Of a DNA stretch of 57,180 bases, positions 1 through 57,180 are shown piece after piece. Position 1 is the stretch's first letter. Each line of letters begins with the position of its first letter. The notes below the pieces were generated by a model, which did not search any database, was not told where the DNA came from, and saw nothing but the letters and a program-made list of their open reading frames with translations. Location of the stretch: the NCBI GenBank assembly GCA_030833315.1, contig JAURHM010000013.1, forward strand, positions 1-57,180, read 5' to 3'. A program made the position numbers and the translations under genes. Source of the stretch: Burkholderiales bacterium (GTDB lineage Bacteria > Pseudomonadota > Gammaproteobacteria > Burkholderiales > SG8-41).

Positions 1-48
1 ATGACAGTGTTATAGCTTCTTCGTATTTGCGCGCTGTGCATGGTCACC

Positions 49-399
49 ATGGATATTTTCCGTAATGAAACCAACACATTCGCCGTCGCGGCAGGATGGC
101 CAGTATTCTCGATGACGATGACTGCGACATCATGCACGGGTGCTTGAGGGAAAAGTCGAACTGCCGGTCAAAGGCCGCCTGATCGATACTTTGGGGCCCG
201 ACGATGTGTTTGGCGATATGGCGCTACTGGATAATGCACCAGGAAGCGTCGACCAATCGCCAAAAAACCTTGCCGCCTAACCAGAATCAACGAAAAACTC
301 TTCCGTTTTCTAGTGCAGAAAACCGGATTAGCACTTCGATTGATGCAATTCATTGCTGATAGTTTACGCCGTTTACGCAGTATGGATGACCGGCCCTAA
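49..399 (+). pseudogene. Decayed Crp-type cyclic-nucleotide-binding regulator
   Basis: Three reading frames have to be joined to recover one recognisable cyclic-nucleotide-binding (cNMP) domain. The frame from ATG 49 gives the start, MDIFRNETNTFAVAAG. A second frame from about 140 gives VLEGKVEL, then LIDTLGPDDVFGDMALLDNAPG. A third frame from 241 to the TAA at 397-399 gives RLTRINEKLFRFLVQKTG and ends ADSLRRLRSMDD. These are successive blocks of the beta-roll and C-terminal helix of this family. I see at least two, probably three, single-base indels, so no intact protein can be made. The intact relatives are short single-domain cNMP-binding proteins; no HTH domain is visible here. Sequencing error is possible, but several indels within 350 bases favour real decay. 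Confidence 0.75.
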
Positions 400-504
400 A
401 GTTTTAGCCTTGCACCACCAATTGACAAAGATTGGCATGTATTTAATGCCAGCTCATTGCAGGTTTTCAAAGCACTGAAAAGACAGCGTGTTAATACGAT
501 CATT

Positions 505-1362
505 TCACTGTTTTCGACAGCTGACAGGCCACACTCTTTTACTGCCGGAGGGTGATATCGCCCCCTTTGAATCGACAATTCCAACATCCACATACTCCTT
601 GCCGGAAAAAGCGCGGAGATCATCCAGATCTTTCAAACCAGACGTATAGAGTAGCAGTGGATCCCCCATCACTGACTGCTTAACAAAAACCATCGAATTG
701 TAAACTCCGCGTACCGAGTAAACTGACTCGTTAGAGTAAAAAGTCGTCAGATGCAAATGTGGGTAGCCACTTGAACCATAATGCCCCCCGACTGTTCCTG
801 TCCCGCCTGACAAGGCAATTACCTCACCCACATTAATACGAGCTCCGATCTGAAGTTCTGACTGTTTTAGAAGATGCTGATATTTTGAGTAAGTCCAGAA
901 TGGCAAATCCGTATCATCAGGAGAGTGTCGTAACCAGATAAAAAACCCTTCCAAGCGACCACCCTCTCCGCTGGCAATTACTTCACCGGCAGCAATTGCA
1001 AGCAAGGGAGTACCTTCTCGAAGACTGATGTCCATACCACCATGCAAACCACTGTTTCGATCACCCCTTCGATAGCTACCGTCATAACGCGTTGCAGATC
1101 CAAATGGTGAGGAAATCGGCTCGCACTGACTACCCTCAGGGAATCTCGGCCGGAGAGCGGTGGCTTTGATGACATTGTTGCGACGTTCAACTCCATCAAA
1201 TGAAATCTGAGACGAGCCGCCCCCCTCAAATGCCCCGCGCGCCTCAACACCCCCCTTACGCACACCAGCTGACTGTGCCGCCAGCGGCGACTCAAACACT
1301 ACAGATAACAGTAAGACGCAGATCGTGGCGGATCTTGCACTGCAAAACCTTGAAATACTCAT
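505..1362 (-). CDS. Secreted M23-family (LytM-type) metallopeptidase
   Basis: A 285-residue protein with an N-terminal signal peptide (hydrophobic ICVLLLSVVF, likely cleavage after PLAAQ near residue 30). The middle of the protein carries the M23 zinc site: HGGMD supplies the first His and Asp, and HLH in GYPHLHL supplies the third ligand and catalytic His. The phrase GTPLLAIAAGEVIASGEGG is the usual strand before the active site, and SSPFGSATRYDG precedes it. M23 enzymes cut peptidoglycan cross-links or pentaglycine bridges in the periplasm. It lies 63 bases downstream of moaE on the same strand, but nothing links it functionally to cofactor synthesis. It has no LysM, SH3 or coiled-coil domain, so its target and partner are unknown. 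Confidence 0.8.
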   Translation of the reverse strand: MSISRFCSARSATICVLLLSVVFESPLAAQSAGVRKGGVEARGAFEGGGSSQISFDGVERRNNVIKATALRPRFPEGSQCEPISSPFGSATRYDGSYRRGDRNSGLHGGMDISLREGTPLLAIAAGEVIASGEGGRLEGFFIWLRHSPDDTDLPFWTYSKYQHLLKQSELQIGARINVGEVIALSGGTGTVGGHYGSSGYPHLHLTTFYSNESVYSVRGVYNSMVFVKQSVMGDPLLLYTSGLKDLDDLRAFSGKEYVDVGIVDSKGAISPSGSKRVWPVSCRKQ

Positions 1363-1425
1363 ACCTGAATCTCACAAAGTACGAATTCAGTCAAATGGCT
1401 CACGCTACCATGATTGCGGAAAGAC

Positions 1426-1890
1426 TCAGCTTTTTTCAATAGAGCCCCATCGCTCAGCAGCGCGACTGTCAGTAACCCGCGCATCCACCCAGCGTGCACC
1501 CTGCGGCGTGATTTCCTTTTTCCAGAACGGCGCCTGAGTCTTCAGATAATCCATGATGAACTCGCAGGCAGCAAAAGCATCACCGCGATGGGTACTGGCG
1601 ACGATCACCAGCACAATCTGGTCGGTGGGTTTCAGCGTGCCAACGCGGTGAATCACCAGCGCATCCAGCACTTCCCAGCGGCCACGCGCCTGACCTATGA
1701 TTTCCGTGATTGCCTTCTCGGTCATGCCGGGATAGTGCTCCAGCGTCATCGTCGCAACACTGTCACCTTCATTGATATCGCGCACTACACCGACAAAGCT
1801 GGCAATGGCGCCGATTTTCGGATTGCCAATGCGCATCAGTGCCAATTCGGCACTGACGTCGAAATCCTGCTCCTGGACACGAACACTCAT
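1426..1890 (-). CDS. moaE: Molybdopterin synthase large (catalytic) subunit MoaE
   Basis: MoaE converts precursor Z (cPMP) to molybdopterin using the C-terminal thiocarboxylate of MoaD. The start at 1890 (MSVRVQEQDF) gives 154 residues, close to the usual 150. The open frame extends upstream, but those codons overlap moaD and lie outside the family. Conserved parts are FVGVVRD near residue 35, LEHYPGM, the HRVG motif, ASTHRGDAFAACEF, and the active-site lysine in APFWKKE. The start lies four bases after the moaD stop, so the two are translationally coupled. It ends a minus-strand unit mobB-moaD-moaE. moaC is not in the window. Confidence 0.95.
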   Translation of the reverse strand: MSVRVQEQDFDVSAELALMRIGNPKIGAIASFVGVVRDINEGDSVATMTLEHYPGMTEKAITEIIGQARGRWEVLDALVIHRVGTLKPTDQIVLVIVASTHRGDAFAACEFIMDYLKTQAPFWKKEITPQGARWVDARVTDSRAAERWGSIEKS

Positions 1891-1894
1891 CGCA

Positions 1895-2149
1895 TCAGCC
1901 CCCGGTAACCGGTGGAAAGAAAGCGATTTCATCGCCATCCTTGATCGGGGTATCCGCAGCAGCGACATCCTGATTCACTGCAGCTCGCAGATTGCGGCCG
2001 TCAGCCATTTCCCTGGCCCAGGCGTCCCCGCGTTTGGAAAGATGATCACGCAATGCGCCCAGTGTATTGATGCCGGACGGCAATGCCAGTTCTTCGCGCC
2101 CAGTGCCAAGTGCTTCACGCAGCCTGGCAAAATACAGCAGCGTGATCAC
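1895..2149 (-). CDS. moaD: Molybdopterin synthase sulfur carrier subunit MoaD
   Basis: An 84-residue ubiquitin-fold protein ending in the required Gly-Gly (PPVTGG). In this family the terminal glycine is adenylated by MoeB and converted to a thiocarboxylate that supplies the dithiolene sulfurs of molybdopterin. The opening MITLLYFARLREALG and the DGDEIAFFPP block before the tail are typical. The start codon overlaps the mobB stop by four bases, and moaE follows within four bases. No moeB-like adenylyltransferase gene is in the window. Confidence 0.94.
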   Translation of the reverse strand: MITLLYFARLREALGTGREELALPSGINTLGALRDHLSKRGDAWAREMADGRNLRAAVNQDVAAADTPIKDGDEIAFFPPVTGG

Positions 2150-2649
2150 CGCCCCTGCTCCAGTCCGACATGCTTGAGCACAAATGCCGCGATGGCCTCA
2201 GGCGCGTTCAGATCCAGCTGCGGCAATTGGCTGTCAACTTTGGCATCGCTGGCAATAGCAATGATGTTGCTGTCATGCGGATGAATCATCGATTCACCGA
2301 CCTCGGCGCGATAAACCTCCAGCTTGGGTATCGGTTCGTGCTTGAACCCTTCCACCAGCAGGAGATCACAAAGCGACAGGCGCTCCATTTGCTCCTTGAG
2401 AGTCGGCTCGGCCGCCCCGCGCAGCTCATGCATCAGCGCCCAGCGCCGCGATGACGTCACCAGCACCTCGGTGCATCCGGCATGGCGGTGGCGAAAGGAA
2501 TCCTTGCCCGGCTGATCGACGTCAAAAGTGTGATGGGCGTGTTTGATCAGCGAAACCTTCAACCCGCGCTGCACGAACAGCGGGATCAGCTTTTCGATCA
2601 ATGTGGTTTTGCCGCTGCCGGAATAACCGGCAAAGCCGAAAATCTTCAT
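2146..2649 (-). CDS. mobB: Molybdopterin-guanine dinucleotide biosynthesis adaptor MobB
   Basis: A 167-residue P-loop GTPase of the MobB family. The Walker A motif is GYSGSGKTT at residues 8-16. The VSLIKHAHHTFDVDQPGKDS segment and LLLVEGFKHEPIPKLEVYR are conserved in MobB. MobB is thought to help MobA make the guanine-dinucleotide form of the cofactor that DMSO-reductase-family enzymes such as formate dehydrogenase need. Its stop overlaps the moaD start. The gene lies 51 bases after modC, so transport and cofactor synthesis may share a transcript. mobA itself is about 24 kb away, behind fdhD. Confidence 0.93.
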   Translation of the reverse strand: MKIFGFAGYSGSGKTTLIEKLIPLFVQRGLKVSLIKHAHHTFDVDQPGKDSFRHRHAGCTEVLVTSSRRWALMHELRGAAEPTLKEQMERLSLCDLLLVEGFKHEPIPKLEVYRAEVGESMIHPHDSNIIAIASDAKVDSQLPQLDLNAPEAIAAFVLKHVGLEQGR

Positions 2650-2700
2650 GGATTAGCCATCAAAACGAATGACCTCAATATTACCAGTGGCCCGGGGGAT

Positions 2701-3831
2701 TTAGCGGGGCTTGGCCGGCGTGCGGGTATCATCTGAGGGCATCAGGTGTATCCCGTCGGCCAGCAGGGACAGGCCAATCTCCACACCCATGGCAATGCCG
2801 TTACGTCTTGCGACATGCGCCGGAACCGTCAGAAACAACGGTGGCCGATCGGGTCCGTTGACCGCCACCGTCAGGGCCACATTTTCTCCCAGCGGCAAAC
2901 ATTCTATGACCGGCCCGGATACCGGATTTTCACGTTCGCCGCGTGAAGGCCGGTCTCGCCGGTGCAGCATGATGTGGCCTTGCGGGATCACCCAAGTGAT
3001 CTGTGTGCCGGGCTTGAAAGCCGTTTGCAGGCGCGCTTCCAGCCGATGCCCCCGCCATTCAATGATCGTCAACGCACGCGCCTCGTCATGACCGACAACA
3101 CCGGCACGGAACACGTTGCGCAAGCCAACCAGTTGCGCGACCTCCACGGTATCGGGCCGGGTCATCACTGCATACGGTTCGCCGGACTGCAGCGTACGGC
3201 CCTGATGCAGCACACACAACTGATCGGCAAGCATCAGCGCTTCATCAAGATCGTGCGTGACCAGAATGACCGGCATCGCCAGATCGCGGCGCAGCTCGGC
3301 CAATTCACGATAAAGGCGTTGCCGTGTCGCACGATCCACCGCAGAGAACGGCTCATCCAGCAGCAGCACCTGCGGCTCCCGTGCCAGCGCCCTCGCCACA
3401 GCAACCCGCTGCTGCTGACCGCCGGAAAGTGCCGCAGGAACCCTGCTCTCAAGACCTGCAAGCCGGACACGCGCCAGCACATCGCGCGCACGCTGCTCCC
3501 GCTCGGCCACCGGCCGGTCCAGCATGGCCTCCATCACATTATGCAGGGCGCTGAGGTGCGGAAACAACGCATAGTTCTGGAAAACATAACCGACACGACG
3601 TTGCCGGGTTTCGTGATAAACACCGCGACCCGAATCAAACCAGCTCTCACCGGCGCAGCGGATTTCCCCCTCTGCCACGCGCAGCAGTCCGGCGATTGCC
3701 CGCAATATGGTGGTTTTTCCACTGCCAGAGGGCCCCACCAGCGCCAGCACCTGTCCCGGCGCGCATTTCAGCCTTGCATCCAGCGGAATCGGACCACGCT
3801 GTTTCAGGCGGAGTTGAATGCCTTCAGCCAT
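2701..3831 (-). CDS. modC: Molybdate ABC transporter ATP-binding protein ModC
   Basis: The start at 3831 (MAEGIQLRL) lies within the last codons of modB, an eight-base overlap, and gives 376 residues. The N-terminal two thirds is an ABC ATPase: Walker A GPSGSGKTT at residues 34-42, Q-loop QNYALFPHLSA, signature LSGGQQQR, Walker B VLLLDEPFSAVD, H-loop VTHD. The C-terminal third, from about residue 235, is the TOBE/Mop-type regulatory region of ModC; it ends with a segment VTVP-like LFLTVPAHVARRNG. It energises ModB for molybdate uptake. Some C-terminal ModC domains bind oxyanion and slow transport, but this is not readable here. An upstream in-frame ATG at 3855 would add eight residues and lies deeper inside modB. 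Confidence 0.93.
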   Translation of the reverse strand: MAEGIQLRLKQRGPIPLDARLKCAPGQVLALVGPSGSGKTTILRAIAGLLRVAEGEIRCAGESWFDSGRGVYHETRQRRVGYVFQNYALFPHLSALHNVMEAMLDRPVAEREQRARDVLARVRLAGLESRVPAALSGGQQQRVAVARALAREPQVLLLDEPFSAVDRATRQRLYRELAELRRDLAMPVILVTHDLDEALMLADQLCVLHQGRTLQSGEPYAVMTRPDTVEVAQLVGLRNVFRAGVVGHDEARALTIIEWRGHRLEARLQTAFKPGTQITWVIPQGHIMLHRRDRPSRGERENPVSGPVIECLPLGENVALTVAVNGPDRPPLFLTVPAHVARRNGIAMGVEIGLSLLADGIHLMPSDDTRTPAKPR

Positions 3832-4495
3832 AACGCCGTATCCGCGAACGGGCATGGGTGAAATAGGCTGCGCCGATCGCCACCAGGGAAATCAGCAGCA
3901 AAGCCGCCGACATGACACCCGCCCCTGCCGTGTCAAAGGCCTGCACGCGGTCATAAATCGCGATCGCCACAGTCTTGGTTTCACCGGGAATGCTTCCACC
4001 CACCATCAGCACCACACCGAATTCGCCCAGGGTGTGCGCAAAGGTCAGCACTACGGCGGACAGGACGCCGGGCCACGCCAAAGGCAATTCAATCCGCCAC
4101 AAGGTACGCCAACGCGACAGGCCACAACACGCCGCGGCATCTCTCACCTCCGGCGCAATCGCATCAAAACCGCGCTGCATCGGCTGTATAGCAAACGGGA
4201 TATTGAAAATCACCGAAGCCAGCAGCAGCCCTTCAAAGCTGAACACCAGCGGCTGACCGAAAACGGATTCGTAAAACTGGCCAACGGGCGATGCCCCGCC
4301 CATGGCCACCAGCAGGTAATAACCAAGCACCGTGGGCGGAAGCACCAGCGGTAGCGCCAGCATGGCCTCAACCCATGCCTTGCCACGAAATTGATGTGCA
4401 GCCAATCCATGGCCGGCCCAGATTCCCAAAGGCAGCAGAATGAGTACCGTTAACCCGGCGAGTTTCAGCGATAGCGATAGTGCGGACCAGTCCAT
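3824..4495 (-). CDS. modB: Molybdate ABC transporter permease ModB
   Basis: A 223-residue inner-membrane permease with about five hydrophobic segments, beginning LSLSLKLAGLTVLILLPLGIWAG. The EAA-like coupling loop is near the centre: IAPEVRDAAACCGLSRWRTLWRIELPLAWPG. The phrases LALPLVLPPTVLGYYLL and AHTLGEFGVVLMVGGSIPGETKT are typical of ModB. It forms the homodimeric channel for molybdate delivered by ModA. It starts three bases after the modA stop and overlaps modC by eight bases, so the three products are probably made in step. Confidence 0.95.
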   Translation of the reverse strand: MDWSALSLSLKLAGLTVLILLPLGIWAGHGLAAHQFRGKAWVEAMLALPLVLPPTVLGYYLLVAMGGASPVGQFYESVFGQPLVFSFEGLLLASVIFNIPFAIQPMQRGFDAIAPEVRDAAACCGLSRWRTLWRIELPLAWPGVLSAVVLTFAHTLGEFGVVLMVGGSIPGETKTVAIAIYDRVQAFDTAGAGVMSAALLLISLVAIGAAYFTHARSRIRRYG

Positions 4496-4498
4496 GTT

Positions 4499-5278
4499 CT
4501 ATTTTGCCGTTTCAGACGGCAGCACGAAGCCGTAGTGCGCGAGTATTTTCCGCGCGGCTGGCTGCTGCAGGTACGCATAAAAAAGCCGCGCAGTTTCACC
4601 CGCCCCTTTCACCAGCGCCATGCGTTGACGCAAAGGCGCATGCAAATCCTCTGGCAGCAACACATACCGGCCCTGCTGCGCGATTCCGGGCGCCAATGCG
4701 AGCGAGTAGGCAAAAATGCCGCCCTGCGTCGAACCGCTGGCAGCAAACTGCGCAGCCTGCGATACGTTCTCACCCAGGACCAATTTGCCCTGCAACGCAT
4801 CCCACAATGCTGACTTGCGCAAAGCCTGTTCAGCCGCACGACCATAAGGAGCATGCTCGGGATTGGCGATGGCAAAACGGCGAATCGCAGTGCCATCGAC
4901 GGCCTGTTTCAAACCGCTCATTCGCGCATCGACGGCAAGCGGAGAATTTGTCGGTGCAAACAGTACTATCCGGCCGGTGGCATACAAAATACCACGATCT
5001 TCGGTACGACCGCTGTCATGCAGTTTGAATATAAAATTTTCGTCGGCCGACAGGAATAACTGGAACGGCGCGCCTTGTTCGATCTGACGGAAATAATTTC
5101 CGGAGGAACCAAACGACAAACGCAGTTCGCGCTTGTTATCTGCACGGAATCGTGCAGCAATGTCCTCCAGTGCAAATTTTAAATCGGAGGCAGCGGCAAT
5201 GGCGGGAGCCTCTCCTTGCGCACGCGCTCCACAGGACAATAAAAATACCAAAAAAAACAAGTATTTATAAAATATCAT
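4499..5278 (-). CDS. modA: Periplasmic molybdate-binding protein ModA
   Basis: The start at 5278 (MIFYKYLFFLVFLLSC) overlaps the stop of the upstream ATPase gene by four bases and begins a signal peptide ending near GARAQG. The 259-residue product follows the ModA pattern: AIAAASDLKFALEDIAARF at the mature N-terminus, SFGSSGNYFRQIEQGAPFQLFLSAD with the oxyanion-binding serines, then RRFAIANPEHAPYGRAAEQAL. It captures molybdate or tungstate for ModBC. Because it is coupled both to a FecCD-type importer upstream and to modBC downstream, it might serve two translocators. That is inference from gene order only. Confidence 0.93.
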   Translation of the reverse strand: MIFYKYLFFLVFLLSCGARAQGEAPAIAAASDLKFALEDIAARFRADNKRELRLSFGSSGNYFRQIEQGAPFQLFLSADENFIFKLHDSGRTEDRGILYATGRIVLFAPTNSPLAVDARMSGLKQAVDGTAIRRFAIANPEHAPYGRAAEQALRKSALWDALQGKLVLGENVSQAAQFAASGSTQGGIFAYSLALAPGIAQQGRYVLLPEDLHAPLRQRMALVKGAGETARLFYAYLQQPAARKILAHYGFVLPSETAK

Positions 5279-6060
5279 GCCTGCATCCCCATTGGCAGGC
5301 AAACACGCCGCCTCCCCTGCCCCAGTGCCACCTCGGTCACCAGCACTTCAACTCCATACAAGTGTTGCAGTTGTGCGGAGGTCATCACGGTATCCGGCGT
5401 ACCGCAGGCCAGCAAATTACCGTTGCGCAACATCGCCACCCGGTCCGCACAAAGAAAAGCGTGATCCGGGTCGTGTGTCGACAGCAGCACACCGATACCG
5501 TCCGCTGCCAGCGCACGGATGCGTTCCAGCACGCGCACCTGGTTGCCGAAATCCAGATTGGCGGTCGGTTCATCCATTACCACCATGCGCGCCTCCTGCG
5601 CCAAAGCCCGGGCTATCAGCACCAGCTGTCGTTCACCTCCGGAGATCTGCGTGTAGATGGCCTCTGCCAGATACGCGATACCCATGCGGCGAATGGCATC
5701 GAGAGCGACATCATGGTCGCGCGCCGACGGCGCGGCAAACAGGCCCGTGTGAGCCGTCCGCCCCATCAGTACGACATCGCGCACGCTATACGGGAAAAAT
5801 GCGCCATGGGCTTGCGGCACATAACTGACCAACCGCGCAATTTCGTCGCGCTCCAGCTGCTGCAACTCGCAGTCATTAAGCATCACTTTGCCGCACTGAA
5901 TCGGCAACAGGCCCAGCAAGGTCTTGAAAAGGGTGGTTTTGCCGCTGCCATTGGGTCCCAGCAGACACAACACCTCGCCCGCATTGAGCGTAAAACTCAC
6001 ATCGCTGCCGATGCGGCGACCGGGATAACCGTAAGCCAGTTGCTGCGCTTCCAGCTTCAT
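5275..6060 (-). CDS. ABC transporter ATPase of the FecE/MolC type
   Basis: The start at 6060 (MKLEAQQLAYGYPG) overlaps the permease stop by four bases. The 261-residue ATPase has Walker A GPNGSGKTT near residue 35, Q-loop PQAHGAFFPYSVRDVVLMGR, signature ISGGERQ, Walker B MVVMDEPTANLD and switch His STHD. The VLMGRTAHTGLFAAPS segment is characteristic of ATPases paired with FecCD-fold permeases (iron-siderophore, B12, and MolBC molybdate importers). It sits between such a permease and modA. No siderophore receptor, TonB-dependent gene or class III binding protein is nearby, so a molybdate/tungstate role like that of MolC is the best contextual guess. Confidence 0.85.
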   Translation of the reverse strand: MKLEAQQLAYGYPGRRIGSDVSFTLNAGEVLCLLGPNGSGKTTLFKTLLGLLPIQCGKVMLNDCELQQLERDEIARLVSYVPQAHGAFFPYSVRDVVLMGRTAHTGLFAAPSARDHDVALDAIRRMGIAYLAEAIYTQISGGERQLVLIARALAQEARMVVMDEPTANLDFGNQVRVLERIRALAADGIGVLLSTHDPDHAFLCADRVAMLRNGNLLACGTPDTVMTSAQLQHLYGVEVLVTEVALGQGRRRVCLPMGMQA

Positions 6061-7082
6061 TGCCAACCCTTTCTCGCAGCCGCGAGCTGCCACAGGAACA
6101 GCGGTGTGCCAACAAAGGCCGTCAGCACACCCAGAGGTACTTCAATACTGGCAATGCTGCGCGCCAGAGTATCGACCGCCACCAGGAATCCCGCGCCGAG
6201 CAGCACTGACACTGGCAGCAGTCTGGAAAAATCCGGTCCGGTCATCAGCCGCGCAAAATGCGGAATCACCAACCCGATCCAGCCGATGACGCCAGATACG
6301 GCAACCGCCGCTGAAGTCATCAAGGTCGCCGCCACAATCACCACCAGCCGGATACGCCCTACCGACACGCCCAGAGCACGCGCCTCCTCGTCATCCAGCG
6401 ACAATACATTGATGCGCCAGCGCAGCAGCCACAACGGCAGCAAACCGGCTAACAGCAGCGGCGCAGCTACCCACATATTGCGGGTATCGGTCGATGCCAG
6501 ACTGCCGAGCAGCCAGTAGGTAATTGCCGGCAACTGGTTATAGGGATCAGCCAGATATTTCATCAAGGCCACGCAAGCCCCAAGTAGCGCCCCCAAGACC
6601 ACACCGGCAAGGACCAGGAGCAGCAAAGGATCATGGCCACGCACTGCGCGCGCCACCAGATAAACCATAGCGACTGCCGCGAGACCACCGGCAAACGCCA
6701 TCGACTGAATCGCTACCACCCCCAGCGACATGAAAATGCCGAGGATGGCACCGACGGCAGCGCCTGCGGATACGCCAAGGATGTCCGGTGAGACCAGCGG
6801 GTTACGAAACAGGTTCTGATAGGCCGCACCGGCCGCAGCAAGCGCCGCACCGACCAGCACCGCGGCAATCACGCGCGGACCGCGGATTTGCAGCACCACC
6901 GTTTCCAACGTGGCATCCAGGCCATGCGGGGCGCCACCGATCCACGACCAGAGTATGCGAAAAAGGTCTGACAACGGGACCGGATAACGGCCGATCGCAA
7001 ATGCAACAACAACGATGACGCACAGGATCATCGTGGCAGCCGCAATAATCAGCGGATAGCGATTTGCAGGATTTTCAGTCAC
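6057..7082 (-). CDS. FecCD-family ABC permease (MolB/BtuC type)
   Basis: A 341-residue integral membrane protein with about ten hydrophobic segments. Family landmarks are IRGPRVIAAVLVGAALAAAGAAYQNLFRNPLVSPDILGVSAGA in the first third, a WLLGSL block in the middle, and SGVIGWIGLVIPHFARLMTG with PLGVLTAFVGTPLFLWQL at the end. These permeases form dimeric type II importers for siderophores, cobalamin, heme or, in MolBC, molybdate. The start is GTG at 7082; a weak GGGAAG lies about 14 bases upstream. The gene follows tupA by 94 bases and is translationally coupled to its ATPase, which is coupled to modA. The substrate is not provable from the sequence. Confidence 0.85.
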   Translation of the reverse strand: MTENPANRYPLIIAAATMILCVIVVVAFAIGRYPVPLSDLFRILWSWIGGAPHGLDATLETVVLQIRGPRVIAAVLVGAALAAAGAAYQNLFRNPLVSPDILGVSAGAAVGAILGIFMSLGVVAIQSMAFAGGLAAVAMVYLVARAVRGHDPLLLLVLAGVVLGALLGACVALMKYLADPYNQLPAITYWLLGSLASTDTRNMWVAAPLLLAGLLPLWLLRWRINVLSLDDEEARALGVSVGRIRLVVIVAATLMTSAAVAVSGVIGWIGLVIPHFARLMTGPDFSRLLPVSVLLGAGFLVAVDTLARSIASIEVPLGVLTAFVGTPLFLWQLAAARKGWQ

Positions 7083-7176
7083 AAAAAATGCGGCTTCCCG
7101 GTTAAACGAGATCCAGAGGATACCGCACTACGCGATTGATCCGGGCCGGCATCAGCAGCACCCAGATCCATTGATG

Positions 7177-8010
7177 TCAGCGCTTGGCGTTCGGAAAAAA
7201 CAGCTGATCCGGACCGATCTTGTAGGCGGCAATCGTCAACTGCCCTTCCGGCGAAATCATCCAATCCACGAAGGCCTGACCGAGTTCTTTCTTCACATGC
7301 GGATGTTTTGCCGGATTGACCAGCATCACACCGTATTGATTAAACAGCTTCTTGTCGCCCTCGACCTCGATCACCAGATCGCCGCGGTTCTTGAACGACA
7401 GCCAGGTGCCACGATCAGTGAAGGCGTAGGCATTCATCGCCGAAGCGGTATTCAGCGTCGGCCCCATGCCTGAGCCGGTTTCACGGTACCAGCTGCCTTT
7501 TCCCGTATTGGGATCAATGCCGGCGTCTTTCCACAAGCGCAGTTCCGCGGCGTGCGTACCGCTCCTGTCGCCACGCGAAGCAAAGGGCGCACCGCCCGCG
7601 GCAATCTTCTTGTAAGCATCGACAATGTCCTTGCTGCCGGCAATTCTGGCCGGATCGTTTTTTGGACCGACGAGAACAAAGTCGTTGTACATGACGTCAA
7701 AGCGCTGCACGCCAAAACCCTCGGCGAGTAATTTCTCTTCGGCCGGTTTGTCATGCACAAAAACCACATCGGCATCACCGCGGCGCGCCATGTCCAGTGC
7801 CTGCCCGGTGCCCAGCGCGACAACACGCACCTGGGTACCGGTTTTTTTCTCGAATACAGGCAGCAGGTGCTTGAACAGACCCGACTGCTCCGTCGATGTC
7901 GTCGAAGCCACCGTAATGAAATTCTTCTGTGCGGCCGCCGTTCCCTGCAGACCAAGCAGGGCAAAAGCGGCAATTGCTGCAGCAATGACATTCCTCCGGC
8001 TTAATGCCAT
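7177..8010 (-). CDS. tupA: Periplasmic tungstate-binding protein TupA
   Basis: A 277-residue secreted receptor. The signal peptide (SRRNVIAAAIAAFALLGLQG) has a twin Arg but reads as an ordinary Sec or possibly Tat leader, cleaved near TAAAQ. The mature protein opens with ITVASTTSTEQSGL; this TTTS-type motif is the TupA signature that contacts tungstate. Other conserved pieces are DVVFVHDKPAEEKLLAEG, MYNDFVLVGP and FASRGDRSGTHAAELRLW. TupA binds tungstate with very high selectivity over molybdate. The start codon lies inside the tupC tail (ten-base overlap), so the operon order is B-C-A rather than A-B-C. Confidence 0.92.
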   Translation of the reverse strand: MALSRRNVIAAAIAAFALLGLQGTAAAQKNFITVASTTSTEQSGLFKHLLPVFEKKTGTQVRVVALGTGQALDMARRGDADVVFVHDKPAEEKLLAEGFGVQRFDVMYNDFVLVGPKNDPARIAGSKDIVDAYKKIAAGGAPFASRGDRSGTHAAELRLWKDAGIDPNTGKGSWYRETGSGMGPTLNTASAMNAYAFTDRGTWLSFKNRGDLVIEVEGDKKLFNQYGVMLVNPAKHPHVKKELGQAFVDWMISPEGQLTIAAYKIGPDQLFFPNAKR

Positions 8011-8711
8011 GGCAGTTCCCCTTTGATGAAGGCTGCTGCTTCCGACGAAACGGGTTCCTTGAAAAAACGGTCAATGGGTGTGTGCTCCATCAACCGGCCG
8101 TTGCTGATGAAAAGGATCTCGTCGCCCAGGCGGCGGGCCTGACCAAGGTTATGGGTGGTCATGATGATTTTCGTGCCCGAGGCATGGATGGCCTGGATGA
8201 TGCGTTCAATGTCCTGCGTCGAAGCCGGATCGAGATTGGCCGTCGGCTCGTCCAGGAACAGGACATCCGGTCCCAGCGCCCAGGCCCGCGCCAGCGCCAG
8301 TCGCTGCTGCTCGCCGCCGGAGAGCACACGCGCAGGCCGGCCAGCCTGATGCTCCAATCCGACCACTTCCAGCACATCCATCGCGCGCAATGTGCTTTCA
8401 CGCCGCGATTTACCTGCGAGCTGCAAGCCGTAAACAACGTTAGCCAATGCCGAACGCCGCAGCATGACCGGGCGCTGGAACACCATAGCCTGACGCCGGC
8501 GAACATCCCTGTTCCGTGCCCCTTGCCAGGCGATATGTCCGGCAGTCGGCTCCAGCAGACCGTGGCAAAGCCGCATCAGCACACTTTTTCCCGCACCGTT
8601 GGGGCCAAGAATGATCGTACGCGGCCCCGCTTCAATTTTGGCGGAAATGCAGTTGATGATCGTCGTAGCACCAACACTGAACGTCAACTGATCAAGTGCA
8701 AGCGGCAGCAT
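8001..8711 (-). CDS. tupC: Tungstate ABC transporter ATP-binding protein TupC
   Basis: I place the start at 8711 (MLPLALDQLTFSVG), one base after the tupB stop; a longer frame to 8741 would overlap tupB. The 236-residue ATPase has Walker A GPNGAGKS, Q-loop QRPVMLRRSALANV, signature LSGGEQQR, Walker B VLFLDEPTANLD and switch His TTHN. It lacks a TOBE extension, as is usual for TupC. It powers TupB with TupA as receptor. Its last ten bases overlap the tupA start. Confidence 0.92.
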   Translation of the reverse strand: MLPLALDQLTFSVGATTIINCISAKIEAGPRTIILGPNGAGKSVLMRLCHGLLEPTAGHIAWQGARNRDVRRRQAMVFQRPVMLRRSALANVVYGLQLAGKSRRESTLRAMDVLEVVGLEHQAGRPARVLSGGEQQRLALARAWALGPDVLFLDEPTANLDPASTQDIERIIQAIHASGTKIIMTTHNLGQARRLGDEILFISNGRLMEHTPIDRFFKEPVSSEAAAFIKGELPWH

Positions 8712-8712
8712 C

Positions 8713-9417
8713 TCAGCCGTACCTCCGCTGCGCAACTTCACGGATCAGCGCCGCCAGTGCATTCAAGACAATGACCAGCATGATCAGCACGATACCCAAT
8801 CCCAACGCCAGCGGCAGATCACCTTTGCTGGTTTCCAGTGCAATGGTAGTGGTCATCACCCGTGTCACACCATCGATGTTGCCGCCGACAATCATCACCG
8901 CCCCCACTTCGGCGGCAGCGCGGCCGAAACCGGCCAGCAGGATGGTCAGCAGGGAAAACCGCGTATCCCAGATCAGGGTCCATGCCGCGCGCAAACGCCT
9001 TGCACCCAGCGAACGCAGCTGTTCGGAATATTCACGCCACGCGTCCTCGATGGTTTGGCGCGACAGCGCTGCAATGATCGGCACGATCAGCACGGTCTGC
9101 GCAATGACCATGGCCTCCGGGGTAAACAGGATGCCGAGGCTGCCCAGCGGTCCCGCCCGCGACAGCAGCAGATAGATAAGCAGCCCCACAACCACCGGCG
9201 GCAAGCCCATCAGGGCATTGAGCAGCACGATCAGCAGTTGCCGGCCGGGAAAACGTTCGACGGCAATGGCAGCGCCCAGAGGCAATCCGATCAATGTCGC
9301 AGCCACTGCCGCGCTCAGGCTGACCTGCAAGCTGAGAAGGACGATGCGCGCCAGCCCGGGATCCAAACCGGTCACCAGCACCCATGCCGCCCCGAAAGCT
9401 TCACCCAAACCAGTCAT
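8713..9417 (-). CDS. tupB: Tungstate ABC transporter permease TupB
   Basis: A 234-residue permease with about five to six membrane segments. Recognisable parts are LPLGAAIAVERFPGRQLLIVLLNALMGLPPVVVGLLIYLLLSRAGPLG, the EAA-like loop EQLRSLGARRLRAAW, and AGFGRAAAEVGAVMIVGGNIDGVTRVMTT, which closely follows TupB. It is first in the tupBCA unit and lies 78 bases from a divergent ModE-like regulator, a common arrangement for tungstate transport operons. Confidence 0.92.
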   Translation of the reverse strand: MTGLGEAFGAAWVLVTGLDPGLARIVLLSLQVSLSAAVAATLIGLPLGAAIAVERFPGRQLLIVLLNALMGLPPVVVGLLIYLLLSRAGPLGSLGILFTPEAMVIAQTVLIVPIIAALSRQTIEDAWREYSEQLRSLGARRLRAAWTLIWDTRFSLLTILLAGFGRAAAEVGAVMIVGGNIDGVTRVMTTTIALETSKGDLPLALGLGIVLIMLVIVLNALAALIREVAQRRYG

Positions 9418-9495
9418 GCAATTCTTAACCTAATAGAAAGATAGACGATGATCATAGATAATGGCCAAACCCTTAATATGTAATATCTTGCAAGT
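9418..9495. promoter_or_regulatory. Divergent tupB / ModE-like regulator control region
   Basis: These 78 AT-rich bases separate tupB (minus) from the ModE-like regulator (plus), and both promoters must lie at least partly here. Visible elements are an eight-base palindrome ATGATCAT at 9448-9455, flanked by GATAGA (9440-9445) and AGATAA (9456-9461), and two AATAT repeats near 9475-9487. I see no clean -35/-10 pair and no good match to the Escherichia coli ModE box, so the operator is unassigned. Confidence 0.4.
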
Positions 9496-10557
9496 ATGAA
9501 AATCACTGCTCAAATCCGCTGGACCCTGGATTCGGTCGAAATCGAGCCCCGGCTGGTCACTTTGCTGGAATCCATCGCCAGGAATGGCAATCTGCAGGAC
9601 GCCGCCCAAAGCGCAGGCCTGTCCTATCGCCATGCCTGGGGGCTTCTGGAAGCGGCAAGCACCGAGTTGGGCGACCAGTTGGTCAACCGCCAGCAGGGAC
9701 GCGGCACCCAACTGGCGCCCTTGGGCACCAAATTGTTGGAGGGCATGGTTGACGTCAATGGCTCCCTGGCCGCCGGGCTGCGGGAGGGCGAGGCTCGAAT
9801 GGCCGCCCATATTGCCCAGGCACCGCCGTCAGTCAGTAATCCGGCCCGGGTCACCCTGTTTGCGAGTCACGATCTGGCGCTGACACAAATGCGCGAAATC
9901 ATCTCCAAACGGAACGATCTGAAGCTGTCTTTGCAGTTTCATGGCAGCCTGGACTGCCTTTCAGCGATGCGCCGTAACCAATGCGAACTGGCCGGCTTTC
10001 ATCTGCCATCCATCCCCGGAACCCGCACCCTCGCCGCCCAACTCATCCCATTCCTAAGCCTCAAAGGCTGGAAGGCCACCCGCCTGTTCGACCGCACTCA
10101 AGGTCTGATGGTCAAACCGGGCAATCCCAAAAAGCTGGTGCGTCTGGCCGACCTGTCCCAAAAAGGCGTCCGTTTCGTCAATCGCCAACCCGGTTCCGGT
10201 ACCCGCCTGTGCCTGGATTTCCTGCTGGCACAACAGGGTGTATCACCGGCGAATGTCCATGGTTATGCCCATGAGGAATTCACCCATGCTGCAGTAGCAG
10301 CCACAGTCGCCAGTGGCATGGCCGATGTCGCCTTCGGTATCGAAGCCGCCGCCAAGGAACAGGGCCTCGATTTTGTGCCCGTGGTCAACGAACACTATTA
10401 CCTGGCAGCCCGTGCATCGGTGCTGCCACGACCAGGAGTTCGAGCCCTGCTCGAATTCCTCGACAGTCGCGAATTCCGGCGGCTGGTCAACAACCTGCCG
10501 GGTTACCGTTCCGTCGGCAAACTCGACTGGGTCAATGCCATGGACATCATCCAATAG
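9496..10557 (+). CDS. ModE-type HTH regulator fused to a periplasmic-binding-like sensor domain
   Basis: A 353-residue one-component regulator. Residues 1-100 form a ModE/LysR-type winged helix: the AAQSAGLSYRHAWGLLEAAS helix-turn-helix and the RQQGRGTQLAPLGTKLLE wing. From about residue 115 the protein is a PBP-like domain (VTLFASHDLALTQMREII, LDCLSAMRRNQCELAGFHLP, RFVNRQPGSGTRLCLDFLL, ASGMADVAFGIEAAAKEQGLDFVPV), resembling the TupA/ModA fold but without a signal peptide, so it is cytoplasmic. It probably senses molybdate, tungstate or a cofactor intermediate and controls the divergent tup/mod genes. It lacks the MOP (Mop/TOBE) domains of classical ModE. Confidence 0.85.
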   Translation: MKITAQIRWTLDSVEIEPRLVTLLESIARNGNLQDAAQSAGLSYRHAWGLLEAASTELGDQLVNRQQGRGTQLAPLGTKLLEGMVDVNGSLAAGLREGEARMAAHIAQAPPSVSNPARVTLFASHDLALTQMREIISKRNDLKLSLQFHGSLDCLSAMRRNQCELAGFHLPSIPGTRTLAAQLIPFLSLKGWKATRLFDRTQGLMVKPGNPKKLVRLADLSQKGVRFVNRQPGSGTRLCLDFLLAQQGVSPANVHGYAHEEFTHAAVAATVASGMADVAFGIEAAAKEQGLDFVPVVNEHYYLAARASVLPRPGVRALLEFLDSREFRRLVNNLPGYRSVGKLDWVNAMDIIQ

Positions 10558-10570
10558 CGCACCCTGCCCC

Positions 10571-10579
10571 TGATAAAAT
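10571..10579 (+). promoter_or_regulatory. Possible extended -10 promoter of moeA
   Basis: TGATAAAAT at 10571-10579 matches an extended -10 element (TG-N-TAAAAT) and lies 37 bases before the moeA start. No convincing -35 is seen. It falls just after the stop of the preceding regulator gene, so moeA could also be read through. Confidence 0.35.
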
Positions 10580-10615
10580 CGGGATTCTTGGTAACCGCCG
10601 CACAAGGATCCCGCC

Positions 10616-11890
10616 ATGAGCAACGCCACGCCGCCCCTGCACGAACTGTCCTGCGCCGACGACTACGATCCCAATTCAATCCCAGTGCCGAAAGCGCGGG
10701 AAGTCATCGCCCGGTTTCTTTCCCCCATCAACACCATTGAACGGGTTTCCGTGCGCGCCGCGCTCGGACGCGTACTGGCCGAGGATGTCATCTCGCCTGT
10801 GGATGTGCCTTCGCATGACAACTCGGCGATGGACGGCTATGCGCTGCGTATCGCCGATCTCAAGGCAGACGCCAAAGTCACGCTGAAAGTTACCGGCAGT
10901 TCCTTTGCCGGCGTGCCGTTCAAGGGCAAAGTCGGCGCCGGGGAAACCGTGCGCATCATGACCGGTGGCGTAGTGCCTGAGGGCGCCGATACCATCGTCA
11001 TGCAGGAACACACCGAAGCCAGGGACGGCGCAGTCACCATCGGAGGGGGGCATAAAAAAGGCCAGAACCTGCGCAAGGCCGGTGAAGACCTGCAGCAGGG
11101 ACAGCCCGCGCTGCGCCGCGGCCAGCCGGTGCGTCCAGCCGAAATCGGATTGATCGCGTCCTTGGGCATTGCCGAGGTGTCGGTCTACCGCAAACTGCGT
11201 GTCGCCTTCTTCTCCACGGGAGACGAATTAGTCTCCATCGGCTCACCGCTCGGCGAAGGCCAGATCTACGACAGCAATCGCTACACGATCTACGGCATGC
11301 TGACCCGCCTCGGCTGTGAAGTCATTGACATGGGCGTGGTACGCGACGACCCGAAACTACTCGAAGCCGCGTTCAAAGAAGCCGCGTCGATTGCCGATGT
11401 GGTCATCACCAGCGGCGGCGTGTCGGTTGGCGAAGCAGACTTTGTCAAAGAACTGCTCAACAAGCTGGGCGAGGTAGTGTTCTGGAAAATCGCGATGAAA
11501 CCCGGCCGCCCTCTCGCCTATGGCAAGATCGGCAATGCGCATTTCTTTGGCCTGCCCGGCAATCCGGTATCGGTTATGGTGACCTTCTATCAATTCGTGC
11601 GCGACGCCCTGCTCAAGCTCTCGGGCCGCGATCCGATCGAAGCGCTGCCGACATTTAAAGTGCCCTGCACCTCGACACTGAAAAAAGCGCCGGGCCGCAC
11701 CGAGTTCCAGCGCGGCATCCTGTCCCGAGACGGATCCGGAAACCTCAGTGTGCGGGTCACAGGTGAACAGGGCTCCGGCATCCTGCGTTCGATGTCCGAA
11801 GCCAACTGCTTCATCATCCTCGCGATTGAACAGGGCAACGTCACGTCCGGCACGATGGTTGATGTGCAGGTCATGGACGGCATCATCTGA
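10616..11890 (+). CDS. moeA: Molybdopterin molybdenumtransferase MoeA
   Basis: A 424-residue MoeA that inserts molybdate (or tungstate) into adenylated molybdopterin. Landmarks include DVPSHDNSAMDGYAL near residue 64, GETVRIMTGGVVPEGADTIVMQE, the MPT-binding region TGDELVSIGSPLGEGQIYDSN, VITSGGVSVGEADFVKELL, and WKIAMKPGRPLAYGK with FFGLPGNPVSVMVTF. All four MoeA subdomains are present and the length is normal. It follows the ModE-like regulator by 58 bases. MogA/MoaB, the MPT adenylyltransferase partner, is not in the window. Confidence 0.95.
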   Translation: MSNATPPLHELSCADDYDPNSIPVPKAREVIARFLSPINTIERVSVRAALGRVLAEDVISPVDVPSHDNSAMDGYALRIADLKADAKVTLKVTGSSFAGVPFKGKVGAGETVRIMTGGVVPEGADTIVMQEHTEARDGAVTIGGGHKKGQNLRKAGEDLQQGQPALRRGQPVRPAEIGLIASLGIAEVSVYRKLRVAFFSTGDELVSIGSPLGEGQIYDSNRYTIYGMLTRLGCEVIDMGVVRDDPKLLEAAFKEAASIADVVITSGGVSVGEADFVKELLNKLGEVVFWKIAMKPGRPLAYGKIGNAHFFGLPGNPVSVMVTFYQFVRDALLKLSGRDPIEALPTFKVPCTSTLKKAPGRTEFQRGILSRDGSGNLSVRVTGEQGSGILRSMSEANCFIILAIEQGNVTSGTMVDVQVMDGII

Positions 11891-11954
11891 AACAGGCGTC
11901 ATCAAAATAACAAGCGGCGTATCGTCCTGATGCGCCGGAACGGAGGAGCAGGAC

Positions 11955-12953
11955 TTGATTACACAAAAACCATTGCGCTGGGGTGTCGTCGGCCTCGGCT
12001 GGGTTGCCCGCGATTTTGTCGCACCGGGCATCGTCAAAAGCCCGGGTTCGGAACTGGTAGCCTGCCTCGGCAGCACCCCGGAAAAAACCCGTGCCTTCGC
12101 TGACAAATTCAAAGTACCCCACGCGCACAAGGACCTGGCCTCGCTGGTCAGCGATGCCGATGTCGATGCCGTTTATATCGCACTGCCCAACGCCATGCAC
12201 CATGCCGCAGTCCTGGAGACGGCCCGCGCCGGCAAACACATCCTCTGCGAAAAACCGTTCGCCATGAAAACCGCACACGCCCGCGAAATGGTTGAAGCCT
12301 GCCGCAAGGCCGGCGTGGTGCTGCGCATTGCCCACCAGATCCGCCTTGACGCCGCCGTGGTCCGCGCCCGAGAGATCGTGCAATCCGGCCGCCTCGGCCG
12401 CCTGACCGAGGTATCGCTGGAACGCGCCTCTGCTGTGGGTGCCCGCGTATCCTGGCGCCAGGATTTTGAACAAAGCGGTGTAATGTATGACGTCGGCGTG
12501 CACCTGCTCGACCTGATCCAGTACGTCACCGGCAAACGCTTCATCGAAGTCGCCGCCTTTACTCACCCCGACCGCCGCGACAAAAAACCCGATGACACCA
12601 TGACCGTGCTTGGCCGTCTGGAAGGCGACTGTCATGCCCTGGCCAAAGCCACGCGCGAAGTCGCCAGCGCCGAAAACAACCTGCTGATAGAAGGCGACAA
12701 GGCGACGCTGCTCACCTCGCCGCTGCGTTTCGCCAAGGAACATGTCATCACCATCCGTGACGCCAACGGCAGCACGGAAGAGCGTTTCCCGGTTACCCCC
12801 GCCTATGATCTCCAGGTCCAGGCTTTCGAAACCGATGTCCGCGGCGGCCGCAGCCTGCTGCCAGATGGTGAAGACAGTGTGTATACCGTGGCGGTCACCA
12901 ACGCGGTACTGCAGGCCATCGAAGAGCGGCGCATCGTAACGGTCGCAACCTGA
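11955..12953 (+). CDS. Gfo/Idh/MocA-family NAD(P)-dependent oxidoreductase
   Basis: A 332-residue Rossmann-fold dehydrogenase. The dinucleotide motif is GVVGLGWVARDFV near residue 10; ALPNAMHHAAVLETARAGKHILCEKPFAM carries the family EKP motif with the catalytic Lys. The C-terminal part is the alpha/beta dimerisation domain. The start is TTG at 11955 with GGAGGA at 11942-11947, a good ribosome site; no ATG or GTG fits the family N-terminus. It opens a plus-strand unit with a Bug receptor, a VOC protein and a DctP-like protein, so a role in catabolism of a sugar acid or polyol is likely, but the substrate is unknown. Confidence 0.85.
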   Translation: MITQKPLRWGVVGLGWVARDFVAPGIVKSPGSELVACLGSTPEKTRAFADKFKVPHAHKDLASLVSDADVDAVYIALPNAMHHAAVLETARAGKHILCEKPFAMKTAHAREMVEACRKAGVVLRIAHQIRLDAAVVRAREIVQSGRLGRLTEVSLERASAVGARVSWRQDFEQSGVMYDVGVHLLDLIQYVTGKRFIEVAAFTHPDRRDKKPDDTMTVLGRLEGDCHALAKATREVASAENNLLIEGDKATLLTSPLRFAKEHVITIRDANGSTEERFPVTPAYDLQVQAFETDVRGGRSLLPDGEDSVYTVAVTNAVLQAIEERRIVTVAT

Positions 12954-13026
12954 CTTGCCGGTCACAGGCTCTCACCGCACAATTCACACCATCAAAATTG
13001 CCGGTTCACGGCCCCGGAGGAGAAAC

Positions 13027-13995
13027 ATGAAACGAATCACCATCGCTTTCACAACGCTAGCACTGGCTGCTGCCGCAACTGCAGTGTTCGGCCAGGCCTA
13101 TCCGACCAAACCTGTGCGCATCATCAATCCGCTGGCCGCCGGCGGCAACGTCGACATCGTGGCGCGCGGTGTCGCCGAACAGTTATCCAAATCGCTCGGT
13201 CAGCAGGTACTTGTTGAAAACCGTCCGGGTTCCAGCGCGCTGATCGGCACGCGCTATGTCAAAACCCAGGCGGCCGACGGCTACACCCTGCTCGCCATCG
13301 CCAATACCTTTGCCCGCGTCCCTGCGATCATTGCCGACGCCGGCTACGACCCGATCAAAGATTTCATCGGCATTTCGCAAACCTGCGACATCCCGATGGT
13401 GCTAGTAGTCAACCCCGCGCTACCGGTGAAAAACATCCGCGAACTGATTGCCTTGGCCAAAAAACGCCCCGGAGAACTGACCTATGGCACCTCGGGCAAC
13501 GGCGGAACCGGACATGTCGCCACAGAAATGTTTGCGCAACAGGCCGGAATCAAGATGATGCAAGTTGCCTACAAGGGCAATGCGCCAGCCACCACCGATC
13601 TGGTTGGCGGACACATCATGCTGATGTTTGACCAGGTCAGCACCTCCGCCGGCTATATCAAATCCGGCCGACTGCGCGGTCTCGGCGTGAGCAGCAAAAA
13701 ACGCTCACCGCTGTTCCCTGACATGCCGACGATCGACGAGTCCGGCGTCAAAGGTTTTGAAGACACCACCTTCAACGGCCTCGTTGCTCCAGCCGGAACA
13801 TCGCGGGAAATTCTCGAAAAACTGCGCAGCGAGGTCGTCAAAGCCGTTGCCGTTCCGGCACTGCGAGAACGCTTCGAGAAAAACGGTATTCCGCTGGTCG
13901 CCAGCAATTCGCTGGACGAATACAACGCCTTCCTTCGCCGCCATGTCGAGGACTTCGCCAAATTGGCGAAAACCGCCGGCATCACGGCAAACTGA
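13027..13995 (+). CDS. Bug/TctC-family tripartite tricarboxylate-type solute receptor
   Basis: A 322-residue periplasmic binding protein. The start is the ATG at 13027, with GGAGGAGA just upstream; a TTG at 12955 is in frame but precedes the signal peptide by 24 residues. The leader ITIAFTTLALAAAATAVFG is cleaved near GQAYP. Bug-family marks are YPTKPVRIINPLAAGGNVDIVARGVAEQLSK, VENRPGSSALIG, the QAADGYTLL block, and GTSGNGGTGHVATEMF. Such receptors are greatly expanded in Burkholderiales and often act without linked membrane subunits; none (TctA/TctB) occurs here. The ligand is likely a small carboxylate, but cannot be named. Confidence 0.9.
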   Translation: MKRITIAFTTLALAAAATAVFGQAYPTKPVRIINPLAAGGNVDIVARGVAEQLSKSLGQQVLVENRPGSSALIGTRYVKTQAADGYTLLAIANTFARVPAIIADAGYDPIKDFIGISQTCDIPMVLVVNPALPVKNIRELIALAKKRPGELTYGTSGNGGTGHVATEMFAQQAGIKMMQVAYKGNAPATTDLVGGHIMLMFDQVSTSAGYIKSGRLRGLGVSSKKRSPLFPDMPTIDESGVKGFEDTTFNGLVAPAGTSREILEKLRSEVVKAVAVPALRERFEKNGIPLVASNSLDEYNAFLRRHVEDFAKLAKTAGITAN

Positions 13996-14015
13996 AGCAC
14001 ATTGCGAAAGACGCC

Positions 14016-14474
14016 ATGCCCCTACAGCACCTAGAACACTTCCTGATCCAGACCGCCGACCTTGAAGCGACGCGTGACTGGTACGTCAACATCCTTGGCT
14101 TCCGTGAAGGCCCTCACCCCGACTTCAAATTCCCGGTGATCTGGCTTTATCTCGGTGACACTGATGTGATCCATCTGACCCAGGGCGGCAAAAACGTCAG
14201 CGAAAACCGCAAAGCCTATCTTGGCCAGCAATCAGATGCCGTTCACGGCAGCGGCGTTTTGGATCATGTGGCCTTCCGCTGTACCGGCCTTGGCGAAATG
14301 ATGGAAAACCTGCAGAAGCATAAGGTCGAATTCCGCAAGCGCATGGTGGACGATCAGGGCCTGTTCCAATTGTTCATGCTCGATCCCAACGGCCTGAAGG
14401 TCGAGCTCAACTTCTCCAATGCCGAAACCAAAGGCATTACTCCTGAACTCATGGCATCGGCGCTGCCGGCATGA
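14016..14474 (+). CDS. VOC-superfamily (glyoxalase/dioxygenase fold) protein
   Basis: A 152-residue protein with two beta-alpha-beta-beta-beta modules. The first opens LEHFLIQTADLEATRDWYVNILGF; the second covers VLDHVAFRCTGLGEMMENL to LFMLDPNGLKVELNF. Candidate metal ligands are His7 (LEHFL), His in GVLDHVAF, and the Glu in KVELNF, the usual 2-His-1-carboxylate pattern of this superfamily. It may be a lyase, isomerase, epimerase or ring-cleaving dioxygenase. The stop overlaps the next gene by four bases. Placement with a Gfo/Idh dehydrogenase and two solute receptors suggests a catabolic step. Confidence 0.82.
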   Translation: MPLQHLEHFLIQTADLEATRDWYVNILGFREGPHPDFKFPVIWLYLGDTDVIHLTQGGKNVSENRKAYLGQQSDAVHGSGVLDHVAFRCTGLGEMMENLQKHKVEFRKRMVDDQGLFQLFMLDPNGLKVELNFSNAETKGITPELMASALPA

Positions 14475-15415
14475 GCGCACCGCAATGGAAGGTGCGGCAA
14501 TACCATTACCTGTCCAAAGACAGTCACGTTCACCCCTTCCTCGTTGATCTGTGGAACGAGGTCGGTGAAGCCACCGGTGGGCGTGTGGCCGGAACGGTAC
14601 ACGCCAAGAACGAAGGCCTGCCGGGCGGCCATCTGGAAATCGTCGATCTGCTGATCAAGGGCGAGATCGAGTGTTATGTGCTGATGGGCGGCATCCTAGG
14701 CGGTGTGGTGCCGGCACTGGAAATCCAGGGCCTGCCCTTTGCCTTCAAGGACCACGCCCAGGTGCATGCCACGCTGGACGGCCCGCTGGGCGCTTATCTG
14801 CAGCAGGAACTGCGCGCCAAGGGCATCCACGCGCTGCCTTACGGCCTTCTCGAAAACGGTTTCCGCCACATCTCCACGGTCGACCGTCCGGTCGCCAAAG
14901 CTGCGGATCTGGAAGGCATGCGTATTCGCATCCCCGAAGGTCGCATGTTCGCCGACGCCTTCGAAAGGCTCGGCGCGGTGCCGGTCGAAGTGAATGTGCT
15001 GAAACTCTATGACGCGCTGAAAAACCGCGAGATCGATGCCCAGGAAAATCCGCTGTCGATCACCGAAGCGCTGAAACTGCACGAAGTCACCGGCCACATC
15101 GCACTGACTTCGCATATGTGGTCAGGCTTCAACATGATGGTCAGCCTGAAGTTCTGGAACACGCTGCCGGCAGACGTCCAGCAGACCATCGAACGCGTGA
15201 CTCGCAAACATGTAGCTCGTCAGCGCGCACATACCGATGCACTGAACCTCGGGCTGGAACAGAAGATCTCCGACTGGGGCATGGTCGCCACACAGGTCGA
15301 CCGCGGCGATTTCCGCAACCGTCTGCGCGAATCCGGCTTCTATCAGCGCTGGCGCGACATCACCGGCAAAACCGCCTGGGGGCTGCTTGAAGACAGTATC
15401 GGAAAAATTCAGTAG
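14471..15415 (+). CDS. DctP-like TRAP solute-receptor homologue without a signal peptide
   Basis: The 314-residue sequence follows the mature TRAP DctP receptor from its first strand (WKVRQYHYLSKDSHVHPFLVDLWNEVGEATGGRV) through GGVVPALEIQGLPFAFKDH, DLEGMRIRIPEGRMFADAFERLGAVPVEVN and ALKNREIDAQENPLS, where the family Arg and the ligand-binding Asn/Glu region lie. There is no signal peptide: the ATG overlaps the VOC stop by four bases, and an in-frame stop occurs nine codons upstream, so no leader can be encoded. The protein should stay in the cytoplasm unless exported with a partner. No DctQ/DctM genes are present. It could be a cytoplasmic binding or sensor protein. Ends the unit just before a strong terminator. 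Confidence 0.82.
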   Translation: MSAPQWKVRQYHYLSKDSHVHPFLVDLWNEVGEATGGRVAGTVHAKNEGLPGGHLEIVDLLIKGEIECYVLMGGILGGVVPALEIQGLPFAFKDHAQVHATLDGPLGAYLQQELRAKGIHALPYGLLENGFRHISTVDRPVAKAADLEGMRIRIPEGRMFADAFERLGAVPVEVNVLKLYDALKNREIDAQENPLSITEALKLHEVTGHIALTSHMWSGFNMMVSLKFWNTLPADVQQTIERVTRKHVARQRAHTDALNLGLEQKISDWGMVATQVDRGDFRNRLRESGFYQRWRDITGKTAWGLLEDSIGKIQ

Positions 15416-15440
15416 GTCATTGTTTTAATTATTATTTTTA

Positions 15441-15472
15441 ACAAAAAGCCCGGCATCAACCGGGCTTTTTGT
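15441..15472. terminator. Bidirectional hairpin terminator
   Basis: A perfect 13-bp stem with a six-base loop (CATCAA): the left arm begins ACAAAAAGC and the right arm ends GCTTTTTGT, giving a T-run on both strands. It sits between the convergent DctP-like gene (plus) and the formate dehydrogenase operon (minus) and should stop both. Confidence 0.9.
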
Positions 15473-15500
15473 TGATTCACCGCAATAAAGCGGCCGAAAA

Positions 15501-15767
15501 TTACTTTTTCTTGTCAGCAACCTTGGTTGCACCAGCCGACGCCGTTTTGTTCTGCTTCTTGTAACGGTCAGCCACACGGTCCTGTGCCTTACCCAGATTC
15601 TCGCCGTCTTTCTTGGCAGCCTCATCGGCCTTGGCTTTGGCTTCAGCCGCCTTGGCTTTGGCTTCTTCCGACGGCGCCGGCAGCTTGGCAGAAGCCATGC
15701 CTGCCAGTCCCAGTACGCTGCAAACCATCAAGGTCGGCACCCATTTCCAAACGTTCGGCGCTTTCAT
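15501..15767 (-). CDS. Small secreted Lys/Ala/Glu-rich protein at end of FDH operon
   Basis: The start at 15767 (MKAPNVWKW) overlaps the FDH gamma stop by four bases, giving 88 residues. A signal peptide (VPTLMVCSVLGLAG, cleaved near MASAK) is followed by a charged helix of repeating EAKAKAAEAKAKADEAAKK type, likely a single coiled coil, and a Lys-rich tail. I do not recognise a characterised family. Its coupling to the FDH gamma gene suggests a small periplasmic accessory, or simply a conserved passenger. Confidence 0.7.
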   Translation of the reverse strand: MKAPNVWKWVPTLMVCSVLGLAGMASAKLPAPSEEAKAKAAEAKAKADEAAKKDGENLGKAQDRVADRYKKQNKTASAGATKVADKKK

Positions 15768-16813
15768 TGTTTCCACCCCTCCTTCATCGATGAGGCTGCA
15801 GCCGGGTTGGTCGCCCCGCCACCGCTTTTTTGTTGTGCGATCGCGTCGCGATACCAGTATTCGTGATGTTCCTTGGCCCAGGTTTCGTCGACATAACCGG
15901 TGCGCATCGCATCGTAAGCACCTTCAACGCCGATCGTGCCGAGGTAGATGTGGCTCAGGCCCATGGTCAGGAACAGCACTGCAGCAACCGCGTGGATGAC
16001 GTTGGCGGTCTGCATCAACTCACGACCCTGCTCGAAATTCGGGAAGTTGAGAATGAAGCCGGTGATGCTGACCACCAGACCCAGCAAGGTCACACCCAGC
16101 CAGAACCAGACCTTCTCGCCGGCATTGAAGCGGTCGGAAGGCACATGTTCACCCGACACCAGTCCACCGAATTTGGCCAGCCATTTCAGGTCATGCGCTT
16201 TCGGGAAATTGTCTTTCACGAAGGTCACGAACATCAGCACCACGCAGAACGCGAACACCGGACCGACGAAGTTATGGATGTACTTCGACAGCGTTGCCAA
16301 CCAGGAAAACAGCGTGAAGCCAACCACCGGCAAGATGACGTGCTTACCGAACAGAATGATCACCCCGGTCACCGACAGCAGAATAAAACTGATCGCAGCA
16401 CCCCAGTGCACCATCCGGTCCCAGGAGGCGAAACGCAGCAGCTGCCGGCCCGTGGGCTTCTCGTGCAGCTTGATCGGCCCCTTCCAGTAATAGAAGCCGC
16501 CGATGATCGCCATGATGGCCACCAGCAGCCAGCCACCATAAATGGTCACCAGATTGTTGCGGATCTGCCGCCAGGTTTCTCCCTCGGGCTGCATCAACAC
16601 CGAGGACTCCACGCCACGTACCTGAGTCGTTTGATACTTGTTATCACCGCCGCGGACATCGCGCCAGACCGGCGCGTTGTTGCCGGGCTGCGACTGCTGG
16701 CGTGCCGCCTGGTCCTGCTCCGAGCTTGCGTCAGCGGCAAATGCCGGCATCGTGAATCCGAATGCCAACGCCGCCAGTCCCGCGCACAGCCATTGCCTCA
16801 TACCGACCTGCAT
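15764..16813 (-). CDS. fdhC: Formate dehydrogenase gamma subunit (cytochrome b556)
   Basis: The start at 16813 (MQVGMRQWLCAG) is preceded by a strong AAAGGAGGAG site; a much longer frame exists but is not family-like. The 349-residue protein has a signal peptide (cleaved near AFAAD), a periplasmic stretch of about 65 residues, then five hydrophobic spans. Likely heme b ligands are the His residues in RMVHWG, KYIHNFVGP, NVIHAV and LSHIYLG. It takes electrons from the beta subunit and passes them to quinone in the inner membrane. It is longer at its N-terminus than Escherichia coli FdnI, as often seen in betaproteobacteria. Located downstream of FDH beta and a small lipoprotein. Confidence 0.92.
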   Translation of the reverse strand: MQVGMRQWLCAGLAALAFGFTMPAFAADASSEQDQAARQQSQPGNNAPVWRDVRGGDNKYQTTQVRGVESSVLMQPEGETWRQIRNNLVTIYGGWLLVAIMAIIGGFYYWKGPIKLHEKPTGRQLLRFASWDRMVHWGAAISFILLSVTGVIILFGKHVILPVVGFTLFSWLATLSKYIHNFVGPVFAFCVVLMFVTFVKDNFPKAHDLKWLAKFGGLVSGEHVPSDRFNAGEKVWFWLGVTLLGLVVSITGFILNFPNFEQGRELMQTANVIHAVAAVLFLTMGLSHIYLGTIGVEGAYDAMRTGYVDETWAKEHHEYWYRDAIAQQKSGGGATNPAAASSMKEGWKQ

Positions 16814-16829
16814 GGCCACTCCTCCTTTG

Positions 16830-17054
16830 TTAATTCGTCGCACGCGTGTATTCGTTCTGGCCGTCGCTACGCGCCTTGATCGACTTCTCCCAGGCGGTTT
16901 TATCGCCTTTGAACTGGTCGTTCTCCCAGGGGCGGCCATCAGGCTTGCCCTGATACTGCCCCTGTTTGTAGACCGTCACCGGCTGTTTTTCACCGCAGCC
17001 GGCAGTCACCAAAGCCAACGAGCCAATCGTTGCCGCGATCACCAGTTTTTTCAT
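16830..17054 (-). CDS. Small lipoprotein inside the formate dehydrogenase operon
   Basis: A 74-residue protein from ATG 17054 (MKKLVIAATIGSLALVTAGC) with a lipobox LVTAGC, so the mature protein is a lipid-anchored peptide of about 55 residues. The rest is polar (YKQGQYQGKPDGRPWENDQFKG) and seems unstructured. An in-frame TTG at 17069, overlapping the FDH beta stop by four bases and preceded by GGGAG, would add MSKLS; it is a real alternative start. It lies between the beta and gamma subunit genes, implying a role in assembly or anchoring, but I know no function for the family. Confidence 0.75.
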   Translation of the reverse strand: MKKLVIAATIGSLALVTAGCGEKQPVTVYKQGQYQGKPDGRPWENDQFKGDKTAWEKSIKARSDGQNEYTRATN

Positions 17055-17065
17055 GCTGAGTTTGC

Positions 17066-17689
17066 TCAAGATTTTGCTCCCGCAGGCGGCGTCGCACCCT
17101 TCTCCGGTTTGCCATAAGCCGTACCCCAGCCCCAGACCTCGGCACCCTTGCCACGTTTCAGCACGCGGTTACGGTAGATGTCTGCAACCACGTCGGCGTC
17201 ACCACCCAGCAGTGCCTTGGTCGAGCACATCTCGGCGCAGGCCGGCAGCTTGCCTTCGGAGAGGCGGTTTCGGCCGTATTTCTTGAACTCTCCCGGCGAA
17301 TTGTCCGCTTCGGGACCGCCCGCGCAGAAAGTGCACTTATCCATCTTGCCGCGCATGCCGAAAGCACCATCCTGCGGGAACTGCGGTGCGCCGAAAGGGC
17401 AGGCATAGAAGCAGTAACCGCAGCCGATGCACAGGTCCTTGTCATGCAGGACAACGCCTTCGGAGGTCTTGTAGAAGCAGTCCACCGGGCATACCGCCAT
17501 GCAGGGCGCATCCGAGCAGTGCATGCAGGCGACCGATATCGACTTCTCGCCGGGCAGACCGTCGTTCAGCGTCACCACACGGCGGCGGTTCACGCCCCAG
17601 GGCACCTCGTGCTCGTTTTTACAGGCAGTTACGCAACCGTTGCACTCGATGCAGCGCTCGGCATCACACAGGAATTTCATTCTGGCCAT
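17066..17689 (-). CDS. fdhB: Formate dehydrogenase beta subunit (four [4Fe-4S] ferredoxin)
   Basis: A 207-residue electron-transfer subunit. Four Cys groups are visible: CIECNGCVTAC at residues 13-23, CMHCSDAPCMAVCP, CIGCGYCFYACP, and CTFC paired with the later CAEMC. This is the usual arrangement of FdnH/FdoH-type subunits, though no C-terminal membrane helix is present; the Escherichia coli FdnH is longer and carries one. GAPQFP after the third cluster is typical. The start ATG at 17689 has AGGAGA upstream. It relays electrons from the catalytic subunit to cytochrome b. Confidence 0.94.
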   Translation of the reverse strand: MARMKFLCDAERCIECNGCVTACKNEHEVPWGVNRRRVVTLNDGLPGEKSISVACMHCSDAPCMAVCPVDCFYKTSEGVVLHDKDLCIGCGYCFYACPFGAPQFPQDGAFGMRGKMDKCTFCAGGPEADNSPGEFKKYGRNRLSEGKLPACAEMCSTKALLGGDADVVADIYRNRVLKRGKGAEVWGWGTAYGKPEKGATPPAGAKS

Positions 17690-17716
17690 GTTTATCTCCT
17701 AATGGATGTCTGAAGG

Positions 17717-20638
17717 TTATGCCTTGGCAACCTGGCAAATCGTGGTCTTGGTTTCCTGCATCATGGTCACGATGTCGTAACCATAAGTCGTCGCCGTATT
17801 GACCGCTTCGCCACGCACCACCGGGGCAGCCCCGTCCGGATAGTATTTCTTCATGTCCTCGCCTTCCCACCAGCCGGCAAAGTGGAAGGGCAGGAACACC
17901 GTGCCGGCGGCAACGCGCTCGGTTACCAGCGTTTTCACCTTGATCCGCGGTTTGCTCGGCGCCGGGGTCGTGACCCAGACGTATTCGTTGTTGCGCACAC
18001 CACGATCGTTGGCATCCTTCGGATTGATCTCAACGAACATTTCCTGTTGCAACTCGGCGAGCCAGGGATTCGACCGTGTCTCGTCACCGCCACCCTCGTA
18101 CTCCGTCAGACGGCCGCTGGTCATGATCAGCGGGAACTGTTTGCCAGCATCCTTGTTGGCGTCCTGCACCGTCTTGAACAGCACTGGCAGTCTCCAGCGG
18201 TTTTTCTGGTCGGCGTGCGTCGGGTATTTCTCGATCAGGTCCGGACGCGGGCTGTAGAGCGCCTCGCGGTGCAGCGGTACCGGATCCGGGAAGTTCCACA
18301 CCACCGCGCGCGCCTTGGCATTACCGAAGGGATGGCAGCCGTGCTTCATGCATACCCGCTGGATGCCGCCCGAGAGGTCGGTCTTCCAGTTCTTGCCCTC
18401 AGCGAGCTTCTTCTCGTCCTCGGTCAGGTCATCCCACCAGCCCAGTTTCTTCAACAGCACATGGTCGAATTCGGGGTAGCCAGTGGTCAGCTCGGCACCC
18501 TTGGAATGTGAGCCGTCCTCAGCTAGAAGATTGACGCCGTCCTTCTCCACGCCAAAATTCGCCCGGAAATTGCCGCCACCGTCCATGACATGCCGATCTG
18601 TCTGATACAGATTCGGTGAACCTGGGTGCTTGATCGCAGCAGTGCCGAAACACGGCCACGGCAGGCCGAAATAATCGCCGTCGAGAACATAACCGGTTTT
18701 CGCGTCCTTACCACCCTTGGCGCGCAGCGTTTTAACGTCGAACACATGCATATTGCGCATATGCGCCTGCAGACGCTCTGGCGACTGCCCGGTGTAACCG
18801 ATGGTCCATACTCCGCGGTTGATCTCGCGAAGCGTATCTTCCATGTCCGGCTCGTCCATACCGCCCTTGCCCTTCACCACTTTGATCTTTGCGGTGAGTT
18901 CCTTGGCATAGCCGAATTTCTGCGCCAGCTGATACATGATCATGTGATCAGTGCGAGATTCGAACATCGGCTCAATGACCTTCTCGCGCCACTGAATCGA
19001 ACGATTCGAAGCCGTGCACGAACCCGAACACTCCAACTGGGTTGCTGCCGGCAGCAGGTAAACGCCGTCCTTGCGCGCCATCGCCGCCATCGCCGCACTG
19101 GCCGACGGATACGGATCAACCACCACCAGCAGTTCGAGCTTTTTCATCGCTTCGATCATTTCCTTGCCGCGGTTCTGGCTGTTCGGCGCGTGCCCCCAGT
19201 ACACCACCGCTTTCAGGTTTGAATCCTGGTCGATCAGCTCATTCTTTTCGAGCACCGCATCAATCCATCGCGATACAGTGATACCCGGCTTGGTCATCAT
19301 GCCCGGCGCGAACTGTTTCTTGATCCACTCGAAGTCGACGCCCCAGACGCTGGCGAAGTGCTTCCACGAGCCCTCGGCGATGCCGTAGTAGCCCGGCAAC
19401 GAATCCGGATTCGGACCGACGTCGGTCGCGCCCTGCACGTTGTCATGGCCGCGGTAGATGTTGGTACCACCGCCGGAAACACCGACGTTGCCCAGCGCCA
19501 GCTGCAGCAAGCAAGAGGCGCGGACGACCGCATTGCCGTTGGTGTGCTGGGTCTGCCCCATTGCCCAGACGATGGTGCTGGGCTTGTTCTTGGCCATTTT
19601 CTCAGCCACGTCGCGGACTTCGGCCTCCTTCATGCCGGTGACCCGCTCCACCTCCTCCGGCGTCCACTTGGCGGCCTCTTCCTTCACCTTGTCCATGCCG
19701 TAGACACGGGCCTTGATGTATTCCTTGTCTTCCCAGCCGTTCTTGAAGATGTGATGCAGCATGCCCATCAGGAACGCAACGTCGGTTCCCGAACGGATGC
19801 GGTAAAAGGTATCGGCTTTGGCGGCCGTGCGCGTGAAGCGCGGATCAACGACGATGACTTTGGCACCGTTCTCCTTCGCATGCAGCGTGTGCAACATCGA
19901 CACCGGGTGCGCCTCCGCCGCGTTCGATCCGAAGAACAGAATGCACTTGGAATTCTGTTCGTCGTTGTAGGAGTTGGTCATCGCACCATAGCCCCAGGTA
20001 TTGGCGACGCCGGCGACCGTGGTCGAGTGGCAGATCCGCGCCTGATGGTCCATGTTGTTGGTGCCGAAGAACGACACAAACTTGCGGAACAGGTAAGCCT
20101 GTTCGTTGTTGTGCTTGGAAGAACCAATCCAGAAGGTCGCGTCCGGGCCCGATTCCTTGCGGATTTTCATCAGTTTTTCGCTGACTTCATTCAAAGCCAC
20201 ATCCCAGGAAATCTTTTCCCACTTGCCGTCCTTCAACTTCATCGGCGTGCGCAGGCGATGTGAAATCTCGTGCATGCCGTGCTCGCGGATCGAAGCACCT
20301 TTTGCGCAGTGCGCGCCAAGGTTGATCGGCGAATCAAACACCGGCTCCTGGCGGATCCACACGCCGTTCTGAACCACCGCGTCGATGGCGCAGCCGACCG
20401 AGCAATGGGTGCAGACCGTGCGTTTGACCTGGATGTCACTGGCCGGCTTATCGGCGGCCTGCGCCTTGCGCATCACCGGGAACGGCAGCTGCGAAAGCGC
20501 CACGGCGCCGCCGGTAGCAAGGCCGCTGCGTTTGAGGAATGTGCGACGATCTATCGTGTTGCCGATGAAGGCCGACGCACTGCGCGTCAGACGGCTTTGC
20601 GAGGTCGCGGTTTTGGTGGATTTCCGGGTGAGTAACAT
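17717..20638 (-). CDS. fdhA: Formate dehydrogenase catalytic (alpha) subunit, Mo/W-bis-MGD, Cys type
   Basis: The start at 20638 (MLLTRKSTKT), with GAGGAG upstream, gives 973 residues. A Tat signal carries DRRTFLKRSG (twin Arg at 31-32). A proximal [4Fe-4S] cluster is bound by Cys76, Cys79, Cys83 and Cys111. The metal ligand is Cys203, next to the essential His204 in ARICHSTTVAG; the codon is TGC, so this enzyme is not a selenoprotein. GGTNIYRGHDNVQGATDVG and TSGRLTEYEGGGDETRSNPW are typical of membrane-bound respiratory formate dehydrogenases. It oxidises formate to CO2 in the periplasm and feeds the beta and gamma subunits. TorD-like and small Tat genes precede it. Both Mo and W uptake systems in this window could serve it. 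Confidence 0.95.
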   Translation of the reverse strand: MLLTRKSTKTATSQSRLTRSASAFIGNTIDRRTFLKRSGLATGGAVALSQLPFPVMRKAQAADKPASDIQVKRTVCTHCSVGCAIDAVVQNGVWIRQEPVFDSPINLGAHCAKGASIREHGMHEISHRLRTPMKLKDGKWEKISWDVALNEVSEKLMKIRKESGPDATFWIGSSKHNNEQAYLFRKFVSFFGTNNMDHQARICHSTTVAGVANTWGYGAMTNSYNDEQNSKCILFFGSNAAEAHPVSMLHTLHAKENGAKVIVVDPRFTRTAAKADTFYRIRSGTDVAFLMGMLHHIFKNGWEDKEYIKARVYGMDKVKEEAAKWTPEEVERVTGMKEAEVRDVAEKMAKNKPSTIVWAMGQTQHTNGNAVVRASCLLQLALGNVGVSGGGTNIYRGHDNVQGATDVGPNPDSLPGYYGIAEGSWKHFASVWGVDFEWIKKQFAPGMMTKPGITVSRWIDAVLEKNELIDQDSNLKAVVYWGHAPNSQNRGKEMIEAMKKLELLVVVDPYPSASAAMAAMARKDGVYLLPAATQLECSGSCTASNRSIQWREKVIEPMFESRTDHMIMYQLAQKFGYAKELTAKIKVVKGKGGMDEPDMEDTLREINRGVWTIGYTGQSPERLQAHMRNMHVFDVKTLRAKGGKDAKTGYVLDGDYFGLPWPCFGTAAIKHPGSPNLYQTDRHVMDGGGNFRANFGVEKDGVNLLAEDGSHSKGAELTTGYPEFDHVLLKKLGWWDDLTEDEKKLAEGKNWKTDLSGGIQRVCMKHGCHPFGNAKARAVVWNFPDPVPLHREALYSPRPDLIEKYPTHADQKNRWRLPVLFKTVQDANKDAGKQFPLIMTSGRLTEYEGGGDETRSNPWLAELQQEMFVEINPKDANDRGVRNNEYVWVTTPAPSKPRIKVKTLVTERVAAGTVFLPFHFAGWWEGEDMKKYYPDGAAPVVRGEAVNTATTYGYDIVTMMQETKTTICQVAKA

Positions 20639-20648
20639 GGTGTGCTCC

Positions 20649-20840
20649 TCAGACCTTGGTGGTTTCGTAATAACGGCGAACGTGCTCGGAGAGCTGGTAA
20701 CCCTGCCCTTGCCGGGCCGCCTTCTTGGCTTCAGCCTTGTGCTCTTCACTGCCCTTGTTCGCAACAACGGCTGCGGCGGCAGCAACACCACCGGCTCCTA
20801 CTGCTGCAAAAAACTTCCTGCGGCTCATTTTGTCTTTCAT
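20649..20840 (-). CDS. Formate dehydrogenase region Tat-target small protein
   Basis: A 63-residue protein from ATG 20840, preceded by AAGGAGA. Almost the first half is a Tat signal (MSRRKFFAAVGAGGVAAAAAVVANKG); the remainder (YQLSEHVRRYYETTKV) is a short conserved tail. It matches the short Tat-target proteins repeatedly found beside FDH alpha genes. How it helps is not known; co-export or chaperoning of the alpha subunit has been suggested by context only. It ends ten bases before the fdhA start. Confidence 0.82.
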   Translation of the reverse strand: MKDKMSRRKFFAAVGAGGVAAAAAVVANKGSEEHKAEAKKAARQGQGYQLSEHVRRYYETTKV

Positions 20841-20853
20841 GACTGTATCTCCT

Positions 20854-21492
20854 TCAGGCAAGCTCAAAATATTGGGTTTCGTGGGTCAGAAAAGCATCGG
20901 CGACACGTGCAACCTTGCGGTAAAAATCAGCACCGGCAGCCTGGTCGACTTTTTCAAACAGCCGTCCATGCCAGGGGGCGAGGTAATGCTGAAAAAAAAC
21001 TTGCTGCTGCTCTGCCGCTTCTTCCGACATCGCGGCTTCGCCGATCAGCCCGCGCATCACATCGCACAAAGCTGAAAAATGATCTTCGTATTCATTGCTG
21101 TCATCGGCACGCACGTAGCCAATGCGGGCGAGGTCTTCGCGCAGCTCCGCAAGCACCTGGCCGCGCAGACGGCCGGACATATGGCTGGAGGCATACAGCG
21201 AAACCGGCGGCAGGCTGGGGCTGACAAACAGCGCGTCATATTCGTCGGAAACTGCAGCAGGGCTTGCTGCAGCCGCGGCCGCACACAGCGACTGCCATTC
21301 ACGGGCCAATACCGAATCTTCGGCGATGATCATCTGATCCGCCTCGGCGATACGTTCAAGCAGTTCTGCGGAAGGACGATCGGCAAACAGATGCGCAAAT
21401 ACTCCATAGAGAGCGGCTCTGACACCGTTCTCCCCCGTTGCGGCTGCTTCCGGGATTGCGCCCGCAGCATTTTCTGTAGTGACCGTCATCAT
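20854..21492 (-). CDS. TorD-family chaperone for the formate dehydrogenase
   Basis: A 212-residue, all-helical protein. After a low-complexity Ala-rich start it has RAALYGVFAHLFADRPSAELLERI, DEYDALFVSPSLPPVSLYASSHM and EYEDHFSALCDVMRGLI, followed by QQVFFQHYLAPWHGRLFEKV; the last matches the conserved PW-H helix of TorD/DmsD proteins. These chaperones hold molybdoenzymes and their Tat signals until the cofactor is inserted. It is first in the FDH operon, consistent with acting on FdhA. The start may be 21492 or 21489 (two Met codons). Confidence 0.88.
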   Translation of the reverse strand: MMTVTTENAAGAIPEAAATGENGVRAALYGVFAHLFADRPSAELLERIAEADQMIIAEDSVLAREWQSLCAAAAAASPAAVSDEYDALFVSPSLPPVSLYASSHMSGRLRGQVLAELREDLARIGYVRADDSNEYEDHFSALCDVMRGLIGEAAMSEEAAEQQQVFFQHYLAPWHGRLFEKVDQAAGADFYRKVARVADAFLTHETQYFELA

Positions 21493-21547
21493 GTGAAATT
21501 CTGCCTATCTTATGGGTCTTTAAAGCAAAATTCCACAATATCTGGAC

Positions 21548-21578
21548 GAAAAAATGCCCCACAAAAAAGAGGGGCATC
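21548..21578 (-). terminator. Rho-independent terminator after the polyferredoxin gene
   Basis: On the minus strand the arms GATGCCCC-type and GGGGCATTTT form a seven-base stem (21571-21577 with 21554-21560), a ten-base loop, then a run of six T. It lies 30 bases beyond the stop of the polyferredoxin gene and 56 bases before the TorD-like start. This separates the DUF3305/DUF3306/polyferredoxin unit from the FDH operon. Confidence 0.75.
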
Positions 21579-21607
21579 GGGGTCCAGGAAAGAGTGTCAG
21601 GATATTG

Positions 21608-23686
21608 TCAGAATTCATCGATGTTGCTCTGCGGCGAATTCTGCATCAGATCCATCACACGGCAATCCGCGCACATCTTGATGCGCTCCAGCGCACCCTG
21701 CTGCGAGAACATCGAGTGTTTGCCGAGCCGCGCCAGCATGCCATCCACCATCTTTTTGGTTCCAAAAGCTTTTCCGCATTTGATACAGGCAAAAGGTTCG
21801 GCCTGATTCAACACCCGAGGCTGCTTCACCCCGGCCATCAGCGCCAGACGTGGCAGCAGATCAATGGCTTTTTCCGGGCATGTGCGTACGCACAAACCGC
21901 ACTGCACGCAATTGCGCTCTATGAAACGCAGCGCAGGCGCCTCCTTGGAATCCTGCAAAGCGCCTTCCGGACAGGAGCCGACACAAGCCATACACAACGT
22001 GCATTTGGCCTTGTCGACGGTGATTTCGCCGAAGGGTGCACCTGATTTCAGTGCAATCACATCGGGCGCCGGCTTCGCATGCGCGCGCAAATGATCGAAT
22101 ACAAAATCCAGCGTCGCCCGCTTGTCATTGGAGAAATTGAATCCCGCCGCCGGTATCGGCTGCAGGGCCGGCAACGCCGCAATGCCGCGCGCCAGTTCCT
22201 GCGTCTCAGCCGCCTTCAGCAATTGCAGGCGGCCCGGCGCATGCACAAAGCCGGCGAGGATGTCTTCGCCGATCGCCATCTGCCGCCCCAGCGCTTCGGC
22301 ATACTCCTCCGCCTCGGAACCGGCCAGCAGCACCACGACCTGGGTCGCGCCCAACGCCACCGCACCCAGCATCAGATCCAACCCCACCGACGCCACATGC
22401 AGCACTTCCACCGGAATCAGATTCGCCGGCAAGCCCTTGCCCGAACGCGCCAGCCGCGCAATCAGCTCGCGGCCATCGCTGCCGTTATGGAACAGCAGCC
22501 GTGGATTCTTACCACCCGCCGCCGCATAGGCCTTGAGCATCGCTTTAATCCGCGCCCCCATATCGGCCACCCGCGGATAGGCATAAGTCATCGCACCGGA
22601 CGGACAAACCGTCGCGCAGCCGCCGCAACCCATGCACAGATGCGGCTCGACCTCGACGCGATTTTCCTTGAGCAGGCTGGTGATCGCACCCGTTGAACAG
22701 ACGTCAATACATTTGGTGCAACCGGTGATCCCGGAGCGGCCGTGCGCGCAGATTTTTTCCTTATAGACAAAAAACTTCGGCTTTTCGAACTCACCGGTCA
22801 TCTGCGGCAACTTGGCCGCGGCCAACGCCTGCTCCAGCGGATCGCGCCCGGGCGCCAGATAACCCTGCGGCGGCTGATGCAGGCGGATATGCGGCGTCTC
22901 CGACAGGTCAAGCACCAGATCAAAGCGGTCGGTGCGCGCCTTTCCTGCGCGATCAAAATCAATCGCCTTCACTGCACCGCAAGCCGTGACGCAGCTGCGG
23001 TGCGATTTACATTTATCCAGATCGACTTGCAGCGCCACGCTGATCGCCGATTCCGGACAGGCTTCGACACAGGCGCCGCATCGCGTGCAGGCTTCAAGAT
23101 CGATCGGATTCGCCTGCTCCCAGGACACCTCGAACGCACCGAGATACCCCTTCAGATCAGTAACTTGCCCCGAATACACCGGATATCGCCGCTCGGCAGG
23201 CAATTCAGCGCCCTGCGCGTCATCGGTGATCAACACCGAAATAGATAGTGAATCCGCCAGGCGTTCCGCCCAGCCCAAGGCTACCGCACCGTGACCGACG
23301 ATCAGCAGATTATTACCGGCCTCGTAGTTAACCACCGGCACCGGCTCGGCATCGGGCAGGTCCGCAGCCGCCAGCAGCGCTGCCATTTTCGGCGCCGACT
23401 GCGCACCCTCCTCAGACCATCCGGCCGTCTCGCGGATATTGACGAAGCGGATCGCCGCCTGGCCGCCAAAATCATCATGCAAGGCCGAAAACAGCGAAGA
23501 CTCCTGGGTGCAGGCCACCAGCAGATCGTCGCCGCTTTTGACTGCGGCCTCGAAGGCCGCGACATGCTGCCGGCACAGGGCATCGTGCACGCGCGGCTCG
23601 CCGGATTCGCCCAGCGCAGCGGCAATGGTCTTGCCATCCATCTTCATGGTGCGGTTGCAATTGCACAGCAAAGTCTTGTGACGCAT
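21608..23686 (-). CDS. Polyferredoxin linked to formate dehydrogenase
   Basis: A 692-residue multi-cluster Fe-S protein. The N-terminus has CNCN at 8-10 and later Cys residues (ALCRQH, ACTQE). Residues 120-170 look like a small Rossmann-like unit (NNLLIVGHGAVALGWAERLA). Full CxxCxxCxxxCP motifs appear near residue 200 (CTRCGACVEACP), in the middle (CMGCGGCATVCP), at 562 (CTLCMACVGSCP) and at 593 (CVQCGLCVRTCP); CTKCIDVC and an irregular CKSHRSCVTAC add more. The C-terminus has two CxxC pairs (634 and 672), like a zinc ribbon. It has no signal peptide, so it is cytoplasmic. It probably moves electrons for FDH maturation or couples a soluble pool, but its partner is unknown. It follows DUF3305 and DUF3306. 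Confidence 0.85.
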   Translation of the reverse strand: MRHKTLLCNCNRTMKMDGKTIAAALGESGEPRVHDALCRQHVAAFEAAVKSGDDLLVACTQESSLFSALHDDFGGQAAIRFVNIRETAGWSEEGAQSAPKMAALLAAADLPDAEPVPVVNYEAGNNLLIVGHGAVALGWAERLADSLSISVLITDDAQGAELPAERRYPVYSGQVTDLKGYLGAFEVSWEQANPIDLEACTRCGACVEACPESAISVALQVDLDKCKSHRSCVTACGAVKAIDFDRAGKARTDRFDLVLDLSETPHIRLHQPPQGYLAPGRDPLEQALAAAKLPQMTGEFEKPKFFVYKEKICAHGRSGITGCTKCIDVCSTGAITSLLKENRVEVEPHLCMGCGGCATVCPSGAMTYAYPRVADMGARIKAMLKAYAAAGGKNPRLLFHNGSDGRELIARLARSGKGLPANLIPVEVLHVASVGLDLMLGAVALGATQVVVLLAGSEAEEYAEALGRQMAIGEDILAGFVHAPGRLQLLKAAETQELARGIAALPALQPIPAAGFNFSNDKRATLDFVFDHLRAHAKPAPDVIALKSGAPFGEITVDKAKCTLCMACVGSCPEGALQDSKEAPALRFIERNCVQCGLCVRTCPEKAIDLLPRLALMAGVKQPRVLNQAEPFACIKCGKAFGTKKMVDGMLARLGKHSMFSQQGALERIKMCADCRVMDLMQNSPQSNIDEF

Positions 23687-23727
23687 GGTTATCCCGTTGT
23701 TTTAATGCTGACTGCGACCCGCAAACT

Positions 23728-24291
23728 TTAAACCGGCCGCGGGTTCTTGTTCTGCTGTTCCGGCACTTCCGTTTTTTCAACAAACACATCCGCCGCCGGT
23801 TCCTGCACTTCAGCTGGCAACGCCGACTCGCTACTGCTCTCTTCTCCGCTCGCCGCAGCCAGACGCTGCTGCTTGGCTTCCGCTTCCTCCAGCTTCTTGG
23901 CTTCCGCGCGCCGCTCCTCACCTGCAACAATGATGTCCTGCGCGTGTTTCATCTGCTTCAGCATCGCCTCCGGTATCGGATCCGATACCGAATAATCGTC
24001 AATATAGGTGTCGAGCCCGTCCATCACATTGAAATGCGGCTCTTGGAACAGCTTGTTCAATGCCGCACGGCGCAACGATTCATCGACTTTCGGATGCAAA
24101 AAGCCGCGGAAATCGGACTCTATATTCAGCCCTTCGACCGGCGGCAGCACCGGCGGCTGCGCCTGGGTCGCCGGCGTCTCGGCAAAGGGCTTCGCTGCCA
24201 TCGGCTGCTCGCGCGCCTCTTTTTTGCGGCGCGACCAGCGCGACAGGAATTCCTCCGGCGCTTCGGTCTTTTTGGGTTCTTGATCGTTCAT
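23728..24291 (-). CDS. DUF3306-family protein
   Basis: The start at 24291 (MNDQEPKKTEAPEEFLSRWSRRK) gives 187 residues; a longer frame exists but overlaps DUF3305. The EEFLSRWSRRK opening and SDFRGFLHPKVDESLRRAALNKLFQEPHFNVMDGLDTYIDDYS core are the DUF3306 signature. The C-terminal third is a charged low-complexity tail (EERRAEAKKLEEAEAKQQR then acidic). No known activity. It is always found next to DUF3305 in molybdoenzyme, mainly formate dehydrogenase, clusters and probably helps maturation. Confidence 0.85.
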   Translation of the reverse strand: MNDQEPKKTEAPEEFLSRWSRRKKEAREQPMAAKPFAETPATQAQPPVLPPVEGLNIESDFRGFLHPKVDESLRRAALNKLFQEPHFNVMDGLDTYIDDYSVSDPIPEAMLKQMKHAQDIIVAGEERRAEAKKLEEAEAKQQRLAAASGEESSSESALPAEVQEPAADVFVEKTEVPEQQNKNPRPV

Positions 24292-24313
24292 GATCTGCGC
24301 AAACGGCAACGGC

Positions 24314-24823
24314 TCAATCCGGCCGCCAGTTACCCATGCGCCCTTTGTCCTTGTTGCTTGCGTATTTCTTCTTTTTGGGCGGCTCGGGCTTGTAGTTCTC
24401 TTCGCAATACTTCGCCATCCACGGCAGCAGTTCTGCCGGCAGCGGCACACCATCCACCGGTTCGCCGCTGTCCAGCCAGCGCGAACCTTCGTGATAACTC
24501 ACCGTCAGCCGCTGCGGCCGTGCCCACTCATCCTCCAGCCGCCACATGACAAACACTTTGGGCTGCGGCGAAGTGATGTTCATGTAATAACCTTCGGCCT
24601 CATCACGCTGCAAAACAATGTCAAAACCGCAAAACAGCACTTGCAGCAGCTCCGGCTTGTCGAGGATCACCCGCGGCTCAGCGACCGGCTCCAGATCGGG
24701 CACCACGCCCTTGGCTTCCCACATCTCGGTAGCCCAGCGATTGTTCAGCGCCATCCGCTCCATGATCACGGCAGCGGGCCAGCGAGTGGTCAAAATGGCT
24801 TTGGATTGCGACATACGCGCCAT
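24314..24823 (-). CDS. DUF3305-family protein
   Basis: A 169-residue protein. Conserved stretches are the ILTTRWPAAVIMERMALNNRWATEMWEAKGVV opening, NITSPQPKVFVMWRLEDEW in the middle, and TVSYHEGSRWLDSGEPVDGVPLPAELLPWMAKYCEENYKP towards the end. The tail is Lys-rich. It is cytoplasmic by sequence and has no known biochemistry. It starts the unit DUF3305-DUF3306-polyferredoxin and is divergent from moaA. A second Met at 24814 (MSQSK) is an equally plausible start. Confidence 0.85.
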   Translation of the reverse strand: MARMSQSKAILTTRWPAAVIMERMALNNRWATEMWEAKGVVPDLEPVAEPRVILDKPELLQVLFCGFDIVLQRDEAEGYYMNITSPQPKVFVMWRLEDEWARPQRLTVSYHEGSRWLDSGEPVDGVPLPAELLPWMAKYCEENYKPEPPKKKKYASNKDKGRMGNWRPD

Positions 24824-24894
24824 TCTGCGCTACCGCCCCCGGGGATTCAACCGGTGGATGCCCGTAAATACCTGATTTGCAAGTATTGTCATCC

Positions 24895-24924
24895 TTGCGC
24901 CTGCGGATTCTCCTTTGCCATAAT
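24895..24924 (+). promoter_or_regulatory. Candidate promoter of moaA-fdhD-mobA
   Basis: A -35-like TTGCGC (24895-24900), an 18-base spacer, and a -10 CATAAT (24919-24924), located 24 bases before the moaA start. It is a fair sigma-70 match in the only intergenic region that could drive this operon. Confidence 0.45.
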
Positions 24925-24947
24925 CACTTCCCCTCACGGCAACCGTC

Positions 24948-25982
24948 ATGACACCTCCGATTCCAGACGCCAGCAGCGCCAACACCCGCGACCGCCTCGG
25001 CCGGCCGTTGCGCGATTTGCGCATCTCGGTCACCGACCGCTGCAACTTCCGCTGCGTCTACTGCATGCCGAAAGAGAAGTTCGGCAGCGACCACCAGTTT
25101 CTGGAACGCTCTGCCCTGCTGTCGTTTGAAGAAATCTCGCGCCTGGCACGCCTCTTCAAATCCCACGGCGTTGAAAAAATCCGCCTCACCGGCGGCGAAC
25201 CGCTGGTACGCCGCAACGTGGAGCAACTGGTCAAACTGCTCGCCGCCATTCCCGGCATGGACCTGACGCTGACCACCAACGGCTCACTGCTGGCGAAAAA
25301 AGCACAGGCACTGCGCGACGCCGGCCTGAAACGCATCACCGTCAGCCTCGACTCGATGGACGACACCGTGTTCAAGGCGATGAACGATGTCGACTTCCCG
25401 GTGGCAAAAGTGATAGAAGGCATCGACGTCGCTGCCGCCGCCGGATTCGATCCGGTCAAAATCAATATGGTCGTCAAGCGCGGCCTCAACGAAGACAGCA
25501 TCCTGCCGATGGCGCGCTTTTTCCGCGAACGCGGCCACATCCTGCGCTTCATCGAATTCATGGATGTCGGCGCCACCAACGGCTGGCGACTGGACGACGT
25601 GATCAGCGCCCGCGAAATCGTCGACATCATCTCGCGCGAAATGCCGCTGGAACCCGCCGACCCCAACTACACCGGCGAAGTCGCCGAACGCTGGCGCTAC
25701 AAAGACGGATCCGGCGAGATCGGCGTCATCGCCTCTGTCACCCAGGCCTTCTGCCGCGACTGCACCCGTGCGCGCATCTCCACCGAAGGTCAGCTCTATA
25801 CTTGCCTGTTCGCCACCAGCGGCCACGATCTGCGCGCGTTGATTCGTGGCGGCGCCAGCGATGAAGAACTCTCTGCCGCCATCGGCAAAGTCTGGACCAC
25901 CCGTGCAGACCGTTACTCGGAAATCCGCGGTGAACACACCATCCCGCTGAAAAAAATCGAGATGTCGTACATCGGCGGGTAA
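24948..25982 (+). CDS. moaA: GTP 3',8-cyclase MoaA (radical SAM)
   Basis: A 344-residue enzyme catalysing the first step of molybdopterin synthesis: rearrangement of GTP to 3',8-cyclo-GTP with MoaC. The radical-SAM cluster ligands are Cys32, Cys36 and Cys39 in [24 protein letters not shown] supplies the SAM-binding Gly-rich strand. The second cluster lies near the C-terminus ([21 protein letters not shown]). It ends in the conserved Gly-Gly (SYIGG), needed for activity. moaC is absent from the window and must be elsewhere. It heads an operon with fdhD and mobA. Confidence 0.96.
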
Positions 25983-25997
25983 GCCGGCTGATTGATC

Positions 25998-26837
25998 ATG
26001 CCAAAACCGGAAATCACCCGCGCCACACGCCCGCTCACCGTCGAAGTCGACGCGCTGAACGAACTCGGCGAGTCCGTCCCCACCCCCATCGCCGGCGAAC
26101 ATCCGCTGACGATCTATATCGACAAGCGTGAAATCGTCACGCTGATGACGCTGGGCCAGAACCCCGAAGCACTGGTGCTCGGCTATCTTCGCAACCAGCG
26201 CCTGATGAAATCCATCGATGACATCAAAGCGGTGCAGGTCGATTGGGAAACCGACTCCGCCGCCGTCACCACGCGCAAGGCCGTCAAAGACCTCGACAAG
26301 AAGATGAGCAAACGCACCGTCACCACCGGCTGCGGCCAGGGCACGGTGTTCGGCGACCTGATGGAAGAGATCGACAGCATCCAGCTGCGCAGCGACGTGC
26401 GCCTGTCCGAAGCTGGCCTGCACAGCCTGCTCGACGCTGTGCGCCGCCATGAAACGATTTACAAGAGCGCCGGTGCGGTTCATGGCTGCGCCCTCGCTGC
26501 GGTCGATAACGACCGCAGCGAGATCCTGCACTTCGTCGAAGACGTCGGCCGCCACAATGCCGTCGACGCGATTGCCGGCCTGATGTGGCTCAATGACATC
26601 GACGGCTCGGACAAGGTGTTCTACACCACCGGCCGGCTGACTTCCGAAATGGTGATCAAGGCCGCGCAGATGCGCATCCCCTTCCTCGTCTCCCGGTCAG
26701 GACTGACGCAGATGGGCCACGACGTCGCGCAACGCACCGGCATCACCATGCTCGGCCGAGCGATCAACAAACACTATCTGCTGTTCACCGGCCGCGAACG
26801 TTTCGTGAAGCCCATCAGCCGCACGATGGTCGCCTGA
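25998..26837 (+). CDS. fdhD: Formate dehydrogenase accessory sulfurtransferase FdhD
   Basis: A 279-residue FdhD from ATG 25998; a TTG six bases upstream is also possible. FdhD passes sulfur from IscS to the bis-MGD cofactor, which is essential for FDH activity. Typical parts are HPLTIYIDKREIVTLMTLGQNPEALVLGYL, VHGCALAAVDNDRSEILHFVEDVGRHNAVDAIAG, and FYTTGRLTSEMVIKAAQMRIPFLVSRSG. The functional loop, CGVCG-like (two Cys) in Escherichia coli, is TTGCGQGTV here, leaving only one Cys. The gene sits between moaA and mobA and divergent from the FDH accessory genes, as expected for the job. Confidence 0.93.
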   Translation: MPKPEITRATRPLTVEVDALNELGESVPTPIAGEHPLTIYIDKREIVTLMTLGQNPEALVLGYLRNQRLMKSIDDIKAVQVDWETDSAAVTTRKAVKDLDKKMSKRTVTTGCGQGTVFGDLMEEIDSIQLRSDVRLSEAGLHSLLDAVRRHETIYKSAGAVHGCALAAVDNDRSEILHFVEDVGRHNAVDAIAGLMWLNDIDGSDKVFYTTGRLTSEMVIKAAQMRIPFLVSRSGLTQMGHDVAQRTGITMLGRAINKHYLLFTGRERFVKPISRTMVA

Positions 26838-26838
26838 A

Positions 26839-27429
26839 ATGGTCGGTAGCAAAGACAAGATCACCGGCATCCTCCTCGCCGGCGGCCAAGGCCGGCGCAT
26901 GGGCAGCGTCGACAAGGGCCTGCAGTTGCTGCGCGGCAAATCAATGGCGCAGCACGTCATCGATCGCTTCGCCCCGCAGGTCGATGAACTGCTGATCAAC
27001 GCCAACCAGAATATTGAACAATATCAAGGACTTGGATATCGCGTCATTCCCGACGCGATCGGCGGTTTTGTCGGCCCGCTGGCGGGCCTCCACCGCGGCC
27101 TGAGTGAAGCCGCACATCCACTGGTGGTCACCGCACCCTGCGACTCCCCCTTTCTGCCGCTGGATCTGGTGGTGAAGCTGCATGCCGCGCTGGAACAGCA
27201 AAACGCCGAACTAGCGGTGGCCCGCACCGGCGATCAGCCGCATCCGGTGTTTTGTTTATGCAGAAAGTCGGTGCTGCCCAGCCTCACCGCATTTCTGGAA
27301 AGCGGCGGACGCAAGATCGACTGGTGGTATGCGCAACTGAAAGTCGCGGATGTCGATTTTGTCGACGAGGCGGCGTTTCGGAATATCAATACGCAGGAAG
27401 AACTGGCAGCCAATGCCAAAGAACAATAG
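26839..27429 (+). CDS. mobA: Molybdenum cofactor guanylyltransferase MobA
   Basis: A 196-residue nucleotidyltransferase that attaches GMP to Mo-molybdopterin to make the MGD cofactor of DMSO-reductase-family enzymes. The nucleotide-binding opening is GILLAGGQGRRMGSVDKGLQLL at residues 9-30. INANQNIEQY, IPDAIGGFVGPLAGLHRGL and TAPCDSPFLP follow, the last with the metal-binding Asp. It begins one base after the fdhD stop. Its adaptor mobB is in the mod/moa operon. Confidence 0.95.
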   Translation: MVGSKDKITGILLAGGQGRRMGSVDKGLQLLRGKSMAQHVIDRFAPQVDELLINANQNIEQYQGLGYRVIPDAIGGFVGPLAGLHRGLSEAAHPLVVTAPCDSPFLPLDLVVKLHAALEQQNAELAVARTGDQPHPVFCLCRKSVLPSLTAFLESGGRKIDWWYAQLKVADVDFVDEAAFRNINTQEELAANAKEQ

Positions 27430-27431
27430 CC

Positions 27432-28451
27432 CTAAATTAATGTTCTTGTTGCAACACTCAAAGCACCTCGCACCCCCACCTTCGCATCCATCACTACCTT
27501 CACTGGTATCCCCGACAGTAGCGGCGTAAACGCACCGCGCCCGGTGAAGGCGCGCATGAACGCGCCCTCCTTCAGGCGGCTGATGATTTTCGGTGCAATG
27601 CCGCCGGCGACATACACACCGCCGCGCGCCAGCGATCCCAGCGCCATATTGCCGGCGAAAGCGCCATAGGCCGCAACAAACAGATCGAGGGCGCGCACCG
27701 CCAGCGGATCGAGTTTGTGCAGGCCGTAGTCGGCAATGATTTCCGCGGGATCGACGCCAGGACGTTTGGTCGCCTCCAGCAGTTGCTTGGACGGCAGACC
27801 CAGCCCGCTGTCCTGCAGAAAGCTGAACACGCGCATCAGTCCCGGCCCGGAAATCACCCGCTCCCAGGACACACGACCAAAGTTGCGACGCAGGTAAAGC
27901 AGGAGCTTGTCCTGCAACTCATCGGTGGGCGCAAAGTCGGCGTGCCCGGCTTCGGAAGGGACGACGCGATACTGATCACCGGATTTGACGATCATACCCA
28001 CACCCAGCCCGGTGCCGGCGCCGACGATGATCGACGGGGCATTCTCATCGGCTTCCGCGGCCTGCAGCGTGTCAAAGCTATCGGATGGGAGATGACCCAG
28101 GCCGAGGCCTGCCGCCTGGAAATCATTGATCAGCGAAACATTAGGCAGCTTGAACTGCTCGGCAACGGCCTCGCCTTCGACCTGCCAGCCGAGATTGGTC
28201 AGCACGGCGGTGTTGTCCTTGACCGGGCCGGCTACCGCAAAACAGGCTCCGGCGATGTAATCGCGCAGGGGTTTGAAGCTTGGGCGGTCGAGGAATTGCT
28301 TCAGCAGCGGCGCGAAGTTCTGATAGTCACGGCTGGCGAGGGAGTCTTCGGCGATGATGCGCGGGCCTTCGCTGGTCACTTCTGCGAGAGCGAAGGTGGC
28401 GTGGGTGCCGCCGATGTCGGCGGCGATGATGAATTGTGCTGAGGTCGTCAT
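27432..28451 (-). CDS. glk: Glucokinase
   Basis: A 339-residue bacterial-type glucokinase. The ATP-binding phosphate-1 loop is AADIGGTHATFALAE at residues 10-24; LINDFQAAGLGLG contains the catalytic Asp; GAGTGLGVGMI is the second phosphate loop, and PSEAGHADFAP the glucose-contacting Glu/His region. It phosphorylates intracellular glucose to glucose 6-phosphate. It ends three bases from the mobA stop, convergent with it. mtfA lies immediately upstream on the same strand, 69 bases away. Confidence 0.94.
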   Translation of the reverse strand: MTTSAQFIIAADIGGTHATFALAEVTSEGPRIIAEDSLASRDYQNFAPLLKQFLDRPSFKPLRDYIAGACFAVAGPVKDNTAVLTNLGWQVEGEAVAEQFKLPNVSLINDFQAAGLGLGHLPSDSFDTLQAAEADENAPSIIVGAGTGLGVGMIVKSGDQYRVVPSEAGHADFAPTDELQDKLLLYLRRNFGRVSWERVISGPGLMRVFSFLQDSGLGLPSKQLLEATKRPGVDPAEIIADYGLHKLDPLAVRALDLFVAAYGAFAGNMALGSLARGGVYVAGGIAPKIISRLKEGAFMRAFTGRGAFTPLLSGIPVKVVMDAKVGVRGALSVATRTLI

Positions 28452-28520
28452 TCGTTGATGTTGTTGTTTGATCGAATTTTCTGTGACAGGAGCTACAGAA
28501 TTATGCCGCGCCGCGGGAAA

Positions 28521-29294
28521 TTACGCCGCTGCGGGCAGACGGGACAGCGGGTCCTGCCGGTAAAACGCTGAGAGCTGCGCGTAAACCGCAGGGTATTCAT
28601 GGCGCAGCGCATCGGGGCGCTCGAAAAACAGTTCGCTGAGCACGGCAAAGAATTCGGCGGGGTCTTCAGCGGCGTATTCGTCGATCAGCGTGTCTTCACG
28701 GGCCTCCAGCCGCCGCTCTAAATCCGCAAACGCCTCGGTGAAGGTCCGTGTCCATGTCTCGCGGTCCATGCCGGCGTGCAGCGGCGGGAAGCCGTCGGCG
28801 GCACCGTTGAGCATGTCGATCTTGTGGGCGAATTCGTGCATCACCACGTTGTAGCCGTCGCCGCCGTCAGCAGCTTCTGCATCGACCCAGGACAGGATCA
28901 CCGGCCCCTGCTCCCAGGCCTCCCCCGATAACGGCGCGCGCACACGATGCACGACGCCGTCCTCGTCGGTGTATTCATGGTCAACAATGAATTCGTCGGG
29001 GTAGACGATCACTTCGACCCAGTCGCGGTAGTAGTCGAGGTCGAGGTTCAGCACCAGCAGGCAGGCCTGCACGGCGATCACCAGTTCGATATCGCGGGTG
29101 ATGGTTAAACCACCCGCGCCCTGCAGGGATTTTTCGTTGAGGAAGGCGGCGACGAGGTCGCGCAGGCGGGACTGCTCGTCCGCGCTCAGAACCCGCAAAA
29201 AGGAAAAGCGCCTGATGACGGCGGACCATTCTTCCGCAGTCACCGGGCTGCGCTGCGCCGCACGGCTGCGACGCCATCGGGCGAACCAACCCAT
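28521..29294 (-). CDS. mtfA: MtfA-family zinc peptidase (M90)
   Basis: A 257-residue protein with the zinc motif HEFAHKID (HExxH) near residue 155, and EYAAEDPAEFFAVLSELFFERPDALR downstream supplying the third ligand Glu. The opening RRFSFLRVLSADEQSRLRDLVAAFL is typical. In Escherichia coli MtfA binds the glucose repressor Mlc and also has aminopeptidase activity, so adjacency to glk on the same strand is notable; Mlc is not seen here. The rmuC gene ends eight bases upstream of its start. Confidence 0.9.
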   Translation of the reverse strand: MGWFARWRRSRAAQRSPVTAEEWSAVIRRFSFLRVLSADEQSRLRDLVAAFLNEKSLQGAGGLTITRDIELVIAVQACLLVLNLDLDYYRDWVEVIVYPDEFIVDHEYTDEDGVVHRVRAPLSGEAWEQGPVILSWVDAEAADGGDGYNVVMHEFAHKIDMLNGAADGFPPLHAGMDRETWTRTFTEAFADLERRLEAREDTLIDEYAAEDPAEFFAVLSELFFERPDALRHEYPAVYAQLSAFYRQDPLSRLPAAA

Positions 29295-29302
29295 GGGATC
29301 GC

Positions 29303-30574
29303 TCAGCCGCCGTCTCTGAGACGGTCGCTGTGCAACTTCAGGACTTTGGCCTCTTCCGCCTCGTCGTCCAGCTCAACGCCTTCAATCTGGGCGAAACGCT
29401 GCGTGATCTTGCCGCTGGTGACCTGCACCTTCTCCACATCGTCATAAGCCTGACGGATGTGTTTGGCGAGATCCTTCATGCGGTCATCAAAGCGGCCGAA
29501 CTCCACCGACAACCGCGCCAGTGATTCCTTGATCACATGGATCTGCTTGCGCGTCTCGACATCCTTCAGCACCGCGCGTGCGGTGTTGAGCACGGCCATC
29601 AGCGTCGTCGGCGAGACGATCCAAACACGTTTGGCGCTGGCATATTCGACGGTTTCGGCATGGTGGGCATGAATCTCGGCGAACACCGCCTCGGCCGGGA
29701 CGAACATCACCGCGCCGTCGGAGGTCTCGCCGGGGATAATGTATTTGCGCGAAATGTCGTCGACGTGTTTCTTGATGTCATTGCGAAACTGTTTTTGCGC
29801 CAGCGCGCGGTCGACGTCGTTGACGCCGGGTTCAAACATGCGGTGGTAGTTCTCCAGCGGAAATTTTGAATCGACCGCGACCATGCCGGTCGGCGCCGGC
29901 AGACGCAGCACGCAGTCGGCACGCACACCCGTGGACAACGTGAACTGCATGTCATAGGCATTCGGCGGCAGCACATTGCGCACCAGGCCTTCGAGCTGCA
30001 CTTCGCCAAATGCGCCGCGAGCGCGCTTGTCGCCGAGCAGTTCCTGCAGGCTGACCACGCTGCCGGTCAGGCTTTCGATTTTTTTCTGTGCCTCATCGAT
30101 GGTCGCCAGACGCGTCATCACGTTAAGGAAGGTTTCGTTGGTTTTCTTGAACCCTTCGTCGAGACGTTCATTGACCTTGCCGGCGATTTCACCGAGCCGC
30201 GCATCGATCTTGGCGTTCAGCGATTCGGTGGTGGCCGCCAGGCGTTCCAGCATGGCTTCACGCTGCGTGCCCATTTCCTGGGTCAGCGTCAGGCGCAGCG
30301 CGTGCAGCACATCGCGGGTCTGTTTAAGTTCCTCCGCGGTGGACGTGCGCTGGCGTTCGCTAGAATCGGCCACCTGCACACCCAGCCGGTCGCCCTGTTT
30401 GGTCAGGCCGTCGTGCAGATCGCCGAGCATCGCCCGGTGTTTGTCTTCAAGAGATTGCTGCAACGCTTGCGCGGCGCGTACGGCAGTGCGCCCCTGGGTC
30501 GCCATCACCACCACGACGACAGCCAGAATAACCAATAAAAACAAAAGGATATAAATGATCAGGGATTCACTCAT
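29303..30574 (-). CDS. rmuC: DNA recombination protein RmuC
   Basis: The start at 30574 (MSESLIIYILLFLL) gives 423 residues; a longer frame runs into the permease gene. An N-terminal membrane helix (LIIYILLFLLVILAVVVVVMA) is followed by about 150 residues of coiled coil, then the RmuC nuclease-like domain: GAFGEVQLEGLVRNVLP, APTGMVAVDSKFPLENYHR, and AEAVFAEIHAHHAETVEYASAKRVWIVSPTTLMAVL. RmuC suppresses inverted-repeat recombination in Escherichia coli; the Asp/Lys core (DSKFP) resembles restriction-endonuclease folds. Confidence 0.93.
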   Translation of the reverse strand: MSESLIIYILLFLLVILAVVVVVMATQGRTAVRAAQALQQSLEDKHRAMLGDLHDGLTKQGDRLGVQVADSSERQRTSTAEELKQTRDVLHALRLTLTQEMGTQREAMLERLAATTESLNAKIDARLGEIAGKVNERLDEGFKKTNETFLNVMTRLATIDEAQKKIESLTGSVVSLQELLGDKRARGAFGEVQLEGLVRNVLPPNAYDMQFTLSTGVRADCVLRLPAPTGMVAVDSKFPLENYHRMFEPGVNDVDRALAQKQFRNDIKKHVDDISRKYIIPGETSDGAVMFVPAEAVFAEIHAHHAETVEYASAKRVWIVSPTTLMAVLNTARAVLKDVETRKQIHVIKESLARLSVEFGRFDDRMKDLAKHIRQAYDDVEKVQVTSGKITQRFAQIEGVELDDEAEEAKVLKLHSDRLRDGG

Positions 30575-30650
30575 GAGCCGCTTCCGAAGTTCTGTGCAGT
30601 ATATCGCCGGCGTCGCATCGCCGGAACGCGATTTGCGCCCGGACCTGCGC

Positions 30651-33146
30651 TCAGGACAGCATACGCAACACGCGCAAGGGCGCGATGCGCAGCACATGGC
30701 GGGTGCCGAGGTGGCCGGCGAGCATCACGCCGAGCACGGTGCCGAAGACGCCGATGCCCCACAGCGCAAAGCTGAACTCGTATCCGACGTTAATCACCCG
30801 CTGCGCCAGCGTGTAACCCAGCGCATTCGCCCCCGCCGCCGCAATCAGCCCGGCCAGCGCGCCGATCACCGCAAACTCGGCAAGGTTGGCCCGCGCCAGC
30901 TGGCTGCGGCTGGCGCCCATCGTACGCATGATGGTGGCCTGATACAGGCGCTCGTCCTGCGTGCTGGCAATCGCCGCATACAGCACTACCAGCCCCGCCA
31001 GCAGCGTGAACAGGAACACAAACTGCACCGCACGTGACACCTGGGTGATCATCGTCTGCACCTGCCCCAGCACCTGCGCGACGTCGATCAGCAGGAAGTT
31101 AGGGAACTTTTTGACCAGCCCATTCAGCAGCTCGACATTGCCCGGCGGCAGATAAAAGCTGGTGACATAACTCGCCGGATATTTTTCCAGCAGGCCCGGC
31201 GGCGAGACGACAAAGAAATTGACGTTAAAGGAATCCCAGTCCACCTTGCGCAGGCTGGTGATTTCCGCGGTGAAAGTATTGCCCGCCGCGTCGAAGGTCA
31301 GCTTGTCGCCGATGCCGACGCCGATGGATTTGGCGATGCCGTCCTCCATCGAGAACTGGTCGGTGCGCGGCTTGTTGCCCCACCAGTTGCCGGCGATCAG
31401 CCGGTTGTCCTTCTGCATCTGCATCGCCCATGACAGATTGAACTCACGGTCGACCAGGCGGCGCGCGCGATCGTCGCTGTAATCCTTAGGGGCTACCTGA
31501 CGATCATTGATGCCGATCAGCCGCGCACGCACCATCGGATGCAGTTCGGGCATGACGATGCCGCGACCTTCAAAAAACTTTTTCAGCGCCGGAATCTGGT
31601 CGGGCTGCACATTGACGATAAAGCGGTTTGGCGCATCCGGAGGCAGGCTGCGCTGCCACAGATCCAGCAGCTCGCTGCGGATGATGGTCAGCGTCAACAA
31701 GGCCATCACGCCGATGCCCAGCGCCACCACCTGCAACACGCTGGCCAGCGGACGCCGCCGCAGATTGGCAATACCGAAGCGCCAGGACACCCCGGCCCCG
31801 CCCAGCCGCGACACCAGCGCGATCACGCCCCATGCCGCTGCGCCGGCGACCAGCATCGCGCCGGCGAATCCGGCGAACACCATGCCGCCCAGCCGCAGAT
31901 CACCGGATTTCCAGATGATCAATCCGGCAATGACCACCGCACCCAGGGCATATCCCAGCAGACCCATGCCGCTTGGCGCACCGATGTCCCGGCGCAATAC
32001 GCGCAAGGTCGGCACCTTGGCCAGTGCAATCACCGGCGGCAGCGCAAACCCGAGCAGCAGCGCGAGGCCGGTGACAAAGCCGTGCAGCGCGGGCATCCAT
32101 CCCGGCTCCGGCAATTCAACCGTGACCAGACTGCCGAGCCAAAGGGCCAGGGCATGTTGCGCGATAAAACCGGCAACACAACCGGCCAGACCCGCTGCTG
32201 CACCCAGTACTACAAACTGCTGCAGATACAGCCGCACCAGCCGCGACTGGCTGGCGCCGTGGCAGCGCATGATCGCGCAGGCATCGAGATGGCGTTGCAG
32301 GAAGCGCCGCGCTGCCAATGCAATCGCCACTGCAGCCAGCACCACGCTCAGCAAGGCCGCAAGGCTGAGGAATTTCTCCGAGCGCTCCAGTGCCGAACGA
32401 ATTTCCGGACGCGCATCTTCAATGCTCTCCACGCGCTGGCCAGGCGCCAGTTTCGGCGTCACCCAGCTGCGGTAGTCGGCAATCGCCGCCGGCGCACCCG
32501 CGACCAGCACGCGATAACGCACACGGCTGCCGACCTGGATCAGTCCGGTGGCGGCGATGTCGGCATCATTGAGCATGATGCGTGGACCGGCGTTGATAAA
32601 GCCGATGGCGCTATCGGGTTCCTGGGTAATGATCTGCGCCACCGGCAGCCGGCTCTTGCCGATTTCAATGCTTTCGCCGACCTGCAACTGCAGCCTGGCA
32701 ATCAAGCGCTCATCGACCCACACCGTGCCCGGCTTGGGAATCTCCGTCGCACGACGATCCGACGAGTTCTGCGCGTCGGTAATGCGCAGGTCACCGCGCA
32801 AGGGGTAACCGGCCGTGACCACTTTGACTTCGGCGAGCACGCTCTGGCCGTTGCCGGCAGTCATGCTCGGAAAACGCAGCATCTGCGCCACCTGCAGGCC
32901 GCGGCGCTGCGCCTCGGCGGCAAATGCGACACCCAGCGGACGGTCACCGGAAATCACCAGATCGGCGCCGAGCAATTGATTGGCCTGACGACTCAGCGCC
33001 TGATGCACGCGGTCGGCAAAAAATCCGACCGTGGTGACGCTGGCCACCGCCACCACAACCGCAACAGCCACCAGCGTCAGTTCACCGGCGCGCCAGTCGC
33101 GCGCCAGCAGGCGCAGCGCCAGCGCAGCATCCGCAACCCATTTCAT
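30651..33146 (-). CDS. ybbP: FtsX-family ABC transporter permease (YbbP type)
   Basis: An 831-residue permease with paired FtsX domains. The first membrane span (LTLVAVAVVVAVASVTTVGFFAD) precedes a large periplasmic region (HQALSRQANQLLGADLVISGDRP, MacB-like). Further spans occur near residues 260-450, and the last three lie in the final 150 residues (VQFVFLFTLLAGLVVLYAAIAST, RANLAEFAVIGALAGLIAAAGANALGY). It is coupled to YbbA by an ATGA overlap. YbbAP is thought to extrude hydrophobic compounds or lipids; with TesA divergent next to it, the classic ybbA/tesA neighbourhood is conserved. Function is not proven. Confidence 0.9.
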   Translation of the reverse strand: MKWVADAALALRLLARDWRAGELTLVAVAVVVAVASVTTVGFFADRVHQALSRQANQLLGADLVISGDRPLGVAFAAEAQRRGLQVAQMLRFPSMTAGNGQSVLAEVKVVTAGYPLRGDLRITDAQNSSDRRATEIPKPGTVWVDERLIARLQLQVGESIEIGKSRLPVAQIITQEPDSAIGFINAGPRIMLNDADIAATGLIQVGSRVRYRVLVAGAPAAIADYRSWVTPKLAPGQRVESIEDARPEIRSALERSEKFLSLAALLSVVLAAVAIALAARRFLQRHLDACAIMRCHGASQSRLVRLYLQQFVVLGAAAGLAGCVAGFIAQHALALWLGSLVTVELPEPGWMPALHGFVTGLALLLGFALPPVIALAKVPTLRVLRRDIGAPSGMGLLGYALGAVVIAGLIIWKSGDLRLGGMVFAGFAGAMLVAGAAAWGVIALVSRLGGAGVSWRFGIANLRRRPLASVLQVVALGIGVMALLTLTIIRSELLDLWQRSLPPDAPNRFIVNVQPDQIPALKKFFEGRGIVMPELHPMVRARLIGINDRQVAPKDYSDDRARRLVDREFNLSWAMQMQKDNRLIAGNWWGNKPRTDQFSMEDGIAKSIGVGIGDKLTFDAAGNTFTAEITSLRKVDWDSFNVNFFVVSPPGLLEKYPASYVTSFYLPPGNVELLNGLVKKFPNFLLIDVAQVLGQVQTMITQVSRAVQFVFLFTLLAGLVVLYAAIASTQDERLYQATIMRTMGASRSQLARANLAEFAVIGALAGLIAAAGANALGYTLAQRVINVGYEFSFALWGIGVFGTVLGVMLAGHLGTRHVLRIAPLRVLRMLS

Positions 33147-33826
33147 GACTGCAGTTCGCCGGCCGCCAGACGCAAGGCGCGGCCGCAGCGCCGCGACAGT
33201 TCAAGGTCATGCGTGACCAGCACCAGCGTCGTGCCGCGCTCACGGTTGAGTTCAAACATCAGATCGATGATCGCCGCACCGGTTGCTGCATCGAGATTGC
33301 CGGTAGGCTCATCGGCCAGCAACAAGGCCGGGCGTGTCGCAAACGCGCGCGCAATCGCGACACGTTGCTGCTCGCCACCGGAGAGCTGTTTGGGATAGTG
33401 TGTCAGCCGGCAGCCGAGGCCGACACGTTCGAGCAAAGCCTTGGCCGAGACGGCGGCGCCGGACTCCCCTGCCAGTTCCAGCGGCAGCATGACGTTTTCC
33501 AGCGCGGTCATCGCCGGCAGCAGGTTGAAGGACTGGAAGACAAAACCCAGCAGGCGCGCGCGCAAGGCGGCGCGGCCGTCTTCGTCCAGCGCAAACAGTT
33601 CTTCGCCGCTGATGCTGACGCTGCCCGAGGTCGGCGTATCGAGACCCGCGAGCAATCCCAGCAGGGTCGATTTACCCGAGCCGGAGGCGCCGACCACGGC
33701 CACGGCTTCGCCGGCATTCACGCTGAAACTCACATCACGCAGGATGGTCAATGTCGAATCGCCGGTGGTAACCTGCTTGCCCAGCTGCGCTACGCGTACG
33801 ATCGGTTTCGGAGATTCTTCAGTCAT
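33143..33826 (-). CDS. ybbA: ABC transporter ATP-binding protein (YbbA type)
   Basis: A 227-residue ATPase of the LolD/MacB group. The start at 33826 (MTEESPKP) shares two bases with the divergent tesA start codon. Walker A GASGSGKST, Q-loop QSFNLLPAMTALENVMLPLEL, signature LSGGEQQR, Walker B LLLADEPTGNLD and switch His VTHD are all intact. The LLGFVFQSFNLLPAMTALENV segment is typical of FtsX-permease partners. It pairs with the 831-residue permease that starts within its stop. Confidence 0.92.
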   Translation of the reverse strand: MTEESPKPIVRVAQLGKQVTTGDSTLTILRDVSFSVNAGEAVAVVGASGSGKSTLLGLLAGLDTPTSGSVSISGEELFALDEDGRAALRARLLGFVFQSFNLLPAMTALENVMLPLELAGESGAAVSAKALLERVGLGCRLTHYPKQLSGGEQQRVAIARAFATRPALLLADEPTGNLDAATGAAIIDLMFELNRERGTTLVLVTHDLELSRRCGRALRLAAGELQS

Positions 33827-34451
33827 GCTGTTTCGCTTGTGTAATCGCTTGTTGTTGTTGCTGCTGTTCACTCTCGGCGGGTTGCCCGCGGCCTCTGCCG
33901 CCACCATCCTGATTTACGGAGACAGCCTTTCGGCCGGCTACGGTGTGGCGCGCAATACGGAATGGCCGCATCTGCTGCAGCTGCGCCTGCGCGATAAAAA
34001 AACCGATTATACGGTCGTCAATGCCAGTATCAGCGGCGAAACCACGCTGGGCGGACTGAACCGCATCAACGATGCATTACGGAATCATCGCCCCGCCATT
34101 ACGATTGTTGCGCTGGGCGCCAATGACGGCCTGCGCGGCAGCGATCTGAAGGCGATGCGCAGCAACCTTGAACGCATCATCGATGCCGCGCGCGTCGCGA
34201 AGTCGCAGGTCATTCTGGTCGGCATGCAGATTCCACCCAACTACGGCCCGCAATACACGGAAAAGTTCAGTGCCACCTTCCGCGAGATCGCGAAAGCCAA
34301 ACGCGTGCTGCTGGTGCCTTTCCTGCTGGAGGGATTTGCCGAGAAGCGCGAACTGTTTCAGGCCGACAACCTGCATCCGACCGCGGAAGCGCAGCCGCTG
34401 ATGCTGGAGACGATCTGGAAAACCCTTGCGCCCGCAATAAAAGTCAAATAA
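33825..34451 (+). CDS. tesA: Periplasmic arylesterase / thioesterase I (TesA, GDSL family)
   Basis: A 208-residue secreted SGNH hydrolase. The leader LLLLLLFTLGGLPAASAA is cleaved near AAT. Block I is IYGDSLSAGYG with the nucleophile Ser; block II has the Gly in NASISGETT; block III is LGANDGLRG; block V is DNLHPTAEAQ with the catalytic Asp and His. TesA hydrolyses acyl-CoA and lysophospholipid esters in the periplasm. GGAG about eleven bases upstream serves as ribosome site. Its start overlaps that of divergent ybbA by two bases. Confidence 0.93.
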   Translation: MLFRLCNRLLLLLLFTLGGLPAASAATILIYGDSLSAGYGVARNTEWPHLLQLRLRDKKTDYTVVNASISGETTLGGLNRINDALRNHRPAITIVALGANDGLRGSDLKAMRSNLERIIDAARVAKSQVILVGMQIPPNYGPQYTEKFSATFREIAKAKRVLLVPFLLEGFAEKRELFQADNLHPTAEAQPLMLETIWKTLAPAIKVK

Positions 34452-34468
34452 AACAGTTACTTACGAAT

Positions 34469-35530
34469 TTATTGGCTGACTTTCACCCCGGGCGAACCGG
34501 CTTCCAGCCGTCCGATCACCGCCGCCTGCGCGAAGCCTTTGGCGCGGAAGATGTCGAGAACCGCAGTCGCTGCTTCCGGCGCACAGGCCACCAGAAGGCC
34601 GCCGCTGGTCTGCGGGTCGGTCATCAGCTTGCGTAGATTGACGCTGTCACCTTCCGGCAACTGCACCAGTTTGTCGTAACTCGCCCAGTTGCGATCCGAA
34701 GCGCCGGTGACAAAGCCAGCTTCGACCAGCGGCTGGGCCAGCGACAGCACCGGCACTTTGGACCACTCCACTTGCGCCACCAATTTGCTGCCTTTGCAGA
34801 TTTCCAGCAGATGACCCAGCAGTCCGAAACCGGTGACGTCGGTCAGCGCATGCACGGCATCCATGGCACCCAGTTCAATGCCAGGCGTGTTGAGCTTGGT
34901 CGCGCTCTCCAGCATCTGCCCGTAGGCGACGTCGCTCAACTGCCCTTTTTTCATCGCGGCGCTCATGATGCCGACGCCGAGGCCCTTGCCGAGGATCAGC
35001 ACATCACCGGCTTTGGCGCGGTCGTTGCGCTTCACGCGGTCCGGATGCACCAGCCCCAGCGCGACCAGCCCGTAAATCGGTTCCGGAGCATCAATCGAGT
35101 GGCCACCGGCAATCGGAATGCCGGCTTCAGCACACACCGCATGACCGCCGGCGATGATGCGTTGCACGGATTCCATTGGCAGTTTGCCGATCGGATAGCC
35201 GAGCAGCGCAAGTGCCATGAAGGGCTTGCCGCCCATGGCATACACATCGGAGATCGCGTTGGTTGCGGCAATACGGCCGAAATCAAAGGGATCATCAACG
35301 ATAGGCATAAAAAAATCCGTCGTCGCGATGATCGCCTGCGTATCGTTGATGCGGTACACCGCGGCGTCATCACTCGACTCCGTGCCCACCAGCAAATCCT
35401 TGAACGGAAGTGCCGCTGGCGTTTTAGCCAGAACTTCGCTCAGCAACGCCGGCGTCAGTTTGCAGCCTCATCCACCGCCGTGGGAAAACTGCGTCAAGCG
35501 GAGGGAGTCTTCTGTTTTGGGTTCACTCAT
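34469..35530 (-). CDS. selD: Selenophosphate synthetase SelD, selenocysteine-containing
   Basis: Read from ATG 35530 (MSEPKTEDSLRLTQFSHGGG) with an in-frame TGA at 35470-35468 as selenocysteine 21, the protein is 353 residues and fits SelD fully. The TGA is followed by GCKLTPALLSEVL, so the active-site motif is HGGG-U-GCK, exactly where other SelDs have Cys or Sec. Downstream come SSDDAAVYRI, ATTDFFMPIVDDPFDFGRIAATNAISDVYAMGG, LTDVTGFGLLGHLLE and LMTDPQTSGGLL. It makes selenophosphate from selenide and ATP for tRNA selenation and Sec. A stop-to-stop reading would begin at a TTG (35446) and lack the active site. mnmC and mnmH follow in the opposite direction; selA, selB and selC must be elsewhere. 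Confidence 0.93.
35438..35467 (-). other. Candidate bacterial SECIS hairpin in selD
   Basis: Directly 3' of the Sec TGA, the mRNA can pair GCU-GCAA (35466-35460) with UUGC (35446-35443) and AGC (35440-35438), with a UG bulge and an apical loop of 13 bases containing a self-complementary ACGCCGGCGU. This is the position of a bacterial SECIS. The fold was found by eye only; alternative pairings exist. Confidence 0.45.
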
Positions 35531-35727
35531 GGTTTTCACGTAAACTGCATGGAATAGCTGTTGAACAACACATCGCATCGTTTTTGATCACGCATGATGC
35601 AATTCCGTTCGGCATGTGCCGCGCCGCAAATGGTTGCAGCGTCAGGAATACCGACCGTGGCAAACGTAACACAACACCCCATGCTTGACGAGAGCGGCGC
35701 CGCAAAACGGCGCTGCGCCGGCGCGCC

Positions 35728-37659
35728 GTGACACTGACACCGGCACGCATCACGCGTCGTGAAGACGGGACGCCCTTTGCGCCCGACTACGATGATGTGT
35801 ATCACAGCAGCGACGGCGGCCCAGCGCAGGCGCGAGAAGTGTTTCTTGCCGGGAACCAGCTGCCCGCACGCTGGGCCGGACGCGCGGTGTTCACTGTGTT
35901 CGAAACCGGTTTCGGCCTGGGCCTCAATTTCCTGGTGACGCTGAACACCTGGCGCAACGATACCTCGCACTGCGAGCGGCTGCACTACATCGCGATTGAA
36001 AAACATCCGCTGACCCGCACCGACCTCGCCACCTGTCATGCGGCATGGCCGGAACTGGCGGAGGAAGCCGCTGCACAGCAGGCGCAATGGCCGCTGCCGC
36101 TGCCCGGTCATCACCGGCTGCACTTCTTTGGCGGCGCGGTGACGCTGACCCTGGTCTTCGGTGACATCGCTGATGTCTGGCCGCAACTCGATATGCCCTT
36201 CGACGCCTGTTATCTCGACGGCTTCGCGCCGGCGCGCAATCCCGACATGTGGCAGCCCGCGCTGCTGCGCCAATGCGGCCGCCTCGCCGCGCCCGGCGCA
36301 ACGCTGGCCACCTACACCACTGCCGCGGCGGTGCGCCATGCACTGACTGCCGCCGGATTCAATGTGCAGCGCCTGCCCGGCTATGGCCGCAAACGCCACC
36401 GGCTGACGGCAGTATTCAATCCGCCGGCCTGGCAGTCAGCGCATGCCATACCGGTAACGCCGAAAACCGATGCACGCCAAGCTCTGATCATCGGCGCCGG
36501 ACTGGCCGGGGCTGCAGTCGCCGAACGCCTCGCCTCGCGCGGCTGGCAGATCACCGTCATCGACGCACTGCCGGCCGCCGCCGGTGGTGCCTCGGGCATC
36601 CGTGCCGGCCTGCTGCACCCGCATCTGTCGCCGGATGATGCCCTGCTGTCACGCCTGATCCGTCACGGTTTCCTGTATGCACTGGCCACATGGAAGCGCC
36701 TCAGCGACGCCGGCCATCCCTTAAGCGGTCGTTGTGACGGTATGGCCCATGTCGCGCAGAATCAGCTTAACGAGGCCGGGATGGCCTCGACCGCAGCCCG
36801 GCTGGGTCTGCCCGGGGAATACGCCCAATTCATGGATCGCAGCGCCTTGAGTGCCTCCTGCGGCTTATCGCTGACTGCGGGTGGCTATTGGTATCCGCAG
36901 GCGGGTTGGATGGCGCCGGCGACGCTGATCGAAGCACTGCTGAAACAGTCCGGAGCAAATCGGCTTTTTAATTGCCGTGTTGATCGACTGGAACAACATG
37001 CCGGGCAATGGCAGGCCATCAACGCCGACGGCGCCGTCATTGCACAGGCAGCGGTCGCGATTCTCGCAAACAGCCATGATGCCGCGCGGCTTTCACCCTT
37101 CGCGTATCCGCTGCAGCGCGTGCGCGGCCAGCTGACTTATTTGCCGGGTTCCGCACTGCCCGGATTGCGCCATGCGGTCGCCGGCCCGGCTTATGCCGTA
37201 AAGACCGCGGACGATATGCTGGTCATCGGCAGTACTTACAGCGAAGAGGACGAATCCTCACAAGTTTCGGCAGCAGATCACGCTGCGAATCTGGCGATGA
37301 TGGGCAAGCTTTTTCCTGACCATCAAAACATCGTTACAGCACCCCTTTCAGGATTCACCGGATTCCGCGCCGCCACGGCCGACCATCTGCCGTTGATCGG
37401 CGCACTGCCTGATCTGGACGCCATACGTTCGCTTGGCCTGGAACTGGCCGGGCAGGCCGTCGACAACATGCCGCGCCGCCCCGGTATTTATGGCGCCCTT
37501 GGTTATGGCTCGCGCGGCCTGCTGTGGGCGGCGATGGGTGGAGAACTCCTTGCCAGCCTGATTCACGGTGAACCGCTGCCGGTGGAAGCACCGCTCGCCG
37601 CGGCCATGGACCCGGCGCGCGGCGCCCTGCGCCGTATGCGCCAGGGTGAGCTGCCCTGA
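35728..37659 (+). CDS. mnmC: Bifunctional tRNA mnm5s2U biosynthesis protein MnmC
   Basis: A 643-residue two-domain enzyme acting on the wobble uridine of tRNAs for Lys, Glu and Gln. The N-terminal methyltransferase domain shows DYDDVYHSSDGG, FETGFGLGLNFLVTL (SAM loop) and CYLDGFAPARNPDMW. The C-terminal FAD domain begins about residue 245 with ALIIGAGLAGAAVAERLASRGWQITVID and later GFRAATADHLPLIG. The C-terminal oxidase makes nm5U from cmnm5U; the N-terminal domain methylates it. The start is GTG at 35728; a stop-free ATG is not available near the family start. Its neighbours selD and mnmH act on the same wobble position. Confidence 0.94.
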   Translation: MTLTPARITRREDGTPFAPDYDDVYHSSDGGPAQAREVFLAGNQLPARWAGRAVFTVFETGFGLGLNFLVTLNTWRNDTSHCERLHYIAIEKHPLTRTDLATCHAAWPELAEEAAAQQAQWPLPLPGHHRLHFFGGAVTLTLVFGDIADVWPQLDMPFDACYLDGFAPARNPDMWQPALLRQCGRLAAPGATLATYTTAAAVRHALTAAGFNVQRLPGYGRKRHRLTAVFNPPAWQSAHAIPVTPKTDARQALIIGAGLAGAAVAERLASRGWQITVIDALPAAAGGASGIRAGLLHPHLSPDDALLSRLIRHGFLYALATWKRLSDAGHPLSGRCDGMAHVAQNQLNEAGMASTAARLGLPGEYAQFMDRSALSASCGLSLTAGGYWYPQAGWMAPATLIEALLKQSGANRLFNCRVDRLEQHAGQWQAINADGAVIAQAAVAILANSHDAARLSPFAYPLQRVRGQLTYLPGSALPGLRHAVAGPAYAVKTADDMLVIGSTYSEEDESSQVSAADHAANLAMMGKLFPDHQNIVTAPLSGFTGFRAATADHLPLIGALPDLDAIRSLGLELAGQAVDNMPRRPGIYGALGYGSRGLLWAAMGGELLASLIHGEPLPVEAPLAAAMDPARGALRRMRQGELP

Positions 37660-37735
37660 ACGCGTGAAGAGCGCAGATCGACCCTTGCGGTACAATCAGC
37701 CCTCGCAATTGCAATCCCAGACCCTGAATACCCGC

Positions 37736-38830
37736 ATGGCCTCCGCCTCCTCTGATTCCCGCATCGCCACTGTCAGCAGCCTTGATGAGCTCGACGCTTT
37801 CAGCGACATCATCGACGTGCGCTCGGAAAGCGAGTTTGCCGAGGATCACATGCCGGGCGCGATCAATTGTCCGGTGCTGAACGATCAGGAACGCATCGAA
37901 GTCGGCACCCTGTATAAACAGGTCTCCCCCTTCGATGCCAAAAAACTCGGCGCCTCTCTGGTCGCCACCAACGCTGCACGGCATCTGCGTGAACGATTTA
38001 TCAAGCACCAGCGCGACTGGCGTCCTTTGGTGTATTGCTGGCGCGGCGGCGAACGCAGCAATGCGCTGGCGCATATCCTCAGCCGCGTCGGCTGGCGCAC
38101 CAGCCGTTTTGAGGGCGGCTACAAGGCTTACCGCCACGCCGTCATCGAGGAACTGAAAATACTGCCGGCACGTTTTGACTGGCGCGTGGTCTGCGGCATG
38201 ACCGGCACCGGCAAAAGCCAACTGCTGCGCGCGTTGAAGGAACAGGGCGCGCAGGTGCTGGATCTGGAAAAACTCGCAGCACATCGCGGCTCGGTATTGG
38301 GCAATTTACCCGACGCGCCGCAACCCGCGCAGAAAATGTTCGAGAGCCGCATCTGGCACGCCTTGAAGAATCTGTCGCCGGACCGCCCGGTCTATGTCGA
38401 GTCGGAAAGCCGCAAGATCGGCAAGCTTCGCGTGCCGCCGGAACTGATCGATGCGATGTGGCAAAGCGCCTGCGTCGTCATCGAAGCGCCGATCCCCGTG
38501 CGCGTCGCGCTGCTGATGGATGAATACCGGCATTTCCTCACCGATACAGCCCTGCTCAATGGCCAGCTCGACTGCCTGCGCGCCCTGCATGGCGGTGAAG
38601 TCATCAACCTCTGGCAGAACATGGCGCGCGACAGCCGCTGGCCCGAGCTGACTGAAGAGCTGCTGGTCAAACACTATGACCCGGCTTACACCCGCGCCAT
38701 CGTCGACCATTACCCGCGTCTGCCGCAGGCGAAACGCTTCAAGCTGAAGACCTATAGCGGCGACGCCATCGACCGGCTGGCCGCGGAGATGCTGCTCCAG
38801 GCTGCCGGCGACGTGCAGACCGCCGCTTGA
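37736..38830 (+). CDS. mnmH: tRNA 2-selenouridine synthase MnmH (SelU/YbbB)
   Basis: A 364-residue protein that swaps sulfur for selenium at the 2-position of wobble uridine using selenophosphate. The N-terminal rhodanese domain has DVRSESEFAEDHMPGAINCPVL and the catalytic Cys in LVYCWRGGERSNALA. A P-loop follows (GMTGTGKSQ near residue 158), with the characteristic FEGGYKAYR segment between. YVESESRKIGKLRVPPEL and LMDEYRHFL are conserved. A TACAAT at 37691-37696 may be a -10. It uses SelD's product and shares its tRNA substrates with MnmC. Confidence 0.95.
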   Translation: MASASSDSRIATVSSLDELDAFSDIIDVRSESEFAEDHMPGAINCPVLNDQERIEVGTLYKQVSPFDAKKLGASLVATNAARHLRERFIKHQRDWRPLVYCWRGGERSNALAHILSRVGWRTSRFEGGYKAYRHAVIEELKILPARFDWRVVCGMTGTGKSQLLRALKEQGAQVLDLEKLAAHRGSVLGNLPDAPQPAQKMFESRIWHALKNLSPDRPVYVESESRKIGKLRVPPELIDAMWQSACVVIEAPIPVRVALLMDEYRHFLTDTALLNGQLDCLRALHGGEVINLWQNMARDSRWPELTEELLVKHYDPAYTRAIVDHYPRLPQAKRFKLKTYSGDAIDRLAAEMLLQAAGDVQTAA

Positions 38831-38922
38831 AAAACGGGTATTGCACTGCGCCAGAAATTACGCCAAGATAGAAACGAGTTTCACTGACAACTGCTTCACA
38901 ACCGTAACCGATCATCATCAGC

Positions 38923-39378
38923 GTGCTGGACAAACCCGCACCGGACATCGAACTCCCCGCCACCGGCGGCAAGAGCATTCAGCTGAGCGGCCTGCTCGGC
39001 AAAATCGTCGTCCTCTATTTTTACCCGAAAGACAATACCCCTGGTTGCACGACCGAGGGCCAGCATTTCCGCGACCTGCATGGCCAATTTACCAAGGCCG
39101 GTAGCGTGGTCTTTGGCGTCTCCCGCGACAGCATCAAGTCGCACGAGAACTTCAAAGCCAAGATGAGTTTTCCTTTTGAGCTGCTCAGCGATGCCGAAGA
39201 AGAAGCCTGCAAGGCCTTCGGCGTCATCAAAATGAAAAACATGTATGGCAAGAAGGTGCGTGGCATTGAACGCAGCACTTTCGTGATCGATGCCAAAGGC
39301 ATCGTTCGCCGCGAATGGCGCGGTGTCAAAGTTCCGGGGCATGTGCAGGAGGTGCTGGAATTCGCAAAAACCCTCTAG
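38923..39378 (+). CDS. bcp: Thiol peroxidase of the Bcp/PrxQ type
   Basis: A 151-residue peroxiredoxin starting at GTG 38923; a TAA lies just upstream in frame, so no other start is possible apart from rare codons, and no good Shine-Dalgarno is seen. The family order is LDKPAPDIELPATGG, VVLYFYPKDNTPGCTTEG with the peroxidatic Cys, FGVSRDSIKSHENFKAKMSFPFELLSD, and IERSTFVIDAKGIV. Escherichia coli Bcp has a resolving Cys five residues after the peroxidatic one; here that site is Gln/His (TTEGQHF). The only other Cys (EEACKAFG) could substitute. Confidence 0.92.
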   Translation: MLDKPAPDIELPATGGKSIQLSGLLGKIVVLYFYPKDNTPGCTTEGQHFRDLHGQFTKAGSVVFGVSRDSIKSHENFKAKMSFPFELLSDAEEEACKAFGVIKMKNMYGKKVRGIERSTFVIDAKGIVRREWRGVKVPGHVQEVLEFAKTL

Positions 39379-39431
39379 CCGCACTCCGGAAACAAAGGTT
39401 TCCAATCAACACCTGACTTCCCGGGAGGCTC

Positions 39432-40865
39432 ATGATTCAGCGTAAGTCCGCCGCCAGCCCCACTGTTGTTTCCCGCCTGCCGTCCAGCGCCAAGTTGTTT
39501 GTTCTGGACACCAACGTGCTGATGCACGATCCGACATCGCTGTTCCGCTTCGAAGAACACGACCTGTTCATTCCGATGGCCACCCTCGAGGAACTCGACG
39601 GCAACAAAAAAGGCATGTCGGAGGTCTCGCGCAACGCCCGTCAGGCCAGCCGATACCTCGATGAAGTCATCGCCGCCCTGCAGAACGACATTACCGAGGG
39701 CATCCCGCTCGCCAGCCACGGGGACAAGTCCGCCAAAGGCAAACTGTTCCTGCAGACCGAAGCCATCAATGGCACCCTGCCCTCCAGCCTGCCCAGCGGC
39801 AAGGCCGACAACCAGATCATCGGCGTCGTCAAACACTTGCAGGAGAAACATCCGAAGCGCCAGGTCATCCTCGTTTCCAAAGACATCAACATGCGCATCA
39901 AGGCGCGCGCACTTGGTCTGGCTGCCGAGGATTATTTCAATGACAAGGTTCTTGAAGACACCGACCTGCTCTATACCGGAATCTGCGCGCTGCCGGAGAA
40001 TTTCTGGGACACCCACGGCAAGAATATGGAGTCGTGGCAACAGGCCGGCCACACTTATTACCGGGTGACCGGACCGGTTTGCAGCAGCCTGATGGTCAAC
40101 CAGTTCCTGTTCCTCGAGGGCGACCAGCCCTTCCAGGCCCAGGTCAAGGAAGTCAGCGGCAAGACAGCGATCCTGCAGACGCTGAAGGACTACAGCCACC
40201 AGCGCAACAGCGTCTGGGGCATCACCGCACGCAACCGCGAACAGAACTTCGCGCTGAACGCGTTGATGAATCCCGACATCGACTTCATCACCCTCCTTGG
40301 TCAGGCCGGCAGCGGCAAAACGCTGATGACACTGGCGGCAGCACTGGCGCAGACACTGGAAGCAAAGAACTTCTCCGAAATCATCGTCACCCGCGTCACC
40401 GTGCCGGTCGGCGAAGACATCGGCTTCCTGCCTGGCACCGAGGAAGAAAAAATGAATCCGTGGATGGGCGCGCTCGAGGATAACCTCGATGTGCTGAACC
40501 ACACCGATGATGAAGCCGGCGAATGGGGCCGCGCCGCGACTCGCGAACTGATCCGCTCACGGATCAAGGTCAAGTCGCTCAACTTCATGCGCGGCCGCAC
40601 CTTCCTCAACAAGTTCGTGATCATCGACGAAGCGCAGAACCTGACGCCGAAGCAGATGAAGACACTGATCACGCGCGCCGGCCCGGGAACCAAGGTGGTC
40701 TGCCTGGGCAATATCTCGCAGATCGACACGCCATACCTGACCGAAGGCAGTTCAGGCCTGACTTATGTGGTGGACCGGATGAAGGGTTGGCCGCATGGCG
40801 GCCATGTCACACTGATGCGCGGAGAACGCTCGCGCTTGGCAGATTTTGCGGCGGAGTCGCTTTAG
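39432..40865 (+). CDS. PIN domain-PhoH ATPase fusion (PhoH2 type)
   Basis: A 477-residue two-domain protein. Residues 20-175 are a PIN nuclease: LFVLDTNVLMHDP, PMATLEELDGNK, and VILVSKDINMRIKA give the acidic catalytic residues. Residues 260-477 are a PhoH ATPase with Walker A GQAGSGKTLM, IVTRVTVPVGEDIGFLPGTEEEKMNPWMGAL, and Walker B FVIIDEAQNLTPKQMKTLITRAG. Relatives act as ATP-dependent RNA-processing enzymes, including mycobacterial PhoH2. AGGAGG-like GGGAGGC lies just before ATG 39432. Function here is inferred from domains only. Confidence 0.9.
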   Translation: MIQRKSAASPTVVSRLPSSAKLFVLDTNVLMHDPTSLFRFEEHDLFIPMATLEELDGNKKGMSEVSRNARQASRYLDEVIAALQNDITEGIPLASHGDKSAKGKLFLQTEAINGTLPSSLPSGKADNQIIGVVKHLQEKHPKRQVILVSKDINMRIKARALGLAAEDYFNDKVLEDTDLLYTGICALPENFWDTHGKNMESWQQAGHTYYRVTGPVCSSLMVNQFLFLEGDQPFQAQVKEVSGKTAILQTLKDYSHQRNSVWGITARNREQNFALNALMNPDIDFITLLGQAGSGKTLMTLAAALAQTLEAKNFSEIIVTRVTVPVGEDIGFLPGTEEEKMNPWMGALEDNLDVLNHTDDEAGEWGRAATRELIRSRIKVKSLNFMRGRTFLNKFVIIDEAQNLTPKQMKTLITRAGPGTKVVCLGNISQIDTPYLTEGSSGLTYVVDRMKGWPHGGHVTLMRGERSRLADFAAESL

Positions 40866-40916
40866 AAAATACAGGGTGCTGCGCAATTCCTTGACCGGGT
40901 CGGGCAGCAGATCCGG

Positions 40917-42326
40917 TTAATAATCGGCGCCACCTATTCCGCCGCCCGCATAACTTTCGAAGCGGGTGTATTTGCCGAGGAAGGTCAGATCAACCTTGCC
41001 CACCGGGCCGTTACGCTGCTTGGCGATAATCAGCTCGGCAATGCCCTTGCGCGGCGAATCGGCGTTATAGACTTCATCGCGGTAGATGAACAGAATCACG
41101 TCGGCGTCCTGCTCGATAGCGCCTGATTCCCGCAGGTCCGACATCATCGGGCGCTTGTCCTGACGCGAGTCGACGCTTCGATTGAGCTGTGAAAGCGCAA
41201 CCACCGGCAGCTTCAGTTCCTTGGCGATACCCTTCAGCGACCGCGAAATCTCGGCAATCTCGGTCGCTCGGTTCTCTTCACGCCCGCCCGATGCAGTGCC
41301 CGACATCAGCTGCAGGTAGTCGACGACGATCAGGGCCAGCCCGCCACACTGGCGGTGCAGCCTGCGCGCGCGTGAGCGCACCTCAAGCACGTTCAGGCCC
41401 GCGGTGTCATCGATATAGAGTTGGGCATCATTCAGCTTGCCGACGGCATCCACCAGCCGCGGCCAGTCTTCTTCCTTGAAGGTGCCGGTACGCAGTTGGT
41501 GCTGATCCACGCGGCCGACGGAACCAATCATCCGCATTGCCAGCTGGGGACCTGACATCTCCATACTGAATACGGCGACGGCTTTTTTGCTTTCCAGGGC
41601 AGCATGCTCAGCAATATTCATGGCCAACGCCGTCTTACCCATCGATGGACGCCCTGCCACCACCACCATCTCACCCGGCTGCAGGCCGGAAGTCATGCGG
41701 TCAAGATCGACAAAACCTGTCGGCAGACCGATGACATCATTCTTGTTTTCCCGGCTGTAGAGCATGTCGATGCGATTGACAGTCTCAGTCAGAATCGGAT
41801 CAATGCGGATAAAGCCCTGCTTGTTCTTGGAGCCCGACTCGGCGATCTGGAACACCTTGGCTTCAGCTTCGTCGATCAGCATATGCGCATCTTTGCCGCT
41901 CGGGCTGTAGGCCAGATCTGCGATGGCCGTACCCACCGCTGCGAGATTGCGCATGATCCCGCGGTCTCGAACGATTTCGGCATAACGGCGGATGTTGGCA
42001 GCGCTGGGTGTATTCAGCGCCAGCGAACCGATATATGCCTGACCGCCGACTTCGGCTAGCTTGCCGCTGCGCTCCAGGCTCTCCGCCACTGTCAGCGCAT
42101 CTGCCGGCTGGTTCTGCTCGATCAGCTTGGCGATGTGCTGGAAAATCGTGCGGTGATCACCGCGATAAAAATCCGCTTCGGTCACCACATCACCGATGCG
42201 ATCCCAGGCTACGTTGTCGAGCAGCAGTCCGCCCAGAACGGATTGCTCGGCTTCGATCGAATGCGGAGGCGTGCGCGCGGCTTCAAGCTGCGGATCTTTG
42301 GTGAACGGGGTGACGATTTGAACCAT
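40917..42326 (-). CDS. dnaB: Replicative DNA helicase DnaB
   Basis: A 469-residue DnaB. The N-terminal helical domain runs to about residue 150 (PPHSIEAEQSVLGGLLLDNVAWDRI). The RecA-like helicase follows, with Walker A GRPSMGKTALAM near residue 230, KKAVAVFSMEMS, and the Walker B region LALIVVDYLQLMSG. LKGIAKELKLPVVALSQLNRSVDSRQDKRPMMSDLRESGAIEQDAD and the final RFESYAGG are conserved. No intein or insertion. It unwinds DNA at the replication fork. It lies downstream of the rpsF operon, past a terminator. Confidence 0.97.
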   Translation of the reverse strand: MVQIVTPFTKDPQLEAARTPPHSIEAEQSVLGGLLLDNVAWDRIGDVVTEADFYRGDHRTIFQHIAKLIEQNQPADALTVAESLERSGKLAEVGGQAYIGSLALNTPSAANIRRYAEIVRDRGIMRNLAAVGTAIADLAYSPSGKDAHMLIDEAEAKVFQIAESGSKNKQGFIRIDPILTETVNRIDMLYSRENKNDVIGLPTGFVDLDRMTSGLQPGEMVVVAGRPSMGKTALAMNIAEHAALESKKAVAVFSMEMSGPQLAMRMIGSVGRVDQHQLRTGTFKEEDWPRLVDAVGKLNDAQLYIDDTAGLNVLEVRSRARRLHRQCGGLALIVVDYLQLMSGTASGGREENRATEIAEISRSLKGIAKELKLPVVALSQLNRSVDSRQDKRPMMSDLRESGAIEQDADVILFIYRDEVYNADSPRKGIAELIIAKQRNGPVGKVDLTFLGKYTRFESYAGGGIGGADY

Positions 42327-42335
42327 GAGGCGATG

Positions 42336-42380
42336 AATATCTTTAAGTTATTGTTTTTTAAAAGATATTTTTGAAATATC
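42336..42380. repeat. Inverted repeats in the dnaB leader
   Basis: In the AT-rich 150 bases upstream of dnaB, AATATCTTT (42336-42344) and AAAGATATT (42361-42369) form a perfect nine-base inverted repeat around a 16-base loop. A second, overlapping one is GATATTT-TTG-AAATATC (42364-42380). They lie 10-54 bases before the dnaB start on its mRNA side. Confidence 0.6.
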
Positions 42381-42416
42381 AGCGGATTGAAAAAGCAGCA
42401 ACATGCTTTCAATCTA

Positions 42417-42450
42417 CCAAAAAAAAGGGCTGTCGCCAGCCCTTTTTTGG
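42417..42450 (-). terminator. Terminator of the rpsF-priB-rpsR-rplI operon
   Basis: The arms AAAAAAGGGCTG and CAGCCCTTTTTT flank a four-base loop, giving a GC-rich stem with T-runs on both sides. It sits 31 bases after the rplI stop and before the dnaB leader. Confidence 0.9.
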
Positions 42451-42480
42451 TCCTGCAGAAAAACGCTTTTGATTCAGTGC

Positions 42481-42933
42481 TTACGACGCATCGCCGAGCA
42501 CGGAAACGGTGATCGAAACCACCACGTCAGCGTGCAGCGACACTTTCAGCGGGTAATCACCGATCATTTTCAGCGGGCCTTCCGGCATACGGATCGCAGC
42601 CTTGGGCACATCAATGCCTTGCTTTTTCAGCGCTTCCGAAACGTCGCTGTTGGTCACCGAACCGAACAGCTTGCCGTCAACGCCAGCCTTCTGTGTGATC
42701 TGGACCATCATGCCTTCGATCTTGGTGGCTTTATCCTGAGCCTGCGCCAGGACTTCAGCGTGCGCTTTTTCCAGCTCGGCGCGGCGCTTTTCGAAGTCAG
42801 CCAGGTTCGCCGTGGTGGCGCGCTTGGCTTTGCCCTGCGGGATCAGAAAATTGCGGGCGTAGCCGTCCTTGACTCGAACTACGTCGCCAAGAGTGCCCAG
42901 ATTGATGACTTTTTCAAGAAGAATGATTTGCAT
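42481..42933 (-). CDS. rplI: 50S ribosomal protein L9
   Basis: The start at 42933 ([40 protein letters not shown]) gives 150 residues, the usual size. The N-terminal RNA-binding lobe, the long connecting helix ([24 protein letters not shown]) and the C-terminal lobe ([22 protein letters not shown]) are all present. It binds 23S rRNA near the L1 stalk base and limits frame-slipping. Last gene of the rpsF operon, ten bases after rpsR. Confidence 0.97.
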
Positions 42934-42943
42934 GTCAGGCCTC

Positions 42944-43243
42944 TCAGTGCAGGTCGGTGTAAGGCAGCAGCGCCAGGAAGCGCGCGCGCTTGACCGCAAT
43001 CCCCAGTTGGCGCTGGTAACGCGCCTTGGTGCCCGTAATGCGGGCGGGGATGATCCTGCCGTTTTCGTTGATGAAATCCTTCAGCAGGCTGATGTCTTTG
43101 TAATCGACCTGCTTGATGCCTTCGGCCGTGAAACGGCAGAACTTGCGACGGCGAAACAGGGCATTACCCTTTTTGCGTCCGTCCTTGCCTTTGCCTTTGC
43201 CGAATTTACCTTTACCGCCGCTGCTTCCGCCCATTCGTGCCAT
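42944..43243 (-). CDS. rpsR: 30S ribosomal protein S18
   Basis: A 99-residue S18. The first 25 residues are a Gly/Lys-rich extension ([22 protein letters not shown]), longer than in Escherichia coli (75 residues). The S18 core follows: [51 protein letters not shown]. It forms a heterodimer with S6, encoded two genes upstream. The long basic N-terminus is a feature of betaproteobacteria. Confidence 0.96.
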
Positions 43244-43257
43244 GTGCGTTTCCCTTT

Positions 43258-43554
43258 CTAAATCAGTACCATGTTCGTAACGTGCAGGACAATCTGCCTG
43301 CTCATGCGATGCTTGCGGTTGAGAAACCCTTCAACTTCCATCCCGCTGCCCTGCCGTATTCCGGCAATCCGGGCTGCCAGTTCGCCGGTAGCTTTCGCCG
43401 CCATTTCGAACTCCACCTGCCGCTTCTGTCCTGACTCGATTTGCTCGGAGGCATGGGTCAGAGTGAATTCAACAACAGGCAGGCCGGCCGGGGTGTGACG
43501 CAAGGGTTCAACCGCGGCCAGGGCACCAACAATCCTGACCGTATTCGGGCTCAC
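43258..43554 (-). CDS. priB: Primosomal replication protein N (PriB)
   Basis: A 98-residue single-stranded-DNA-binding OB-fold protein: [64 protein letters not shown]. It helps PriA and DnaT restart stalled forks. The start is GTG at 43554, immediately after the rpsF TAA. Placement between rpsF and rpsR is standard in beta- and gammaproteobacteria. Confidence 0.93.
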
Positions 43555-43944
43555 TTACGCTGCGCTCTCCACTGCTGCAGGGGCGGCAGCTGCTGCCGGC
43601 CGTGCATCATCAGCCGGGCGTGCGCGCTCCTCCCGCATCATCGGAGAAGGGGTCGTAACGGCCTCCTCCATGCTGACGGTCAGGTGGCGCAATACGGCAT
43701 CGTTGAACTTGAATGCGTGTTCGAGTTCCAGCAGCGTCTCGTTGTCGCACTCGATGTTCATCAGCACATAGTGTGCTTTGTGCAGTTTCTGGATCGGGTA
43801 GGTCATCTGGCGGCGGCCCCAGTCTTCGAAACGGTGGATCGCGCCTTTGCGGCCGGTGATCAGCTGACGGTAACGGTCAACCATCGCCGGGACCTGCTCG
43901 CTTTGGTCCGGATGGACGATCAAAACGATCTCGTAATGTCGCAT
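43555..43944 (-). CDS. rpsF: 30S ribosomal protein S6
   Basis: A 129-residue S6: [25 protein letters not shown] at the start, [28 protein letters not shown] and [18 protein letters not shown] follow. The C-terminus is an Ala/Pro/Glu-rich tail of about 30 residues, the zone where some S6 proteins are glutamylated. AAGGAGA precedes the start. First gene of the operon, with a strong promoter about 110 bases upstream. Confidence 0.97.
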
Positions 43945-44021
43945 TCAATATCTCCTTGTGGGCTGTTGGGCCACCCGCGATGCGAGCGCGGTGTGGCAAG
44001 GAAGGGATTTCATTTCAATGT

Positions 44022-44047
44022 TCCCGCACGGCAGGAACCGTTCGGGA
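44022..44047 (-). promoter_or_regulatory. Leader hairpin of rpsF mRNA, possible S6:S18 autoregulatory site
   Basis: In the rpsF 5' leader, UCCCG and CGGGA pair, then after one A-G mismatch ACGG pairs with CCGU, closing a six-base loop UUCCUG. The CCG on the 3' side recalls the known S6:S18 leader motif. Identification is tentative and rests on position and a partial match. Confidence 0.35.
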
Positions 44048-44053
44048 GGCAGC

Positions 44054-44081
44054 ATTATACCGGAACGCCCCTCAAAATCAA
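44054..44081 (-). promoter_or_regulatory. Promoter of the rpsF operon
   Basis: On the minus strand a consensus -10 TATAAT (44059-44054) lies 16 bases after TTGATT (44081-44076). It is the best sigma-70 match near rpsF and gives a leader of about 100 bases. Confidence 0.7.
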
Positions 44082-44160
44082 TGGCTTGTGCTAGCCTGCC
44101 GAAGGGGCCACTTGCCCTCGAAAACCCCGGCCACAAACAAGAATTACCCTGAAATTATTT

Positions 44161-44895
44161 CTAGCGTCGCTGCCGGCGTGCCTCGGCCAGGCAGATTCCG
44201 GCCGAAACCGAGACGTTGAGACTCTCGACGCTGCCCAGCATGGGAATACGCGCCAGTTCATCACAGGTTTCACGTGTCAGCCGGCGCATGCCCTCGCCTT
44301 CGGCGCCGAGCACCCAGCCCAGCGGGCCATTGAGTTTGATGCCGTAAAGATCCTTTTCGGAGCGCTCGTCGGCACCGACCAGCCAGACACCGCGGTCCTT
44401 CAGTTCGCGCATCGTCCGCGCAAGGTTGGTCACCATGATGTAAGGCACGGAATCGGCCGCGCCGCTGGCTACCTTGGCCACCGTCGCATTGAGTCCGACG
44501 GCATGGTCCTTTGGGGCGATGACGGCATGGGCGCCCATGCCGTCGGCGACGCGCAGGCAGGCGCCGAGGTTATGCGGATCGGTGACTCCGTCGAGGATCA
44601 GCAGCAGCGGCGGTTCGTTCAGTTCCTCGAGCACATCGTCGATGTGCATCGGCATTTTCACCGCCTCGACCCGTGCGGCAACGCCCTGATGGCGCTGGTT
44701 GCCGGTCATGCCGTCAAGGCGTTTGGCATCGACCATGATCACGCGCACGCCCCGGGTCTCGGCTAGCGCCAGCAGGTCCTTGCCACGACGGTCGTGGCGC
44801 GCGCTGTCGAAATAAATCTCCTTCACCGCGCCTTCGCGCTGGCGCAGGCGGCTGGTCACTGCGTGAAAACCGTGGATCAGATGAAGGTCGCTCAT
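44161..44895 (-). CDS. rlmB: 23S rRNA (guanosine-2251-2'-O)-methyltransferase RlmB
   Basis: A 244-residue SPOUT methyltransferase. The N-terminal L30-like domain begins [22 protein letters not shown]. Motif 1 is [23 protein letters not shown], motif 2 [15 protein letters not shown], and motif 3 [24 protein letters not shown], which form the SAM knot. It modifies G2251 in the peptidyl-transferase P-loop. It follows rnr by 31 bases, the common rnr-rlmB pair. Confidence 0.96.
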
Positions 44896-44926
44896 GACTA
44901 TATAACTATCTGTTTTTATTTAATAA

Positions 44927-47110
44927 TCAGGCAAGGACGAAGTCGATCCTTGTTGCCGTGAGATCAACCTTGGCGATTTTCACCCGCAGCCGGTCACCCA
45001 GACGGTAACGCTGCTTGGTGCGCTCGCCCAGTAATTCATGACGGGCAGCATCGTACTTGAAGTAATCCTTGCCGAGGTCAGAGATGTGCACCAACCCTTC
45101 GACATACACATCATCCAGTGCAACAAAGGCGCCGAAGGACGCAACACCGGCAATGCTACCCATGAAGGTTTCGCCGACACGGTCGCGCATGTAATAGCAC
45201 TTCAGCCAGGCCGTGACATCGCGCGTGGCTTCATCGGCACGGCGCTCGGTCATCGAACACTGTGCGCCGAGTTGCTGCCAGTCGCCGGGTTCGTAAGTGC
45301 CGCCGATCAGCACCGCCTTGATCGCGCGATGTACCAGCAAGTCGGGATAACGGCGGATCGGTGACGTAAAGTGGGTATACGAATCGTAAGCCAGGCCGAA
45401 GTGGCCGGCGTTTTTCGGGGTGTAAACCGCCTGCTTCAGCGAACGCAGCATCACCGTCTGCAGCAACTGCTCGTCAGGACGCCCTTTCACTTTTGACAGT
45501 AATTTGGCGTAATCGGAAGCATGTGGCTTTTCGCCGCCCGGTAACTGCAAACCGAAACCTTTGAGGAAATCGCGCAGCGCGGCGAGCTTCTCTGGCGTCG
45601 GCCCCTCATGCACACGATACAGCACCGGATGGCCACGTTCACGCAGGAAGTCCGAGGTGCAGACATTTGCCGCCAGCATGCACTCCTCGATCAGGCGATG
45701 CGCGTCGTTGCGGATGACCGGGACGATTTTTTCAATCTTGCCCTTGTCATCAAAAACCATCTGCGTTTCGATGGTTTCGAAATCGATGGCGCCGCGCTTG
45801 GCCCGCGCCTTCGCCAGCTGGTGATAGAGCTTGTACAAAGTCTGCAGATGCGGTACCAGCGCCTTGCGCCGGCGGGCCTCAGGACCGCGCGCATCCGCGA
45901 GAATGGCGGCGACCTCGGTATAGGTGAATCGCGCATGCGACAGCATCACGGCCTGATAAAACTTGTAGCCTTTTACATGACCGTGGCTGTCGATCTGCAT
46001 ATCGCAGACCATTGCCAGACGCTCGACATCCGGGTTGATCGAACACAGTCCGTTGGATAGTGCCTCGGGCAGCATCGGAATTACCCGGCGCGGAAAATAC
46101 ACCGAGTTGCCGCGGCTGCGCGCCTCGACATCCAGAGCATCGCCCGGCTTGACGTAATGGCTGACGTCGGCGATCGCCACCACCAGACGGAAACCGCTGC
46201 CAACAGGCTCGGCAAATACCGCATCGTCAAAGTCGCGAGCGGTTTCGCCATCGATGGTAACGAGCGGCAGGTCGCGCAGATCAATTCGGCTTTTGTGATC
46301 TGTACTGCGCACGCCCTTGGGAAGCTTGGCGGCAATCGCCTCAGCCTCCTTGGGGAATATCCATGGCAGCGTGTGCTTGCGCAGGGCGATTTCGATTTCC
46401 ATGCCGGGATCGGCATAGTTGCCCAGCACTTCGACAACACGACCGAGGGGTTTGGATTTGCTGCCCGGCTGCGAAATGATTTCCACCGTAACCACCTGCC
46501 CTGCCTTGGCCTTGCCGGACTCCCCCGCCGGGATGACAAAATCCTGGCTGATGCGCTTGTCTTCGGCGGCAACAAAGGTCACACCGTGTTCGACGTGCAG
46601 GCGACCGACAAAACGCGTCTGGCCGTGTTCCAGCACTTCGACGATCTTGCCTTCCGGACGTCCGCGCCGATCCATGCCGGCAATGCGTGCCATGACGCGA
46701 TCGTTGTGCAGCACTTTCTGCATCTCACCGGAACCGAGGAACAGGTCCTGACCGCCGTCGTCACGCACCAGGAAACCGAATCCGTCCTTGTGGCCCAGCA
46801 CGCGGCCTTTGACCAGATCGAGCTTGTCGGCAACACAAAGATCACCGCGTCGGTTGCGCATGATCTGACCATCGCGCTCCATTGCCGCGATGCGCCGGCC
46901 GAAGGCTTCGCGTTCGCGCTTCCGGATGTCGAGCTCACGTGCAAGATCGGCCTCCTCCAGCGGCACGCCGGCCTCGACCATGACCTCAAGAATGAGCTCG
47001 CGGCTGGGTACGGGATGCTCGTATAACCCCGCCTCGCGCTCGTGGTGGGGATCGTTTTCGCGGCGTGACCTTTTAGGGCTGCCGGCTGTGGATTTTTTCT
47101 GTTTTTTCAT
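44927..47110 (-). CDS. rnr: Ribonuclease R
   Basis: A 727-residue RNase II-family exoribonuclease. The basic N-terminus (KKQKKSTAGSPKRSRR) leads into a helix-turn-helix and two cold-shock domains (GRVLGHKDGFGFLVRDDGG). The catalytic RNB domain holds ETARDFDDAVFAEP, VAIADVSHYVKPGDALDVEARSRGNSVYFPRRVIPMLPE and LCSINPDVERLAMV with the metal-binding Asp residues. A C-terminal S1 domain (GSIAGVASFGAFVALDDVYVEGLVHISDLG) completes it. It degrades structured RNA. The leader overlaps the divergent tRNA-Leu promoter. Confidence 0.97.
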   Translation of the reverse strand: MKKQKKSTAGSPKRSRRENDPHHEREAGLYEHPVPSRELILEVMVEAGVPLEEADLARELDIRKREREAFGRRIAAMERDGQIMRNRRGDLCVADKLDLVKGRVLGHKDGFGFLVRDDGGQDLFLGSGEMQKVLHNDRVMARIAGMDRRGRPEGKIVEVLEHGQTRFVGRLHVEHGVTFVAAEDKRISQDFVIPAGESGKAKAGQVVTVEIISQPGSKSKPLGRVVEVLGNYADPGMEIEIALRKHTLPWIFPKEAEAIAAKLPKGVRSTDHKSRIDLRDLPLVTIDGETARDFDDAVFAEPVGSGFRLVVAIADVSHYVKPGDALDVEARSRGNSVYFPRRVIPMLPEALSNGLCSINPDVERLAMVCDMQIDSHGHVKGYKFYQAVMLSHARFTYTEVAAILADARGPEARRRKALVPHLQTLYKLYHQLAKARAKRGAIDFETIETQMVFDDKGKIEKIVPVIRNDAHRLIEECMLAANVCTSDFLRERGHPVLYRVHEGPTPEKLAALRDFLKGFGLQLPGGEKPHASDYAKLLSKVKGRPDEQLLQTVMLRSLKQAVYTPKNAGHFGLAYDSYTHFTSPIRRYPDLLVHRAIKAVLIGGTYEPGDWQQLGAQCSMTERRADEATRDVTAWLKCYYMRDRVGETFMGSIAGVASFGAFVALDDVYVEGLVHISDLGKDYFKYDAARHELLGERTKQRYRLGDRLRVKIAKVDLTATRIDFVLA

Positions 47111-47139
47111 TTGAACTATCAGCTTTCATGGGCTAAAAT
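47111..47139 (+). promoter_or_regulatory. Promoter of tRNA-Leu(CAG)
   Basis: TTGAAC (47111-47116), a 17-base spacer and TAAAAT (47134-47139), then CGCGCCC. The GC-rich discriminator just after the -10 is typical of stringently controlled stable-RNA promoters. It begins one base after the rnr start codon. Confidence 0.8.
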
Positions 47140-47151
47140 CGCGCCCTCATT

Positions 47152-47236
47152 GCCCAGATGGCGGAATTGGTAGACGCACCAGTTTCAGGTACTGGCGGGT
47201 AACACCGTGGAGGTTCGAGTCCTCTTCTGGGCACCA
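47152..47236 (+). tRNA. tRNA-Leu (anticodon CAG)
   Basis: An 85-base class II tRNA. The seven-base acceptor stem GCCCAGA pairs with TCTGGGC, followed by A and an encoded CCA. The D loop has the conserved GGTAGACGC region, the anticodon loop is TT-CAG-GT, the long variable arm is CGGGTAACACCG, and the T loop is GTTCGAGTC. It reads CUG codons. It is single, with its own promoter and terminator. Confidence 0.95.
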
Positions 47237-47270
47237 GTATTAAAGTTGGACCAAAATCTGACTTGAAGTT

Positions 47271-47307
47271 AAAAGGGCGCTGTGTTTTTCACGGCGCCCT
47301 TTTTTTA
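47271..47307. terminator. Shared terminator for tRNA-Leu and purA
   Basis: AAAAGGGCGC pairs with GCGCCCTTTT, with a further GTG/CAC pairing below a T-rich loop, then a T-run. It follows tRNA-Leu on the plus strand by 34 bases and purA on the minus strand by about four bases; the symmetrical A/T flanks allow use from both sides. Confidence 0.88.
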
Positions 47308-47310
47308 TGC

Positions 47311-48615
<1,305 letters not shown>

Positions 48616-48625
48616 TCATCGAAAG

Positions 48626-48644
48626 GGCCATACCGGGTATGGCC
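48626..48644. repeat. Short inverted repeat between hisZ and purA
   Basis: GGCCATAC and GTATGGCC form a perfect eight-base stem around a CGG loop, 23 bases upstream of purA. No T-run follows on the minus strand, so it is not a clear terminator. It could be an mRNA-processing or weak attenuation site. Confidence 0.6.
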
Positions 48645-48676
48645 TAATAATTCATTAAAAACAATTGCTTGCGCTA

Positions 48677-49834
48677 TTATTTGCACTTTTGCACGACCCA
48701 GCGGCCAGCACGCTTAACCAGCTCGCGGTCGCAAGCGAGTTCTGCACGGAAACGGGCATGCCCCGGCAGATCCTCAATGACGACAATACCCCGACTACGC
48801 AAAGCCGCAATGCGCTGTGCCAACTTGCGATCATCCGGCCGGAGCGGCGCCAGAACACGCGTCTGCTGCTGCACTTCAACACTGGCCGCCGCCAGTTCGC
48901 GCATGTCCATGCTGAAACCGGTTGCCGGTCGCGCACGGCCGAAGGCTTTGCCGACCTCGTCGTAACGGCCGCCCTGCGCCACCGCATTGGGGCGCGAATT
49001 CGAGTACGCGGCGAACACCACGCCGCTGTGATAGTGGTAACCGCGGAGTTCACCGAGATCGAAACTGCGGATCTTCGCCAGATCCGCCAGCCGCTGTGAC
49101 AGCGCAGCCAGATCGCGCAATGCCGCGCGGATCTCCGGCAGCGCCGGAAGCACGCGTTTGGCACGTGCCAGCACTTCGGTGCCGCCATAGAGTCCCGGCA
49201 GTTCCGCCAGCGCCGCGCGGGTAACCCGATCCAGCCCCTTGGTCAGCGCGATAATCGAGGTCACGTCCTTCGACTGCATGGCCTGGAACAGTTCCGCCTC
49301 CAGCTCGCGCGATACACGCACCCGGCGCAGCAGCGCACGGAATACTGCGACATGGCCGATATCCAGGGACACATCGCGGACACCCGCCAGACGCAGCGCA
49401 CGCAGCAGCAGACGTTGCACTTCGACATCGCTTTCGATACCGGCATGGCCGTAGATCTCGGCGCCAATCTGCAGCGGTTCGCGGGTGCGGTTCATGCCCG
49501 GCAGCGTGCGCAGCACACTGCCCGTATAACAAAGCCGAGTGATGCCGCCGCGGTTGAGCAGATGTGCATCAATGCGCGCCACTTGCGGCGTGATGTCGGC
49601 GCGAACACCCAGCATGCGGCCGGTCAGCTGATCCACCAGCTTGAAAGTCTGCAGATCAAGGTCGTGCCCGGTGCCCGTCAACAGCGAATCGACGTATTCG
49701 AGCAGCGGCGGCATGACCAGTTCATAACCATGCACCGCGAAGTCGTCGAGGATAAGCCGGCGCAGCCGCTCGATGCGACGCGCCTCGGCGGGGAGAATGT
49801 CCTCAATGTATTCAGGCAGCAGCCAGGCTCTCAT
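48677..49834 (-). CDS. hisZ: ATP phosphoribosyltransferase regulatory subunit HisZ
   Basis: A 385-residue class II tRNA-synthetase paralogue: LLPEYIEDILPAEARRIERLRRLILDDFAVHGYELVMPPLLEY, RADITPQVARIDAHLLNRGGITRLCY, and QIGAEIYGHAGIESDVEV. It lacks the HisRS anticodon-binding domain and histidyl-adenylate motifs. HisZ binds short-form HisG to give feedback-sensitive ATP phosphoribosyltransferase in histidine synthesis. The hflC-DUF2065-hisZ-purA order is a betaproteobacterial standard. Confidence 0.94.
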   Translation of the reverse strand: MRAWLLPEYIEDILPAEARRIERLRRLILDDFAVHGYELVMPPLLEYVDSLLTGTGHDLDLQTFKLVDQLTGRMLGVRADITPQVARIDAHLLNRGGITRLCYTGSVLRTLPGMNRTREPLQIGAEIYGHAGIESDVEVQRLLLRALRLAGVRDVSLDIGHVAVFRALLRRVRVSRELEAELFQAMQSKDVTSIIALTKGLDRVTRAALAELPGLYGGTEVLARAKRVLPALPEIRAALRDLAALSQRLADLAKIRSFDLGELRGYHYHSGVVFAAYSNSRPNAVAQGGRYDEVGKAFGRARPATGFSMDMRELAAASVEVQQQTRVLAPLRPDDRKLAQRIAALRSRGIVVIEDLPGHARFRAELACDRELVKRAGRWVVQKCK

Positions 49835-49917
49835 GGCAAACGTTCAAAAGGGGCGAAAAATGGCCGTTGGCGCGGTGTTTGGCGCAAAAGCGCACATTAT
49901 AGAAGCTTGGCAGCCCG

Positions 49918-50106
49918 TCAACCACGCAAGAAATAAAGCAGGAGGAGTCCGGCCAGCATCGAACTGAGGCCGACAAAGCGCAATTGGCCGTCATTCATCT
50001 CGATCAGCCGGCGGAAAGTCTCGCGCCAGGCGCCCGGCACCAGAAAGGGCATCAGCCCCTCGATCACCAGCATCAGGGCAAAAGCAGTCAGCAGGTTGTC
50101 AGTCAT
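49918..50106 (-). CDS. DUF2065 (YjeT-type) small membrane protein
   Basis: A 62-residue protein with two hydrophobic segments: FALMLVIEGLMPFLVPGAW at the N-terminus and FVGLSSMLAGLLLLYFLRG at the end, joined by a short loop. The pattern matches DUF2065, found after hflC in many proteobacteria. No activity is known; the setting suggests a link to the HflKC complex. Confidence 0.88.
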   Translation of the reverse strand: MTDNLLTAFALMLVIEGLMPFLVPGAWRETFRRLIEMNDGQLRFVGLSSMLAGLLLLYFLRG

Positions 50107-50169
50107 GGCCGGGCTGCTGCATGACAGGTCCCTCTGCGGTCAACCGGCGCGGCCGGAGCCGCGCCGTGG

Positions 50170-51051
50170 TCACTTGCCGCCAGCCTTGCCGCCCGATTTC
50201 ATGTATTTGAAGAAATCGGAGCTCGGCTCCAGCACCAGCACGTCGCTCTTGTTCTTGAAGCTGGCGCGATAGGCTTCCAGACTGCGGTAGAAGGCATAGA
50301 ACTCGGGGTTGATTTCATAGGCCTTGGCATAAATCGCCGAGGCTTTGGCATCGCCCTCACCCTTGATCCGCTGCGCGTCGCGATAGGCTTCGGCCAGGAT
50401 CACTTCCTTTTGCTTGTCGGCATCGGCGCGGATCTTTTCCGATTCCGCCGAACCGGTCGAACGCAGTTCGTTGGCAACACGCTTGCGCTCGGCTTCCATC
50501 CGGCGATACACCGACTCGCTGACTTCCTGCGGCAGGTCGACCCGCTTCAGACGAACGTCCAGCACTTCGACACCGATCTTCGACGCATCCTCATTGGCCT
50601 TCTTGCGCATCAGCTCCATGATCTTGTCGCGTTCGCCGGACACCACGTCATGAACGGTGCGGTTACCGAACTCGGCACGCAGGCCGTCATTGATGGTCTG
50701 CAACAGCCGGGTCTGCGCGCGAAGCTCGTCGCCGCCGACCGAGGTGAAATAACTGCGCACGTCAGTAATACGCCATTTGACGAAAAGATCGACGAGCACG
50801 TTTTTCTTCTCGGACGTCAGGAAACGTTCCGGTTCCACGGTATCGATGGTCAGGATGCGCACATCAAAGTAACGCACGTTGTCGAGCATCGGCACCTTGA
50901 AATACAGGCCCGGATCCTTCTTGATCGACACTACCTCACCCAGCCGGAACACGATGGCGTTCTTGCGCTGGTCTACCACATACATCGAGGCGCTGAGCAT
51001 CAGCAGCACCGCAATGGCGCCGGCAATCACTGCTCCGAAATTCGGTTTCAT
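50170..51051 (-). CDS. hflC: FtsH protease modulator HflC
   Basis: A 293-residue SPFH-domain membrane protein. One N-terminal helix (FGAVIAGAIAVLLMLSASMYVV) anchors it, and the SPFH domain follows (QRKNAIVFRLGEVVSIKKDPGLYFKVPMLDNVRYFD), then a charged coiled coil. With HflK it forms a large periplasmic cage around FtsH. The start overlaps the hflK stop by four bases. Confidence 0.95.
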   Translation of the reverse strand: MKPNFGAVIAGAIAVLLMLSASMYVVDQRKNAIVFRLGEVVSIKKDPGLYFKVPMLDNVRYFDVRILTIDTVEPERFLTSEKKNVLVDLFVKWRITDVRSYFTSVGGDELRAQTRLLQTINDGLRAEFGNRTVHDVVSGERDKIMELMRKKANEDASKIGVEVLDVRLKRVDLPQEVSESVYRRMEAERKRVANELRSTGSAESEKIRADADKQKEVILAEAYRDAQRIKGEGDAKASAIYAKAYEINPEFYAFYRSLEAYRASFKNKSDVLVLEPSSDFFKYMKSGGKAGGK

Positions 51052-52331
51052 TGACGTGCCTCCCGTTCACGGCTGCGGAAGGCTTCACGCCCCCGCGCGG
51101 CGCTGTCGGCGGCAGGTGCCGCCGGCTCGTTCAGCTTGGCCGACGCCGGCACTTCAGGTGCAGCGCCCGAAGCGGCACCCGCCGCCGTCATCTGCATCAG
51201 TTTGTCCAGCGGCAGATACAGCAGGTTGCCGCCGCCCTTCTGGTCAATCAGTACCTTGGTGGTGCTGGTCATGATCTGCTGCATGGCATCCAGATACAAA
51301 CGGTCACGCGTCACCTGCGGCGCCTTGCTGTATTCGGCGACGATCTGGCGGAAGCGTGCGGCATCACCCTGCGCCTGCTCGACCACGCGGCTGCGATAAC
51401 CCTCGGCTTCCTGCATCAGCCTTGCCGCCATACCACGCGCTTTGGGTACCACGTCGTTGGCATAAGCCTCGCCTTCGTTTTTCTGCCGTTCGCGATCCTG
51501 TCCCGCCTTGACCGCATCATCAAACGACGCCTGCACCTGCTCCGGCGGCTGTGCGTTCTGCATGGTCACGTTGCTGACATTGATGCCAGTCTGATAACGG
51601 TCGAGGATTTCCTGAGTCAGCTTGCGCGCCTTGGCAGCGACTTCGGCACGGCCTTCATACAGAACAAAGTCCATGCTGCTGCGGCCGACGATTTCACGGA
51701 TGGCGGTTTCAGCAGCCTGCAGCACGGAGTCATCCGTGGCGCGGTTGTTGAACAGGTAATCATTCGGGCTTTTCAGCACATACTGCACGGCAAACTGGAC
51801 GTCGATGATGTTCTCGTCGTCGGTGAGCATCAGCGCTTCCTTCAGAACCTTGCTCTTGACGTTGTTGCGGTAGCCGATTTCGACGGTGCGCACCTGCGCG
51901 ACGTTGACAACCTCGGCCGACTCGACCGGATACGGCAGATGCCAGCGCGGTCCCGGCATCGTCGCTTCAACGAATTTGCCGAAACGCAGCACGACGCCGC
52001 GCTGACCTTCATTGACGATATAAAAACCACTGGCAATCCACACCACGAGGACGAGGCCGATCAGCAGTCCGGCGCCGCCGCCGATCATGCCCGCGCTCGG
52101 GCCGCCGCCGGGAGATTCGTTGCCGCCGGAACCGCCACCCTTGCCGCCCAGCAGGCGACTCAGTTTGCTGTTCAGGTTGCGCCAGATCTCGTCGAGATCG
52201 GGAGGCCCTTGATTTCCGCCATTATTCGGCCTGCGCCCCCATTGCGGATCATTGAGGGACAGCAAAGGCGCCAGAGCCCGGGCAAGAACGTCTTTGAGAC
52301 GGTCGCGGAGAGACCTTGAGGAAGCAATCAT
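51048..52331 (-). CDS. hflK: FtsH protease modulator HflK
   Basis: I take the start at 52331 (MIASSRSLRDRLKDVLARAL), 13 bases after the hflX stop, giving 427 residues. The usual betaproteobacterial opening, SLNDPQWGRRPNNGGNQGPPDLDEIWRN, lies about 25 residues in, so a later TTG start is also possible. A Gly-rich linker precedes the membrane helix (GAGLLIGLVLVVWIASGFYIV); the SPFH domain follows (EGQRGVVLRFGKFVEATMPGPRWHLPYPVE). The C-terminus is Ala/Pro-rich. Partner of HflC. Confidence 0.93.
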   Translation of the reverse strand: MIASSRSLRDRLKDVLARALAPLLSLNDPQWGRRPNNGGNQGPPDLDEIWRNLNSKLSRLLGGKGGGSGGNESPGGGPSAGMIGGGAGLLIGLVLVVWIASGFYIVNEGQRGVVLRFGKFVEATMPGPRWHLPYPVESAEVVNVAQVRTVEIGYRNNVKSKVLKEALMLTDDENIIDVQFAVQYVLKSPNDYLFNNRATDDSVLQAAETAIREIVGRSSMDFVLYEGRAEVAAKARKLTQEILDRYQTGINVSNVTMQNAQPPEQVQASFDDAVKAGQDRERQKNEGEAYANDVVPKARGMAARLMQEAEGYRSRVVEQAQGDAARFRQIVAEYSKAPQVTRDRLYLDAMQQIMTSTTKVLIDQKGGGNLLYLPLDKLMQMTAAGAASGAAPEVPASAKLNEPAAPAADSAARGREAFRSREREARQ

Positions 52332-52344
52332 CGGATCAGTTTTT

Positions 52345-53463
52345 TCAGGCGGCGGCAGGTTGATTGGAACTGGCAGCTTCAAGCGCATATTCGCCGATGG
52401 CAGTCCGCAAAAGATCGGCACCGTCACCGTTGGCTGCGCTTAGCCAGATGCGTGAAATTCTAGCACACTCGTCCCTCTCAGCCCGGGGCTCGAAGGCTGT
52501 GCGGTCTATTTTGTTCATGATCATGATCTGGGGCGTTTTGTCGGCGCCGATTTCGTTCAGAACGGTGTTCACGGCAGCGATCTGCGCATCGCGGTCCGGG
52601 CTACTGGCATCGACAACATGCAGCAGCAGATCGGCATGCACGGTCTCCTCCAGTGTCGCCTGAAAAGCCTCGACCAGTGTATGCGGAAGATGACGGATGA
52701 AACCGACGGTATCCGAAATCACTACTGATGCCCCCTCGACACCGCCAAGGCGCCGGGTTGTGGTGTCGAGCGTCGCAAACAGCTGGTCGGCGGCGTAGGC
52801 CTCGGACCGGGTCAGTCGGTTGAACAAGGTTGACTTGCCGGCATTGGTATAACCGACCAGAGAGATCGAAAACACATGGGCCCGCTCGCGCGAGCGCCGT
52901 TGCGTGGCGTGCTGGGCGCGCACCTTGACCAGCTTTTCCTTGAGAACTTTGACGCGCTTGCCGAGCAGCCGGCGGTCGGTTTCCAGCTGCGTCTCACCCG
53001 GACCGCGCATGCCGATACCGCCGCGCTGACGCTCCAGGTGGGTCCAGCCGCGGACCAGTCGGGTCGACAGGTGTTCAAGCTGCGCCAGTTCGACCTGCAA
53101 CTTGCCGATATGGCTGCGGGCGCGCTGGGCAAAAATATCGAGAATCAGGCTGGTGCGGTCGACCACACGGCAGTTGAGTTTCTTCTCCAGATTACGTTCC
53201 TGGATGGGACTCAGGGCATGATTGAACAGGACCAGGGAGGCGCCGTTGTCGGCTACGGTCTGGGCGATTTCATCGACCTTGCCCTTGCCGGCAAAGAGGG
53301 CAGCGTCAGGCCGATCGCGGCGACCGCGAACCACGGCAACGACCGAGGCGCCGCTGCTGCGGGCGAGCAATTGCAGTTCTTCAACGCTTTCGGCGTAATC
53401 CTGAACGCCGAAATCCAGCGCCACCACAACTGCCTTGGTGCCGCTACCCGGGCGATCAAACAT
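52345..53463 (-). CDS. hflX: Ribosome-associated GTPase HflX
   Basis: A 372-residue GTPase that splits stalled ribosomes. The N-terminal HflX domain has VDEIAQTVADNGASLVLFNHALSPIQERNLEKKLNCRVVDRTSLILDIFAQRA. A coiled region (RGPGETQLETDRRLLGKRVKVLKEKL) leads to the G domain: G1 GYTNAGKSTLFN, G3 DTVGF, G4 NKID. It lies 22 bases after hfq and overlaps nothing. Confidence 0.96.
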   Translation of the reverse strand: MFDRPGSGTKAVVVALDFGVQDYAESVEELQLLARSSGASVVAVVRGRRDRPDAALFAGKGKVDEIAQTVADNGASLVLFNHALSPIQERNLEKKLNCRVVDRTSLILDIFAQRARSHIGKLQVELAQLEHLSTRLVRGWTHLERQRGGIGMRGPGETQLETDRRLLGKRVKVLKEKLVKVRAQHATQRRSRERAHVFSISLVGYTNAGKSTLFNRLTRSEAYAADQLFATLDTTTRRLGGVEGASVVISDTVGFIRHLPHTLVEAFQATLEETVHADLLLHVVDASSPDRDAQIAAVNTVLNEIGADKTPQIMIMNKIDRTAFEPRAERDECARISRIWLSAANGDGADLLRTAIGEYALEAASSNQPAAA

Positions 53464-53485
53464 CAGATAATTTCAATAAAAACAA

Positions 53486-53725
53486 TTAATTATCTTGTTT
53501 TTCGTCCATCTGCAGGCTGACCGCGCGCGCCGGCACCACGGTGGAAATCGCATGCTTGTAGACCATCTGCGTGACGGTGTTTTTCAACAGCACCACATAC
53601 TGGTCAAAAGAGTCCACTTGCCCCTGCAGCTTGATGCCGTTGACGAGATAAATCGACACGGGGATGTGTTCCTTGCGCAAAGCGTTCAGGAACGGGTCTT
53701 GTAGCAACTGCCCTTTATTACTCAT
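53486..53725 (-). CDS. hfq: RNA chaperone Hfq
   Basis: A 79-residue Sm-like protein: [45 protein letters not shown] (Sm1) and [16 protein letters not shown] (Sm2, with the YKHA motif binding U-rich RNA). The C-terminal tail is short and polar. It forms hexamers that pair small RNAs with mRNA. It is upstream of hflX as usual. Confidence 0.97.
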
Positions 53726-53791
53726 GGTACCCTCTTGGTTTTGTTATTGGAATGTTCACTCTAGCCTAATTTTTCCCGTCTGGCCATAGAG

Positions 53792-55132
53792 TTAGCTGCG
53801 TTTGGCCGCGCGGTTTGCAAAGGGATTCCGCCCGGTTTTGAACTCAACCCTGAGCGGCGTTCCGGTAAGTTTGAACACATCCCGGAAGAATCGTTCCAGA
53901 TAGCGCCGGTAGGAATCCGGAACACTCTCCAGTGCGGTGCCGTGAACGATGATCCGCGGCGGGTTGGAACCGCCCTGGTGGGCATACCGCATCTTCGGCC
54001 GGACCATGCCGGCGCGTGGCGGCTGCTGCTGCTGGACCGCCATCATCAGGGCCCTGGTCAACCGCGGCGTTGCCAGTTCGGCCATGGCTGCAGCGTAAGC
54101 TTCGTCCGCCGAGCGCAGCAGGGCGCCGATGCCCTGCCCCTCCAAAGCGGAAATGAAGTGAAACCGCGCGAAATTGAGGAAATTCAGCTTGCGTGCGGCA
54201 TCCCGCTTGATCTGCTCGCGCTCGCCTTCGTCAAGCCCTTCCCATTTATTAACGGCCACCACCAGGGCACGCCCTTCTTCCAGGATGAATCCTGCAATGT
54301 GCGCATCCTGCTCGGAGATCTCCTGCCGCGCATCGAGCACGAGGATGGCGATGTTGGCGTCAGCGATCGACTGCAGCGTCTTGATCACCGAAAACTTTTC
54401 AACCGCTTCGTCCACCTTACCGCGCTTGCGCATGCCGGCGGTATCGACCAGGGTGTAACGTTTGCCTTCGCGTTCAAAATCGATGGAAATAGAATCGCGC
54501 GTGGTGCCCGGCAGATCGAACACTACCACCCGCTCCTCACCCAACAGCGCATTGACCAGCGTCGACTTGCCGACATTCGGGCGGCCGACAATGGCGATCC
54601 TGGGGTGTTTGGATTCAACTTCTTTCTCACGGTCAGGCGCTGCAAACTCCTCCAGTACCAGATCCATCAAATCACTGACATATTCGCCATGCGCTGCGGA
54701 GATCGCCAGCGGCTCACCCAGTCCGAGCGCATGGAATTCGGCAGTCGACAACGCCGAATTCATGCCCTCGGCCTTATTGACGATGACCCAGATCCTGCGG
54801 CCGCTGCGACGCAGTTCTTCGCCGATTTCACGATCCTGGGCCGTCAATCCGGCGCGGGCATCGACGATAAACAGCACGACATCCGCCTCATCCACCGCCT
54901 GCCGCGTCTGCCGCGCCATCTGATGGTAAATACCTTCCTTGGTGACGGGCTCGAAACCGCCGGTATCCACGACGAGATAGGATTTGTTGCCGACCCGGCC
55001 TTCACCGTAATGACGGTCGCGGGTAATTCCCGGCGCGTCCACCACGATCGCCTCGCGGGTACGGGTCAACCGGTTGAACAGCGTCGACTTTCCGACGTTG
55101 GGCCTGCCGACGATAACAACTGTGGGTTTCAT
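53792..55132 (-). CDS. der: Ribosome biogenesis GTPase Der (EngA)
   Basis: A 446-residue protein with two G domains: [12 protein letters not shown] near residue 8 and [12 protein letters not shown] near residue 180, with DTGGF and DTAGM as their G3 motifs, and a C-terminal KH-like domain ([41 protein letters not shown]). It is essential for 50S assembly. The C-terminus is basic. Confidence 0.97.
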
Positions 55133-55238
55133 GTCAAAAATACCGCTGAAGCCGCATCACTGCTGCAGCCGATTGAAAATCGGTGCGACGCGCCTAAGGC
55201 TGCGCCGCGGTTAGCAGTCCCCGGTTGCAGGACTGCTG

Positions 55239-56390
55239 TTACTGGATGTTGATCGTAAAGACCCCGCCGTTGCGGGTCTGTACCAGGAATGTGGACAGGT
55301 CGATGGCGACCGGCGGCACCTGGATCGGGCTGCCATCGGTCGCGATGCGCGCGACGAACGCGCCATCTTCGCGCGACAGAACATGCACATAACCCTGATA
55401 ATCGCCGACGATCACATAACGACCCAGCGCCAGCGGCGCGCTCGCCCAGCGTCCTGAGAGTTTGTCCTGTTTCCACAACGCCGAACCGGCGCGACGGTCA
55501 TAGGCCTGCACAGCGCTTTGATCGTCGGTGACATAAACAAAGCGCGGATCAATCCCGATTCCGGCAATGCTCGACACATCCCTTGCCCATGCCGTCTCGC
55601 CACGCTGCGCGTCAAAACAGGCAACCCGTCCCTGGAAGGCCACGGCGCAGACCTGCGCGCCATCGACCACCGGCAGGCTGGTTACATCCGTCACACGCTC
55701 AAGCTCTGTGGTGCCCTTGGGCAGCGCCACAACGGATTCCCAGCCGACATTACCGGTCTGCAGCGCAATCGCCACCAGACGACCGCCGGCGAAACCGGCA
55801 AATACGGCACCGCGCTCCACCACGACACCGGCATAACTGCGCACGGCCAGTGACGGCAGCGCACGCTGATAAACCCAGCGCTGTTTGCCATCCGCCGCAT
55901 TCAGAGCATAAATCCGGCCGTCACCGGTCCGAACCACGACAAGACCTTCGGCACCGGCGGGCGGCGACAGCACCTCGCCAGTCAGTTGCACTTTCCAGAC
56001 GGGCTTGCCGTTAGGCTCAAAAGCCAGCACTTCACCACGCGGAGTGCCGGCCAGTATCAGGCCGGAGCCGAAACCGACGCCGCCGGATATCGGCGTGCCT
56101 GTCTCAAAACGGAGCTGCTGCGCGCCGTTGGAGGCATTAAAACCGGCAATCTGGCCCGAAGCACCGGCGGCATAAACCGTGTTGCCGATGGATACCGGAT
56201 AAAAAGCATGCTTCTGCGCACCACTAACGCTGCCCTGCCAGACTATGCGCATTGTCGCGCGGGGTTCGAATTTCACCAGTTCTGCCGCTTTCTGCCTGGG
56301 ACCCGCACCAAACCAGCCGTCATAGGCATCGGATACGGTCTGGCATCCCTGTAGCAGCAGGACAGCGGCGAGAAGTGACAGGAAGCGCAT
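55239..56390 (-). CDS. bamB: Outer-membrane assembly lipoprotein BamB
   Basis: A 383-residue lipoprotein; the lipobox is LLQGC at the end of a short leader (MRFLSLLAAVLLLQGC). The rest is an eight-bladed beta-propeller of PQQ-like repeats, for example YAAGASGQIAGFNASNGAQQLRFE, YALNAADGKQRWVYQ and AVQAYDRRAGSALWKQ. It is a BAM-complex accessory that helps insert outer-membrane beta-barrels. Its start overlaps the yfgM stop by one base (TAATG). Confidence 0.95.
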   Translation of the reverse strand: MRFLSLLAAVLLLQGCQTVSDAYDGWFGAGPRQKAAELVKFEPRATMRIVWQGSVSGAQKHAFYPVSIGNTVYAAGASGQIAGFNASNGAQQLRFETGTPISGGVGFGSGLILAGTPRGEVLAFEPNGKPVWKVQLTGEVLSPPAGAEGLVVVRTGDGRIYALNAADGKQRWVYQRALPSLAVRSYAGVVVERGAVFAGFAGGRLVAIALQTGNVGWESVVALPKGTTELERVTDVTSLPVVDGAQVCAVAFQGRVACFDAQRGETAWARDVSSIAGIGIDPRFVYVTDDQSAVQAYDRRAGSALWKQDKLSGRWASAPLALGRYVIVGDYQGYVHVLSREDGAFVARIATDGSPIQVPPVAIDLSTFLVQTRNGGVFTINIQ

Positions 56391-57025
56391 TACTTGCTCT
56401 CACCCAGTGCGTCGAGTTTTAACTGCACGATCTGGCGCGTCGGACTTGCCGCATCGCTTTTCTCCAGCGCGATCTGATAAGCCGCGCGCGCCTCAGCACG
56501 TTTGCCGTCAGCGAACAGTGCGTCACCTTTGACGTCCGCATACAGTCCGTCAAAGCTGTCGCCGTGTTTGGTCTCGAGCAGTTTCAACGCCTCCGCCGGC
56601 TTTTTTTCGTCCAGCAGCACCCGCGCCAACCGCAGACGTGCGACGTCGCGCGCCTCTTCTTCCTTGCCATTGTCGATCACCCATTGCAGCTGGGTTTTTG
56701 CCGCCGGCAGATCGCCGGTGTCGAAGTTGCTTTTGGCCGCCGCCAGCGACGCCATGGTGGCGTATTGAGTCGATGAATATTTGTCGACAATCTGCGCAGC
56801 GATGTCGCGGACTTTCTTGGCGTCATTGGCGCGGTCCGCACGCTGCATCTGGTCGAACAGCGCGAGTGCCGATGCAGCCTGCGAATTGCGGTAATAGTGC
56901 CAGCCGCGGATGCCACCAACCACCAGCAGTCCGGCGATGACGGTCACGATGACCAGTTTGCCGTATTGTGCCCACCAGGCTTTGATTGCCGCCAGCTGTT
57001 CCTGCTCTTCAAGATCGTAAGCCAT
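56390..57025 (-). CDS. yfgM: YfgM-type ancillary SecYEG translocon subunit (TPR)
   Basis: A 211-residue inner-membrane protein. An N-terminal cytoplasmic segment (YDLEEQEQLAAIKAWWAQYGK) precedes one membrane helix (LVIVTVIAGLLVVGGIRGWHYY). The periplasmic part is TPR-like: ALFDQMQRADRANDAKKVRDIAAQIVDKYSSTQYATMASLAAAK and later helices. It helps translocated proteins meet periplasmic chaperones. It follows hisS by four bases and is coupled to bamB. Confidence 0.92.
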   Translation of the reverse strand: MAYDLEEQEQLAAIKAWWAQYGKLVIVTVIAGLLVVGGIRGWHYYRNSQAASALALFDQMQRADRANDAKKVRDIAAQIVDKYSSTQYATMASLAAAKSNFDTGDLPAAKTQLQWVIDNGKEEEARDVARLRLARVLLDEKKPAEALKLLETKHGDSFDGLYADVKGDALFADGKRAEARAAYQIALEKSDAASPTRQIVQLKLDALGESK

Positions 57026-57029
57026 TGAT

Positions 57030-57180
57030 TTACCTGTTTTTTATGGTCTCGCACGCTTCCAACAGGGAAACGCGCACTTGTTCCCGCCGCACCTCTTCCT
57101 GCCCCACCCGCAGCGATTTCACCGACAGCAGGCCGGCCTGCGCTTCATCGTCGCCGATGATCACCGCAAACCGGGCACCG
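57030..57180 (-). CDS. hisS: Histidyl-tRNA synthetase, 3' end only
   Basis: The last 49 codons of hisS, running off the window edge. The translation includes FAVIIGDDEAQAGLLSVKSL followed by a RVGQEEVRREQVRVSLLEA tail, the end of the anticodon-binding domain (FAVIIGDDE is a HisRS signature). The stop TAA is at 57032-57030. The gene heads the yfgM-bamB-der-hfq run. Confidence 0.9.
   Translation of the reverse strand, partial: GARFAVIIGDDEAQAGLLSVKSLRVGQEEVRREQVRVSLLEACETIKNR

Follow-up and report, generated by a model that had tools for sequence, protein, structure and literature searches.

Bacterial selenophosphate synthetases with selenocysteine (Sec) at the active site are already well known: Sec-SelD stands second among the selenoproteins listed in PMC5029168 (Table 3; 394 proteins from 383 organisms), and SelD was described as the single selenoprotein of several species by Zhang et al. 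(2006, PMC1794560). In that study, as far as its text was available to us, Betaproteobacteria were credited with one selenoprotein family (10 proteins), and neither FdhA nor SelD was reported to have changed from Cys to Sec. Bacteria having at least six selenoprotein genes were termed selenoprotein-rich in PMC5029168, where they belonged mostly to Deltaproteobacteria, Clostridia or Synergistetes. SelD, peroxiredoxin (Prx), Prx-like, Trx-like and AhpD-like proteins are known selenoprotein families (PMC1794560, PMC1088965). The bacterial SECIS element was modelled as a hairpin with a loop of 3–9 nt bearing G in the first two positions, an upper stem of 4–16 bp, a UGA-to-loop distance of 16–37 nt and a minimum free energy of −7.5 kcal/mol or lower (PMC13188914, Fig. 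2 legend).

Here we analysed a stretch of 57,180 nucleotides (hereafter the window) from a genome assembly of 3.10 Mb in 105 contigs (98.1% complete), and found a selD gene interrupted by an in-frame TGA, which is very probably a Sec codon. The gene adds one more member to the known Sec-SelDs and does not in itself differ from them. Its features are as follows.

34469..35530, minus strand: selD, selenide water dikinase (selenophosphate synthetase), 353 residues with Sec assigned to residue 21, TAA included
35468..35470, minus strand: in-frame TGA, read here as the Sec codon, on the active-site Cys column of other SelDs
35444..35446, minus strand: TTG start of the 325-aa SelD of a plain ORF call, overlapping the loop of the SECIS-like hairpin
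35437..35454, minus strand: SECIS-like hairpin, CGCCGGC GUU GCUG A GCG, located by folding and a fixed-position test

The reading frame starts with ATG at 35530-35528, passes TGA at 35470-35468 (codon 21) within the SelD motif HGGG-U-GCKLTP, and runs to the next in-frame stop, TAA at 34471-34469. The initial annotation, made from the sequence alone, had taken ATG 35530 through the TGA to 34469 as one SelD with the TGA at the catalytic Cys/Sec position, and both points were borne out. The read-through protein scored 420.6 bits against NCBIfam TIGR00476 (cut-off 125) and 521.7 bits against NF002098 (cut-off 299), above the curated equivalog cut-offs of both models, and its best solved match was PDB 3u0o (E = 1.3e-100, residues 6-341), in which the Cys of HGAGCGCK in the glycine-rich N-terminal segment aligns with residue 21. 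We take 3u0o to be the E. coli protein and this Cys to be essential.

As the same annotation had pointed out, a plain ORF call starts 28 codons past the ATG, at TTG 35446, and loses the active site. One may therefore ask if the TGA is a true stop and the 325-aa SelD from this TTG the working protein. Such a product is what a mechanical ORF call yields, and it still exceeds the TIGR00476 cut-off at 386.5 bits, 34 lower than the read-through protein, but the conserved HGGGxGCK segment would be lost. Continuity of the open frame by itself was rejected as evidence for read-through, since 31 TGAs in the window are flanked by 20 or more open codons on the 5′ side and 250 or more on the 3′ side. The selD TGA stands above this chance level because of homology on both sides of it, namely the gain in profile score, the Cys column of 3u0o and its recurrence in 37 of 61 genomes.

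These 61 genomes, the window's own and 60 relatives, comprised 37 of the same family and 24 at the order level. SelD with an in-frame TGA was present in 35/37 same-family and 2/24 order-level genomes, and the TGA was read in DNA for all 37 (30 + 8 loci, one genome, G020, having two copies). The same-family exceptions were G003, which had no SelD row, and G015, in which only SelD residues 150-351 (the C-terminal half) were found. In thirteen order-level genomes the SelD, with 52% identity or more, had no stop (that of G047 covers residues 9-262), and in the 10 of these that were fetched the codon was TGC (8) or TGT (2). The remaining nine order-level genomes were left uncounted, three having distant matches (34–38% identity, no stop) and six weaker or no match. 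In a named genome collection, among the best 80 of at least 590 relatives, the codon was TGA in 6, TGC in 70 and TGT in 4. The two sets overlap: L089 and L026 have identical SelD proteins, as do L095 and L049. Since L026 comes from a genome of the same genus (G010) and L089 from Betaproteobacteria bacterium isolate D1_Bin_21, the genus was placed in Betaproteobacteria. Separately, the two TGA-SelD genes of G020 lie at G020:C27:50376-51401 and G020:C9:708-1736, in an assembly with 6% contamination.

In the alignment of SelD homologues around codon 21, a check that the initial annotation had proposed, 43 genes had TGA and 84 had TGC or TGT at the active-site codon. In relatives the stretch preceding the TGA is likewise conserved at the protein level, and in 25/30 loci the nearest Met lies 20 codons upstream of the TGA, which argues against a true stop. 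The in-frame TGA lies on the Cys column of the homologues with coding homology on either side, as expected of a selenoprotein gene. The recurrence also bears on an artefact: the assembly is split into 105 contigs, so that an erroneous base, or else a nonsense mutation that left a pseudogene, might be suspected. Judged from the sequences of the 35/37 same-family genomes in which the TGA recurs, a sequencing error for TGC or TGT appears very unlikely.

The hairpin downstream of the TGA has 7 bp, one bulged A and a 3-nt loop GUU beginning with G; 20 nt separate the TGA from the loop, and its energy was −7.9 kcal/mol (36 nt from the TGA), so that loop, stem, spacing and energy all agree with the published SECIS model. 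The 66-nt fold around the TGA was unexceptional compared to shuffled sequences (z = −0.76). A permissive version of this model was passed by 43/44 TGA-SelD genes and also by 37/82 Cys-SelD genes, and was therefore rejected as evidence when taken alone. A hairpin at a fixed place, with a 4-bp stem and a G-bearing 3-nt loop, is the stronger test because so many Cys genes pass the permissive one; it was found in 43/44 TGA rows versus 9/82 Cys rows (loci L093 and L118, missed by the motif, were dropped). Covariation in the selD hairpin was weak: 95.7% of its pairs were standard (41 rows, 33 distinct), one pair was changed on both sides, a number that was reached or exceeded in 201/500 shuffles, and the covariation score was reached by 17/500 shuffles.

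Synonymous conservation pointed to the same segment. Of 343 nine-codon windows in the 35 same-family TGA-SelD rows, the six with the highest conservation begin 0 to +5 codons from the TGA, and the mean was 0.85 in the best window compared to 0.54 elsewhere in the gene. For codons 5–13 past the site, the mean was 0.78 in TGA-SelDs (35 rows) versus 0.45 in Cys-SelDs (84 rows; rest of the gene, 0.51). In the Cys-SelDs, only one of 317 nine-codon windows surpasses in codon conservation the window at offset −4, which spans the active site, indicating that the active-site segment itself is codon-conserved and that part of the signal in TGA-SelDs is not due to SECIS. The TTG start sits within the hairpin, where codon conservation is a feature of TGA-SelDs that Cys-SelDs do not share, and with this we consider termination at the TGA followed by initiation at the TTG to be very improbable. 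The constraint past the codon, seen with TGA and not with Cys codons, likewise speaks against an error or a pseudogene, to which, with the TGA in 37/61 genomes, we give still less weight.

If the TGA is a Sec codon, the host must have SelA, SelB and tRNA-Sec, as the initial annotation had stated in naming their absence as a refutation. All three were found in one locus of the genome, as is required of a host of bacterial selenoproteins, with selA (TIGR00474, 571.2 bits, cut-off 267.9) and selB (TIGR00475, 423.3 bits, cut-off 242.3) upstream of the tRNA gene, and with genes for a YaeQ protein and a pyridine-nucleotide disulphide oxidoreductase between selB and the tRNA:

G000:C3:42612-42702: tRNA-Sec, 75.9 bits (Rfam cut-off 47), called by ARAGORN as tRNA-SeC with anticodon tca

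Among the 61 genomes, tRNA-Sec was found in 43 and SelB in 43. The 37 TGA-SelD genomes had tRNA-Sec in 35 cases and SelB in 36, and the 13 Cys-SelD genomes had both in five cases and neither in eight. Two TGA-SelD genomes fell short: G029 (same family, 91% complete) carries a TGA-SelD, yet neither tRNA-Sec nor SelB was found, and in G009 (79% complete) tRNA-Sec was not found; both misses are presumed to be assembly gaps. An order-level genome, G038, gave tRNA-Sec and SelB and no SelD match at E = 0.001, which is either an assembly gap or something unusual. Apparent TGAs inside selB of G048 and G050 were discarded, as they are terminal stops past which the alignment had run.

A reassignment of TGA throughout the genome, for instance to Trp, was also considered, and nothing speaks for it. 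It would sit poorly with a TGA that falls on the Cys column and has a SECIS-like hairpin after it, and with the presence of selA, selB and tRNA-Sec in the genome. Because TGA is the ordinary terminal stop of 28 of the 50 genes listed in the window, it is not reassigned throughout, and we attach a negligible probability to this explanation. That selD is the sole one of these 50 genes with an internal TGA was set aside as evidence, as the gene list had been drawn from stop-free frames.

Other genes of the window bear on what selenophosphate would be used for.

35728..37659, plus strand: mnmC, bifunctional enzyme for the mnm5 side chain of the tRNA wobble uridine (NF002480, 742 bits, cut-off 540)
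37736..38830, plus strand: mnmH/selU, tRNA 2-selenouridine synthase (NF008752, 490 bits, cut-off 266; the scan used a longer start, ATG 37736 being read separately)
17717..20791, minus strand: formate dehydrogenase-like alpha subunit, no internal TGA, Cys in RICHSTTV

The neighbouring mnmC diverges from selD on the opposite strand, and the presence of mnmH/selU, 2.2 kb from selD, indicates that selenophosphate has two uses in this genome. The Cys of RICHSTTV presumably marks the position of Sec in Sec-containing formate dehydrogenases. On one side of the formate dehydrogenase cluster, at 2701-10557 of the window, ORF translations show what we take to be molybdate-/tungstate-type ABC transporter-like genes and a ModE-like regulator. 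Among 16 gaps between 52 hand-listed features, reading through stops by eye in the 10 that are about 150 bases or longer gave no convincing further selenoprotein gene in the window. A formate dehydrogenase-N gene carrying a single in-frame TGA was present in 7 of 16 genomes searched, the window's genome not being among them, and in four of the five Cys-SelD genomes that have tRNA-Sec and SelB. G001, of the same genus, also has a formate dehydrogenase-N with one TGA, so that the Sec status of this enzyme seems variable within the genus.

The Cys form of the window's formate dehydrogenase raised the idea that the Sec codon is real and SelD is the sole selenoprotein, the machinery serving SelD and selenouridine alone, a situation for which Zhang et al. 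(2006) gave examples. Further selenoproteins were searched for in five families only (PF00384, PF00578, PF02627, PF01521 and TIGR01553). In the window's genome, none of the 8 molybdopterin oxidoreductase matches and neither of the 2 HesB-like matches contained a stop, the former agreeing with that idea, but an in-frame TGA was present in 4 of 10 AhpC-TSA matches and in one of 6 CMD/AhpD matches. These correspond to five further TGA-bearing redox genes.

Contig C103 (L179): peroxiredoxin, FTGG-U-TNQ; AhpC-TSA/Redoxin by Pfam
Locus L180 2709-3823, G000:C64:28708-29822, plus strand: TlpA-like protein, SW-U-STC, and adjacent peroxiredoxin, FTDT-U-TSE; AhpC-TSA/Redoxin by Pfam
Contig C10 (L181): Prx-like protein, DW-U-RYC (UxxC); AhpC-TSA/Redoxin by Pfam
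Contig C62 (L182): AhpD-like protein, CSY-U-MAH (CxxU); CMD by Pfam

With these peroxiredoxin and AhpD-like genes in hand, three of the five having a TGA conserved in relatives, the notion of SelD as the only selenoprotein was dropped, and we now regard it as very unlikely. None of the five reached the cut-off of an NCBIfam model when scanned with C for Sec. When the AhpD-like protein is aligned with the debrominase Bmp8, its Sec stands at the second position of Bmp8's CxxC pair. In the Prx-like protein, the Cys of both displayed relatives of solved structure is matched not by Sec but by the Cys three residues past it; these two candidates are known from the window's own genome alone. Including SelD, the TGA was thus conserved in relatives for four of the six candidate selenoprotein genes (SelD, two peroxiredoxins and the TlpA-like protein).

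The peroxiredoxin on C64 had TGA at the aligned place in 29 of 30 fetched loci, its own included, the exception (L211, TGC) being from a genome without Sec machinery; in the genome search for it, each of the first 28 rows contained one TGA. Among the matches listed, a peroxiredoxin row with one TGA was seen in at least 34 of the 37 same-family genomes (not in G024, G029 or G032) as well as in G041 and G048, only some of these rows being confirmed in DNA; G041 and G048 also have a TGA-SelD and Sec machinery. The peroxiredoxin on C103 showed FTGG-U in 19/19 stretches fetched from genomes with machinery. The TlpA-like gene had TGA in 21 loci of relatives, the gene being found beside the peroxiredoxin in relatives too, and a Cys codon in three distant loci (L208-L210) and in another gene of the window's genome (L172). 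A peroxiredoxin match with two TGAs in G049, a genome without Sec machinery, was rejected, as it proved to be an open Cys-type AhpC frame (FVCPSE); a twentieth stretch fetched for the C103 gene, from this same genome, likewise was a Cys AhpC.

Hairpins past the TGA were also evaluated for these genes. Compensatory changes were seen in two of them. The TlpA-like gene had 99.2% of cells paired (21 rows, 19 distinct), and changes on both sides affected 2 pairs and 4 cells; for the C64 peroxiredoxin the values were 96.3% (23 rows, 16 distinct), 3 pairs and 6 cells. For both genes, 0/500 shuffles were as high on cells paired, on cells changed on both sides and on covariation score. Two hairpins agree less closely with the SECIS model. 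In the C64 peroxiredoxin the lowest-energy loop, ACCUUCC, is without an early G; opening the top pair, as was done in the structure used for counting, is needed to supply one. The C103 peroxiredoxin hairpin was weak (−3.5 to −6.7 kcal/mol for segments of 36 to 48 nt beginning at the TGA).

Taken as a Sec codon, UGA at codon 21 of selD would be decoded rather than terminated by release factor 2, with SelB-GTP and Sec-tRNA-Sec positioned by the mRNA hairpin at 35454-35437. Sec21 would then replace the active-site Cys of other SelDs and presumably take over its catalytic role. The protein, as predicted from its sequence, would make selenophosphate, on which SelA could draw to form Sec-tRNA for SelD itself and for the other selenoproteins, and MnmH/SelU to form 2-selenouridine in tRNA. 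A loop would result in which SelD needs Sec and Sec needs SelD. The roles of SelA, SelB and SelU used here are textbook knowledge, as stated in the relevant parts of PMC1794560 and PMC9312934.

The direction of Cys/Sec exchange in SelD was approached with a quickly built tree of 125 rows (43 Sec and 82 Cys) with residue 21 masked. The tree was midpoint-rooted, has several weak backbone branches, and its rows were picked by similarity to the window's SelD. At least 4 changes of the Sec/Cys label were required on it; the main Sec clade comprised 41 Sec rows with 1 Cys row, and the other two Sec rows, L121 and L162, fell singly among Cys-SelDs. In these two the sequence past the TGA is unlike that of the main Sec clade, and they may represent independent Cys-to-Sec changes. 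The tree pattern together with the differing post-TGA sequences tentatively suggests gains of Sec in SelD; an ancestral Sec with many losses is possible if losses are far easier than gains. A broader reading, possible in our view and given somewhat less than even weight, is that the whole betaproteobacterial family evolved a selenoprotein-rich thiol-redox system and, with it, switched its SelD from Cys to Sec. That system would comprise, with the same reserve, two Sec peroxiredoxins and the adjacent Sec TlpA-like protein, joined in the window's genome by the Sec Prx-like and AhpD-like proteins.

The initial annotation was thus right to call a Sec-SelD, and what it did not see is that such SelDs are well known and that the genome holds at least five other TGA-bearing redox genes. 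For annotation, the SelD of a plain ORF call is cut short and lacks the active-site segment, and the corrected frame points to UGA decoding as Sec; the TGA-interrupted redox genes of this genome and its relatives would be broken by a standard gene caller in the same manner. Confirmation would give the Betaproteobacteria a selenoprotein-rich family, along with a densely sampled clade for testing which way Cys and Sec have been exchanged in SelD. Within the accessible parts of the open-licence literature, which included PMC1794560, PMC5029168, PMC9312934, PMC13188914, PMC12013277 and PMC1088965, we found no mention of this betaproteobacterial family among reports of Sec-SelD and, supplementary tables aside, no report of a selenoprotein-rich betaproteobacterium.

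Compared to the bacterial Sec-SelDs described so far, the present one is alike in that Sec replaces the active-site Cys and a SECIS element lies directly past the UGA. It shares family and active-site segment with the Cys-SelD of PDB 3u0o, which has Cys where the present protein has Sec, and Cys-SelD genes in general, unlike TGA-SelDs, are without special conservation at codons 5–13 past the site. With its six candidate genes from known redox selenoprotein families, the genome would resemble the selenoprotein-rich bacteria; those belong mostly to other groups whereas this is a betaproteobacterium, and for that class the set of Sec proteins in its family seems unusually large.
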